The position numbers were made by a program, and so were the translations under genes. Below, piece after piece: positions 1 through 42,660 of a stretch of 42,660 nucleotides of DNA (its first letter is position 1; the number at the start of each line of letters is the position of its first letter). This DNA is from Patescibacteria group bacterium. GTDB lineage: Bacteria > Patescibacteriota > Patescibacteriia > 2-12-FULL-57-11. Where the stretch lies: NCBI GenBank assembly GCA_004299275.1, contig SCSU01000073.1:1-42660 (forward strand), in the 5' to 3' direction. Below the pieces are notes generated by a model. The model was given only the letters and a program-made list of their open reading frames with translations. It did not search any database and was not told where the DNA came from.

Positions 1-228
1 TTTCATCATTCTCTTTCGGCTGTGGTGGCGGCGCGGCCGCGACCCGAAGATTAAAACGATTATGGCGGAATACGAACCGCCGAAATCGCCCCGCTCCCCA
101 CTCGCTCCCGGACGAGGCCCGAGAGCACTGCAGGACCGAGCTCATCCGGCGGTTCGTATTCCGCCATAATCGTTTTAATCTTCGGGTCGCGGCCGCGCCG
201 CCACCACAGCCGAAAGAGAATGATGAAA
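1..228. repeat. 82-bp perfect inverted repeat at the window edge
   Basis: Bases 1-82 are the exact reverse complement of 147-228, separated by a 64-base unique loop (83-146). The loop continues the DUF2207 reading frame sensibly, while bases 82-60 translate into the opposite-strand copy and reach a stop almost at once. The simplest reading is a fold-back chimera at a contig end, so real sequence probably begins near base 83. A short shared word (cggcg) at the junction would fit microhomology-driven fold-back; that part is inference. Confidence 0.9.
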
Positions 229-1001
229 ACCAAAACAGGAACAGCCAGCGCGGCATTGTCCAGCAAAAAATCGCGGGCTCTCTCCGCCTTGGTCGGCGCC
301 CGCACAAAACCCTTAGGCCAGCCAATGGCAATAGTCAGCTCGCCGTCACTGGTGAATTGGTAAAAGCCGTCAGCCGCGCTCTTGGCACAATCCTGGGCGG
401 TTGAACCGTAAGACCCGGTGTAGCAGGAAGAGCTCACCGCCGCCGCCGGAACTCCGACAGGGAGTGTTACCGCCGCCTCGGCGCGGGAAAGTGGCAGTCG
501 CCAGCGGTTGCCGGTGACGTTCCAGTAGAGTTCGTCATGGTCGCTGAAAAAAAGCAACACGCGCGCGACGCGGTAAGTGATGCGGTAGACTTGCTCGCCC
601 GCGACCGTCCGGTTCGGGTCGCCGATGCGGATTCTTAAATCACCACCGAGCCGCGAGAGCGCATAGGGGAGGGGCGAGCCGTTCTGGTCGGTAACACTTT
701 CTACCGTCAGCCGAATCGTCTGCCGATTGCCGAAACGAGCGCGGTAGCGCACCGGGATTTCGCGGTCAATCCCGTGCCGCGGCGCGGGGAAGTAAACCGT
801 AATTTTTTCGGTGACCTCAATCGTCGCGTCGGGGTTGACCGCGATGGCCGCGTCAAAATCGCTAATCTGCTCGACGAGCGGCACCTCTTCCCCCATCATC
901 GGGTCCGCGTGCGCGTCCGCCGGCAACGGCCAAAATGCGGCAGAGGAAGTGGAGAGCAGGGCCGCCGCAACAAAATAAAAAAATTTATTTTGGGTAAACA
1001 T
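60..1001 (-). CDS. DUF2207 domain membrane protein, C-terminus lost at fold-back
   Basis: The protein begins with a signal/anchor segment (about residues 5-28). An extracytoplasmic DUF2207-type beta domain follows (about 45-230), with the family-like stretches VNPDATIEVTEKITVYF and RHGIDREIPVRYR. A transmembrane helix lies at about 248-268, followed by an Arg-rich cytosolic start. DUF2207 proteins normally run on for several hundred residues after the helix; here the family-like stretch YEPPDELGPAVLSGLV is followed by residues encoded in the inverted repeat and an artificial stop. The gene is therefore 3'-truncated in this window. The start codon abuts the stop of the upstream small membrane gene. 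Function is unknown; the family is membrane-anchored and common in CPR bacteria. Confidence 0.8.
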   Translation of the reverse strand: MFTQNKFFYFVAAALLSTSSAAFWPLPADAHADPMMGEEVPLVEQISDFDAAIAVNPDATIEVTEKITVYFPAPRHGIDREIPVRYRARFGNRQTIRLTVESVTDQNGSPLPYALSRLGGDLRIRIGDPNRTVAGEQVYRITYRVARVLLFFSDHDELYWNVTGNRWRLPLSRAEAAVTLPVGVPAAAVSSSCYTGSYGSTAQDCAKSAADGFYQFTSDGELTIAIGWPKGFVRAPTKAERARDFLLDNAALAVPVLVFIILFRLWWRRGRDPKIKTIMAEYEPPDELGPAVLSGLVRERVGSGAISAVRIPP

Positions 1002-1241
1002 TTAAAACGCCTGTCTAATTAGCGAGCTCAAGACTAGATACGGCGGATACAAGGCCGGGAAAGCGAAGAGTACGGAAACCACGAGCCGCGCCCGGCGATT
1101 CCAAGGGGCGATGGTCCAAACCGCGATGAGCCCCACAAGCGGAATAGAAACGAGGAATAATACGGTCAGGATATTGGCGGCAAGAGCGGAGCGCGGGGCG
1201 GGTGCGGCGGCAGGAGAAAGAGCGGCAGTGTTATGTCTCAT
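1002..1241 (-). CDS. small two-helix membrane protein
   Basis: This 79-residue protein has a short polar Ala/Pro-rich N-terminus and two hydrophobic segments at about 23-43 and 54-72, separated by a basic WNRRAR loop, which suggests an integral membrane hairpin. I do not recognise a family. The start was chosen at 1241 because its ATG overlaps the mltG stop as ATGA (1238-1241); a longer in-frame start upstream would lie deep inside mltG. The stop is immediately followed by the start of the DUF2207 gene, so the three genes look translationally coupled in one operon. It may assist MltG or the DUF2207 protein in the envelope, but that rests only on position. Confidence 0.65.
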   Translation of the reverse strand: MRHNTAALSPAAAPAPRSALAANILTVLFLVSIPLVGLIAVWTIAPWNRRARLVVSVLFAFPALYPPYLVLSSLIRQAF

Positions 1242-2251
1242 AAATTTTTTTTGTTCAAAACATGCTCTTCCAAAGTCCGGGCGTAATAGACCTTGCCGTC
1301 CGGCGCGGTCAGAAAGTACCAAAAAACGTTGGGCTTCCTCTCGAGCACGGCGCGAATTGCCGCTGACCCCGGATTCCCGATCGGGCCGGGCGGCAGACCG
1401 CGGTATTTATAAGTATTCCAAGGGTTATCCGCGGCGCGAGCAGCGGCCGAGGTAAAAACCGACTTTTTCCCGCTCACATAGTTTACCGTGGAATCGGCTT
1501 GGAGCGGTATCCCCGCCTTGAGCCGGCGGCTGAAGATGTCGGCCACGAGGCGGCGGTCCTCGTCCGAACGAACTTCGGATTCCACAATTGAAGCCAAGGT
1601 GAGAATCTCGTGAAAGGTGAAACCGGAGCGTCCGGCCGTCTCTCGGAAGTCCGCATTTTTTTTCTCGAAAGTGGCGAGGAGTTTGCGCGCAATCTCCTCG
1701 GGACGCGCGTCGGCGAAAAACCGATAGGTGTCCGGAAAAAGATAACCTTCGAGCGAGATTGAACCGGGTTTTTCTTTGAGGAACGGAAAGTCGTCGGGTG
1801 AAATTTTAGGCGGCGATGAAAGTTGAGCCGGCTGGCCGGTAATCGCCAAAAAACTCTCGGCGTTCTCGATTAAACCGGCTTTGAGCAGAATCACGGCGAC
1901 CTCGCGGAGACTGCTGCCCTCGGGGATGGTCGCTGTAACCTCCACCCGTCCTTTTGCCGAAAGTATCCTTATAATCTGCCGGACGCTCGCGCGCCGGGGG
2001 ATAAGAAAGATACCGGGGTGGAAGGAACGCGCCGCGCCGCCCGCGCCGGAGACGATGGCAAAGACAAATGATTTCCATGGTGTGAGCACGCGCGCGTCAC
2101 GGAGAACGCGCCCGACTTCATCCACGCTGTCATTTTTTATCTCTACTCTGACCGTTTCCCCGCCCGCGCCGACAAAATAACTCACAGCTCCCGCGCCAAA
2201 AAAAACAAGAGCCAATATGACGAGCGCTAAACCGGCGCGGCCGATTCTCAT
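1238..2251 (-). CDS. mltG: endolytic murein transglycosylase MltG (YceG-like)
   Basis: MltG cleaves nascent glycan strands at the inner membrane and so sets glycan length. The 337-residue protein has one N-terminal transmembrane helix (about 7-28), a LysM-like region, and the YceG catalytic domain. Family signatures are LEGYLFPDTY (168-177), ASIVESE (220-226) with E224 at the position of the catalytic Glu, LQADSTVNY, and YRGLPPGPIGNPG near the C-terminus. Length matches the family. The start overlaps the upstream Nudix stop as ATGA, and the stop overlaps the downstream small membrane gene in the same way. No Shine-Dalgarno is visible, as expected for a coupled start. Confidence 0.95.
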   Translation of the reverse strand: MRIGRAGLALVILALVFFGAGAVSYFVGAGGETVRVEIKNDSVDEVGRVLRDARVLTPWKSFVFAIVSGAGGAARSFHPGIFLIPRRASVRQIIRILSAKGRVEVTATIPEGSSLREVAVILLKAGLIENAESFLAITGQPAQLSSPPKISPDDFPFLKEKPGSISLEGYLFPDTYRFFADARPEEIARKLLATFEKKNADFRETAGRSGFTFHEILTLASIVESEVRSDEDRRLVADIFSRRLKAGIPLQADSTVNYVSGKKSVFTSAAARAADNPWNTYKYRGLPPGPIGNPGSAAIRAVLERKPNVFWYFLTAPDGKVYYARTLEEHVLNKKNL

Positions 2252-2799
2252 AACTTTTTAATGAAAGCCAAAGCGGCGTAGGCGCCGCCGACGTGGACAA
2301 TCGAGTTGAGTTTGCCGGCGGCGAGCAACTTTCCAAAATCGCGGAGCGGCATGGCTATGACTTCAGTTATCTCTTTGGGCGTATTTTTCGGCCGGCCGAC
2401 CAACCGGCAGCCGAGCGCCGCGTAAAGCCAAAACTTGCCGGTGGAGGAAGTGGAAAATATTTGAAACGAACGGACAAATTTCATCAGCCGCGGCTCATAA
2501 CCAGTTTCTTCCCTAAGTTCGCGGCGCGCGGCCGCGAGCGGGCTCGGGTCGCGCTTTTCAATCCGCCCCACTGGCAGTTCCAGCAAAATCCGACGCGCGC
2601 CATGCTTGTATTGTCTGACCAAAAGCACTTCGCCCTTGGCCGTAACCGGGAAAACCATTACCCCGCCCAAATTGTGATTGACAAAAAAATGCGCAGTTCC
2701 GCCCGAGGGCAGGAGCACGGTTTCATCAACAATATCCCACCAGCGGTTCTTAAACGCGGTTTTGGTTTTTAGAATTTTCCACTTGCTCACCTTTTTCAT
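2248..2799 (-). CDS. Nudix hydrolase, ADP-ribose pyrophosphatase-like
   Basis: The 183-residue protein has a central Nudix fold; the box spans about residues 78-101 (GRIEKRD...AARRELREETGY). The REL-EETG half is canonical. The first Glu is replaced by Asp, and there is one extra residue before the Arg, compared with the usual G-x5-E-x7-RE spacing. The N-terminal strands (WDIVDETVLLPSGG, VRQYKHGARR, ELPVGRIE) resemble ADP-ribose/ADP-sugar pyrophosphatases. The open frame continues upstream to 3309, but that part is the antisense of another gene; ATG at 2799 gives the family-length protein. It is the first gene of the minus-strand operon leading to mltG. The exact substrate cannot be read from sequence. 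Confidence 0.85.
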   Translation of the reverse strand: MKKVSKWKILKTKTAFKNRWWDIVDETVLLPSGGTAHFFVNHNLGGVMVFPVTAKGEVLLVRQYKHGARRILLELPVGRIEKRDPSPLAAARRELREETGYEPRLMKFVRSFQIFSTSSTGKFWLYAALGCRLVGRPKNTPKEITEVIAMPLRDFGKLLAAGKLNSIVHVGGAYAALAFIKKL

Positions 2800-2820
2800 G
2801 TTACAATAATTCGTACATTT

Positions 2821-2862
2821 ACCGCCGAGCGGAATCCCGGCTTTACGTCGGAACGCATTGAT
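2821..2862. repeat. dispersed spacer repeat (gagcgg...tttacgtcgg), copy 1
   Basis: The stretch with gagcggaatcc and ctttacgtcgg recurs in diverged form at 22193-22240 (gagcgggatcc, ctttacgtcgg). It lies in the divergent spacer between the Nudix and glycosidase-like genes, next to the ATTCGTA repeat. Confidence 0.6.
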
Positions 2863-2886
2863 TCGCAATTCGTAATTTCGTATTGT
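2858..2886 (+). promoter_or_regulatory. possible promoter inside the ATTCGTA repeat
   Basis: TTGATT (2858-2863), a 17-base spacer and TATTGT (2881-2886) lie upstream of the ATG at 2905. The match to sigma70 is moderate, and most of the element is repeat sequence. Confidence 0.35.
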
Positions 2887-2906
2887 ATTCGTACTTTCGT
2901 AGCCAT
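2867..2906 (+). repeat. 40-bp ATTCGTA repeat, copy ending in a start codon
   Basis: This 40-base AT-rich sequence is identical, in reverse complement, to 16544-16583, and nearly identical to 39332-39372. Its last bases (gccat) include the first two bases of the ATG of the gene at 2905. It is an AT-rich island in GC-rich surroundings. Confidence 0.9.
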
Positions 2907-3915
2907 GAAGCAACAATCTCAAACACTCGTCGGGCTCCTCGCTATTTATTTCGGCCTCGCTGGTCTGGTTTTTGTCGGTACGCGCGTGGAAGAAGTCATT
3001 GAGCCGCCACGGCAACCGATTTGGGGAGCGACTTTTATGCCGAGCTACGCGGCGTTTATGGGGAACGACCCCCGCGCGGTGCTCGTAGCTCTGCTTGACG
3101 AACTCGGCGTCAAACATTTTCGGTTGACCATCCCCTGGGACCGGCTCGAGGCAAACCGTGGTCAGTTTACCTTTGCAGAAATCGAGTGGCAACTGGATGA
3201 AATCAAAAAACGCGGCGGCGACGCTATTCTCGCCATCGGCCGCCGCACGCCGCGCTGGCCGGAATGTCACGACCCGGCCTGGCTTAAGGCCATCTCGCCC
3301 GCCGAACAAGATGCCGCTACTCTTAATTTAATTAAAACCGAAGTCGAAAAACTCAAAGAGCGGCGCGAAATTATCGCCTGGCAGGTGGAAAATGAACCGT
3401 TGCTGCGCGTTTTCGGCCGTTGTGAGCGCCACAGCCGCAAACTTTGGCAGAGCGAAGTGGCGCTCGCGCGCCAGCTTGACGGTTCGCGGCCGGTCGTGAC
3501 CACGGAGTCCGGCGAACTCTCTACCTGGTTCGGCACGGCGCCGTCCGTGGACGCTCTCGGCATCTCTATTTATCACCAGACTTGGAATAATTGGCTGGGA
3601 AAAATTATTTATCCCCTCTCGCCGGCTTTTTACCGCCGGCGGACGGAGTTCACGAGAGCTCTCTTCAATAAACCGGTCTTCGTCTCCGAACTCCAAGCCG
3701 AACCCTGGGCCGGCGCGGCGCTCACGGAGCTCTCCATCGACGACCAGCTCCGGCTCGAGGACGCCCCCTCGCTCCGGCGCATGGCCGACTTTGCCGCGTC
3801 CACGCGCTTATCGCCCGTCTACTTTTGGGGCGCGGAGTGGTGGTACACGCTCCGCGAACAGGGGCAACCGGATGTCTGGGAAACCGCTAAGGAAATCTTT
3901 AAAAACCGCTCTTGA
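2905..3915 (+). CDS. membrane-anchored glycoside hydrolase-like protein (clan GH-A fold)
   Basis: A signal-anchor helix (about 8-27) precedes a roughly 300-residue TIM-barrel-like domain. IAWQVENEPLL places E164 after Asn, as in the acid/base NEP motif of clan GH-A. VFVSELQAEPW places E262 on a late strand, as expected for the nucleophile. Other barrel-like pieces are KHFRLTIPWDRLE (strand 2), LGISIYHQTWNN and YFWGAEWWY. The substrate is unknown; a role on surface polysaccharide or host-derived glycans is inference. The ATG sits at the end of an ATTCGTA repeat, with no clear Shine-Dalgarno. The 3' end contains the likely -35 box of the next gene. Confidence 0.75.
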   Translation: MKQQSQTLVGLLAIYFGLAGLVFVGTRVEEVIEPPRQPIWGATFMPSYAAFMGNDPRAVLVALLDELGVKHFRLTIPWDRLEANRGQFTFAEIEWQLDEIKKRGGDAILAIGRRTPRWPECHDPAWLKAISPAEQDAATLNLIKTEVEKLKERREIIAWQVENEPLLRVFGRCERHSRKLWQSEVALARQLDGSRPVVTTESGELSTWFGTAPSVDALGISIYHQTWNNWLGKIIYPLSPAFYRRRTEFTRALFNKPVFVSELQAEPWAGAALTELSIDDQLRLEDAPSLRRMADFAASTRLSPVYFWGAEWWYTLREQGQPDVWETAKEIFKNRS

Positions 3916-3940
3916 CGAAAAAACACCAAACCGGTGAACT
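3912..3940 (+). promoter_or_regulatory. possible promoter of the gene at 3957
   Basis: TTGACG (3912-3917), a 17-base spacer and a poor -10 TGAACT (3935-3940) overlap the stop codon of the preceding gene. The -35 matches those of other solitary genes in the window. The -10 is weak, so this is a tentative call. Confidence 0.4.
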
Positions 3941-3956
3941 GACGCCGGAGGTCAAC

Positions 3957-4613
3957 GTGGAGAGAGTAAACCAAACCGCCGAGGAGGCTACGCTCACGAA
4001 CTGGCTCGCCGGCTATCTGCGGGCAAAAGGCAAACGCGGACGAACCGAGGAGCTGATGGCGCCGCTCTTCGCCCTCGTTCGTCCGTTCGCCGAGATCACG
4101 CGGACCGGCCGCTACCCGCTTGCCGAGTGGACGGCCCTAAACTCCCTCGAGGTTGCCGCGGCAATCGAGGCGGCAACCGGCGAGAGCGTGAAGGAACTCG
4201 TGCCGCTTTCGGTCGGCCGCGGCTGTACCACGGACTGGCGCGAGACCGTTTCGCTCCAAGCCCGGCTCGCTGACAGTGACTACCAGATGCGCGCCGGCAA
4301 CTGGACGCAGGAGGTCAGCTATCTCCGCGACCAGCTCACTATGCTCCTTTTCGAGGCCCTGCGACGCGCCATCGCTAAGACCGCCGGTCCGGCGCTCCGC
4401 GCCGCCATGAGCAAAGAGCGCTGGCACAAAGGTCCGGGACTGACCCTCACCCGCTCGGTCGAAAAGGTCGTGCTCCTCGAGGTCGGTTTTGCCAAAAATG
4501 GCGATCGCGAAGGTTTTGACCGCGTCGCCCCGCTCGCCAGAGTGCTCCCCCGCCTGCTCATCCTCGGCGCGGCCGTCGGCGAACCGCGCACCTGGCTCGT
4601 CGTCGTCGCCTAG
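3957..4613 (+). CDS. protein of unknown function with its own signals
   Basis: The 218-residue soluble protein matches no family I recognise. It is rich in Ala, Arg and Leu, with probable helices throughout (for example MAPLFALVRPFAEITR and LTMLLFEALRRAIAK), and ends in a hydrophobic LLILGAAVGEPRTWLVVVA. The frame opens at a TTG at 3912, but GGAGG at 3947-3951 with five bases to GTG 3957 points to GTG as the true start; the TTG then belongs to a -35 box. A strong hairpin terminator follows at once. The gene lacks the A/T homopolymer runs of neighbouring housekeeping genes, a hint of different origin (inference). It is one of the solitary genes discussed in the findings. Confidence 0.6.
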   Translation: MERVNQTAEEATLTNWLAGYLRAKGKRGRTEELMAPLFALVRPFAEITRTGRYPLAEWTALNSLEVAAAIEAATGESVKELVPLSVGRGCTTDWRETVSLQARLADSDYQMRAGNWTQEVSYLRDQLTMLLFEALRRAIAKTAGPALRAAMSKERWHKGPGLTLTRSVEKVVLLEVGFAKNGDREGFDRVAPLARVLPRLLILGAAVGEPRTWLVVVA

Positions 4614-4620
4614 AGTCATG

Positions 4621-4647
4621 CCGTGGCGGCCCGCCGCGGTTTTTTTA
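4621..4647 (+). terminator. intrinsic terminator
   Basis: Stem 4621-4628 pairs with 4632-4639 (GC-rich, one G-T pair) with a three-base loop, followed by seven to eight T. It lies eight bases after the stop of the gene at 3957. Confidence 0.85.
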
Positions 4648-4762
4648 TTGATTACGAATTACGAATCAATACGAATTTACGAATAATGGTCTGATGTTGT
4701 TTTAATAACTTGTTTTTCTGTTTCCGTTGCTGTTGCTGTTTCTGTTTCCCTTTTATTGTTTT
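4648..4762. repeat. ATTCGTA-type repeat and CTGTTT/GTTGCT simple repeat
   Basis: The first half (4651-4686) is made of attacgaa/aatacgaa words, the reverse complement of the ATTCGTA family. The second half (about 4708-4750) is a pyrimidine-rich simple repeat built on ctgttt and gttgct. No gene is visible in the spacer between two convergent genes. Confidence 0.6.
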
Positions 4763-5854
4763 CTACAGATATTTCTTGAGTTTCCTCTTGACCATCACTT
4801 CCACCAATTTTTTAACCTCTTGCGAGCGAGACTTTGGGCAGACCAAAACCGCGTCTTCGGTCTCGACCACCACCATATCGTGCACGCCGACCGTGGCGAT
4901 GAGCTTGCCCGCCGCGGAGACGAGGAGATTGCCGCCGGAGTCAATCGCGAGGTGCGGACCGCGCGCGACTGTCGCTTGGGGACTCGCGGCAAGAATCTCG
5001 TGCACCGCCCGCCAGCTTCCGACATCAGTCCAGCCGAAGTCCGCCGGAATGACCGCCATCCCTTTTTCTTTTTCCAGAATGCCGTAGTCAATGGTCGTGG
5101 GCGCGATGGCCGCAAATTCGCGGTTAATCACCGCGTTCTCGCGCACCGTGCCCAAAGCGTTTTTTATCTTCACGAGCCGCTCATGCATCGCCGGCAGATG
5201 CCGGGCGTATTTCTGGAACAATGTACTGGCTTTGGCCACGATGAGCGTCGGGTTCCAAAGATACTCCCAGGACTGGACGTAACGCTCCGCGGTTTTCTGA
5301 TTCGGTTTTTCCACAAAAGCCCGGACCGAAAAAATTTCATCCTCGCCGCGCCGACGGCGAACCCGCGCCAGCAGGTCGCCCATCCGGATATAGCCCAAGC
5401 CGGTATCCGGATAAGCCGGCCGGATGCCGACGAGCACCAGTCGGTCCGGCTCGGCGCGCGCCAGCGACTCCGCGACTTTGAGGATGCGCAAAAATTCGCC
5501 GACGTCGCGGACAAAATTATCGGCATTGGCGTAAACAATAAAGGCCTCGGGGTCTTTGTGAAGAATCCGGACGAGCGCCAGGCCCAAAGCCGGCGCGGTT
5601 TCTTTTTTCATCGGCTCGACCGAGATATGCGCGCGGGGAATCTGCGGCAATTCGCGGCGCACGCGGTCCAGATACTCGCGGGTGGTCGCGACCCAGAGCC
5701 GCTTGGCGCCAAAACCGCGGCTGAGCCGCGCGGCGGATTTCTGGAGCATGGTCTCTTGGTCAAAAAGCGCCTGCAGCTGTTTGGGCGCGCCGGCGCGGGA
5801 AAGCGGCCAGAGCCGCGTGCCGGCTCCGCCGGCCATGAGAATCGGGGTCAACAT
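4763..5854 (-). CDS. manC: mannose-1-phosphate guanylyltransferase
   Basis: The enzyme makes GDP-mannose from mannose-1-phosphate and GTP for surface glycans. The 363-residue protein opens with the nucleotidyltransferase signature MAGGAGTRLWPLSR (residues 7-20), and also has an ANADNFV active-site stretch, FVEKPN, and DFGWTDVGSW. It is the single-domain form, lacking the fused isomerase (cupin) domain of bifunctional ManC proteins. The usual WNSG after the sugar-binding region reads WNPT, a departure from the common motif. It is the last gene of the long minus-strand run, after uppP, with a 52-base spacer. GDP-mannose fits the envelope theme of its neighbours. Confidence 0.9.
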   Translation of the reverse strand: MLTPILMAGGAGTRLWPLSRAGAPKQLQALFDQETMLQKSAARLSRGFGAKRLWVATTREYLDRVRRELPQIPRAHISVEPMKKETAPALGLALVRILHKDPEAFIVYANADNFVRDVGEFLRILKVAESLARAEPDRLVLVGIRPAYPDTGLGYIRMGDLLARVRRRRGEDEIFSVRAFVEKPNQKTAERYVQSWEYLWNPTLIVAKASTLFQKYARHLPAMHERLVKIKNALGTVRENAVINREFAAIAPTTIDYGILEKEKGMAVIPADFGWTDVGSWRAVHEILAASPQATVARGPHLAIDSGGNLLVSAAGKLIATVGVHDMVVVETEDAVLVCPKSRSQEVKKLVEVMVKRKLKKYL

Positions 5855-5906
5855 AAATATGAGAAGTTAGAAATTGGGAGTTGGGGGTTGAGTGTCGGAC
5901 GCAAAG

Positions 5907-6695
5907 CTATTTGCTGCTCACAATGATGATGACAACAAGTGCCGCTAAAACCAGCCGATACCAGACAAACGGCCGGTAACTGGCACGGGCAACATACCGC
6001 AAAAGAAAACGGATGGCCAAAAGTCCGGCAAGAGCCGCTACAACAATACCCACAAAAAAAGCCGGCGTAATGTCAGCTGAGTTCAATGAACGCAAGGCGT
6101 AAAACGCGGCGCCGGCGGTAATCGGCGTCGCCAAGAGGAACGAGAGCCGCGCCGCCGCCTCGCGGTTAAACCCGAGCGCGCGCGCCGCGGTGATGGTTGC
6201 GCCGGAGCGGGAGACGCCGGGGACAATCGCCGCGGCCTGAGCCAGACCGATAAAAATCGCGCTTGAAACCGAGAATCCGGTTGCCTCTTTCGCTCTCCGG
6301 CCCCAAAGGTCGGCGAGATAGAGCAACACACCGGCAACAGCCAGAGCAACGGCCACGAGCAGCGGCGAGCGAAAAAAACCTTCAGCCTGTTTTTCAAACA
6401 GCACGCCGGCTAACGCCCCCGGGAGCGAACCAAGCGCCAGGAGCCATAAAGTTTTTTGGGGTGACTTGCCCGCGCCGCCCAAGCCGGTCCGGAAAATATC
6501 CAGCCAGTCGCGGAAAAAATAAATCAAAAGCGCGAGCAGCGTGCCCAAGTGCAGGGCCACGTCAAAGGCGAGCCCGGGGTCGCGCCAGCCGAAAAACCAA
6601 GGCAGGAGCACTAAATGCGCCGAAGAGGAAACCGGCAAAAATTCCGTCAGCCCCTGGACCAGCCCGAGCGCCATCGCTTGAAAGATTGAAATCAT
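5907..6695 (-). CDS. uppP: undecaprenyl-diphosphate phosphatase UppP (BacA)
   Basis: This integral membrane enzyme dephosphorylates undecaprenyl diphosphate so that the lipid carrier can be reused for peptidoglycan and glycan export. The 262-residue protein has seven to eight hydrophobic segments and both family motifs: QGLTEFLPVSSSAH (14-27) with the catalytic Glu, and PGVSRSGATI (159-168). The length is typical. Its ATG overlaps the stop of the upstream PAP2 gene as ATGA (6692-6695), so translation is probably coupled. Confidence 0.96.
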   Translation of the reverse strand: MISIFQAMALGLVQGLTEFLPVSSSAHLVLLPWFFGWRDPGLAFDVALHLGTLLALLIYFFRDWLDIFRTGLGGAGKSPQKTLWLLALGSLPGALAGVLFEKQAEGFFRSPLLVAVALAVAGVLLYLADLWGRRAKEATGFSVSSAIFIGLAQAAAIVPGVSRSGATITAARALGFNREAAARLSFLLATPITAGAAFYALRSLNSADITPAFFVGIVVAALAGLLAIRFLLRYVARASYRPFVWYRLVLAALVVIIIVSSK

Positions 6696-7222
6696 ATCAG
6701 CGAATAGATTTTTACCGCTTCCACTACGGCTAAGGAAACAACTCCGGCGAGCAGGGCGCCGGCCAAAACATCCGAGGGATAGTGGACGCCGGCCGAGATT
6801 CGCGCCAAGCCGACCAGGACCGCCATGGCCAAAAACAGCGGGCCAAGCGGATGCGCCAAGAGGAGGAAGGTCAGGGCCACCGTAAACCCGATCGTCGTGT
6901 GGTCCGAGGGAAAAGATTTCCAGCGCGGCGGCATCCAGACCAGCGGCTCGAATTTAAGATGGGTAAAAGGCCGTTCGCGGTAAAGTAAAAGCCCCAAAGT
7001 CCAGGAAATGATTTCGGCAATGATAACGGCCGCGACCGCGGTCAAAAAAATGCGGAGCGTCTGGGTAAAATGCGCCGGCCCGCCTTCGGTGAGCGAGGTC
7101 ACGGCAACAAGGAGCAGGAGATAAAAAAGCCAGGTGGCAAAAAATTTAATCAGCGCGTCAAGCGCCGGCGACTTGCCGACGGGTGACCTCATGACACGGA
7201 GAATTTTGAGATCCAGGTCCAT
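6692..7222 (-). CDS. PAP2-family membrane phosphatase
   Basis: The 176-residue protein has about five transmembrane segments and the PAP2 phosphatase signature: RP (84-85), SFPSDHT (103-109) and ARISAGVHYPSD (140-151), with H108, R141, H147 and D151 at catalytic positions. The Lys expected at the start of the first motif is not evident. PAP2 proteins next to uppP usually act on undecaprenyl diphosphate or related isoprenoid phosphates (BcrC/YbjG type); the overlap with uppP supports that, though phosphatidic acid cannot be excluded. Confidence 0.88.
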   Translation of the reverse strand: MDLDLKILRVMRSPVGKSPALDALIKFFATWLFYLLLLVAVTSLTEGGPAHFTQTLRIFLTAVAAVIIAEIISWTLGLLLYRERPFTHLKFEPLVWMPPRWKSFPSDHTTIGFTVALTFLLLAHPLGPLFLAMAVLVGLARISAGVHYPSDVLAGALLAGVVSLAVVEAVKIYSLI

Positions 7223-7224
7223 AT

Positions 7225-7272
7225 AAATCCCTCCCCCTTGCGGGGACTCCCTTTAGAAAAGGGAGAATTTGG
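7225..7272. repeat. double-hairpin spacer repeat (ccctcccc...cggggactccc), copy 1
   Basis: The sequence carries two short inverted repeats (tccccc/gggga and ctcccttt/aaagggag). A nearly identical copy lies at 11131-11178. It sits between znuB and the PAP2 gene. Confidence 0.85.
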
Positions 7273-7278
7273 CACTTA

Positions 7279-8097
7279 TTAAATTTTCGCCGTCTTGGGC
7301 CGGGCCAAAAATGAAAGGCCGAAGACGGCGGCGGAAACCAAAACGACGGTCGGGCCGGAGGCGGTGTTCGCGTAGTAGGAAATGATGAGGCCGGCGAGGG
7401 AGGAAAAAATTCCGACCAGGGTGGAGACGGCCACGAGACTCCGCATGCTCCAGCCGATATTTTTGGCCGTCGCCGCGGGGATAATCAGGAGCGGCCCGAT
7501 GAGCACCGCGCCGACGAGCCGGATCCCGAGGGCGATGGTCAAAGCCAGAATGACCAAAAAAAGACGGTCCTGAAAACTGACGTTAACGCCCTCCACCCGG
7601 GCCAGGTCGGCGTGAAAAGCGATTTTCGTCCAGACCCGGAAAAAAATCAAAAGCAGGATGACGGTCGCGGCGGTCAGAACGGCAATCAAAATATTGTCCA
7701 AAGCCGAAACGCCGAGAATATCGCCGAAAAGATAACCAAAAAGGTCAACCCGGTAGCCCTTGAGCGCGCCGATGACGATTACGCCGAGCGCGAGGGCGGT
7801 GGAAAAGAAAACACCGATAATCGTATCCAGCGAAAGCGAGCGGCGCTCGCCGAGTTTAGAAATAAGCAGGGCAATCAAGACGGCAAAACCGGCGGCACCC
7901 GCAAGCGGGTGGATACCGAGCAGTAACCCCAGCGCCACGCCGGTAAACGAGGCGTGGGCGATGGCGTCGGAGAAAAAAGACATTTTCCTGACTATCACGA
8001 AAACGCCGAGGTTGGCGGCCAAAATCCCGATTAAAACGCCAGCGATGAGCGCTCGCACAAAAAAGTCGTATTGGAGAAAATCGGGCATAAGATTCAT
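7279..8097 (-). CDS. znuB: zinc/manganese ABC transporter permease (ZnuB-like)
   Basis: The protein (272 residues from ATG 8097) is an ABC-3 family permease with eight to nine transmembrane helices. Typical stretches are KMSFFSDAIAHASFTGVALG, GVFFSTALALGV and LVGAVLIGPLLIIPAATA. The open frame extends upstream to 8271, but that part is antisense to the 3' end of znuC in another frame and has no permease character. A second in-frame ATG three codons downstream (8088) is also possible. It follows znuC and znuA in the same direction, giving a complete importer for Zn2+ or Mn2+. Only 35 bases, filled by a repeat, separate it from znuC. Confidence 0.92.
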   Translation of the reverse strand: MNLMPDFLQYDFFVRALIAGVLIGILAANLGVFVIVRKMSFFSDAIAHASFTGVALGLLLGIHPLAGAAGFAVLIALLISKLGERRSLSLDTIIGVFFSTALALGVIVIGALKGYRVDLFGYLFGDILGVSALDNILIAVLTAATVILLLIFFRVWTKIAFHADLARVEGVNVSFQDRLFLVILALTIALGIRLVGAVLIGPLLIIPAATAKNIGWSMRSLVAVSTLVGIFSSLAGLIISYYANTASGPTVVLVSAAVFGLSFLARPKTAKI

Positions 8098-8132
8098 TCG
8101 TGAGAATTCGGGTAAATTCGGAGATTTAAGAG
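8094..8132. repeat. short repeat upstream of znuB, copy 1
   Basis: The stretch cattcgtgagaattcgggt and the bases after it recur with about 80% identity at 12528-12566. In both places the repeat fills the spacer between an upstream stop and a nearby start region. It is rich in attcgg words. Confidence 0.65.
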
Positions 8133-8867
8133 CTAACCGTGGTGGCGGTGGTTCCCGCGCTCGCCGGGCGCGTGCAGATAGCGCGCCGGCGTGGCGTACG
8201 CGCGGGAAAGCGTTTCGGCGGTAAGCACCTTGGACGGCGCTCCCTGACAAATCAGCTTGCGGTTGACGCAAACAACTTTGCTGGCGTAGCGGAAGACGAT
8301 ATCCAGGTCGTGTGAGACGAGGAGCACAGTCATATGCCGCTCTTCGGCCAAGCGGTGAATCAAGCCGTAAATCGTTTCTTCCCCCTCAATATCAATGCCT
8401 GAGGCGGGCTCATCAAGCACTAGCAGGGTAGGATTGGCAATCAGGGCATTCGCGATAAGCACGCGCTGGAGTTCGCCGCCGGAGAGCACGCCGATTGGTT
8501 TGTCCACGAGCTTCGCGGCGCCGACATCCTTCAGCGCGTGGGTAATCGCCTCATGCGCTTGCTCATCATGGCGCCAAAAACGATGGCGGACGAGCCGGAG
8601 CAAAAGCAGTTCCTCCACGGTCAGGGGAAAAGAGGGGTCAAAGTCCACTCGCTGGGGAACGTAGCCCGTGGTTGGCGGCTTTTCCCAGAGCACCTCGCCC
8701 GCCGCCGGCGCGAGACCGAGGATGGCGCGAATCAGCGTGGTTTTGCCCGAACCGTTCGGGCCGATAATGGCCACGAGCTCTCCCTGCTCTACCTCAAAAG
8801 ACACTCGCTCCAAAACGCGGGTTTCGCCGTAACGGACGCTCAACTCATGGACTGCGAGGAAAGGCAT
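8133..8867 (-). CDS. znuC: zinc/manganese ABC transporter ATPase (ZnuC-like)
   Basis: The 244-residue ATP-binding subunit has Walker A GPNGSGKT (36-43), Q-loop around GYVPQR (68-73), signature LSGGELQR (128-135), Walker B LLVLDEP (148-154) and the switch His in LLVSHDLDI. The C-terminus is unusually His-rich (HAPGERGNHRHHG), which may bind metal; that is inference. It is encoded between znuA and znuB, the normal order for cluster A-I metal importers. Confidence 0.93.
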   Translation of the reverse strand: MPFLAVHELSVRYGETRVLERVSFEVEQGELVAIIGPNGSGKTTLIRAILGLAPAAGEVLWEKPPTTGYVPQRVDFDPSFPLTVEELLLLRLVRHRFWRHDEQAHEAITHALKDVGAAKLVDKPIGVLSGGELQRVLIANALIANPTLLVLDEPASGIDIEGEETIYGLIHRLAEERHMTVLLVSHDLDIVFRYASKVVCVNRKLICQGAPSKVLTAETLSRAYATPARYLHAPGERGNHRHHG

Positions 8868-8880
8868 AAAAGCGGGGGAA

Positions 8881-8913
8881 CGAGATTGGATCTCCAGCGG
8901 AGATCCAATCTCG
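8881..8913. repeat. palindromic element, intergenic copy
   Basis: Perfect 15-bp arms (8881-8895 and 8899-8913) around a three-base loop, three bases after the znuA stop. The same two arms occur inside queA at 24387-24420 with a four-base loop. It has no T-run, so it is not a classical terminator. Confidence 0.9.
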
Positions 8914-8915
8914 CC

Positions 8916-9815
8916 CTACTCTGAGAGTGCTTCAATCAACGTTTCTAAATTCTTCCGCATAATTAGCTCGTAAGTGTCCGGCAGTAATGGGCCGGTTTCC
9001 GCCGTATCGAGCTGGCGAACCCTGAGCCCGGTTTCTTTGGCCACGGTTTCGAGCACCTTAGGTGAAAATTGCGGCTCGGAGAAAAGCGCCCTGACCTTTT
9101 CGCGACGAATCAAGTCAACGACCCCCGCGAGATATTTAGCCCCGGGTTCTTTACCCGGAAACTCCTCTATCACCGCCCGCTCTATTAACCCGAAACGTTC
9201 GGCAAAGTAACCGAAGGCCGCGTGAAAGGCAATAAAGTCGGTGCGCTTGATTGCCGGCGACTCCAGATAGAAATCATAGTCATCAGCCAATTTCTGTATT
9301 TTTTTGAGGTAAACTTCCGCGTTGCTCTGGTAGCCGGCGGCGTTCTTGGGGTCAGCGGCCGCCAAGCCCGCGGCGATGTTGGCCACCATCATTTGAACTA
9401 AAGTCGGAGAAAGCCAGATGTGCGGGTCGGGCGTTCCTTTGCGGAGACGGACTGGAACCGAAACGCTGGCGTCAATAATTTTGGCCATGGTCCCCGATTC
9501 TTTAATCACTCCCGCCGCCCACGCCTCCGCGCCCAAACCGTTCATCACCAAAACATCGGCGCGGCTGATTTTTTGCACATCGCCGGGAGTAAAAGAGTAC
9601 TCGTGCGGGCCGGCTCCTGGCGGCAGCAAGTTTTCCACCTCCGCTAAGTCGCCGGTAACGTTTTTGGTAAAGACGTAAATCGGGAGAAAGGTCGTCACCA
9701 CCCGGATTTTTTCACCCTTAACGGTTTTTTCTCCGCGGCCGACGAAAAGGAAGGCGGCCAAAACCAAGACAAAAATTGTCGCGAGAAAAAAAATTACTTG
9801 ACGGCGCTGTGGCAT
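8916..9815 (-). CDS. znuA: metal ABC transporter substrate-binding protein (ZnuA/TroA-like)
   Basis: The 299-residue protein has an N-terminal membrane anchor (about 7-25) and the cluster A-I solute-binding fold. Probable metal ligands are H71 (GPHEY), H132 (DPHIWLSP), H198 (AFHAAFGYFAERFGL) and D280 in LLPDTYELIMRKN, the TroA-like arrangement. It lacks the His/Asp-rich loop of many true ZnuA proteins, so Mn2+ is as likely as Zn2+. The start at 9815 lies one base after the trxB stop (TAATATG); the frame upstream of that is the antisense of trxB and was not used. Confidence 0.9.
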   Translation of the reverse strand: MPQRRQVIFFLATIFVLVLAAFLFVGRGEKTVKGEKIRVVTTFLPIYVFTKNVTGDLAEVENLLPPGAGPHEYSFTPGDVQKISRADVLVMNGLGAEAWAAGVIKESGTMAKIIDASVSVPVRLRKGTPDPHIWLSPTLVQMMVANIAAGLAAADPKNAAGYQSNAEVYLKKIQKLADDYDFYLESPAIKRTDFIAFHAAFGYFAERFGLIERAVIEEFPGKEPGAKYLAGVVDLIRREKVRALFSEPQFSPKVLETVAKETGLRVRQLDTAETGPLLPDTYELIMRKNLETLIEALSE

Positions 9816-9816
9816 A

Positions 9817-10854
9817 TTAGTGTCTACGCGATTTTGTTTTGACCCGGCGGCGTCCGCCGTTTTTTTGATGCTGCGCTCCGGTCTCGAGCAGTCCGGCGAC
9901 AGGCACGGCGTGCAGGGCGCAGAAATCATGGTGCGTCGAGAGGTCAAGATAAGCCGAAGTGGCCGCAATCGCCCCTTGGGCCGCACTGGTTACAATCTGC
10001 TTAAAAGAACCGGAAGCGTTCGTCACATCGCCGCAGGCAAAAACGCCGTCCACCGAGGTCTTCATCGTCCGCGGGTCAACATCAATCTGGCCCTGCTTGT
10101 CCAGTTTAACCCCTAACTGCGCCGGGAGCTCACTGCGCGGCACGGCGCCGATGGCCACAAAGACGCCGTCCAAAGCCAGCTCCCGCTCCTTGCCCTTTTT
10201 TACCTTATAGCGCACGGCTTTAAGCGGCGGCCCGCCCACGAACGCGGTTAAAACCGTCTCGAGCAGAACGTTAATGTTTGAATATTTTTTCAGCCGTTCG
10301 CGATTTATCGGCTCGGCGCGGTTCAAGTTCGGCTCGCGCACGAACAAAGTTACCGCGGCCGCTCCCATATCCGAGAGCTGGCTCGCCCATTTGACGGCCG
10401 AGTCCCCGCCGCCGACGACCCCGGCGCGCTTGCCTTTGAACAATGGTCCGTCGCAGGTCGCGCAATAATGGACGCCGCGGCCTTTAAGTTCGCTCTCGCG
10501 GCCGAGTCCGAGCTTCCGGTGTTCCATGCCGGTCGCAAGAATCACCGACTGGCTCTGGTAATTCTCCCTGCCGACCCGCACCTCAAAACAATGAGCGAAA
10601 TTTTTTACGAGCTCCGCTTTTCCGGAGAGCGTCTCGGCGCCGAGGCCAACGGCTTGGTTTTTCATCCGCTGAATCAGTTCAAAGCCGTCAATGCTCAGAA
10701 TGCCCGGATAATTTTCAATCGCTCCGGCCAGCGCCGTCTCCCCGCCCAACTCGCCTTCTACCACCAAAACCGAAAGATTATAGCGTTTGGCGTAAAGCGC
10801 CGCGGCCCAGGCCGCCGCCCCGCCGCCGATGATAATGGTGTCAAAAAATTTCAT
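9817..10854 (-). CDS. trxB: thioredoxin reductase-like flavoprotein
   Basis: The protein reduces thioredoxin with NAD(P)H through FAD and a redox dithiol. The 345-residue sequence has an N-terminal FAD-binding GGGAAAWAAA (10-19), NYPG, the redox motif CATC (131-134) followed by DGPLFKG, a second dinucleotide site VVGGGDSAVKWA, and GVFACGDV for FAD. The FAD motif differs from the common GxGPAG. About 30 residues beyond the usual C-terminus are basic and poorly conserved-looking (QHQKNGGRRRVKTKSRRH). It sits one base from znuA, so redox and metal supply may be co-expressed. Confidence 0.92.
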   Translation of the reverse strand: MKFFDTIIIGGGAAAWAAALYAKRYNLSVLVVEGELGGETALAGAIENYPGILSIDGFELIQRMKNQAVGLGAETLSGKAELVKNFAHCFEVRVGRENYQSQSVILATGMEHRKLGLGRESELKGRGVHYCATCDGPLFKGKRAGVVGGGDSAVKWASQLSDMGAAAVTLFVREPNLNRAEPINRERLKKYSNINVLLETVLTAFVGGPPLKAVRYKVKKGKERELALDGVFVAIGAVPRSELPAQLGVKLDKQGQIDVDPRTMKTSVDGVFACGDVTNASGSFKQIVTSAAQGAIAATSAYLDLSTHHDFCALHAVPVAGLLETGAQHQKNGGRRRVKTKSRRH

Positions 10855-11249
10855 AGAAGAAAGTGAGTTGTGACTGATTTTATTCCTCCCTGCCTGCCGC
10901 CTGCCTGCCTGCCGGTGGGCAGGGCAGGCAGGCTTTCCTAAAGGAGGTGGCGAGCTTCGGAGCCGTACTCCGCCATAGCGGCTACGCGACGGCGAGCCGG
11001 AGGATTTTAAAATTTTTCCTTTGCCTATCCTTTATACCCTACCCGCTGCACAGGCCACACGGCCAGTGCAGGCGGGCCCGCCTGTCCTGCGCAAAGCGCT
11101 GGACGGCGGGTCCACTATTCCCTGCTCCCGATAAATCCCTCCCCCTGCGGGGACTCCCTTTAGGAAAGGGAGAGTTGGTTTCCATTCTACTTACTGCTCA
11201 CTATCCCGCCTTTGGCGGGACCCCGCCGGAGGCGGTGGCTCTCTACTAA
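10855..11249. repeat. 395-base spacer made of repeat modules
   Basis: No gene is visible. The spacer is a patchwork: a CCTGCC/GGCAGG palindromic cluster (about 10890-10931), a GC-rich segment with ctgcacaggcc/ggccagtgcagg (about 11045-11075), the double-hairpin repeat at 11131-11178 (second copy of 7225-7272), a cccgcctttggcggg palindrome and a ccgccggaggcgg palindrome (about 11205-11235). It lies between mutM and trxB on the minus strand. Confidence 0.75.
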
Positions 11250-12080
11250 CTATTTTTGATGCTTCAGGCACCAATGCGTGCCGCGGCCGCCGAGTTTCGT
11301 TTTTTTGATTATACCGCCGTCGCCCCTCTTGCAGCGAGTCCCCGCTTGGCCATAGGCGTTGAGGCGCGGGAAGTTTGTTCCCTCCCGGCCAAAAGCATCG
11401 AGGTAGGAGTCAGCCGAAGTGCCGCGATTACGGATGGCTTTCTCTAGCGCCCGGCGCACCGCGCCGTGGAGTTTTATTATTTCTTGGTCAGTTAAATCGG
11501 CTACCCGGCGCGTGGGGAGAATTCCGGCGTCCCAGAGCGACTCGTCGGCGTAGATGTTCCCCACCCCGGCAATGCAGGTCTGGTCCATGAGGAGCGGTTT
11601 GATTCGTTTGCCGCTGTGCGCCCGGAGGCAAGCGATGAGCGTCTTGGGAGTAAAAGAAGCGGCGAGCGGCTCCGGGCCATAGCCCTGTTTTTCAAAATAA
11701 GCGCCGAGCTCGGCCGTTTTAATAACCCTAATCCAGCCGAAGCGGCGCAGGTCATCGTAGAAAAGAGCGCGCCGGCCGCTCAATTCAAAAATCGCTTCAG
11801 TTTCTTTTCGCGGAGCCGCGCCGCGTTTTTGAAGCAGCAGGCGCCCGGTCATTTTTAAATGGACCAGCATGGTCCGGCCGTTCGCGAGCTCCAGTCGGAG
11901 TACCTTGGCGCGGCGGCTGATTTTAACAAACTTCGCGCCCTTCACCATTTTGGCGAACCGCGAGGGAGTGAGTGGTTTGATGGCTTTCGAATACAGCACT
12001 TGGACGTTCAAAATTCGCTTCCCGGGAAGCTCGCGGGAAAGCTGCCGGCGAATAGTTTCAACTTCCGGTAATTCAGGCAT
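11250..12080 (-). CDS. mutM: formamidopyrimidine-DNA glycosylase with degenerate zinc finger
   Basis: Fpg/MutM removes oxidised purines such as 8-oxoguanine and nicks the abasic site. The 276-residue protein begins MPELPEVE, giving the catalytic P2 and E3. It has the conserved Lys (K59), GVGNIYADESLW in the helix-two-turn-helix, and the GGRGTHWC loop with the phosphate-binding Arg. The C-terminal zinc finger normally has four Cys in two CxxC pairs; here the pairs read CKRG (C250, G253) and CLKH (C271, H274), so two ligands are changed. His could still bind zinc, Gly cannot, so this may be a zincless variant. The nearest upstream gene on the same strand is the GxxExxY gene. Confidence 0.93.
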   Translation of the reverse strand: MPELPEVETIRRQLSRELPGKRILNVQVLYSKAIKPLTPSRFAKMVKGAKFVKISRRAKVLRLELANGRTMLVHLKMTGRLLLQKRGAAPRKETEAIFELSGRRALFYDDLRRFGWIRVIKTAELGAYFEKQGYGPEPLAASFTPKTLIACLRAHSGKRIKPLLMDQTCIAGVGNIYADESLWDAGILPTRRVADLTDQEIIKLHGAVRRALEKAIRNRGTSADSYLDAFGREGTNFPRLNAYGQAGTRCKRGDGGIIKKTKLGGRGTHWCLKHQK

Positions 12081-12102
12081 ATAGTACTCCCTAATATCCG
12101 AA

Positions 12103-12525
12103 TTATTCCGGATTCTCCCGAATCCGGCCAGGATACATTGGATTCAGAATTCGCCGAAAAATTAATGACTGAGAGCGGAAGTTAGCGATAATCCCGAGTT
12201 CCTTCTTCATGGCTTTAAGATACGCATCAACTTGGCGATAATGCTGTACCGTTAGTCTCGGAACAACTTTAATTTCCAAAATTATTTTTCCGTCTATCAG
12301 AAAATCAACAAAATATCTCCCAATAGAAGCGCTTTTAAAATGTAATTCTATTGGCACTTGTTCACTGTAGGGAACTCCAATTTTATCGAAAGCCGGCACA
12401 ACGGCTCTCTGATAATACTTTTCTTGATACGTGTTGCCTAAATCTTTGTGTACCGCGAACAAGGCTCCGACTATCTTGTAACTTAATTCCGGATAAAGAA
12501 GTTTGCTCGCAGACTTTTCAGTCAT
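12103..12525 (-). CDS. GxxExxY protein (PD-(D/E)XK superfamily)
   Basis: The 140-residue protein belongs to the GxxExxY family: LYPELSYKIVGALFAVHKDLGNTYQEKYYQ at the N-terminus includes the naming motif (G30-x2-Y-x-E). YFVDFLIDGKIILEIKVV carries the D-x-E-x-K pattern of PD-(D/E)XK nucleases. It ends with the usual SLIFRRI-type strand. Members are widespread in CPR and environmental genomes; biochemical function is not established. The start at 12525 is preferred over a nearby out-of-frame ATG at 12530. It lies between gpmI and mutM with repeat-filled spacers on both sides. Confidence 0.88.
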   Translation of the reverse strand: MTEKSASKLLYPELSYKIVGALFAVHKDLGNTYQEKYYQRAVVPAFDKIGVPYSEQVPIELHFKSASIGRYFVDFLIDGKIILEIKVVPRLTVQHYRQVDAYLKAMKKELGIIANFRSQSLIFRRILNPMYPGRIRENPE

Positions 12526-12527
12526 AA

Positions 12528-12566
12528 CATTCGTGAGAATCCGGGTGAATTCGGAAATTCGGGAGT
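12528..12566. repeat. short repeat upstream of the GxxExxY gene, copy 2
   Basis: Diverged copy of 8094-8132 (cattcgtgagaatccgggt and following bases). It ends at the gpmI stop codon and reaches to within a few bases of the GxxExxY start. Confidence 0.65.
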
Positions 12567-14155
12567 TAAACCAACGCTCTCCCCGTCATCTCTGCCGGCT
12601 GGTCAATGTCCATCACGGAGAGGACTGTCGGCGCCACGTCGGCGAGCATACCCACCGGCGGCAGCAGAGCCAAATCACCCTCCACCGCGACCAGTTCCGG
12701 CGTCGCCTGGCCTTCAAAGCTCTTGCCGACAACAATGAGCGGCACCGGGTTGGTGGAGTGTTCCTTGTCAATCTCGCCGGTCTGCAAATTGATTACTTCC
12801 TCGCTGTTGCCGTGGTCGGCGGTGATGAGCACGACGCCATCGCTCCTGAGCGCGGCGGCGGCAATCTTTCCCAGACATTCATCCACCACTTCCGCGGCCT
12901 GGATGGTCGCCGCTAGATTGCCGGTATGGCCGACCATGTCGCTGTTCGCGAAATTTACCGCGATAAAGTCGTATTTTTTTCCATCAATCTCTTTGACCAC
13001 CCGCTCGGTGAGCTCGCGCGCGCTCATCTCCGGCTTCTGAGCGTAAGAGGAGACGCGCGGCGAAGGGATAATCACGCGGTCCTCGCCCGGGAACGGCTCC
13101 TCAATCGTGCCGTTCAAAAAAAATGTCACGTGGGCGTATTTTTCCGTCTCGGCGATATGGAGCTGGCGGAGTCCCGCATCGGCGATGACCTTGGCGAGCG
13201 GCAGCCGGACTACCTCGGGCGGATAAGCCGTGAGCACCGGTAAATTTTTTTCATACTCGGTCATGGTCACGACCAAAAGTTCGGCGGGGATATTCCTTTT
13301 GAACCTTTCAAACGCCGGCAGAGCAAAGGCACGGGTGAGCTGGCGCAGGCGGTCCGGCCGAAAGTTAAAAAAAAGAACCGCGTCGCCCGCCCCGAGCGTC
13401 GCCCGCGGTTTGCCTCGGCTTTTAATCACCGTGGGAGCGAATTCCTCGTCATAGACCTTGCGGCCGTAAGAATCTTTGATCGCGGCAAGCGGGTCGTCGG
13501 CGGAAAACTCGGCCGTCCCCTCGGCCATGGCGCGCCAGGCCTGCTCCGTCCGGTCCCAGCGGTTATCGCGGTCCATCGCGAAAAATCGCCCCGAGAGCGA
13601 AGCGACCTCACTCACGTGGAGTCGTTTCATCTCCGCCTGAAGCTGGGTGACAAAATCCAAACCGGAGTTGAACAGAGAATCCCGGCCATCCAGAATCGCC
13701 TGGACGAAAACACTTTTTAGTTTTTCCCGCCGGCAAAACTCCAGCAGCGCAAAAAGATGTTCAAGCGAACTGTGCACGTTGCCCCTGGAAACCAAACCGA
13801 CCAAGTGCAGTTTGGATTTGTGTTTCAGAACATGCTGCGCGGTCTTTTTGAAAACCGCGTTCTCGTAAAATGTTCCGTCCTCGATGGACTTGGCGATGCG
13901 GGGCAGAGTTTGGTAGTAGACGCGCCCGGCGCCGATATTTAAATGTCCGACTTCGGAATTGCCCATCTCGCCCCAGGAAAGACCGACCTCGGAGCTCGAG
14001 GCCGTGATATTCATGGCCGGATAAGTTTGGAGAAAACGCCGCCAGTTCGGGAGGTTGGCGCGCGACAGGGCGTTGCCCTCGGTCGCGGGCGCCGTACCCC
14101 AGCCGTCAAGAATCACGAGCACCACCGGTTTTGGGCGTTTCTGAACGCGAGGCAT
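12566..14155 (-). CDS. gpmI: 2,3-bisphosphoglycerate-independent phosphoglycerate mutase
   Basis: The enzyme interconverts 3- and 2-phosphoglycerate using two Mn2+ ions. The 529-residue protein has LDGWG (16-20), the catalytic Ser in WGEMGNSEVGHLNIG (S67), the RDNRWDR stretch, the metal site NFANSDMVGHTG, and ITADHGNSEE with HSTNPVP. Length is typical. The start was set at ATG 14155, four bases after the eno stop; nine extra in-frame residues upstream overlap eno and add nothing. With pgk, eno and nearby gap it completes lower glycolysis. Confidence 0.95.
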   Translation of the reverse strand: MPRVQKRPKPVVLVILDGWGTAPATEGNALSRANLPNWRRFLQTYPAMNITASSSEVGLSWGEMGNSEVGHLNIGAGRVYYQTLPRIAKSIEDGTFYENAVFKKTAQHVLKHKSKLHLVGLVSRGNVHSSLEHLFALLEFCRREKLKSVFVQAILDGRDSLFNSGLDFVTQLQAEMKRLHVSEVASLSGRFFAMDRDNRWDRTEQAWRAMAEGTAEFSADDPLAAIKDSYGRKVYDEEFAPTVIKSRGKPRATLGAGDAVLFFNFRPDRLRQLTRAFALPAFERFKRNIPAELLVVTMTEYEKNLPVLTAYPPEVVRLPLAKVIADAGLRQLHIAETEKYAHVTFFLNGTIEEPFPGEDRVIIPSPRVSSYAQKPEMSARELTERVVKEIDGKKYDFIAVNFANSDMVGHTGNLAATIQAAEVVDECLGKIAAAALRSDGVVLITADHGNSEEVINLQTGEIDKEHSTNPVPLIVVGKSFEGQATPELVAVEGDLALLPPVGMLADVAPTVLSVMDIDQPAEMTGRALV

Positions 14156-14159
14156 AATT

Positions 14160-15425
14160 TTAACCAAGCAATTCTTCCTCAATTTCCATCAAGCGGTTGT
14201 ACTTGGCCACGCGTTCGGAGCGCGAGAGCGAACCGGTTTTGATGTAATCAGCGTTTACCGCCACCGCTAAATCGGCAATGGTCGTGTCGCAGGTCTCGCC
14301 CGAGCGATGCGACACCGCCACAGCGTAACCGCTCTTCTGCGCCATCCTGATGGCGTCAATTGTCTCGCTGAGCGTGCCGATTTGATTAACTTTGATAAGA
14401 ATCGCGTTGGCCGCGCCGAGAGCGATGCCTTTTTTAAGCCGCTCCGCCTTAGTCACAAAGAGGTCGTCGCCCACCAGTTTCAACCGGCGGCCGAGCCGTT
14501 TAGTAATTAGCCGCCAATTTTCCCAGTCGTCCTCGGCCAGCGGGTCTTCGAGCGTCATCAGCGGATATTTTTTGGCCCAGCTTTCAAAAAGCCGCACCAG
14601 GTCCCGGGCTTTCCGCGACTGCCCGTCGCGGCGCAAGCGGTAAATTTTATTTTTCGCGTCGTAGAACTCCGTTGCCGCGGCGTCCAGCCCAAGCGCGACC
14701 TCGCGCCCGGGGACATAGCCGGCGGCGCGAATCGCCTTGACGGCAAACTGCAGGGCCTCCTCGTTCCGAGTGAGCCGCGGCGCGTAACCGCCCTCGTCGC
14801 CGACGAGCGTTTGATGGCCGGCTTTTTTAAGCAGTCCGCCCAGAACGTGGAAAATTTCCGCTCCCGCCCGCACCCGCTCGCGGAAAGTTTTTTGCCGCGG
14901 GATAATCAGGCACTCCTGCAGGTCAATAGCCCAGCCAGCGTGGACGCCGCCGTTTAACACGTTCATCATTGGTAATGGCAGAACGTAGGACGTAGAACGT
15001 AGAACGTAGACGCGACGTAGCCAGCGGTAAAGCGGAACGCGCGCCGCGGCGGCGGCGGCGTGAGCTGCGGCGAGCGACACGCCCAAAATCGCATTGGCGC
15101 CCAGCCGCGATTTGTTTGGCGTGCCGTCCTTTTTAATCATCACGGCGTCCAGCTGTCGGAGATCGCGCGCGTCGCGGCCAATAGCTAGTCGGCGCAAAAC
15201 CTTATTGACGTTGGCGACGGCTCGGAGCACTCCCTTGCCGCCGTAACGTTTTTTTTCGCCGTCGCGGAGCTCCAGCGCTTCGTGCGAACCAGTGGAGGCG
15301 CCGGAAGGCACGCTGGCAACACCAATCACGCCGGAACGCAAAGTCACCGCGACTCCCACCGTCGGATTCCCCCGCGAATCCAAAATTTCCCGGGCTTTTA
15401 CTTCCTTAATCCTAAAATCAGCCAT
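14160..15425 (-). CDS. eno: enolase, with a repeat-encoded insertion
   Basis: Enolase converts 2-phosphoglycerate to phosphoenolpyruvate. The 421-residue protein has ILDSRGNPTV, PSGASTGSHEALELRD, LVGDEGGYAP, LTLEDPLAEDDW-type metal ligand region, VGDDLFVTK and SHRSGETCDTTIADLAV. Between LYRWL and LPLPMMNVLNGG most enolases have about seven residues; here there are twelve (residues about 138-149), encoded by a DNA stretch (14981-15020) of tandem acgtag words also seen in spacers. The loop is exposed in known enolases, so activity could be retained. It is co-directional with gpmI downstream and the SIMPL gene upstream. Confidence 0.95.
   Translation of the reverse strand: MADFRIKEVKAREILDSRGNPTVGVAVTLRSGVIGVASVPSGASTGSHEALELRDGEKKRYGGKGVLRAVANVNKVLRRLAIGRDARDLRQLDAVMIKKDGTPNKSRLGANAILGVSLAAAHAAAAAARVPLYRWLRRVYVLRSTSYVLPLPMMNVLNGGVHAGWAIDLQECLIIPRQKTFRERVRAGAEIFHVLGGLLKKAGHQTLVGDEGGYAPRLTRNEEALQFAVKAIRAAGYVPGREVALGLDAAATEFYDAKNKIYRLRRDGQSRKARDLVRLFESWAKKYPLMTLEDPLAEDDWENWRLITKRLGRRLKLVGDDLFVTKAERLKKGIALGAANAILIKVNQIGTLSETIDAIRMAQKSGYAVAVSHRSGETCDTTIADLAVAVNADYIKTGSLSRSERVAKYNRLMEIEEELLG
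14981..15020. repeat. tandem GTAGAAC-type repeat inside eno
   Basis: Four to five copies of acgtag(a/g)(a/c) in tandem, in frame within eno. The reverse complement is ctacgttctacgttctac, the same vocabulary as spacer repeats at 24140-24164, 32666-32690 and 31713-31745. Confidence 0.85.
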
Positions 15426-15468
15426 AACGTTCGCATTTATTTGCTCTAATTCGCTTTCATTAGCGTTC

Positions 15469-16257
15469 TCATTTTATCTCATACGTCACGCTGACGTTTG
15501 CGCTCACGTCCAGCGAGCCGGTCTCAATCTGCGGCGCCGCGCCGCCCATGTCCCCCTTTAGCGCAAACTCCGGGGTCGGGAAGCCGCCGCCAACCGATTC
15601 GTTAAATGAAACCACGCGCACGATTCTGACGCCTAGCGCCTTGGCGATGTCCGCGGCTTTTGCCGTCGCGTTGCTGATGGCTTTGTCGCGCGCCTCAGCC
15701 CGGAGCGACTCCGGGTCGTCAATGGTAAAGTCCGGACCGCTCACCTGATTGGCGCCGAGTTCGCCCGCTTTTTGGAAGACAGCCGAAACCTTGGTGAGAT
15801 CGCGAACCTTGACATTCACGTTCTGGCTCACGGTATAGCCGACCAAGATGCTTTTGCCGTTGGTGTAATCGTAACGAGGATAGATGGAATAATTAGTGGT
15901 CTGCAAGTCAGCCTGGGCAATGCCCATGGCTTTGAGCGCCGCGACGAGCGCGTTCATCTTCTCCGTGTTCTGTTTTTGGGCGGCGGCGATGTCGGTCTCG
16001 CCTTCGGTCAGCACGCCGACCTGAATTCGGGCGATTGTCGGCGTGGCGGAAACTTTGCCGGTGCCGTCAATCATAATTGTGCGTTTTTCTTCTGGCGCTT
16101 TGCCAATGGCCTCAAACTGCTTGGCGTTATTTTTTATCGCGGTCAAAAGCCAAACACTGGCGTAGACCAAAAAAATCGCGACGAGCACGGTGAACAGACG
16201 ATTTTCATCCCAGCGCGGCCAAAAGGAGCGCGGCTCGGGAGCGGAAGGATTGGGCAT
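15469..16257 (-). CDS. SIMPL (DUF541) domain membrane protein
   Basis: The 262-residue protein has one N-terminal transmembrane helix (about 20-42) and an extracytoplasmic SIMPL domain. Typical family stretches are IMIDGTGKVSATPTIARIQVGV, LQTTNYSIYPRYDY, GYTVSQNVNVKVRDL and ARDKAISNATAKAADIAKALGV near the end. SIMPL proteins are periplasmic or cell-surface proteins of unclear role, some linked to oxidative stress. It lies between the DUF5654 gene and eno on the minus strand; the 43-base spacer to eno contains attcgc/attagcg words. Confidence 0.88.
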   Translation of the reverse strand: MPNPSAPEPRSFWPRWDENRLFTVLVAIFLVYASVWLLTAIKNNAKQFEAIGKAPEEKRTIMIDGTGKVSATPTIARIQVGVLTEGETDIAAAQKQNTEKMNALVAALKAMGIAQADLQTTNYSIYPRYDYTNGKSILVGYTVSQNVNVKVRDLTKVSAVFQKAGELGANQVSGPDFTIDDPESLRAEARDKAISNATAKAADIAKALGVRIVRVVSFNESVGGGFPTPEFALKGDMGGAAPQIETGSLDVSANVSVTYEIK

Positions 16258-16275
16258 ATTTATAAAATTAAAAAA

Positions 16276-16542
16276 TTATTTTGGAAGTGAAGCACTGGAG
16301 ACAAGCGCCTTGAGCCGACTCGCCACGCGCGACAGACGGGTAGTCAGTACAACGACAACCACGGTGATAAAGGCGGCATAAACAAATTTGGCGACCAAGG
16401 TGTTGGCCGTGCCGAAAATCACGCGGAAGAGTTCTTGAATGGCGTCATTCCAGGCCAGCGCGGCCACGAGCCCAAAGCCGGTCGAGGAGAGCGCGGACAT
16501 GTTCTCAATGATGGTCAGCCGGAGAGAATCATTTTTCCCCAT
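16276..16542 (-). CDS. DUF5654 family small membrane protein
   Basis: The 88-residue protein has two transmembrane segments (about 20-40 and 50-68). The first contains STGFGLVAALAWNDAIQELF, which is characteristic of DUF5654, a family found mainly in CPR bacteria and archaea. Function is unknown. The start ATG 16540-16542 lies directly after the gccat end of an ATTCGTA repeat; longer in-frame starts run back through that repeat into pgk and were rejected. Confidence 0.8.
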   Translation of the reverse strand: MGKNDSLRLTIIENMSALSSTGFGLVAALAWNDAIQELFRVIFGTANTLVAKFVYAAFITVVVVVLTTRLSRVASRLKALVSSASLPK

Positions 16543-16543
16543 A

Positions 16544-16583
16544 ATGGCTACGAAAGTACGAATACAATACGAAATTACGAATT
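16544..16583 (-). repeat. 40-bp ATTCGTA repeat upstream of DUF5654 gene
   Basis: Exact reverse-complement copy of 2867-2906. On the minus strand it ends two bases before an ATG, so its placement relative to the start codon resembles that of the copy at 2867. Confidence 0.9.
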
Positions 16584-16610
16584 GTGAATCAACGGGAAGG
16601 TACGAGTGAG

Positions 16611-17807
16611 TTAGTGAATTGCGAGTTGACGCGTCAACAGTGCCTCTATTCCCGGCAGTTGCTTGCCTTCCAAAAACTCCAGCATCGCCCCGCCGCCGGT
16701 TGATACCCAATCAATATAGCCGAGCACGCCCGCGAGCGCGAGAGCGTCAATCGTCTCGCCGCCGCCGACAACCCCGTAAGCTCTCCCTTGGGCTCGGGCG
16801 CCGAAAACGAGCGCGAGCGCCCGCGTGCCGTGCGAAAACCGCCGCTCTTCGTAAAGTCCGAGCGGGCCGTTCCAAACAATGGTCTCGGCTTTTTTTACTT
16901 CGGCGGCGAAGGCCCGAATGGTTTGAGGACCGATATCATAGATAATCTCCTTGGGCCCAACTTCGTCCACTCGCCGAACGAACGCTTTGCTTTTCGGTGA
17001 AGCCGCGACGACAACGTCGGTGGGGAGCATAATACTCTTTCGGCTACGGAGAATCCGGCGCGCCAAGGAGACATCGGATTTTTTAAGCGGCGAGGCGCCG
17101 ACAGAAAATCCTTTGGCTTTAAGGAACGGCACGGCCAGCGCGCCGCCAATCGCGAGCCGGGTCGCCCGCCGCGCGAGTGCGCTGATGACCCCGATTTTCG
17201 TCTCAATTTTTACGCCGCCAATCAGCACCAAGAAGGGCTTCTTCGGGTTACTGAGGAGCCGCGAGAGAACCTGAATCTCTTCCGCCAAAAGCAGTCCGGC
17301 GGCGGAGGGGAGATATTTTTGCACGCCGACAATGGAAGCCGCAGAACGGTGGCTCGCGGCAAAAGCGTCATTGACGTAAAAATCCGCAAGGTCGGCGAGC
17401 GCGCGCGCAAAACGCGGCGAATTTTTTCCCTCCCCCGCCTCAAAACGCAAATTTTCCAAAAGCAGGATGTCGCCGGAGCGTAGGGAGCGAACCGCCCGGA
17501 CGACTTTTGAGCCGCTCGCGGCGGCAACAAAACGAGTCGGTTTCCCCAAAAGCTGCTGTAGGTGTCGCGCCACCGGACGGAGAGAGAGCGCCGGCGAGCG
17601 GCGGCCGCTTGGCCGCCCGAGGTGAGAAGCGAGGATAATTTTGGCGCCAGCGGCGGAAAGATGCCGGATTGTCGGCAACGCCGCCTTAATGCGCCAGTCC
17701 TCCCCCACCTTTCCTTTGTTCATCGGGACATTAAAATCCGCGCGCACCAGCACTCGCTTGCCGCGCAATCTCTCCGCCGGCCAATCTTTGACAGTCTTTA
17801 ATTTCAT
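16611..17807 (-). CDS. pgk: phosphoglycerate kinase
   Basis: PGK makes ATP from 1,3-bisphosphoglycerate in glycolysis. The 398-residue protein has VRADFNVPMN (21-30), SHLGRP, LLENLRF, FYVNDAFAASHR, GGVKIETKIGV, ETIVWNGPLG and the C-terminal nucleotide-site VSTGGGAMLEFLEGKQLPGIEAL. The start ATG 17807 was chosen because the upstream extension of the open frame runs through the palindromic spacer and the 3' end of ndh. Confidence 0.96.
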   Translation of the reverse strand: MKLKTVKDWPAERLRGKRVLVRADFNVPMNKGKVGEDWRIKAALPTIRHLSAAGAKIILASHLGRPSGRRSPALSLRPVARHLQQLLGKPTRFVAAASGSKVVRAVRSLRSGDILLLENLRFEAGEGKNSPRFARALADLADFYVNDAFAASHRSAASIVGVQKYLPSAAGLLLAEEIQVLSRLLSNPKKPFLVLIGGVKIETKIGVISALARRATRLAIGGALAVPFLKAKGFSVGASPLKKSDVSLARRILRSRKSIMLPTDVVVAASPKSKAFVRRVDEVGPKEIIYDIGPQTIRAFAAEVKKAETIVWNGPLGLYEERRFSHGTRALALVFGARAQGRAYGVVGGGETIDALALAGVLGYIDWVSTGGGAMLEFLEGKQLPGIEALLTRQLAIH

Positions 17808-17819
17808 ACCCGGTATTAG

Positions 17820-17863
17820 CACGGACCTTGAAGGTCCGTTTTTACAGACCTTCAAGGTCCGTG
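17820..17863. repeat. 17-bp perfect inverted repeat between ndh and pgk
   Basis: Arms 17820-17836 and 17847-17863 are perfect inverted copies around a ten-base T-rich loop; each arm also contains the self-complementary word gaccttnaaggtc. On the minus strand no T-run follows, so termination of ndh is uncertain. Confidence 0.85.
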
Positions 17864-17868
17864 TCCGA

Positions 17869-19185
17869 TTAATCATTCCTGGTGTAAAGCCAGGCCCCGT
17901 GGAAAAAGGCCGTGATGGCCCGGCGCCAGGGCAGAATGGAAAGGAAGTATCTAAAGTCAGCGGCCTGACGGACAAGCCAGCCAAAAAAACCGGGGAAAGA
18001 TAGCTGACCGATAACGGCCAGGGCCTGCTTGCCGCCCAAAGGGATTACCGCTGGATAGACGGGGAAGTCATAGCTCCGCCGGCTGACCGGAACTCCGAGG
18101 TCGGCGAGGATTTGCGTCGCCGCCACCTCGGCCTGTCTCGTGGCCGACTGCGCCAGCATCGGCGCGGTTTCTTTGGTGACTGGGTTCGTCACCGCGGCCG
18201 AGTCGCCGATGACGAAGATGTCCGGATTTCCCGCCAGCCGCTGGTCGCCGCCGACAATCACCCGGCCCTTGCGGTCGAGCGGCAGGCCGAACTTTTCCAA
18301 GATCGCGGCGCCGCGCACCCCGCCGGTCCAGACGATAATGTCGGTTTCAAACTTTTTCTCAAACTCGGCGCGGAACTCGCAAACCAGCTCTTCTATCGTT
18401 TCTCCGGCACGGAGCGGCCGAGGCGCGAGCACAACGTGATTCCCCTCCACCCGCTTGATGCAGGTATCCAGGTGAACTTTGACTCCCAATTTCACGAGGC
18501 GCTCCTTGACCCGGGCTGAGTACTCCGTCTTGAGAGAACCGAGGAGCCGCGGAGTCGCCTCGACCAAAGTAATTGACCAATCGCTTCGGTCGAGCGCGCC
18601 GCGCCGCTCCATCTGCCTAAAACAGCCGGCAATCTCCGCGGCGAATTCCACGCCGGTCGCGCCGCCGCCGCCAACAAAAATGTTCAGCAGAACTTCTTTC
18701 CCCTCTCGCTTCTTTTTTAGACAGGCAGCAATCCGCTCGCGTAGAACCAGCGCGTCCCGGCGAGTTTTGAGCGTCAGGGCTTTTTCCCGCAGCCCGGGGA
18801 TGTTGAAAAAATCCGTCTCCGCGCCGACGGCCAGCGCCAGTTTTTCGTAAGCCAAGACGACGCCGCTTTTAGTCGTCACGGTTTTGGCCGCCGCGTCTAA
18901 CGCGACAACTTCCTCGTGCAAAAAATTAACTTCGCAGCAGGTCTTAATCACCTCGGTGAAACGGAAAGTCGCGCCGCGGATGAGCGCCGGCGCGAGCTCG
19001 CTCGGCGTCGTGCAGCCGCTCGCGACCTCGTAGAGGAGCGGTGTGTAGACGTGATGAGTGTGCCGGTCAAGCAAGAGCGCGGGGTTGTCGGGGATTCTCC
19101 GGCGGTAACGCGAAAGAATCCGCGCGAGACGGAGGCCGGCAAACCCCCCGCCGACAATGATGATTGGTTTTTTTGTCACTGCCAT
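17869..19185 (-). CDS. ndh: type II NADH dehydrogenase (NDH-2)
   Basis: NDH-2 passes electrons from NADH to quinone without pumping protons. The 438-residue protein has an N-terminal FAD site IIIVGGGFAGLRLA, HTHHVYTPLLYEVASG, an NADH site FVGGGGATGVEFAAEIAG, and IFVIGDSAA for FAD. The C-terminus is hydrophobic and aromatic (FFGWLVRQAADFRYFLSILPW), as expected for membrane attachment. A longer start at 19209 is possible, but its ATG overlaps an extended -10 promoter; ATG 19185 follows that box by nine bases, so the transcript may be leaderless. No other respiratory gene is in the window. Confidence 0.9.
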   Translation of the reverse strand: MAVTKKPIIIVGGGFAGLRLARILSRYRRRIPDNPALLLDRHTHHVYTPLLYEVASGCTTPSELAPALIRGATFRFTEVIKTCCEVNFLHEEVVALDAAAKTVTTKSGVVLAYEKLALAVGAETDFFNIPGLREKALTLKTRRDALVLRERIAACLKKKREGKEVLLNIFVGGGGATGVEFAAEIAGCFRQMERRGALDRSDWSITLVEATPRLLGSLKTEYSARVKERLVKLGVKVHLDTCIKRVEGNHVVLAPRPLRAGETIEELVCEFRAEFEKKFETDIIVWTGGVRGAAILEKFGLPLDRKGRVIVGGDQRLAGNPDIFVIGDSAAVTNPVTKETAPMLAQSATRQAEVAATQILADLGVPVSRRSYDFPVYPAVIPLGGKQALAVIGQLSFPGFFGWLVRQAADFRYFLSILPWRRAITAFFHGAWLYTRND

Positions 19186-19194
19186 AACGCAGAC

Positions 19195-19203
19195 AGTATA
19201 GCA
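19195..19203 (-). promoter_or_regulatory. extended -10 promoter of ndh
   Basis: TGCTATACT on the minus strand. No convincing -35 lies 17 bases upstream. Initiation would fall at or just before the ATG at 19185, suggesting a leaderless mRNA. Confidence 0.55.
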
Positions 19204-19211
19204 TAACATCC

Positions 19212-19240
19212 TTGACGAACGGGGTGTCTTTAGTTATCAT
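19212..19240 (+). promoter_or_regulatory. sigma70-type promoter
   Basis: TTGACG (19212-19217), a 17-base spacer and TATCAT (19235-19240), 28 bases before the ATG at 19269. It is divergent from the ndh promoter. Confidence 0.75.
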
Positions 19241-19268
19241 ACCGTCTTTCCCAAAATGGAGGCACTAA

Positions 19269-20225
19269 ATGGCACGGGGAAAGAAGGAAACAAAAGAAAA
19301 AAAGGACTCGCCCTTTAAATTGGTTCTCATCCTCCTCGCGATCATCGGTCTCGCGATCTGGATGTATGTCGACGACAACGCGCGCCGACAGACGGAACCG
19401 CCCGCGACCTCTCGCCCGCCGGCAGCAGCGGCATCGGTCGAAGAGAGACCAAGGGAGTTCTTGGAAAAAAGTCTGTCCCGGCTCGAAAAAATAGAGCAAG
19501 ACGGCGCTCTGCTCGGCCGCGCTCTGGAGGCGGTCGCCGCGGGAGATCCGCGCGGCGATCTGCTGATTGCCTTCCATCGCGAGCATGCCTACTACTCGGT
19601 GCTCGTGGGCAATGGAGTCACCATTCAACACGCCGCAGGTAATCAGTCAAAATCCCTAAGGGATCCGTTGGCTTTCGAGGTGACGCTCGCGACCAAACGC
19701 GAACGAGCGCTGAACGGCCTGCCGGTCAACTCGGGATTCGAGTGGAACAGCCAAAGGAACCAGTTGTTCGCACTGCCGGTTCACGTGACGACGGTGGAGT
19801 GGGGCGGCATTCTCTTTGCCCACGAGCTCAGTCATGCCTATGACGTCGTGACCGGCGTTGAGCCGCGGCAAACCAAGCCGAGCGATCGCGCCTACCTTGA
19901 GGGTGAACTCCGCGCCTACGAGATGGAGTTTCGTCTAGCCGATCGTCTGGCCAAGGGCGCCTATCGGAAAACCATCTTGACGACGCTCGAACTAAGGGGA
20001 TATCTGAAAAAAGAACTCCCCAACTGGATCGAAACCCTGGACGATGACTTCAGGCGGATTGACGCTGTTTTCCCGTCGCCGGCGAAGGACAGGGACGAAC
20101 AATCGGCGAGGAACGCGATGGCCCAGATCGCCTTGAACTTCGTCCGCATCGAAAAGCAGAAGGGCGGGAGAGAAGACCGTCTCGCCTACATCTCCTACCT
20201 CTACGGCAAATACTTCGGCCGTTAG
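19269..20225 (+). CDS. membrane-anchored putative zinc metallopeptidase (HELSH)
   Basis: The 318-residue protein has a basic N-terminus, one transmembrane helix (about 17-34) and an extracytoplasmic domain. WGGILFAHELSHAYDVVTG contains HExxH (HELSH), the zinc and catalytic motif of many metallopeptidases. About 25 residues on, YLEGELRAYEMEFRLAD offers Glu residues that could be the third ligand, as in gluzincins. I do not recognise the family. It is a clear solitary unit: good promoter, TGGAGG Shine-Dalgarno (19257-19262) six bases before the ATG, and an intrinsic terminator touching the stop codon. The substrate and any immunity or processing partner are unknown. Confidence 0.7.
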   Translation: MARGKKETKEKKDSPFKLVLILLAIIGLAIWMYVDDNARRQTEPPATSRPPAAAASVEERPREFLEKSLSRLEKIEQDGALLGRALEAVAAGDPRGDLLIAFHREHAYYSVLVGNGVTIQHAAGNQSKSLRDPLAFEVTLATKRERALNGLPVNSGFEWNSQRNQLFALPVHVTTVEWGGILFAHELSHAYDVVTGVEPRQTKPSDRAYLEGELRAYEMEFRLADRLAKGAYRKTILTTLELRGYLKKELPNWIETLDDDFRRIDAVFPSPAKDRDEQSARNAMAQIALNFVRIEKQKGGREDRLAYISYLYGKYFGR

Positions 20226-20254
20226 ACGTCACGCATTCCGTGACGTTATTTTTT
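20226..20254 (+). terminator. intrinsic terminator
   Basis: Perfect 8-bp stem (20226-20233 with 20239-20246), five-base loop, then tatttttt. The stem begins at the base after the stop codon. Confidence 0.9.
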
Positions 20255-20318
20255 CAGAAAACCGCGGCTTGCGCCGCGGCTTCCCTCAAGCCATTTGCCC
20301 TTTGCTATCCGCCATTTG

Positions 20319-21368
20319 CTACCGCAAGGTTTCCCCCACTCTGACCGCCATCTCCACCAAGCGCATGGAGTAACCCCATTCGTTGTCGTACCAGGCGAGC
20401 ACTTTGAGCAGGTCGCCGTCAATGACTTTGGTGAACTCCAGGTCCACCACCGCCGAATAGGTCGAGCCGATGTAGTCCGTGGAGACGAGCGGCGCTTCGG
20501 AGACGCCAAGCACGCCTTTGAGCCGCGGCGAATTAGCCGCTTTGCGGAAGATATCGTTAACCTCTTTGACCGTCGTTTTCTTTTTGAGCAAAAAAGTGAA
20601 ATCGGAAAGGGAGACGTCAATTATCGGCGCCCGGATGGCAAAACCGTCAAAGAGCCCGCGGAGCTCGGGGATGGCCTCGGTCGTCGCGACCGCCGCGCCG
20701 GTCGTCGTCGGCACCAAATTCATGAGCGCCGAGCGCGCGCGGCGGAGGTCACGGTGGAGCGCCGGCGGCGGGCCGTCCACCAAGTTCTGCTCGGCGGTCA
20801 CGGCGTGAATGGTGGTCATGGCCGCCTTTTTGACTCCAAAAACTGATTCAATCACCGCGGTTACCGGCCCGACGCAATTGGTGGTGCAGGAAGCGTTGTT
20901 GATGACGGCTTCCTTTCCCTCTTTTTTGCCGTCGGCGTTGACACCGATTAAAAATGTCGGCACCCCGCCCTTGGCCGGCGCGGAGACAATCACCCTTTTC
21001 GCGCCCGCCTTGGTCACGTGCAACTCTGCCAATTCTTTTTTGGTGAACCGGCCGGTGCACTCGAGCACCACGTCCACCCCCATCTTTTTCCACGGGAGCA
21101 AGGCCGGGTCTTTCTCCGCCGTGACCGCAATTCTCATCCCGTCAACGACCAGCGTATTGCCCGCGGCGGAAATCTCGTGCGCAGTGGTGCGAAAAACCGT
21201 GTCGTATTTGAGCATGTGCGCGAGCGTCGGCGCGTCCATCAGGTCGTTCACCGCCACAAACTCGAGCTTTTTCATCAAATCCGGCCGCTCCAACGCCGCC
21301 TTAAAAGTCGTGCGTCCGATCCGGCCAAAACCGTTGATGGCGACACGTATTTTTTTTCCAACTGGCAT
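20319..21368 (-). CDS. gap: glyceraldehyde-3-phosphate dehydrogenase, type I
   Basis: GAPDH oxidises glyceraldehyde-3-phosphate with NAD+ and phosphate. The 349-residue protein has the Rossmann motif INGFGRIGR (11-19), NNASCTTNC with catalytic C161, H188 in TTIHAVTAEQ, and WYDNEWGYS at the C-terminus. Length is typical. It is immediately downstream (three-base spacer) of a membrane-anchored protein gene on the minus strand. A GC-rich hairpin with a short T-run (20258-20279 region) follows the gene on its own strand. Confidence 0.96.
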   Translation of the reverse strand: MPVGKKIRVAINGFGRIGRTTFKAALERPDLMKKLEFVAVNDLMDAPTLAHMLKYDTVFRTTAHEISAAGNTLVVDGMRIAVTAEKDPALLPWKKMGVDVVLECTGRFTKKELAELHVTKAGAKRVIVSAPAKGGVPTFLIGVNADGKKEGKEAVINNASCTTNCVGPVTAVIESVFGVKKAAMTTIHAVTAEQNLVDGPPPALHRDLRRARSALMNLVPTTTGAAVATTEAIPELRGLFDGFAIRAPIIDVSLSDFTFLLKKKTTVKEVNDIFRKAANSPRLKGVLGVSEAPLVSTDYIGSTYSAVVDLEFTKVIDGDLLKVLAWYDNEWGYSMRLVEMAVRVGETLR

Positions 21369-21371
21369 AAA

Positions 21372-22043
21372 TTACGGCGCGAACTGAAGTGTTTTAAGTG
21401 CCTCGTCCCAAGCCGCGATGAGAGCGCTTTGGGTTTCGGGAGTAGACGCACTAAAGACAATCACCGTCCCTCCGTCTCGGACAAAGGTTAGACGGCTCCA
21501 AACTCCCGGCTTGCCGCCCGGACAATCGTCACATAACCCCGAAAATGTCTCATCAATCGCCAGCTTGCCGCCGAGAAGCACTTGATTCGGCCCGACAGTT
21601 ATTCGCTCGCTGGGCAAACCCGGTTTAAACGAATCTCCATTTTTTTTAAACCAGGCCTGAAAATCTTCTTGGCTGATGGCGGCAGTCTTGATGCGGACAG
21701 TTAATCCCTGACTGCTCACAAACATCATCGAACTATCCACAGCCGTACTCACCTGCCAATCGCCCGGAATGGTAATCGTGGCGCGAGTGCCTTTAAGATT
21801 AACCGAGTTGGCTGGTTTCGGCGCTGACGGCGCGGGGAGTGTTCCTTCACCAGTCGGTTCAACCAGCTTGCGCGTGAGCATAGCGATTGCCTGATTATTG
21901 GACTCGATTGAACGGGCAATTCGTTTGTTCAAACTGTCAATGTAGATTTGTTGGAGAACTAAGGCGGTAAGGAAAAAAATGACACCACCGGCAATGGCCA
22001 CCCACTGCAGACGCTCGGACAAACTCATTTGTGGTTTAGACAT
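21372..22043 (-). CDS. membrane-anchored protein of unknown function
   Basis: The 223-residue protein has one N-terminal transmembrane helix (about 14-33), a short coiled-coil-like segment (SLNKRIARSIESNNQAIAML), a Pro/Ala linker and a soluble domain of about 150 residues with alternating strands. It contains one CDDC motif (GLCDDCPGG). I do not recognise the domain; topology suggests an extracytoplasmic location. It precedes gap by three bases, so the two are probably co-transcribed. Confidence 0.65.
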   Translation of the reverse strand: MSKPQMSLSERLQWVAIAGGVIFFLTALVLQQIYIDSLNKRIARSIESNNQAIAMLTRKLVEPTGEGTLPAPSAPKPANSVNLKGTRATITIPGDWQVSTAVDSSMMFVSSQGLTVRIKTAAISQEDFQAWFKKNGDSFKPGLPSERITVGPNQVLLGGKLAIDETFSGLCDDCPGGKPGVWSRLTFVRDGGTVIVFSASTPETQSALIAAWDEALKTLQFAP

Positions 22044-22240
22044 AAATATATTGGGTTATTTTTGTTGTTAGCCATAGAAAAAGAGTTTACTGAAGCTTAA
22101 TTGAACTCCAGTATACACCTTTTTTGCTCACATAACCAAAATCCCCTACCGGCAGGCAGGGGGCACAGTTCCGTTTAGTTTTTATTAGCTTATTTCCCGC
22201 AGAGCGGGATCCTGACTTTACGTCGGGAATCTTTAATTCG
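22044..22240. repeat. spacer with repeat fragments
   Basis: No gene is visible. It contains a ccggcaggcagg fragment (about 22149-22160) of the CCTGCC family and a copy (22193-22240) of the gagcgg...tttacgtcgg repeat also found at 2821-2862. Confidence 0.6.
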
Positions 22241-22834
22241 CTATCCTCCCAGCGCAAACCGCGCGAACCGCCGCACTTGGATATTTTCGCCGAGCTGGGC
22301 GATGGCGTGTTGCACCCTTTCGCCGACCGTGATGTCTTCATCTTTGACAAAAGTTTGGCGGAGCAGGCAGACCTCGGAATAATACTTCTCCAGCTTGCCG
22401 GCAACGATTTTTTCCACGATTTCCGGCGACTTGCCGCTGCCGGCAATCTCAGCCGCGTAAATTTCCTTCTCTTTGGCCGCGACCTCGGCCGGCACGTCTT
22501 CGGGTTTTAAATAAAGAGGGTTCGCGGCCGCGATGTGCATGGCCAAATCATGCGCCAATTCTTTAAACTGCTCGGTGCGCGCCACAAAATCCGTCTCGCA
22601 AAGGAGTTCAACCATGGCGCCGACTTTTCCATTGGAATGGATGTAGGCGTGGACCAGCCCCTCGGCTGTGGCGCGGCCGCTTTTGCCGGCCGCTTTGGCC
22701 AAACCCTTGGCGCGGAGCGCGTCCGCCGCGGCGGCCAAGTCGCCGCCGGAATCTTCTAACGCTTTTTTCGCGTCCACAATACCGGCGCCGGTCATCTCGC
22801 GGAGCTGCATGATAATTTTGGGGTCAATGGTCAT
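22241..22834 (-). CDS. tsf: elongation factor Ts
   Basis: EF-Ts recycles EF-Tu by releasing GDP. The 197-residue protein has the N-terminal UBA-like domain with LREMTGAGIVDAKKAL, the core stretch GAMVELLCETDFVARTEQF, and the C-terminal YYSEVCLLRQTFVKDEDITVGE. It is shorter than the E. coli protein (about 280) because the second core subdomain is reduced, a common bacterial form. It is one base after the rpsB stop (TAATATG), the classical rpsB-tsf pair. Confidence 0.96.
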   Translation of the reverse strand: MTIDPKIIMQLREMTGAGIVDAKKALEDSGGDLAAAADALRAKGLAKAAGKSGRATAEGLVHAYIHSNGKVGAMVELLCETDFVARTEQFKELAHDLAMHIAAANPLYLKPEDVPAEVAAKEKEIYAAEIAGSGKSPEIVEKIVAGKLEKYYSEVCLLRQTFVKDEDITVGERVQHAIAQLGENIQVRRFARFALGG

Positions 22835-22835
22835 A

Positions 22836-23606
22836 TTATTCTTGGTTCTCCGCGCTCACGGCCTCTTCAGCCGCGTTCGTTACCGCCGGCGCGGCAGGGG
22901 CAACAACACCAGCCGCGCGTCTGGCCTTGCCCTCAAGCACCGCGTCAGCGACCAGTTTGGTAATCAGGTCGATGGTTCCAACCGCGTCGTCATTAGCCGG
23001 GATGGGATAAGCAATTTCGGTCGGGTCAACATTGGTGTCGCAAATCGCGACCAACGGCACTCGCTTGGCGACCGCTTCGTTCACCGCCGTTTTTTCCTTT
23101 TTGATATCCACGACAAAAATCGTATCCGGTATTTTGTCTAAAGAAAGAATGCCGCCGGCCTTGGCCTCTATCTCCGCCATCTTGCGCCGGAACATCAGCT
23201 GTTCCTTTTTGGTGTACTTGACGGCAAATTCGCCGGACTCAAACCCGCGCGCCAGATCGCGGTGGGTCTTGATTAAGGCGTGGATGACCGAAAAGTTGGT
23301 GAGCGTGCCGCCGAGCCAGCGGACGTTCACGTAAGGCACGCCGGCCCGCATGGCCTCGCGCTCAACGATTGCTTGCGCCTGGCGCTTGGTGCCGACAAAG
23401 AGTGCCGTGCCGCCGCGCTCGGCCACGCTGGCAAGAAACTCCAGCGCCTCGGCCAATTTCTTTTGAGTAATCTCCAAATCAACAATGTGCACCCCGTTCC
23501 TAACGCCGAAAATGTAGGACGCCATCTTAGGATGCCATTTGGACTTCTGGTGCCCAAAGTGGAAGCCCGCCTTGAGCATCTCCATGAGTGTTGGAATTTG
23601 AGGCAT
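22836..23606 (-). CDS. rpsB: 30S ribosomal protein uS2
   Basis: The 256-residue protein has the S2 signatures MLKAGFHFGHQKSKWHPKMASYIFG, LFVGTKRQAQAIV, YVNVRWLGGTLTNF and LVAICDTNVDPTEIAYPIPANDDA. The C-terminal Ala/Glu-rich tail is an extension. The longer open frame upstream lies in the leader and beyond the promoter, so ATG 23606 was used; AAAGGA about nine bases before it is at best a weak ribosome-binding site. It has a strong promoter and a structured leader. Confidence 0.96.
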   Translation of the reverse strand: MPQIPTLMEMLKAGFHFGHQKSKWHPKMASYIFGVRNGVHIVDLEITQKKLAEALEFLASVAERGGTALFVGTKRQAQAIVEREAMRAGVPYVNVRWLGGTLTNFSVIHALIKTHRDLARGFESGEFAVKYTKKEQLMFRRKMAEIEAKAGGILSLDKIPDTIFVVDIKKEKTAVNEAVAKRVPLVAICDTNVDPTEIAYPIPANDDAVGTIDLITKLVADAVLEGKARRAAGVVAPAAPAVTNAAEEAVSAENQE

Positions 23607-23640
23607 ACGATTTGTCCTTTTGCCGCCACCTCGTTCGCGC

Positions 23641-23686
23641 GGCGCCGTCAACCCGTTGCTTGCCCGGCGGGTCAGGACTTGGCGCC
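23641..23686 (-). promoter_or_regulatory. structured rpsB leader hairpin
   Basis: The rpsB leader can fold into one long interrupted hairpin: GGCGCC (23681-23686) with GGCGCC (23641-23646), GTC with GAC, and ACCCG with CGGGT closing a twelve-base loop. A leader structure ahead of rpsB fits autogenous control by S2, known in other bacteria; similarity to the known S2 leader was not established. Confidence 0.45.
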
Positions 23687-23727
23687 AATCCCGAGATGTG
23701 TGTGATGAATTAATGTGGGCGGCGTTG

Positions 23728-23756
23728 AGTATAGTCCGAAGACAAAAAGGAGTCAA
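23728..23756 (-). promoter_or_regulatory. rpsB-tsf promoter
   Basis: On the minus strand TTGACT, a 17-base spacer and TATACT, giving a leader of about 115 bases. Its -35 is five bases from the -35 of the divergent promoter at 23762. Confidence 0.8.
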
Positions 23757-23761
23757 CAATA

Positions 23762-23791
23762 TTGACGCACACCGGGAAGCAAAGCTACAGT
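23762..23791 (+). promoter_or_regulatory. promoter of the small zinc-binding gene
   Basis: TTGACG (23762-23767), an 18-base spacer and TACAGT (23786-23791), back to back with the rpsB promoter. Confidence 0.5.
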
Positions 23792-23808
23792 GCGCGGCGA
23801 GGAGAAAA

Positions 23809-24105
23809 ATGGAACTGGTAATTATCGCGGTTTGCAACGTTCCGGACTGCCTCTGGGCGCGTTACCGGACAAACGGCGACGTTGTTGAGGGAGAAATCAA
23901 ACGCGACCGCGCCGCGGACAGCGCCGCGGCCGCCGGCGTCATTTGCCCGGCGCACCGGCCGCAAATCACGGCGCGCTGTGAGTGCCGGCGGCGGCTGATT
24001 GACGGGGTATGGGAAAAGGAGCCCCTACCGCCCTTGATTCCCATTTCGGCCACGCTCCCCTTCTTCGTCTGCCCCGAGTGCGCGCCGCCCACCACGACCC
24101 CCTAA
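23809..24105 (+). CDS. small Cys-rich putative zinc-binding protein
   Basis: The 98-residue protein has Cys at 9, 14, 46, 57, 59, 88 and 91 plus H49, in groups VCNVPDC, ICPAH, CEC and FVCPEC, which suggests one or two zinc sites. No family is recognised. The open frame extends upstream to 23620 but crosses the rpsB leader and promoter; CGAGGAG four to five bases before ATG 23809, downstream of a promoter, supports the short form. The stop codon TAA lies in the loop of the terminator. It stands alone between rpsB and queA, both transcribed the other way. Confidence 0.6.
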   Translation: MELVIIAVCNVPDCLWARYRTNGDVVEGEIKRDRAADSAAAAGVICPAHRPQITARCECRRRLIDGVWEKEPLPPLIPISATLPFFVCPECAPPTTTP

Positions 24106-24118
24106 GGGTCGTTTTTTT
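24094..24118 (+). terminator. intrinsic terminator containing the stop codon
   Basis: Stem ACGACCC (24094-24100) with GGGTCGT (24106-24112), loop CCTAA including the stop TAA of the gene at 23809, then a T-run to 24118. Confidence 0.9.
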
Positions 24119-24139
24119 ATAAACCGCGTACACCTTGCC

Positions 24140-24164
24140 CTATGTTCTACGTTCTATGTTCTAT
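24140..24164. repeat. 25-bp GTTCTA repeat at the queA stop codon
   Basis: Identical over 25 bases to 32666-32690. It includes the TAG stop of queA (24161-24163), so the repeat defines the end of the gene. Confidence 0.92.
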
Positions 24165-25234
24165 ACAACAAGCATCGCGTCACCGAAAGAATAAAAACGA
24201 TATTTTTTGCGAATCGCGGCGCGGTAAGCGCGCAAAACTTTTTCCCGCCCGGCAAAAGCCGAAACCAGCGCGAGCAGTGTCGACCGCGGCAGATGGAAAT
24301 TGGTGATGAGCGCGTCCACGACACGAAAACGATACCCGGGAGTGATAAAAAGTTTGACCCACCCGCGCCGGGCACGGGACGCGTTTCGAGATTGGATCTC
24401 CCGCAGGAGATCCAATCTCGTCTGGCTTCTGCCATGCGAACCGGGACCCAGCAGTCCCTCCAAAGCGCGCACGGTCGTGGTGCCGACGGCAATCACCCGG
24501 CCGCCGCGCTTTTTTGTTTCGCGAATAACACGGCTGGTCGCTGTCGGAATTTCTCCCCACTCGGCGTGAATCGCATGCTCCGCGAGCCGTTCGGCCCTGA
24601 TCGGTTGGAAAGTTCCGAGCCCCACGTGCAGAGTTACAAAAACTATTTTTACTCCGCGGCGGCGAATCTGCCCGAGCAGTCGCGGCGTAAAATGGAATCC
24701 GGCCGTCGGCGCGGCGACCGAGCCGACCGCGCGGGCATAGACGGTCTGGTACTCCTCGAGCTTCCGCGGCAGGCGTTTGATATACGGCGGCACCGGAATC
24801 TCGCCGATACGGTTAGCCGCGGCTATGACCGGCGCGGGCGGCGCGTTAAAAATAACAGAAAGCGTCCCATCAGAATTTTTCGCGCGGACAATGCCGCGGA
24901 GCGAACGCGAAAAAACTATCGCTCGGCCGCGGGCGAGCTTTTTACCCGGCCGCGCCAGCACGCTCCAAACGCGGCCGCGCGTCGGATGGAGCAAAAAAAT
25001 TTCAACTCTGCCGCGTTCCGTCTGGCCATAGAGGCGCGCTCGAAAAACCTTAGTGTCATTCATAACCAAGACGTCCCCCCGCCGCAAATAATCGGCAATG
25101 TCGCGGAATACCCGATGTTCAATCCGCCCAGTCTGCCGATTGAGCAGCATTAGACGCGAGGAGTCCCGCGGCCGCGCCGAACGCTCGGCAATGCGCCCGG
25201 GCGGCAGATGATAATCCAAGAGCGAAGTCTTCAT
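24161..25234 (-). CDS. queA: tRNA preQ1(34) S-adenosylmethionine ribosyltransferase-isomerase
   Basis: QueA transfers and rearranges the ribose of SAM onto preQ1 in tRNA, making epoxyqueuosine. The 357-residue protein has FDYHLP-like [62 protein letters not shown]-like [13 protein letters not shown], and [19 protein letters not shown]. Between VRALE and FITPGY it has 36 residues against about 20 in E. coli; residues about 272-283 of this loop come from a palindromic element also found between znuC and znuA. ATG 25234 gives the canonical N-terminus. The stop codon lies in a 25-bp repeat. Confidence 0.95.
24387..24420. repeat. palindromic element inside queA
   Basis: Arms 24387-24401 and 24406-24420 are perfect inverted copies and identical to the arms at 8881-8913; the loop is four bases. 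It is translated in frame as [12 protein letters not shown]. Confidence 0.92.
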
Positions 25235-25257
25235 ACCGCAATGCCCATCAACGAATG

Positions 25258-25286
25258 TTGACATGTCAGTCCTCTTATACTACACT
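25258..25286 (+). promoter_or_regulatory. rpmE promoter
   Basis: Consensus TTGACA (25258-25263), a 17-base spacer and TACACT (25281-25286), 12 bases before ATG 25299, so the leader is very short or absent. Confidence 0.7.
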
Positions 25287-25298
25287 CCAGCCAAGTTT

Positions 25299-25613
25299 AT
25301 GAAACCCAGCATCCACCCCGAATATTTCCCCCAAGCCAAAGTGATTTGCGCCTGCGGGGAGGAATACGAAGTCGGCTCAACGAAGGAAGAGGTCCACGTT
25401 GAGCTCTGTTCGCATTGCCATCCGTTTTTTACCGGCAAACAAAAACTGGTGGACACCGCTCGCCGGGTGGAAAAGTTCCACGAGCGCGCGGCCAAAAAAG
25501 AAACGACCGCCCACCGCGGCGGCAAAAAGCGCAAACTGCAAAAGCGGGCGGCGCGCAAAGAAGCCGCGCGGGCGACTAAGGAAGAGGCCGCCGAAAAAAA
25601 ATCAGAAAAGTAA
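25299..25613 (+). CDS. rpmE: 50S ribosomal protein bL31, with basic tail
   Basis: L31 lies at the central protuberance and bridges the subunits. The 104-residue protein starts [28 protein letters not shown], with Cys in CAC and CSHC, the zinc-binding (C+) form. [15 protein letters not shown]-like [15 protein letters not shown] is characteristic. After about residue 68 comes a Lys/Arg/Ala/Glu-rich tail absent from most L31 proteins. The start at 25299 fits the family N-terminus; the open frame upstream overlaps the promoter. It is followed by prfA, a common bacterial neighbour. Confidence 0.95.
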
Positions 25614-25692
25614 GCTCATCAAACCGGCAGGCGTTCGACCATCTTTTCTGTTACGATGGTCGGGTCCGCTGGTTTTTGATTGTCTTTAAAAT

Positions 25693-26760
25693 ATGGACAT
25701 CATTCACGAAATCAATAAACGCCGCGCCCGCGCCGCGGAAGTAGAAAAAGAACTCGCCGCTAACCCCGCCGGTGAGCGGGCGCGCGCGCTCGGCCGCGAA
25801 TACGCCGAGCTGGAAAAAACTCTGCGTCTGGCCGACGAGTTTGACGCGCTGAGCAAAAATTTGGAAGAAACGCGCCGCATCGCCGAGTCCGAAAAGGACC
25901 CAGAGCTCCGAGCTCTGGCCGCGGGCGAACTCCCCGGGCTTAAAGCGCGCCGGGTGGCGCTCGAGGCCGCCATAAACGACGCCTTGAGCCCGCCCGACCC
26001 GTTGGACGAAAAATCAATCATCGTGGAGGTCCGCGCCGGCACCGGCGGCGAGGAGGCGGCGCTCTTCGCCAGCGAACTTTTTCGGCTCTACGCGCGCTTC
26101 GCCGAACGGAAAAAATGGAAAACGACATTAGTTTCGGCTAACCGCACGGATTTGGGCGGCTTTAAAGAAGTGATTTTCGAAATCGCCGGAGAGGGCGCTT
26201 ACCGCGAACTCAAATACGAAAGCGGCGTGCACCGCGTCCAGCGCGTGCCGGCGACGGAAAAGACCGGCCGGGTGCACACTTCCACCGTAACGGTGGCGGT
26301 ACTGCCGGAGGTGGAAGAAGTGGATGTGCGCATTGACCCCAAAGACGTCCGCCTCGACACCATGACCGCCGGCGGCCACGGCGGCCAGAGCGTCAACACC
26401 ACCTACAGCGCCGTCCGCCTCACTCATCTGCCGACGGGACTCGTGGTCTCCTGCCAGGATGAACGCAGTCAGCGCCAAAACCGCGAGCGCGCCTTTCAAA
26501 TTCTGCGGGCGCGATTATTCGCCATGGAAGAGGAAAAACGGCGAACCGAACGAAGAGAGGAACGGCGGGCGCAAATCGGCACCGGCGAACGCGCCGAAAA
26601 AATCCGCACCTATAACTTCCCCCAAGACCGCCTGACTGACCATCGTCTTAAAGAAAGCTGGCACAACCTACCCACAATCATGGACGGCGATATCGCGCCA
26701 ATCGTGTCTGCCCTGCGCCGCGCCGACCGCGAAGGGACGATGGGGCAAGGCGAAGAGTAA
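25693..26760 (+). CDS. prfA: peptide chain release factor 1
   Basis: RF1 reads UAA and UAG and releases the peptide. The 355-residue protein has the codon-recognition PAT in [19 protein letters not shown], and the catalytic GGQ in [19 protein letters not shown]. The residue after GGQ is Ser rather than the common His, a mild departure. The N-terminal coiled coil (about 1-90) and the [29 protein letters not shown] stretch are typical. It is followed 46 bases later by prmC, whose product methylates the GGQ glutamine. Confidence 0.96.
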
Positions 26761-26766
26761 AGAGCA

Positions 26767-26806
26767 AGGTCAGACCTCTAATGGCGGTCTGACCTCTAAC
26801 CTTTTT
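26767..26806 (+). terminator. 10-bp hairpin with T-run between prfA and prmC
   Basis: Arms 26767-26776 and 26786-26795 with a nine-base loop, then ctaacc and five T immediately before the prmC ATG. The gap between stem and T-run makes termination doubtful; it may be another palindromic spacer repeat or an attenuator of prmC. Confidence 0.5.
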
Positions 26807-27724
26807 ATGCTTATCCGCGAGGCGCTTTTCGCCGGAACAAAAAAACTTAGCCGGCATCGCGAGGAGTGGAGCTCCAACGCGCTCGACGCCGAGCTCCTCC
26901 TCGCCTTCGCCCTAAAAAAACCGCGCGAATTTCTCTACAGCCATAACGAAAGACCGCTGCCGCCAGCGGCAGCAAAGCGCTACCGCGCGTATCTGGCGCG
27001 GCGGCTCCGCCACGAGCCGGTCGCTTACATCCTTGGCGCGAAAGAATTTTTCGGCCTCAAAATCGAGGTAAAAAAACGCTGCACGCTCATCCCCCGGCCG
27101 GAAACCGAAATTCTCGTCGAAAAAGCGCTTGAGCTGCTAAAATCTCCAAATACCAAATTCCAAATACCAAATTCCAAATACCAAATTATTGATGTTGGCA
27201 CCGGTTCCGGCGCGATTGCCGTCGCTGTCGCCCAAAATATGCCGCAAGTCCGCGTGATTGCGACGGACAACTCCGCCTGCGCCTTAAGAGTCGCCCGCCA
27301 AAACGCCCGCCTGCATGGCGTCGCTTCTCTGGTCAAATTCACCAAGGCCGACATCCTGCAGCCAACCTTATCCCCTATACCCTATTCACTATCCACTATT
27401 CACTACCCCCTATCCCCTTCGCCGCTCATCCTCGCCAACCTCCCCTACGTCCCCACTCGCGAGTGGCAAAAACTCCCGCCGGAAATTCGCCGCTATGAGC
27501 CGCGGGCGGCGCTTGACGGCGGCCGCGACGGCCTCACGCTCTATCGCCGGCTCCTAGCCCAAATCAACCAGCGCAGCATCAAATCATTCACGCTCCTCGC
27601 CGAAATCCATCCCGAACAAAAAACCGCCTTCCGGCGGTTGATCAAAAAATATTGGCCCAAGGCGCAAATTGCTTTCCACCAAGACCTGGCTGGAAAAATC
27701 CGGGTGGTCGAGACTATGGTTTGA
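26807..27724 (+). CDS. prmC: release factor glutamine methyltransferase, with two repeat-encoded insertions
   Basis: PrmC methylates the GGQ glutamine of release factors using SAM. The 305-residue protein has LIPRPETEILVEKAL, the SAM-binding IDVGTGSGAIAVAVA and the catalytic (N/D)PPY-type motif, here ANLPYVP. Two segments have no counterpart in E. coli PrmC: about ten extra residues before IDVGTG (KSPNTKFQIPNSKYQI), encoded by three copies of a 14-bp tandem repeat, and about fourteen before NLPY (TLSPIPYSLSTIHYPLS), encoded by ccctattcacta-type repeat. Both fall in surface loops between core elements. Folding is probably preserved, but the second lies next to the active site. Confidence 0.93.
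   Translation: MLIREALFAGTKKLSRHREEWSSNALDAELLLAFALKKPREFLYSHNERPLPPAAAKRYRAYLARRLRHEPVAYILGAKEFFGLKIEVKKRCTLIPRPETEILVEKALELLKSPNTKFQIPNSKYQIIDVGTGSGAIAVAVAQNMPQVRVIATDNSACALRVARQNARLHGVASLVKFTKADILQPTLSPIPYSLSTIHYPLSPSPLILANLPYVPTREWQKLPPEIRRYEPRAALDGGRDGLTLYRRLLAQINQRSIKSFTLLAEIHPEQKTAFRRLIKKYWPKAQIAFHQDLAGKIRVVETMV
27145..27186. repeat. three exact copies of a 14-bp tandem repeat inside prmC
   Basis: The unit TCCAAATACCAAAT occurs three times head to tail (27145-27158, 27159-27172, 27173-27186). Three units make 42 bases, keeping the reading frame, though one unit does not. Confidence 0.95.
27369..27419. repeat. CCCTATTCACTA-type degenerate repeat inside prmC
   Basis: Degenerate tandem of tatccactattcactac-like words in frame within prmC. 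Similar words (ttactgctcactatccc, tataccctaccc) occur in the spacer 10855-11249. Confidence 0.75.
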
Positions 27725-27731
27725 TAAAATA

Positions 27732-27770
27732 AAAGACTGGACCCCGACGTTACGTTGGGGTCCAGTCTTT
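27732..27770. terminator. bidirectional terminator hairpin
   Basis: A 39-base near-perfect inverted repeat with aaagactggacccc and ggggtccagtcttt as arms, bounded by A-rich and T-rich bases, between the convergent prmC and pilin genes. Confidence 0.85.
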
Positions 27771-27775
27771 ATTTC

Positions 27776-28213
27776 CTAAATCGGCCCGACCGTGTGGTTG
27801 CCCTTGGCGCCGACCTGGGAGTCAATCTCTAAAGTATAACGGAGCGAATAAGCCGTCCCGTCGGAGGAGTAGAAAAAACAGCAATTTGAGTCGCTGACAC
27901 AGCTCGCGAGCGGGTCCACCGGCACTTTGGCGATAGCGCTTTCCTGTTTTAACGCTTGAGAGACGCTGTCGGAGTTGGTCAGGCAGAGGTTGCTCGCCGC
28001 GGGATAAGAATTTTTAGTGGTGAAATACAGCGCCAAACTTTTCTGCATTGTCCGGATGTCGGTCACGCGCCGCGAATCACGAGCGCGCTGGCGGACGTAG
28101 TTCGTGCCCGTAATGGCGATAGTCGCGAGCAAACCGACGATAGCGACCACCACCAAAAGCTCAATTAAAGTGAACCCCCCTTTGCGTTTTTTAATTCTGA
28201 AGTTTCTCGCCAT
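27776..28213 (-). CDS. type IV pilin / pseudopilin-like protein
   Basis: The 145-residue protein has a basic leader (MARNFRIKKRKGG) and the prepilin motif G-FTLIELLVVVAIVGLLATIAI, with cleavage expected after G13 and Glu at mature position 5. A GspG-like ARDSRRVTDIRTMQKSLALYF helix and a small C-terminal domain with four Cys (NLCLTN, SCVSDSNCC) follow. It could be a pilus subunit used for attachment or DNA uptake, common in CPR. No other pilus gene lies in the window. Its 5' end overlaps the 3' end of the DUF3048 gene by 23 bases. Confidence 0.9.
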   Translation of the reverse strand: MARNFRIKKRKGGFTLIELLVVVAIVGLLATIAITGTNYVRQRARDSRRVTDIRTMQKSLALYFTTKNSYPAASNLCLTNSDSVSQALKQESAIAKVPVDPLASCVSDSNCCFFYSSDGTAYSLRYTLEIDSQVGAKGNHTVGPI

Positions 28214-29333
28214 AGCCGGAAAAATTTTCTGACGCGCCGTAACTCACGCTGATTCCTTCCGGCACCACCTCAACCCAGGTCGCCCCGGGACGGAAGCGAA
28301 TCTCCTCGCCTGACTGATTTTTAAACCGCAGCCGCTCACTGGTAGAATCTTTCGACCAACTGCCTTCCTCGGCCTGGCTGTCTTTAAAAATTATAGCACG
28401 ACCGGCGCCAAGCGCGCCAAGCGCGAGCCGGCCGACCTCGTCAAGCACCCGAGTCCGGACAAAAATTATCGCGACATTCGCGGCCCTGAGCTCATCGCCG
28501 AGCGCGTCGCGGTCCGGAGAGTCGGCCAAAAAACGCCGATAAGCGCGCAACTGCGGTTCCCAGCGCCATTTAACTTTGTAATCGCGGGTGGAAAAAGGAA
28601 CAACGACCTCCTCGGCGGCGCTCCCGACCAAGGGGGTGGAAGTCGCGGCAAACTGCCAAGAACTTAAATTAACCGTCTGGTCCGCGCCGCGTTTTTGCTC
28701 CGCGCGTCGGAGCAAGTCGGAAGAGGTGTAGACATTATGTGGCGCCGAGCGCGAGCTCGCCCGCCAAAAATACGCCCCCCAAAAATATTCATCCAAATCG
28801 CGGACAACGCCGGCTTTGATTGCCGAGAGCGCCGCGGGCGAACCGCCGACGTGGGCGTAAAGCGCGTCAAGCTCCCCAGTCCAGTCCAAAAAATACGGCC
28901 TAGCGCTCCGGACCGGCCCGATTTCGGGCACTTCGCTCTCGGCTTCGTAAAAGGCGAGCAAGCGGGTGATGCCGCCCTCAACCGGCGCCTCAAAAACCAG
29001 CGAGGCCCGGCTGATTCCCGAGAGCGGCCGGGCGTCCACGTGATTTTCCACAGTCACGGCAAAAGGACGCCTGGTCTCAGTCGAGCTCGCCGGCAGTCCG
29101 TCCAATAACCGGCGCCGGACTTCCAGGTAAACCGGCGGCAGCGTCTGCGCGCTTCCGAACGTTGCCGCTCCGCTCACGGCCGTTGTTTGCCAGTACAAAA
29201 TCAGCCCCGTGCCGCCGATGAGTCCGCCCGGCACTGCCACCAAAAAGGCCAGAAAAATTCTGGCCGAAAACTTCATCTTTAAATATTTTTTCCACATTCT
29301 GCCCGCTCTCTCGAGCGCGGCGCGCATCGTCAT
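28191..29333 (-). CDS. DUF3048 domain membrane-anchored protein
   Basis: The 380-residue protein has an N-terminal transmembrane helix (about 24-46) and an extracytoplasmic DUF3048 domain. Family stretches are RPFAVTVENHVDARPLSGIS, FEAPVEGGITRLLAFY, IGPVRSARPYFLDW and YAHVGGSPAALSAI in the first half, and a C-terminal half ending in RPGATWVEVVPEGISVSY. The family (YerB-like) is surface-exposed and of unknown function. The start at 29333 is one base after the rplY stop (TAATATG); the open frame continues upstream into rplY but with unrelated basic sequence. Confidence 0.88.
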   Translation of the reverse strand: MTMRAALERAGRMWKKYLKMKFSARIFLAFLVAVPGGLIGGTGLILYWQTTAVSGAATFGSAQTLPPVYLEVRRRLLDGLPASSTETRRPFAVTVENHVDARPLSGISRASLVFEAPVEGGITRLLAFYEAESEVPEIGPVRSARPYFLDWTGELDALYAHVGGSPAALSAIKAGVVRDLDEYFWGAYFWRASSRSAPHNVYTSSDLLRRAEQKRGADQTVNLSSWQFAATSTPLVGSAAEEVVVPFSTRDYKVKWRWEPQLRAYRRFLADSPDRDALGDELRAANVAIIFVRTRVLDEVGRLALGALGAGRAIIFKDSQAEEGSWSKDSTSERLRFKNQSGEEIRFRPGATWVEVVPEGISVSYGASENFSGYGEKLQN

Positions 29334-29334
29334 A

Positions 29335-30012
29335 TTACTCCGTCGCTTTTTCTGCCGCCGGTTCGGCTTCCTCCTCTTCTTTCTTCTTAGTGACGACTTC
29401 AATGCCCTCAACCGAAACTTCGGTTTTGCCTTCAAGCGCCTTGAGTTCCTCTTCGCTCCGCGGCGCTTCTACATAAGTCACCACCTCATCCGGCTGGTCC
29501 AAAAAAGAAATCCCGTGCGGGGCCGCGATGTCGCGGACGCGAATGGCGTCGGCAAAGGCGGCGAGTCGCCCCAGGTCAACCGGAATTTCGTGCACCAAGT
29601 CGGCCGGCAGACACTCCACGGCGAGCGCGCTCAAATTTTTGACCAAAGTCCCGCCCAGACCCTTGACCGCCGGCGCCTCGCCGAAAAACTTCAAAGGTAT
29701 CTCCGTCTTCAATTTTTCCTGCATATTGACCGCCAGGAAATCGATGTGATTAACCGTGTCCTTGAGCGGGTCAAAACTCACCTCGCTGATCAGCACCTTA
29801 ACCGGCTTCTCCTCGTCCATTTTGAGGTCAACGAGCGTGGAGCCGCCGGCGGCGCGATAAACTTTATCAAAAACCGCGCGCTCAACCTGGACCGGACTGC
29901 TCGTTACGCCATGACCGTAAATCACCGCGGGGATTTTGCCCTCGGTCAGGAGATGTTTGGCGGCTTTTCCGGTTTTCTCGCGGCGCGAGACGGCGAGCAA
30001 AAGTGAGTCCAT
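29335..30012 (-). CDS. rplY: 50S ribosomal protein bL25 (Ctc form)
   Basis: L25 binds 5S rRNA. The 225-residue protein is the longer Ctc type: an N-terminal L25 domain (RREKTGKAAKHLLTEGKIPAVIYGHG, VLISEVSFDPLKDTVNHIDF) and a C-terminal beta domain (VHEIPVDLGRLAAFADAIRVRDI). The last 40 or so residues are an acidic and Lys-rich tail (EGIEVVTKKKEEEEAEPAAEK). A terminator of the upstream gene lies just before it; no Shine-Dalgarno is visible. Confidence 0.94.
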   Translation of the reverse strand: MDSLLLAVSRREKTGKAAKHLLTEGKIPAVIYGHGVTSSPVQVERAVFDKVYRAAGGSTLVDLKMDEEKPVKVLISEVSFDPLKDTVNHIDFLAVNMQEKLKTEIPLKFFGEAPAVKGLGGTLVKNLSALAVECLPADLVHEIPVDLGRLAAFADAIRVRDIAAPHGISFLDQPDEVVTYVEAPRSEEELKALEGKTEVSVEGIEVVTKKKEEEEAEPAAEKATE

Positions 30013-30032
30013 AAGACAAAATCTGGAGATAC

Positions 30033-30052
30033 AAAAAGGGGTTTTAACCCCC
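30033..30052 (-). terminator. intrinsic terminator of the zinc-ribbon gene
   Basis: On the minus strand GGGG-TTAAAA-CCCC followed by five T, between the gene at 30073 and rplY. Confidence 0.75.
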
Positions 30053-30072
30053 GACTATTTATCATTTTCTTT

Positions 30073-30423
30073 TTATTCTTGCAAGACCCGGACAAACTCT
30101 TGGCCATCGGCCAGCAGTTCGTGGGTGGCAATCACGTCGTCAGTGTGGATCGGCCGCGAACCCTGAAAGCGCAGCGCGTCCTCCGAGGTGCAGTCAGTCA
30201 CGAGCCCCAGGGAAGAAATTCCGCCGCGCGAGACAACCACGAGCGCCAGTAGGGCGTGGCCGCACTTCCGGCAATGGATGTGCAGGAGATGGCTCTGGTC
30301 ATTTTCCCCCAGCACTTTGGCTTCAAGCGGGTCAAAAACCGATTCGCAAAGCGGACAGCGCGAAACCAGGTTAAGGCCGTTCCAGAATGAATTGGGAGAA
30401 AGCGGCGCTTTCATAGAGGTCAT
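30073..30423 (-). CDS. zinc-ribbon protein of unknown function
   Basis: The 116-residue protein has two CxxC knuckles, CPLC (23-26) and CRKC (about 51-54), about 27 residues apart, forming a probable zinc ribbon. A short beta-rich stretch (HALLALVVVSRGGISSLGLVTDCT) and an acidic C-terminal helix (DDVIATHELLADGQEFVRVL) follow. Similar uncharacterised proteins occur in CPR genomes, from memory. ATG 30423 or 30414 could be the start; neither has a clear ribosome-binding site. It lies between rodA and rplY and ends at a terminator. Confidence 0.7.
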   Translation of the reverse strand: MTSMKAPLSPNSFWNGLNLVSRCPLCESVFDPLEAKVLGENDQSHLLHIHCRKCGHALLALVVVSRGGISSLGLVTDCTSEDALRFQGSRPIHTDDVIATHELLADGQEFVRVLQE

Positions 30424-30444
30424 CTAAGACCTACCCACTACTCA

Positions 30445-31590
30445 CTACAACGTAATTGTAGCTCCGGCGTCCCCCTCGGTCAACATTTCCGGACGCGCGC
30501 GCTCGGCCCGGACCGCAATGCTCTGGAGAATCCCGACAGCGAGCCAACTCGCGACAAGCGATGAGCCCCCTAAAGAAAGGAAGGGCAGGGCAATGCCAGC
30601 GACCGGCGCGACGCCGAGATTCATCCCGATGTTGACCGTGGCGGACAGCGCGAAATTAGCCATCAGCCCCAGCGTTAAAAAAAGGGTGAAATTGTCCCGA
30701 CAGAGGGCGGCTAAACGCGCCGCTCGACGAAAAAAAATAAAAAAGAGGACGAGCACGGCCGCCACGCCGAGAAAACCCAACTCCTCGCCGATCACGGCAA
30801 AAATAAAGTCCGACTGCGCCTCGGGGATAAAACGCAGCTGGCTTTGGGAACCAAACCCGAGGCCGCGGCCATAGAGCCCGCCGGCGCCAATCGCGATTTT
30901 CGCCTGCAGGCTGTTCCAGCCGCGCGAGAGCGGCGCGCGCGAAGGATTGACGAAGGTGTACAGCCGGTCCTTTTGATAATCCTTGAGCAAAAAAAACCAG
31001 GCAAAAAGCAGAATGGCGATTGCCCCGAAAACCAGCAGGGCCAGGTGCGAGCGCTTGGCGCCGGAGAGCAGCAGCAGGATGACCCAAAGCCCGACTAAAA
31101 TAGCTGCGCCGCCGAAATCCGGCTGGAGCAGGACTAGCGCTGCCGGCGCGGCGACCAGGAACGCCGAGGAAAAAAATAATTTTTTGTCACGCAGGTCGGC
31201 ATGCTTGCTCATCAGACGAGCCAAGAGAATGATGAGAGCGATTTTGACGAATTCCACCGGCTGAAAACCCCAGCCAATCGCCGTAAACCAGCCGCGGGTG
31301 CCGTGCAGGGTGGTGCCGAAGACAAGCACGATTAAAAGCAATGCCAGGGCGCCGAGATAAACTGCCCGACCATAATTTTCCAAAATCCGAAAGTTGACGG
31401 AACTCATAACCAAAAAACCGAGCAGTCCCGCCGCGAGCGACACTATCTGCTTAATCAAGCCGTTAAAGGAAGGCGGCTCTTGCGCAAAACCGACCGAGGC
31501 GATGGCCGCGAGCCCCAGCGCCGACAGCAAGAACGCCGAAAAAAACATCGGCCAGTCCATTTTGGAAAGTAAGCCAAGCGGGCGGGACAT
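30445..31590 (-). CDS. rodA: rod-shape/SEDS peptidoglycan polymerase RodA
   Basis: SEDS proteins polymerise lipid II into glycan strands in the membrane. The 381-residue protein has about ten transmembrane helices and the family stretches GTRGWF...FQPVEFVKIALIILLA, LLQPDFGGA (with the conserved Asp), WNSLQAKIAIGAGGLYGRGLGFGSQ, IPEAQSDFIFAVIGEELGFLG and VAPVAGIALPFLSLGGSS. The sequence fits RodA better than FtsW because of FQPVEFVK and PVAGIALPFLS. A partner class B PBP is not in this window. It fits with MltG, UppP and PAP2 as envelope functions. Confidence 0.94.
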   Translation of the reverse strand: MSRPLGLLSKMDWPMFFSAFLLSALGLAAIASVGFAQEPPSFNGLIKQIVSLAAGLLGFLVMSSVNFRILENYGRAVYLGALALLLIVLVFGTTLHGTRGWFTAIGWGFQPVEFVKIALIILLARLMSKHADLRDKKLFFSSAFLVAAPAALVLLQPDFGGAAILVGLWVILLLLSGAKRSHLALLVFGAIAILLFAWFFLLKDYQKDRLYTFVNPSRAPLSRGWNSLQAKIAIGAGGLYGRGLGFGSQSQLRFIPEAQSDFIFAVIGEELGFLGVAAVLVLFFIFFRRAARLAALCRDNFTLFLTLGLMANFALSATVNIGMNLGVAPVAGIALPFLSLGGSSLVASWLAVGILQSIAVRAERARPEMLTEGDAGATITL

Positions 31591-31641
31591 GGTGTTTGAA
31601 CTCTAGAACGATTTTCTGCTTTTTGTCTAATTGTTGGAGTT

Positions 31642-31669
31642 AAAAACGCTCCGATCTAGTGTCGGAGCG
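31642..31669 (-). terminator. intrinsic terminator
   Basis: Arms CGCTCCGA (31647-31654) and TCGGAGCG (31662-31669), followed on the minus strand by five T. It ends the transcript of the gene at 31727. Confidence 0.85.
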
Positions 31670-31699
31670 ATTTTCTATCTCGCTTTCCTAGTCCTGCCG

Positions 31700-31745
31700 C
31701 CCTACCTACTGCGTACTACGTTCTACCTACTCACTGCCTACTGCA
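31700..31745. repeat. GTAGAACGTAG-type repeat overlapping a gene end
   Basis: Built of ctac(c/g)tact, gtactacgttctac and ctcactgcctac words. It contains the TAG stop (31727-31729) and the last codons of the membrane protein gene at 31727. Same vocabulary as the eno insertion. Confidence 0.7.
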
Positions 31746-32614
31746 CTTGGCGGCATAATTGCCTTGGGGTCAAGGATGTTGACCGACGGCGTGATTTCCA
31801 CTTTGGAGATGGCCGCGAGGTCCTGCACCCAAATTAAATCAACGTTTCTGACCTCACCCGTCTCCAATTGCTGAAGTTCCACCGAGTTAACCGCGACGAG
31901 CGCGGTACCCCGATAGAGCTTGGCCAAAAAATTGACGGTCCAGTAACCGTAAGCCGAGTGGTTAGTCACGGTAAAGGAAACCCGCGACACCACACCCTTG
32001 CCGTCGGCTGAGGCGGTTGAAGCAAACTGAGCGTCGGAGACCTCAAACTTGAGGTGGTCGTCGCGGTAACGGGGGTAATCGGGTACGAGGTGCGGATTGA
32101 CTTTGTGCCAGGCAAAATCGGAAATTTCGTAACGGGCGCCAGCCATACGGCTCGGACTCTCCAACCCAAGGTCAATCACGGATTTGGTCTCACCGGGGAG
32201 AACGTACTCCGTCTTTTTAGTGGTGGTCGTGTTTTCTCCGACAAACTGGCCGGTCCAAGTCGCCCAATAGTTCAGGTTGGGATTGCTAATCTCGGCGTAA
32301 ACGTCAACCAGCCCCTTGCCACCGTCTAACACCTGAACCTCTTTGCGGAGCAAGGGCTTGGCCAGCGCGGCGGCAATCGCCGCCGGATTGACCAGGTTCC
32401 GGCCAAGTTCGCGCTCTAGGCGCACGTCGCGGACATAGTCAATCAGGTAGAGCTTAACCGCGAACCCGACGGAAAAAAGCAGGAGCCCGGCATCAATTAT
32501 TAATAAAATCAAAATTAAAACCCGGCGCAGCTTAAGTTTGTGCGTAATATACCAGTAGCCGAATTTAAGCTGTTTTTCAGTCAAGTCGTTTGGCGGCAGA
32601 GAGTTCGGGTCCAT
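31727..32614 (-). CDS. single-pass membrane protein of unknown function
   Basis: The 295-residue protein has a cytosolic N-terminus of about 30 residues, one transmembrane helix (about 32-56) and an extracytoplasmic region of about 230 residues. The latter has two beta-rich parts around VDVYAEISNPNLNYWATWTGQF and VVSRVSFTVTNHSAYGYWTVNFLAKLYRGTALVAVNSVEL; the second resembles an Ig-like/FxLYD-type fold, though I am not certain. The C-terminal AVGSE and the stop codon fall within a dispersed repeat, so the original end may have differed. It lies downstream of a terminated secreted-protein gene. Confidence 0.7.
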   Translation of the reverse strand: MDPNSLPPNDLTEKQLKFGYWYITHKLKLRRVLILILLIIDAGLLLFSVGFAVKLYLIDYVRDVRLERELGRNLVNPAAIAAALAKPLLRKEVQVLDGGKGLVDVYAEISNPNLNYWATWTGQFVGENTTTTKKTEYVLPGETKSVIDLGLESPSRMAGARYEISDFAWHKVNPHLVPDYPRYRDDHLKFEVSDAQFASTASADGKGVVSRVSFTVTNHSAYGYWTVNFLAKLYRGTALVAVNSVELQQLETGEVRNVDLIWVQDLAAISKVEITPSVNILDPKAIMPPSAVGSE

Positions 32615-32632
32615 ACCAGCAAATAGTATATC

Positions 32633-32661
32633 AAAGAAAGCGCCTCTCCGGCGCCTTCTTT
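32633..32661 (-). terminator. intrinsic terminator
   Basis: Twelve-base-pair stem with one G-T pair (32633-32644 with 32650-32661), five-base loop, and T-rich 3' arm on the minus strand. It lies after the secreted-protein gene. Confidence 0.8.
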
Positions 32662-32665
32662 AATA

Positions 32666-32690
32666 CTATGTTCTACGTTCTATGTTCTAT
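32666..32690. repeat. 25-bp GTTCTA repeat abutting a stop codon
   Basis: Identical to 24140-24164. It touches the TAA stop (32691-32693) of the secreted-protein gene. Confidence 0.92.
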
Positions 32691-33818
32691 TTACTTCACC
32701 ACTGCCCGCCAGACCTGAATCTTGCCGTCGCCGGTGCGCACACCGTAAGCAAAGGAACTGCCCACGCCGTATTCCGCCGGCGCGCCGTAAACTCGCGGCG
32801 CGTTAACCGAATCATTGGTCGCCGCCGTGTGAATCCGGATCGCCGATTCATACGCCGGGCTCGTCCCGCTCTCTGATGCAATCAATTTCTGAAAATATAG
32901 ACCGTCGCCTTTGACCATCAACTGTCCGCGCCGGCTAGAGTCGAGCCAAGAATAAGGCGGAGAACCGCTGCCGATTACCCGCCAGACATTTTCCGCATCG
33001 CCGCGGCCGTAAATGCCCGCTGTATTTTTGACGCCAATCTGGGAAGTGCTCTGCTCGCTTATAAGCCACTTGCCTGAAACACGGTTAAAACTGACTTCGT
33101 AAAGCGCGAGCGCGCTCATGTTAACGGCTTTCAGGTCCTGGAACCACGGCGCGAACTGGGCATAAGCGCGGCCGTCCACAGCGAGAATAAAATTAGCCGA
33201 ACTGCCGTAAACGCTGTTCGCGGTTTTCCAAATCGTGCCGTTGATGTAGGTCTCCCCTCTTTCAATTTTTAGCGTATGCAAACGGGGCGGACCGAGCACG
33301 CCGCCGGCAACATTAATCGCCGCGAAATCTTTGCCGTCGCTTTTATACCAGTGATAAATCGTCCGGCCGTCCGGCTTCCACAGCGGACCGTAGGTCTCTT
33401 CGCCATTCACCGAAGTGGCCATATCGCCGCCGGTCTGATGCAGCGGGTCCTCCCAGTGGTTGGTAATCACCGCCCGCTCCCCGACGCAAGTGCCGGTAAA
33501 ACGCACCAGCGAGCTCGGGGAGTCCTCGGCCATAACCTGCCAGTATTTGGTGAGCTTGGCGCCGTTGGCCTTTAAAGCGAAAAGTTTGGAAATTTTTTGC
33601 CCTTTGTAGCCATTCTCTTTCTGTACCTGCCAAACCAAATAAACGCGCTCGCCGCATTGGAACGCTTTAAAATCCTCTGGCTTGGGAACATTCGAGCTCC
33701 ACGGCGCCGGAATTTCCGCCACCAAATTTTTGGCAACGGGCAAATTGTCCGCGGCGATACCCGGAACCGGAAAAAAAGCGAAATTGACGGCAAAAACGGC
33801 TGAAAGTAATTTTTTCAT
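32691..33818 (-). CDS. secreted protein of unknown function
   Basis: The 375-residue protein has a signal peptide (MKKLLSAVFAVNFAFFPVPGIAA, cleavage near AA-D) and no other hydrophobic helix, so it is probably exported. The mature part is rich in Trp, Tyr, Gly and Ser with repeating strand-like segments (RVYLVWQVQKENGY, GRTIYHWYKSDGKDF, GRAYAQFAPWFQDL, GKWLISEQSTSQI), suggesting a beta-propeller or similar repeat fold; this is inference. It has a near-consensus promoter, GGGAGGA six bases before the ATG, and its own terminator, in contrast to the housekeeping genes. Confidence 0.75.
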   Translation of the reverse strand: MKKLLSAVFAVNFAFFPVPGIAADNLPVAKNLVAEIPAPWSSNVPKPEDFKAFQCGERVYLVWQVQKENGYKGQKISKLFALKANGAKLTKYWQVMAEDSPSSLVRFTGTCVGERAVITNHWEDPLHQTGGDMATSVNGEETYGPLWKPDGRTIYHWYKSDGKDFAAINVAGGVLGPPRLHTLKIERGETYINGTIWKTANSVYGSSANFILAVDGRAYAQFAPWFQDLKAVNMSALALYEVSFNRVSGKWLISEQSTSQIGVKNTAGIYGRGDAENVWRVIGSGSPPYSWLDSSRRGQLMVKGDGLYFQKLIASESGTSPAYESAIRIHTAATNDSVNAPRVYGAPAEYGVGSSFAYGVRTGDGKIQVWRAVVK

Positions 33819-33848
33819 AATGTTCCTCCCTTAGTGGAGTAACGGGAA

Positions 33849-33877
33849 AGGATAGCAAAAAACTGCCGCTTTGTCAA
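33849..33877 (-). promoter_or_regulatory. sigma70-type promoter of the secreted-protein gene
   Basis: On the minus strand TTGACA (33872-33877), a 17-base spacer and TATCCT (33849-33854). Confidence 0.8.
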
Positions 33878-33947
33878 TGCCTTGGGCAGGATTTCCCGCA
33901 AAAAAATGGCTAAAATAAGCAATATTCGAATTTTGAAAATCCGACAA

Positions 33948-33978
33948 ATAAAAAAACCGGTTGGGTGCTCCAACGCGG
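33948..33978 (-). terminator. intrinsic terminator of the gene at 34002
   Basis: On the minus strand CCG(c)GTTGG pairs with CCAACCGG around AGCAC, followed by seven or more T. Confidence 0.8.
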
Positions 33979-34001
33979 CGTAAACTCGCGGGTTATCGGT
34001 C

Positions 34002-34418
34002 TCAGGCCATCGGCACGCCGGCCGCGACGAGCGGCGGCGAGTCCTCAACGATGTCCAGAGCGAGCGCTTCGAACTCGGGATGCCGGTCGAACTGGCAGAA
34101 GGCGAAGTACTCCTTGAGCTCCAGCCGGTAGCCGTCGGCCGAGTCGGCCTCGCCGTAGCCTCGCACCAGCACGACGGCGAGCCTCTCCCTGATGATCTCC
34201 TCGAGCAGAGCGTGAAGCTCGCGCGGCAGCTCGGAAAAACGCCGGTCGTACCAGCGGCCGAGCGCCAGCCCGCGGCGTCCGCCTTCGATGAAACGCTTGA
34301 AGACGAAACACAGCCCGCGAGTCACGGCCTCGACGTTCTCCTTGGTCTGCGCCAGACCTTCCGGAATGGTGAATACGCGAACCGCGAGGAACCCCCCGAC
34401 TGTCGAAAGTTTGTCCAT
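34002..34418 (-). CDS. small protein of unknown function with its own signals
   Basis: The 138-residue soluble protein matches no family I recognise. It looks alpha/beta: an N-terminal strand (FLAVRVFTI), a helix (AVTRGLCFVFKRFIEGG), a second helix (LHALLEEIIRERL), then AVVLVRGYGE and an acidic C-terminal part. It is a solitary unit with promoter TTGACA-N17-TAAAAA, GCGGAGG six to seven bases before the ATG, and a terminator. Its codons lack the A/T runs common in neighbours. It is divergent from gyrB, and the two promoters overlap. Confidence 0.6.
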   Translation of the reverse strand: MDKLSTVGGFLAVRVFTIPEGLAQTKENVEAVTRGLCFVFKRFIEGGRRGLALGRWYDRRFSELPRELHALLEEIIRERLAVVLVRGYGEADSADGYRLELKEYFAFCQFDRHPEFEALALDIVEDSPPLVAAGVPMA

Positions 34419-34436
34419 GGCAGGCCTCCGCGCCGA

Positions 34437-34465
34437 TTTTTACTCCACAATTTACCGCCTGTCAA
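34437..34465 (-). promoter_or_regulatory. sigma70-type promoter of the gene at 34002
   Basis: On the minus strand consensus TTGACA (34460-34465), a 17-base spacer and TAAAAA (34437-34442). Confidence 0.7.
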
Positions 34466-34479
34466 AAATTGGCTTCCTA

Positions 34480-36567
<2,088 letters not shown>

Positions 36568-36569
36568 TG

Positions 36570-36676
36570 GTAGTCCCTCGACTGCGGTCCGACGTGACGT
36601 CGGACCTCCGCTCGGGAACTAGAATCAAAAAGTCCCGAGTGTAACGTACCTGCCGGCAGGTAGGTCAATGGGCTAC
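36570..36676. mobile_element. MITE-like element with 13-bp terminal inverted repeats, copy 1
   Basis: Starts GTAGTCCCTCGAC and ends GTCAATGGGCTAC, imperfect inverted ends (three mismatches). Inside are a 21-base palindrome ggtccgacgtgac... (36586-36606), a ctcggga/tcccgag hairpin and a CCTGCCGGCAGG palindrome. It begins three bases after the gyrB stop. A related element lies at 39960-40051. It encodes no protein. Confidence 0.6.
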
Positions 36677-36704
36677 GAAATACAGCTCCTGAATTCACCC
36701 CCTC

Positions 36705-36733
36705 TTGTCAGCTATTTAAACACCTGCTACACT
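36705..36733 (+). promoter_or_regulatory. promoter of the secE-nusG-rplK-rplA cluster
   Basis: TTGTCA (36705-36710), a 17-base spacer and TACACT (36728-36733). Transcription would start near 36740. Confidence 0.65.
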
Positions 36734-36753
36734 TCCACTTGATTTCCTCCCGA

Positions 36754-36773
36754 CCCCCGCCAAGGGGGTTTTT
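36754..36773 (+). terminator. hairpin with T-run in the secE leader (possible attenuator)
   Basis: CCCCC, gccaa loop, GGGGG, then five T, about 15 bases after the expected transcription start and 28 before the secE ATG. It could reduce read-through into the operon or mark a short leader RNA. Confidence 0.6.
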
Positions 36774-36800
36774 AGAAACCGCAAAAAATCGAAAAACCCT

Positions 36801-37004
36801 ATGTCATGGAAAGACAACCCCATCGGCAAATATCTCTCGGATTCACGGGACGAACTCGCTAAGGTCGTCTGGCCGTCGCGTCAGCAAATCATCAATCACT
36901 CCCTTTTAGTCATCGGCATTTCGCTCGGCGTCGCCATCTATTTCGGCCTGATTGATGTCGGCCTCTCCCGCGCGATGGAAATGCTGATTGCCAAATTCCG
37001 TTAA
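36801..37004 (+). CDS. secE: preprotein translocase subunit SecE
   Basis: SecE stabilises the SecYEG channel. The 67-residue protein has the single-helix bacterial form: an amphipathic ELAKVVWPSRQQIINHS followed by a transmembrane segment LLVIGISLGVAIYFGLIDVGLS. The sequence KVVWPSRQ is the family hallmark. It is followed six bases later by nusG, the usual partner. It lacks a Shine-Dalgarno. Confidence 0.94.
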   Translation: MSWKDNPIGKYLSDSRDELAKVVWPSRQQIINHSLLVIGISLGVAIYFGLIDVGLSRAMEMLIAKFR

Positions 37005-37010
37005 TATAAT

Positions 37011-37556
37011 ATGCCCAAACAAGTCGCCCAACACGGCCGCCGCTGGTACGCCATCCACACCTACTCCGGCTACGAGGAGAATGTTTCGAGCAACCTCCGC
37101 GCCAGGATTGACTCCATGGGCATGCAGGACAAAATTTTCAACATTCTGATTCCCAAAGAGAAAAAAATTAAAATCAAAAACGGCAAACGCAAGGTGGTGG
37201 AAGAAAAAATTTTTCCGGGCTACGTGCTGGTGGAGATGGTCGTCACCGACGACTCTTGGTACGTCGTCCGCAACACCCCGAACGTCACCGGCTTTATCGG
37301 CACGGGCACGAACCCCACGCCCGTCGCGGAGGAAGAAATCAAAACGCTCCAAAAACGCATGGGTGTGGAAGAGCCGCAATATAAAATTGACGTTGAGGTC
37401 GGCGATCCGGTGCGCATCAACGACGGGCCTTTTAAAGGTTTTGAGGGCAAGGTCTCCGACGTGGACGAGGAACGCGGCAAGATTAAAGTGCTGGTCAACA
37501 TGTTCGGCCGCGAAACGCCGGTGGAACTGGATTTCTTGCAAATTAAAAAGATGTAA
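37011..37556 (+). CDS. nusG: transcription termination/antitermination factor NusG
   Basis: NusG binds RNA polymerase and modulates pausing and termination. The 181-residue protein has the N-terminal NGN domain ([50 protein letters not shown]) and a C-terminal KOW domain ([23 protein letters not shown]). Length is typical. It lies between secE and rplK, as in most bacteria. Confidence 0.96.
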
Positions 37557-37617
37557 GGTAAAACGCTCGAACCTAGGGCTTTATGTCCGCACCCGCGGCG
37601 CGGGTTACACAATAAAT

Positions 37618-38049
37618 ATGGCCGCACCAAAGAAAAAAGTGAAAACTCAAATCAAGCTCCAGATCCCGGCGGGCAAAGCCAACCCCGCGCCGCCGGTCGG
37701 TCCGGCTTTGGGTCAGCACGGTTTGAACATCGCCGAGTTCTGCCAAAAGTTTAACGCCGCGACGTCCAAGCTCGGAGGTGACATCATTCCGGTGGTCATC
37801 ACGGTCTATGAAGACCGCAGCTATAATTTTATTCTCAAAACCCCGCCGGCCGCGGAGCTGTTAAAGAAGGCCGCGGGTATTGAAAAAGGTTCCGGCAAAC
37901 CATTGGCCGAGAAAATCGGCAAAGTCACGCGAGCGCAAATTCTGGAGATTGCGCAAAAGAAACTGCCGGACTTAAACACCACCGACATCGAGGCCGCCAA
38001 ACGCACCATCGAGGGCACGGCGCGGCAGATGGGTTTAGAAGTGGTCTAA
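37618..38049 (+). CDS. rplK: 50S ribosomal protein uL11
   Basis: L11 forms the GTPase-associated region of the large subunit. The 143-residue protein has [47 protein letters not shown] and a C-terminal [28 protein letters not shown] 37618 gives the family N-terminus; the open frame reaches back into nusG in another frame and is not meaningful. The 61-base spacer after nusG contains a cccgcggcgcggg hairpin without T-run. Confidence 0.96.
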
Positions 38050-38053
38050 CCTT

Positions 38054-38737
38054 ATGCCTCACTCCCAACGTTTTCAGGAACTCAAAAAACTGATTGACCC
38101 GAAAAAGGCTTATCCCCTCGCCGAGGCGGTCGAGCTCGTAAAAAAAACCTCTGCCGCAAAATTTGACGCGACGGTGGAACTGCACTGCAAACTGGGCATC
38201 AACCCGACCAAGGGCGAAGAGCAGGTCCGCGGCACGGTCTCCCTCCCCCACGGCACGGGTAAAACAAAAAAAGTGGCGGCCTTCGTCGGCGGCGAAAAGG
38301 TTAAAGACGCCAGAGAGGCCGGCGCCGATTTAGTCGGCGGCGAGGACCTGATCGCCGAAATCGCCAAAACGGAAAAAATTGACTTTGACGTCGCCGTGGC
38401 CGCGCCGGAGATGATGCCCAAACTGGCCAAGCTGGCCAAGATTCTCGGCCCCCGGGGCCTCATGCCCAATCCCAAAACCGAAACCGTCGGTCCCAACGTG
38501 AAAAAAATGGTGGAGGAGTTAAAGAAAGGTAAAATCGCTTTTAAAAACGACGCCACCGGCAATCTTCACCTCGCCATCGGCAAAGTTTCTTTTGCGGCGG
38601 AAAAACTCGCCGCGAACGCCGCCGCGGCGCTCGAGGCAATCAAAAAAGCCAAACCCGCTTCCTCCAAGGGCGACTATTTTCAAAACATCACCCTGACCTC
38701 TTCCATGGGCCCGGGCGTCAAAGCGCAGGCGGCGTAA
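38054..38737 (+). CDS. rplA: 50S ribosomal protein uL1
   Basis: L1 forms the mobile stalk near the E site and can repress its own operon. The 227-residue protein has the family stretches VELHCKLGINPTKGEEQVRGTVSLPHG, FDVAVAAPEMMPKLAKLAKILGPRGLMPNPK and GNLHLAIGKVSFAAEKL. The usual KTGTV after MPNPK reads KTETV. It starts four bases after the rplK stop. rplJ and rplL do not follow; a deaminase does. Confidence 0.96.
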   Translation: MPHSQRFQELKKLIDPKKAYPLAEAVELVKKTSAAKFDATVELHCKLGINPTKGEEQVRGTVSLPHGTGKTKKVAAFVGGEKVKDAREAGADLVGGEDLIAEIAKTEKIDFDVAVAAPEMMPKLAKLAKILGPRGLMPNPKTETVGPNVKKMVEELKKGKIAFKNDATGNLHLAIGKVSFAAEKLAANAAAALEAIKKAKPASSKGDYFQNITLTSSMGPGVKAQAA

Positions 38738-38752
38738 ATCAAAAAAATCCTT

Positions 38753-39286
38753 ATGGTGCCGGCGAGCCGTCCCAGTTGGGACCAATATTTCATGAACATC
38801 GCGCACGAGGTCGCGCGGCGCAGCAACTGCCTCAGCCGGCAGGTGGCGGCGATTATCGTCCGCGATCGGCGGATTATCTCCACCGGCTACAACGGCACGC
38901 CGCGCAACACCAAAAATTGTTTTGATGGCGGCTGCGGGCGTTGTGCCGAGCGGACTTTGGGTGCCAGCACGGCCGGTGCGCGTCTCGAGGAGTGCACCTG
39001 CTCGCACGGGGAGGAAAATGCCATCGTCCAGGCGGCCTATCACGGCATCTCGCTCAAGGACTCCACGCTCTACACCACTTACTCGCCCTGCCTCATCTGC
39101 GCCAAGATGATTATCAACGCCGGCATCCGCGAGGTCATCTTCGGCGCCGAATATCCGCTCGCCGACCGCGCCCGCGAACTTTTGGCTGAGGCCGGCGTCC
39201 TCCTCCGCCGCCCGGATATTGCCGGCGTGTCGCCGACGCCATCAATAATTGGATTAACTGGAGGTGTCAACGCGTTAACTCGGTAA
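38753..39286 (+). CDS. dCMP deaminase (ComEB-like)
   Basis: The enzyme converts dCMP to dUMP, feeding dTTP synthesis. The 177-residue protein has the zinc-dependent deaminase motifs HGEENAI (H85, E87) and SPCLICAK (C113, C116), plus STGYNGTPRN and a Cys-rich GGCGRCAERT...CTCSH loop that may bind a second zinc. TTYSPC and the overall length fit dCMP deaminases. It starts fifteen bases after rplA. The nearby thymidylate-kinase-like gene suggests a thymidine nucleotide pathway, though they are not in one operon. Confidence 0.92.
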   Translation: MVPASRPSWDQYFMNIAHEVARRSNCLSRQVAAIIVRDRRIISTGYNGTPRNTKNCFDGGCGRCAERTLGASTAGARLEECTCSHGEENAIVQAAYHGISLKDSTLYTTYSPCLICAKMIINAGIREVIFGAEYPLADRARELLAEAGVLLRRPDIAGVSPTPSIIGLTGGVNALTR

Positions 39287-39331
39287 CTCGTAACCCCTCT
39301 TAATCTCCCATTATCCTAAGGGGAGAAATCT

Positions 39332-39414
39332 AAATTCGTATTTTCGTATTGTATTCGTACTTTCGTAGGCCATAAGTATTCGTAAATTCGTATTTGATTC
39401 GCAATTCGTTTCCC
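39332..39414 (+). repeat. ATTCGTA repeat cluster before a start codon
   Basis: 39332-39372 matches the 40-bp repeat at 2867-2906 with one substitution and one extra G. A second array of attcgtaa, attcgtatt and gattcgcaattcg follows up to the ATG at 39415. Confidence 0.85.
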
Positions 39415-39963
39415 ATGAAAATTACCATCGGCCTTGTTGGCGCGCCGGCCGCCGGCAAAGGCACTATCGCCGCTTACTTAGAAAAAACTCGCGGAGCGAA
39501 AAAATTCCGATTCTCCGATCCCCTCTTTGATATTCTCGTCCGGCTGGGCATCGTCTCAACCCGCGACAACATGATCAAGCTCTCGGAAATCCTCCGGGCG
39601 ACCTTCGGCGAAACGCTTCTCGCCGAGGCCCTGCTCGCCGATGCCCAACGGTGCGACGCGGAGCTCATCGTCGTTGATGGCGTCCGACGGGAGGGGGACG
39701 TCGCGGCCTTGCGCCGCTTGCCCGGCTTCCATCTGGCGGCGATTAGCACCCAGCCGGAACTGCGTTTTGAGCGCTCCAAAATACGGGCGGAAAAATCGGG
39801 CGAGGCGACCCAAAGCTACAAAGAATTTTTAGCGTTGGAACAACGTTCAACCGAGACCTCGGCGCGAGAGCTGGAGAAGACGGCGGAAGTTACTTTCGAC
39901 AATAACAACGGGCTTGATAATCTCTACCGGCAAATTGACGAATTCGTCATGAGGATATCGTAG
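39415..39963 (+). CDS. P-loop nucleotide/cofactor kinase-like protein
   Basis: The 182-residue protein has Walker A GAPAAGKGT (9-17), a strand-4 VDGVRREGD with Asp, and an Arg-rich lid-like segment (FERSKIRAEKSGEATQSYKEF). It resembles adenylate-, dephospho-CoA- or deoxynucleoside-kinase-type proteins of the P-loop kinase superfamily; the substrate cannot be assigned. Start ATG 39415 follows a repeat; another in-frame ATG at 39394 lies inside it. The stop codon TAG (39961-39963) is formed by the first bases of a MITE-like element. Confidence 0.75.
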   Translation: MKITIGLVGAPAAGKGTIAAYLEKTRGAKKFRFSDPLFDILVRLGIVSTRDNMIKLSEILRATFGETLLAEALLADAQRCDAELIVVDGVRREGDVAALRRLPGFHLAAISTQPELRFERSKIRAEKSGEATQSYKEFLALEQRSTETSARELEKTAEVTFDNNNGLDNLYRQIDEFVMRIS

Positions 39964-40051
39964 CCCTTCGACTGCGCTCAGGGACTCGTTGATTAAGTTC
40001 CCGAGCTTGCCTGCCTGCCGTAGCTCTCGCGTAGGCAGGTCGAGGGACTAC
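39960..40051. mobile_element. MITE-like element with 13-bp terminal inverted repeats, copy 2
   Basis: Starts GTAGCCCTTCGAC and ends GTCGAGGGACTAC; the ends are inverted with two mismatches. It carries gttcccgag, CCTGCC and GGCAGG words as in copy 1 at 36570-36676. The left end provides the stop codon of the kinase gene at 39415. No coding capacity. Confidence 0.65.
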
Positions 40052-40085
40052 AATAATTTCGTACTTTCGTACAATTTTCGTAGCC
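40052..40085 (+). repeat. short ATTCGTA-family copy
   Basis: Contains tttcgtactttcgtac and ttttcgtagccat, the 3' part of the 40-bp repeat. It directly follows the MITE-like element. Confidence 0.75.
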
Positions 40086-40092
40086 ATAAAAT

Positions 40093-40120
40093 AAAAAACG
40101 CGATCCTCACGCGGGATCGC
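40093..40120 (-). terminator. intrinsic terminator containing the stop codon
   Basis: On the minus strand GCGATCC (40114-40120), loop CGCGTGA, GGATCGC (40100-40106), then a T-run. The TGA stop (40107-40109) of the gene is in the loop. Confidence 0.9.
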
Positions 40121-40562
40121 TTTCCTGTCTCCAGTCGCTCGTCTCGGCCGCGGCCAGCCGGGGACGCGGCTCCCCGCTGAAGTCGCGGTACTCGCCGAGG
40201 AACCTCTTCAGGTGTTCGAGCGCCTTGCCCGGCGTCTCCCATTCGCGGAACTCGACGACCTGCGGGAGTTTGCGGATGGCTCGGGCGCAGGGATGACCCT
40301 GCGGCCAGAGCAGCACGATGGGGATGCTAAGCCCGTTCGCGAGGTGGTGTTCATCGAGCATCGGCGCCGGGCAAACTACGGCGTAGACGACGAGCAGCTT
40401 GGCGTTCCGGACGACCATCAGGTCCGGCGTCCGTCGCGTCTGAATCACGCGATGTCGGTGCTGCTGGATTGTCACTCGAGCGATTTCGGCGAAACGCTCA
40501 GCGCTCCTCCGGGCCCCGGGAGCTAGCAAGTCCAGGGGGACCGACAAACAGATGTAGGACAC
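40107..40562 (-). CDS. unknown protein, possibly nucleoside deoxyribosyltransferase-like fold
   Basis: The 151-residue protein starts with GTG (40560-40562), preceded by AAGGAGG with five to six bases spacing; the longer ATG frame to 40616 runs over its own promoter and was rejected. It opens with a strand SYICLSVPLD, then a helix, then AKLLVVYAVVC followed by an acidic residue-rich segment (MLDEHHLANGLSIPIVLLWPQG). This resembles the Rossmann-like nucleoside 2-deoxyribosyltransferase/TIR-type layout; the match is weak and from pattern only. It is a solitary unit with its own promoter and terminator, divergent from the thymidylate-kinase-like gene. Confidence 0.55.
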   Translation of the reverse strand: MSYICLSVPLDLLAPGARRSAERFAEIARVTIQQHRHRVIQTRRTPDLMVVRNAKLLVVYAVVCPAPMLDEHHLANGLSIPIVLLWPQGHPCARAIRKLPQVVEFREWETPGKALEHLKRFLGEYRDFSGEPRPRLAAAETSDWRQESDPA

Positions 40563-40587
40563 GTTCTCCTCCTTACTCCGACTGATA

Positions 40588-40616
40588 AACATAAACGAAT
40601 AGTTTATTTGAGTCAA
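40588..40616 (-). promoter_or_regulatory. sigma70-type promoter of the gene at 40107
   Basis: On the minus strand TTGACT (40611-40616), a 17-base spacer and TATGTT (40588-40593). Confidence 0.75.
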
Positions 40617-40630
40617 GAGGGCGGTGTTTC

Positions 40631-40659
40631 TTGTGCCCCGCGCTCTCTTGTGTGAGAAT
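40631..40659 (+). promoter_or_regulatory. possible promoter of the thymidylate-kinase-like gene
   Basis: TTGTGC (40631-40636), a 17-base spacer and GAGAAT (40654-40659) with an upstream TG (extended -10). AAGGAGG (40677-40683) five bases before ATG 40688 is the strongest ribosome-binding site in the window. Confidence 0.5.
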
Positions 40660-40687
40660 AGGGCGGACGCGATAGAAAGGAGGAACT

Positions 40688-41386
40688 ATGTTCGTGATAA
40701 TTGACGGCATTGACGGGAGCGGCAAAGGCGTAATCGTGGAGTGTCTCGCCGCCGCGCTGCGGGAGCAAGGGCGAGATGTCTTTGACGCCCGCGCGGCAAT
40801 GCGGAGGGAGGGCCGCGTGCCCGGCGCCGAGGACATCGGCGGCGCCGACGCGGTCGTGACCACCGAGCCGGCCTATGCCTGGGCCGGGCTCGCGCTCCGC
40901 GAGGAGCTCCTGCGCAATCCGGCCTACGACCCGCTCACGGTCGCCCAGGCCTTTGCCGTGGACCGCGAAATCCACTATCGACGGGTCATCCTGCCCAGCA
41001 GCGCCGCCGACAAGCTCATCATTTCCGAACGCGGCATCTCCGGCTCGCTTGCCTACCAAGTCGTTGCCGGCATCCCTGAGGAAAAAATTCTCGCGCTCCC
41101 CGGCAACCGCCTGGCGCTCGAGAACCCGCCGGACCTGCTCGTCCTCGCGCAGCTTGACGCGGAAACAGCGCTCAAGCGCCTCGCGGCTCGCGCGGGCAAA
41201 GATGACGGCTCCTACTACGAACGCCGGCCGTTCCTCGAAGAGCTGGCCGTCCGCTACCGCGACCCGGCTTTCCGAGAAATCTTCCAAAGCCGTGGCACGC
41301 GCGTCATCGAAATCTCAACCGAAGGAACACTGGCAGACACCGAAGCGCGCGCCCGCACTCTGCTCCTGCCGCTCCTCGCCCAATGA
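40688..41386 (+). CDS. tmk: thymidylate kinase-like protein
   Basis: Thymidylate kinase phosphorylates dTMP to dTDP. The 232-residue protein starts FVIIDGIDGSGKG (P-loop 6-14), has the TTEPAYAWAG stretch after it, ISERGISGSLAYQ in the place of the usual DR(Y/F)xxSxxAYQ, and LENPPDLLVLAQLDAETALKRL, the common PDLTL.LDV.PE.AL.R element. The DR pair reads ER, and a roughly 20-residue Ala/Gly-rich insert follows the first helix, so the exact nucleotide is less certain. Own promoter, strong Shine-Dalgarno, own terminator. Confidence 0.82.
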   Translation: MFVIIDGIDGSGKGVIVECLAAALREQGRDVFDARAAMRREGRVPGAEDIGGADAVVTTEPAYAWAGLALREELLRNPAYDPLTVAQAFAVDREIHYRRVILPSSAADKLIISERGISGSLAYQVVAGIPEEKILALPGNRLALENPPDLLVLAQLDAETALKRLAARAGKDDGSYYERRPFLEELAVRYRDPAFREIFQSRGTRVIEISTEGTLADTEARARTLLLPLLAQ

Positions 41387-41407
41387 ACCCGACCGGCAAG
41401 CATCATT

Positions 41408-41433
41408 TCTCGGACTTGCGCCGAGACTTTTTT
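41408..41433 (+). terminator. intrinsic terminator
   Basis: Arms TCTCGG (41408-41413) and CCGAGA (41421-41426), seven-base loop, then C and six T. Confidence 0.85.
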
Positions 41434-41479
41434 ATTAGTACGCTAGCGAAGCGGAAATTATCTAACGACAAACAATTTT

Positions 41480-42259
41480 ATGACTACCCTCCTCACCGCC
41501 GGCGATATCATTGACCGCAGCGCCCAGTTCTATCGTCTCCATCTCGGTAAAGTTTTGCGCGTCACCGTCTGGAGTCTCGCCGCCGGGCTCGCGGCCGGCG
41601 TCGCCGAAAATCTGCTCCTCTGGCTCGGTCAAACCGATACTTTAATCGGGAAAATTGTCCTTCTTTTAACCGGCCTGCCGGTGATGGCTGTTTCAGTATT
41701 CGTGACGCTCCTCCTCACCCGCGCCATGGTCCGGGAGATCAAGGGGGCCGAAAGGTGTCCGGCGGCGACGTGGCGGGACGCGGCGCGGAGCTTTTGGCCG
41801 ATGGCCGCAACACTTATCCTTGTCACGGCGCTAATCTTCCTCGGCGGCATGGCTTTCCTCGTCCCGGGAGTTATCTTTTGGACTTGGTTCGCTTTCGCTC
41901 CGGTCGCCGTGGCGACGGGCGACGCCGGCGTCAAAAAAAGTTTCGGCCTGAGTCGCGAACTCGTCGCGGGAAAATTTTTCTCCGTACTCTGGCGGCTGGC
42001 CGCGCCGATGATTTTCTTTTTTCTGCTCCAGCTCGTGATGTTGCTCCTTACCACCCTGCTGCTCCAGGGGGCGGTCCGCGGCGTTTGGTCAATTGAGATC
42101 CTGGTCGCCGGCGCGCCGCTCTGGTTTTTGCTCCTGCTTAGTTTGATTATGGAAGTTATCCGAACGGCCGTTCTGCCGCTTTTTGTCTTCAGCGCCACCA
42201 TGCTCTACTTGGCGCTCAGCGATGCGAAACCAGAACCAACAAAACCAGAACAGGTATGA
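41480..42259 (+). CDS. polytopic membrane protein (YciC/GPDPase-membrane-domain-like)
   Basis: The 259-residue protein has about six transmembrane helices and starts with a short amphipathic segment ([22 protein letters not shown]). The pattern of a soluble-looking N-terminus, [22 protein letters not shown] in the middle and a [14 protein letters not shown] loop resembles bacterial proteins with the glycerophosphodiester-phosphodiesterase membrane domain or the YciC family; the domain itself has no known enzymatic role. The stop overlaps the gatB start as ATGA, so the two genes are coupled. The assignment is by pattern and moderate. Confidence 0.7.
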
Positions 42260-42660
42260 AGTTCATTCCCATCATCGGCCTCGAAATCCACGTCCAGCTC
42301 AAAACCAAAAGCAAAATGTTCTGCTCTTGTTCCAATCAGGGGGAATTCGAGCCGCCGAACACCACCATCTGCCCGATCTGCACCGGCCAACCCGGAGTGC
42401 TGCCGGTGATTAACGCCGCGGCGGTCAGGATGGGAATCAAAGTCGGCAAAGCGCTCGGTTGCGCTATCCCCGACCGCGCCAAGTTTGACCGCAAAAACTA
42501 TTTTTACCCCGACCTGCCCAAGGGCTACCAAATTTCCCAGTACGATTTGCCGGTGGCTATTGGCGGTAAGCTCGCGGTGGAAGTGCCGGGAGCTAAGACG
42601 GCGCGGCCGCAAGTGGTAGTCGGCATCACCCGCGCCCATTTGGAGGAAGACGCGGCAAAA
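42256..42660 (+). CDS. gatB: aspartyl/glutamyl-tRNA amidotransferase subunit B, 5' part
   Basis: GatB with GatA and GatC amidates Glu-tRNA(Gln) and Asp-tRNA(Asn). The first 135 codons are present: [46 protein letters not shown] with the zinc Cys pairs, [23 protein letters not shown] and [10 protein letters not shown]. The gene runs off the window. Its ATG overlaps the preceding membrane-protein stop. The family suggests that the organism lacks GlnRS and/or AsnRS, which cannot be tested here. Confidence 0.97.

Follow-up and report, generated by a model that had tools for sequence, protein, structure and literature searches.

The window analyzed here is a 42,660-nucleotide stretch of a draft Patescibacteria genome (1.0 Mb, 73 contigs). 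Its plus strand carries prmC (26807–27724), which codes for a release factor N5-glutamine methyltransferase of 305 amino acids. The product scored 241.2 bits against TIGR03534 (curated cut-off of 199.1), which places it in the PrmC/HemK family, and it contains the PrmC_N domain (PF17827). The best Foldseek matches of the modelled protein are the HemK/PrmC structures 1vq1, 1nv8 and 2b3t. Motif I (DVGTGSG) and NLPY, an (N)PPY-type catalytic motif, are both present, and NLPY instead of NPPY is the catalytic motif in nearly all PrmC proteins sampled from the class. The prfA gene (25693–26760; PF00472, PF03462) lies just upstream of prmC, a gene order that is consistent with methylation of the GGQ glutamine of RF1/RF2 by this PrmC. 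The enzyme, with the two inserts described below, most likely still works.

An inverted repeat (AGGTCAGACC / GGTCTGACCT) occupies positions 26767–26795 between prfA and prmC, and two exact copies of GGTCAGACC were found within the window, both inside this repeat. Just 3′ of prmC there is a 19-bp near-perfect inverted repeat with a 1-nt spacer (AAAGACTGGACCCCGACGT/ACGTTGGGGTCCAGTCTTT, 27732–27770), a candidate terminator or dispersed palindrome. An Rfam search of the window returned no RNA family.

Two repeat arrays lie in the prmC coding sequence, both on the plus strand. At site 1 (27146–27187), CCAAATACCAAATT is present in three exact copies (42 bp); the TRF call spans positions 27140–27187, with a score of 87 and 97% match. 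The 14-mer is CCAAATA followed by CCAAATT, so that site 1 consists of six alternating heptamers. The true unit of both prmC arrays is 7 bp. Its peptide, PNTKFQIPNSKYQI, stands directly before beta1 (IIDVGTGSG). At site 2 (27369–27418; TRF period 7, score 51), ∼7 degenerate heptamers of the form CTATYCM read approximately as LSPIPYSLSTIHYPLSP, directly before beta4 (LILANLPY). Three heptamer units make 21 bp, or seven amino acids in whole codons. A sequence-only reading had proposed three exact 14-bp units before the SAM motif of prmC, a degenerate repeat adjoining NLPY, and residues absent from E. coli PrmC. Both repeats were recovered by TRF, and both lengthen the protein in frame, with alignment gaps relative to E. 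coli PrmC (2b3t) of 9 amino acids at site 1 and 8 + 5 amino acids at site 2. The recent expansion that it had suggested for site 1 is plausible, because the units are identical and the array is absent from G001, G002 and G003, which belong to the same family. Upon folding, the hairpin energy of both arrays was 0 kcal/mol.

An AlphaFold model of PrmC (five sequences, pLDDT 67, pTM 0.68), which serves as a guide only, places residues 113–125 in a coil between helix 98–112 and beta1, and residues 183–206 in a coil between beta3 and beta4. Within these segments, residues 119–124 (site 1) and 189–201 (site 2) are low-confidence coil. In the class I methyltransferase fold, the strands carry the SAM and NPPY sites at their C-terminal ends. 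Both inserts precede strands, and in the model they would therefore lie on the edge of the sheet opposite to the SAM site. The two array-bearing segments are probably surface loops that are permissive for inserts. The idea that an insert may block the substrate groove was rejected on this modelled loop position.

Neither repeat family is peculiar to prmC. A double unit of the site 1 family (CCAAATNCCAAAT) has 19 matches in the genome vs. 0 for its reversed control, and the CTATYCM double unit of the site 2 family (CTATYCMCTATYC) has 34 matches vs. 1. The exact 42-mer of prmC site 1, with the same A/T alternation, occurs again in tsaD (G000:C10:78244). In-frame arrays are also present in the genes for enolase, TsaD, ValRS (valS) and IleRS (ileS), and in a DUF4012 gene; those of ValRS and IleRS are at a homologous loop, but they are from different heptamer families. 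This genome-wide dispersal of both families rules out an explanation restricted to prmC.

Within the window, the enolase gene (14163–15425, minus strand; PF00113, PF03952) carries an in-frame CTACGTT array at positions 14978–15012 (minus strand), which is read as VYVLRSTSYVLP and lies between the Enolase_N and Enolase_C domains. Three further arrays are intergenic, with no strand assigned: GTTCTAC/GTTCTAT at 24140–24164 (TRF), an array at 32666–32690 that abuts the 3′ end of the minus-strand ORF 32691–33818 and has a 21-bp core in common with 24144–24164, and a degenerate, weak CTACGTA array at 31702–31731 (TRF score 32). The 21-bp core, GTTCTACGTTCTATGTTCTAT, occurs at 24144–24164 and at 32670–32690, and in both cases a minus-strand ORF has its 3′ end there.

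When the window was scanned by period, lag 7 gave 3 regions and lag 14 gave 2, with 0–1 at any other lag. Sampled stretches of the genome that total 276 kb, and were partly picked because they hold arrays, contain 9, 10, 6 and 5 exact runs of at least 12 at lags 7, 14, 21 and 28, respectively, and at most 4 at other lags, with 0–1 in shuffles. The periodicity is thus not due to chance. Half of the sampled distinct arrays (11 of 22, in a sample partly chosen for arrays) are inside some ORF of at least 120 amino acids, and 6 of them, prmC included, have Pfam support. With STRR-like repeats the arrays share a period of 7 without excess of other periods, together with many dispersed copies of one unit family.

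Period-7 or period-14 arrays were found in 25 of 88 PrmC genes of the class, a set that was ranked by similarity to the array-containing query and is phylogenetically non-independent (e.g., L139/L160 and L015/L104), so that percentages and p-values drawn from it may be inflated. Counts in these 88 genes were 26 at lag 7, 23 at lag 14, 3 at lag 8, and 0–1 at lags 4–6 and 9–13. Sites 1 and 2, with 13% of the bases, hold 23 of the 30 arrays (p = 3.6e-15, with the same proviso). The remaining 7 are in the loop before beta5 (5 arrays) or upstream of the start codon (2 arrays), and none was detected in other parts of the 88 coding sequences at the threshold used. The site 1 loop measures 24.3 amino acids in genes with an array and 20.4 in genes without (p = 1.3e-6, likewise open to inflation). 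Relatives with a protein of the same length but no repeats would have spoken against insertion; the reverse was observed, and the longer loops of the array-bearing relatives are usually built of heptamers other than those of this prmC. At least 10 unit families occur at site 1 in the class (AAATTCC, AAATTCT, AAGCTCC, AAGATAC, AAAAATT, AAACTAT, AACAATT, AATCGGC, AAGAGAC, AATCAGT, AAAATCT). In every sampled PrmC ortholog with an array, the reading frame is open across it. The contig scan for close prmC relatives yielded no same-species copy of prmC.

Recurrence is not restricted to this class or to PrmC. Among PrmC genes of the phylum's other classes, 6 of 69 carry such arrays. Two of these are at site 1, one being CTATCCA, and the others stand ahead of beta2, beta3 or beta5 or within the N-terminal domain (positions read from sequence). 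In G334, a genome of another class in 4 contigs, CTATCCA is the unit at site 1 of prmC and occurs at two further loci. A phylum-wide count of CTATYCM is a weak test, because reversing the motif for the control gives another heptamer pattern, which is present as well. In enolase, three different period-7/14 arrays are at one loop in three genomes (that of the window, G002 and G019), and 30 ValRS genes gave a count of 10 at lag 7 and 0 at lags 4, 5 and 9–13. Outside the phylum, an AAATTCC/AAATACC array was seen in L120, from a Flavipsychrobacter MAG (Bacteroidota).

The units differ between lineages. AGCTCMA doubles number 6, 4 and 2 in the three sampled genomes of one genus, all of which have them, and occur once in 12 others tested. 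Within that genus, two species have AGCTCCA at prmC site 1 and the third has AAATTCC, at 71–75% protein identity, which argues for a quick turnover of the unit. Of the genomes in the same family as the window, G001 and G002 lack an array at site 1, and G002 carries CACGCTS at site 2. In G003, also of this family, prmC (L326) contains a long insert without repeats at site 1 (AGDAGPGLPPRARRSTAEWPSGRTRGVDGHG); inserts of several kinds can thus occupy this loop. Folding indicates hairpin-forming in-frame inserts, which resemble the Rickettsia palindromic elements, in the prmC genes L100, L102, L108, L111, L142, L160 and L121, either in these PrmC loops or at other positions, with a candidate hairpin in L327. 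The palindromic inserts of relatives encode peptides such as VGAIHELPLQGN, RPACRQAG, SCLRRNDERKSRND and HSERSEESR, and in L104 and L108 a palindrome is nested inside a heptamer array. These data suggest that the PrmC loops tolerate different types of repeated DNA.

The arrays have period 7, are dispersed, are built of lineage-specific units, are placed in frame and recur at the same loops. We consider it probable that both prmC insertions were made by a process that generates and spreads repeats in steps of seven, filtered by purifying selection. The prmC insertions would be local copies of lineage-specific heptamer families. Mutation in 7-bp steps, by slippage on a short seed, would create and lengthen arrays, and the size of the step may reflect how much DNA the replicative polymerase covers (its footprint), as hypothesized for heptamer slippage (PMC4692102). 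Short stretches of array would then reach unlinked loci, probably via template switching or recombination between arrays; the evidence for such copying is the common unit sequence and one common 42-mer, which biased seeding could mimic. In genes, purifying selection would retain only stop-free arrays that preserve the frame on balance and fall in permissive loops, in PrmC chiefly those before beta1, beta4 and beta5, where the inserts would be neutral. Since 7 and 3 have no common factor, an array reads one seven-amino-acid cycle whichever of a strand's three frames is used, and a stop-free heptamer is thus harmless in any frame.

It is possible, but we think unlikely, that 7-bp slippage occurred independently at each locus from biased seeds and with no copying, the likeness of the units then reflecting base composition and strand bias. 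Convergence would more easily account for the occurrence of AAATTCC and CTATCCA in distant lineages, and of AAATTCC/AAATACC even in Bacteroidota (L120). Against purely local slippage, a 42-mer with the same A/T alternation is present in prmC and tsaD, AGCTCMA units are nearly limited to one genus, and two families reach 19 and 34 matches in one genome. A bolder form of the process in steps of seven is doubtful: Patescibacteria would have a dedicated or unusually strong 7-bp repeat generator that keeps supplying new peptide segments to essential proteins. Such a generator might act by templated addition, or through a polymerase or repair enzyme that advances in steps of 7 bases, and it would spread lineage-specific heptamers.

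The arrays could also be mobile or selfish, with an enzyme inserting them as whole units in the manner of the Rickettsia palindromic elements. Like those, they interrupt unstructured parts of housekeeping proteins and keep the frame (PMC2996958). Hairpin-forming inserts do occupy the same PrmC loops in L100, L102, L108, L111 and L142, and the nesting of a hairpin within a heptamer array (L104, L108) points the same way. The arrays themselves, however, form no hairpin (0 kcal/mol) and have neither fixed length nor fixed ends, and their unit sequence varies while the period is constant, which makes this origin improbable.

An adaptive role of the inserts, as extra binding surface or in regulation, would fit with the same loops being hit in many lineages. 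We find it very hard to accept, because different lineages have unrelated peptides (KFQIPNS, KAPSSKL, TRDKRQA, SVISNQS), many orthologs are without any, and palindromic inserts occur in these loops too. A phase-variation contingency locus, in which gain or loss of 7 bp toggles prmC, has a very slim chance of being correct. Gain or loss of one 14-bp unit is a frameshift, and heptanucleotide repeats are reportedly linked to HMW1A phase variation in H. influenzae (PMC8262952). The arrays are short, often degenerate and in housekeeping enzymes, however, every sampled array-bearing ortholog is open across the array, and half of the sampled arrays are outside any long ORF. An assembly artefact is extremely improbable: the genome is a draft of 73 contigs and short repeats are open to miscounting, but the reading frame is open, similar arrays are found in dozens of independent genomes and also in few-contig ones (G334, 4 contigs), and the array, at only 42 bp, is shorter than usual sequencing reads.

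If repeat generation in steps of seven under purifying selection made these arrays, they would be a way to learn why bacteria have an excess of period 7, the cause of which has been treated as unresolved since a 2007 survey (PMC4692102). They would also show how streamlined genomes still acquire new protein segments, and would explain odd loop insertions in Patescibacteria proteins that are mistakable for functional domains.

Heptameric repeats and the in-frame palindromic elements of Rickettsia are already known; a literature search, thin on subscription journals, returned no report of core Patescibacteria proteins in which heptamer arrays recur at the same loops. Bacterial heptameric SSRs include GGGAATC in Xanthomonas, GGGGAYT in Nostoc, the cyanobacterial STRR and TAACTGA in Beggiatoaceae (PMC4692102, PMC4679880). 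As in the arrays described here, a lineage-typical 7-bp unit forms many dispersed, short and degenerate arrays, with a known excess of period 7. Those heptamer arrays are mostly intergenic (89–93% in Xanthomonas and 68% in Nostoc) and under-represented in ORFs (PMC4692102), whereas the Patescibacteria arrays are in frame in core enzymes and recur at the same protein loops with many units across one phylum. The Rickettsia elements are likewise short pieces of repeated DNA that enter housekeeping genes in frame where the protein is unstructured (PMC2996958), but they are palindromes, whereas the prmC arrays are direct repeats without a hairpin. Phase-variable SSRs are also direct repeats in a coding gene with a unit not divisible by three; here, in contrast, the genes are housekeeping ones, the units are few and degenerate, and there is no sign of switching.

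The tandem repeats of Borg ORFs are fast-evolving direct repeats that add residues with the frame intact, and their unit lengths are divisible by three (PMC9879509). The prmC unit is 7 (14 as a double unit), and the frame is held only by the total length. In coding sequence, selection is expected to eliminate tandem repeats whose unit is not a multiple of three, and the Borg pattern is the one that would arise if selection alone chose the unit; the period of 7 in these arrays thus most likely stems from the mutation process, which a unit of seven dominating inside essential genes leaves exposed.
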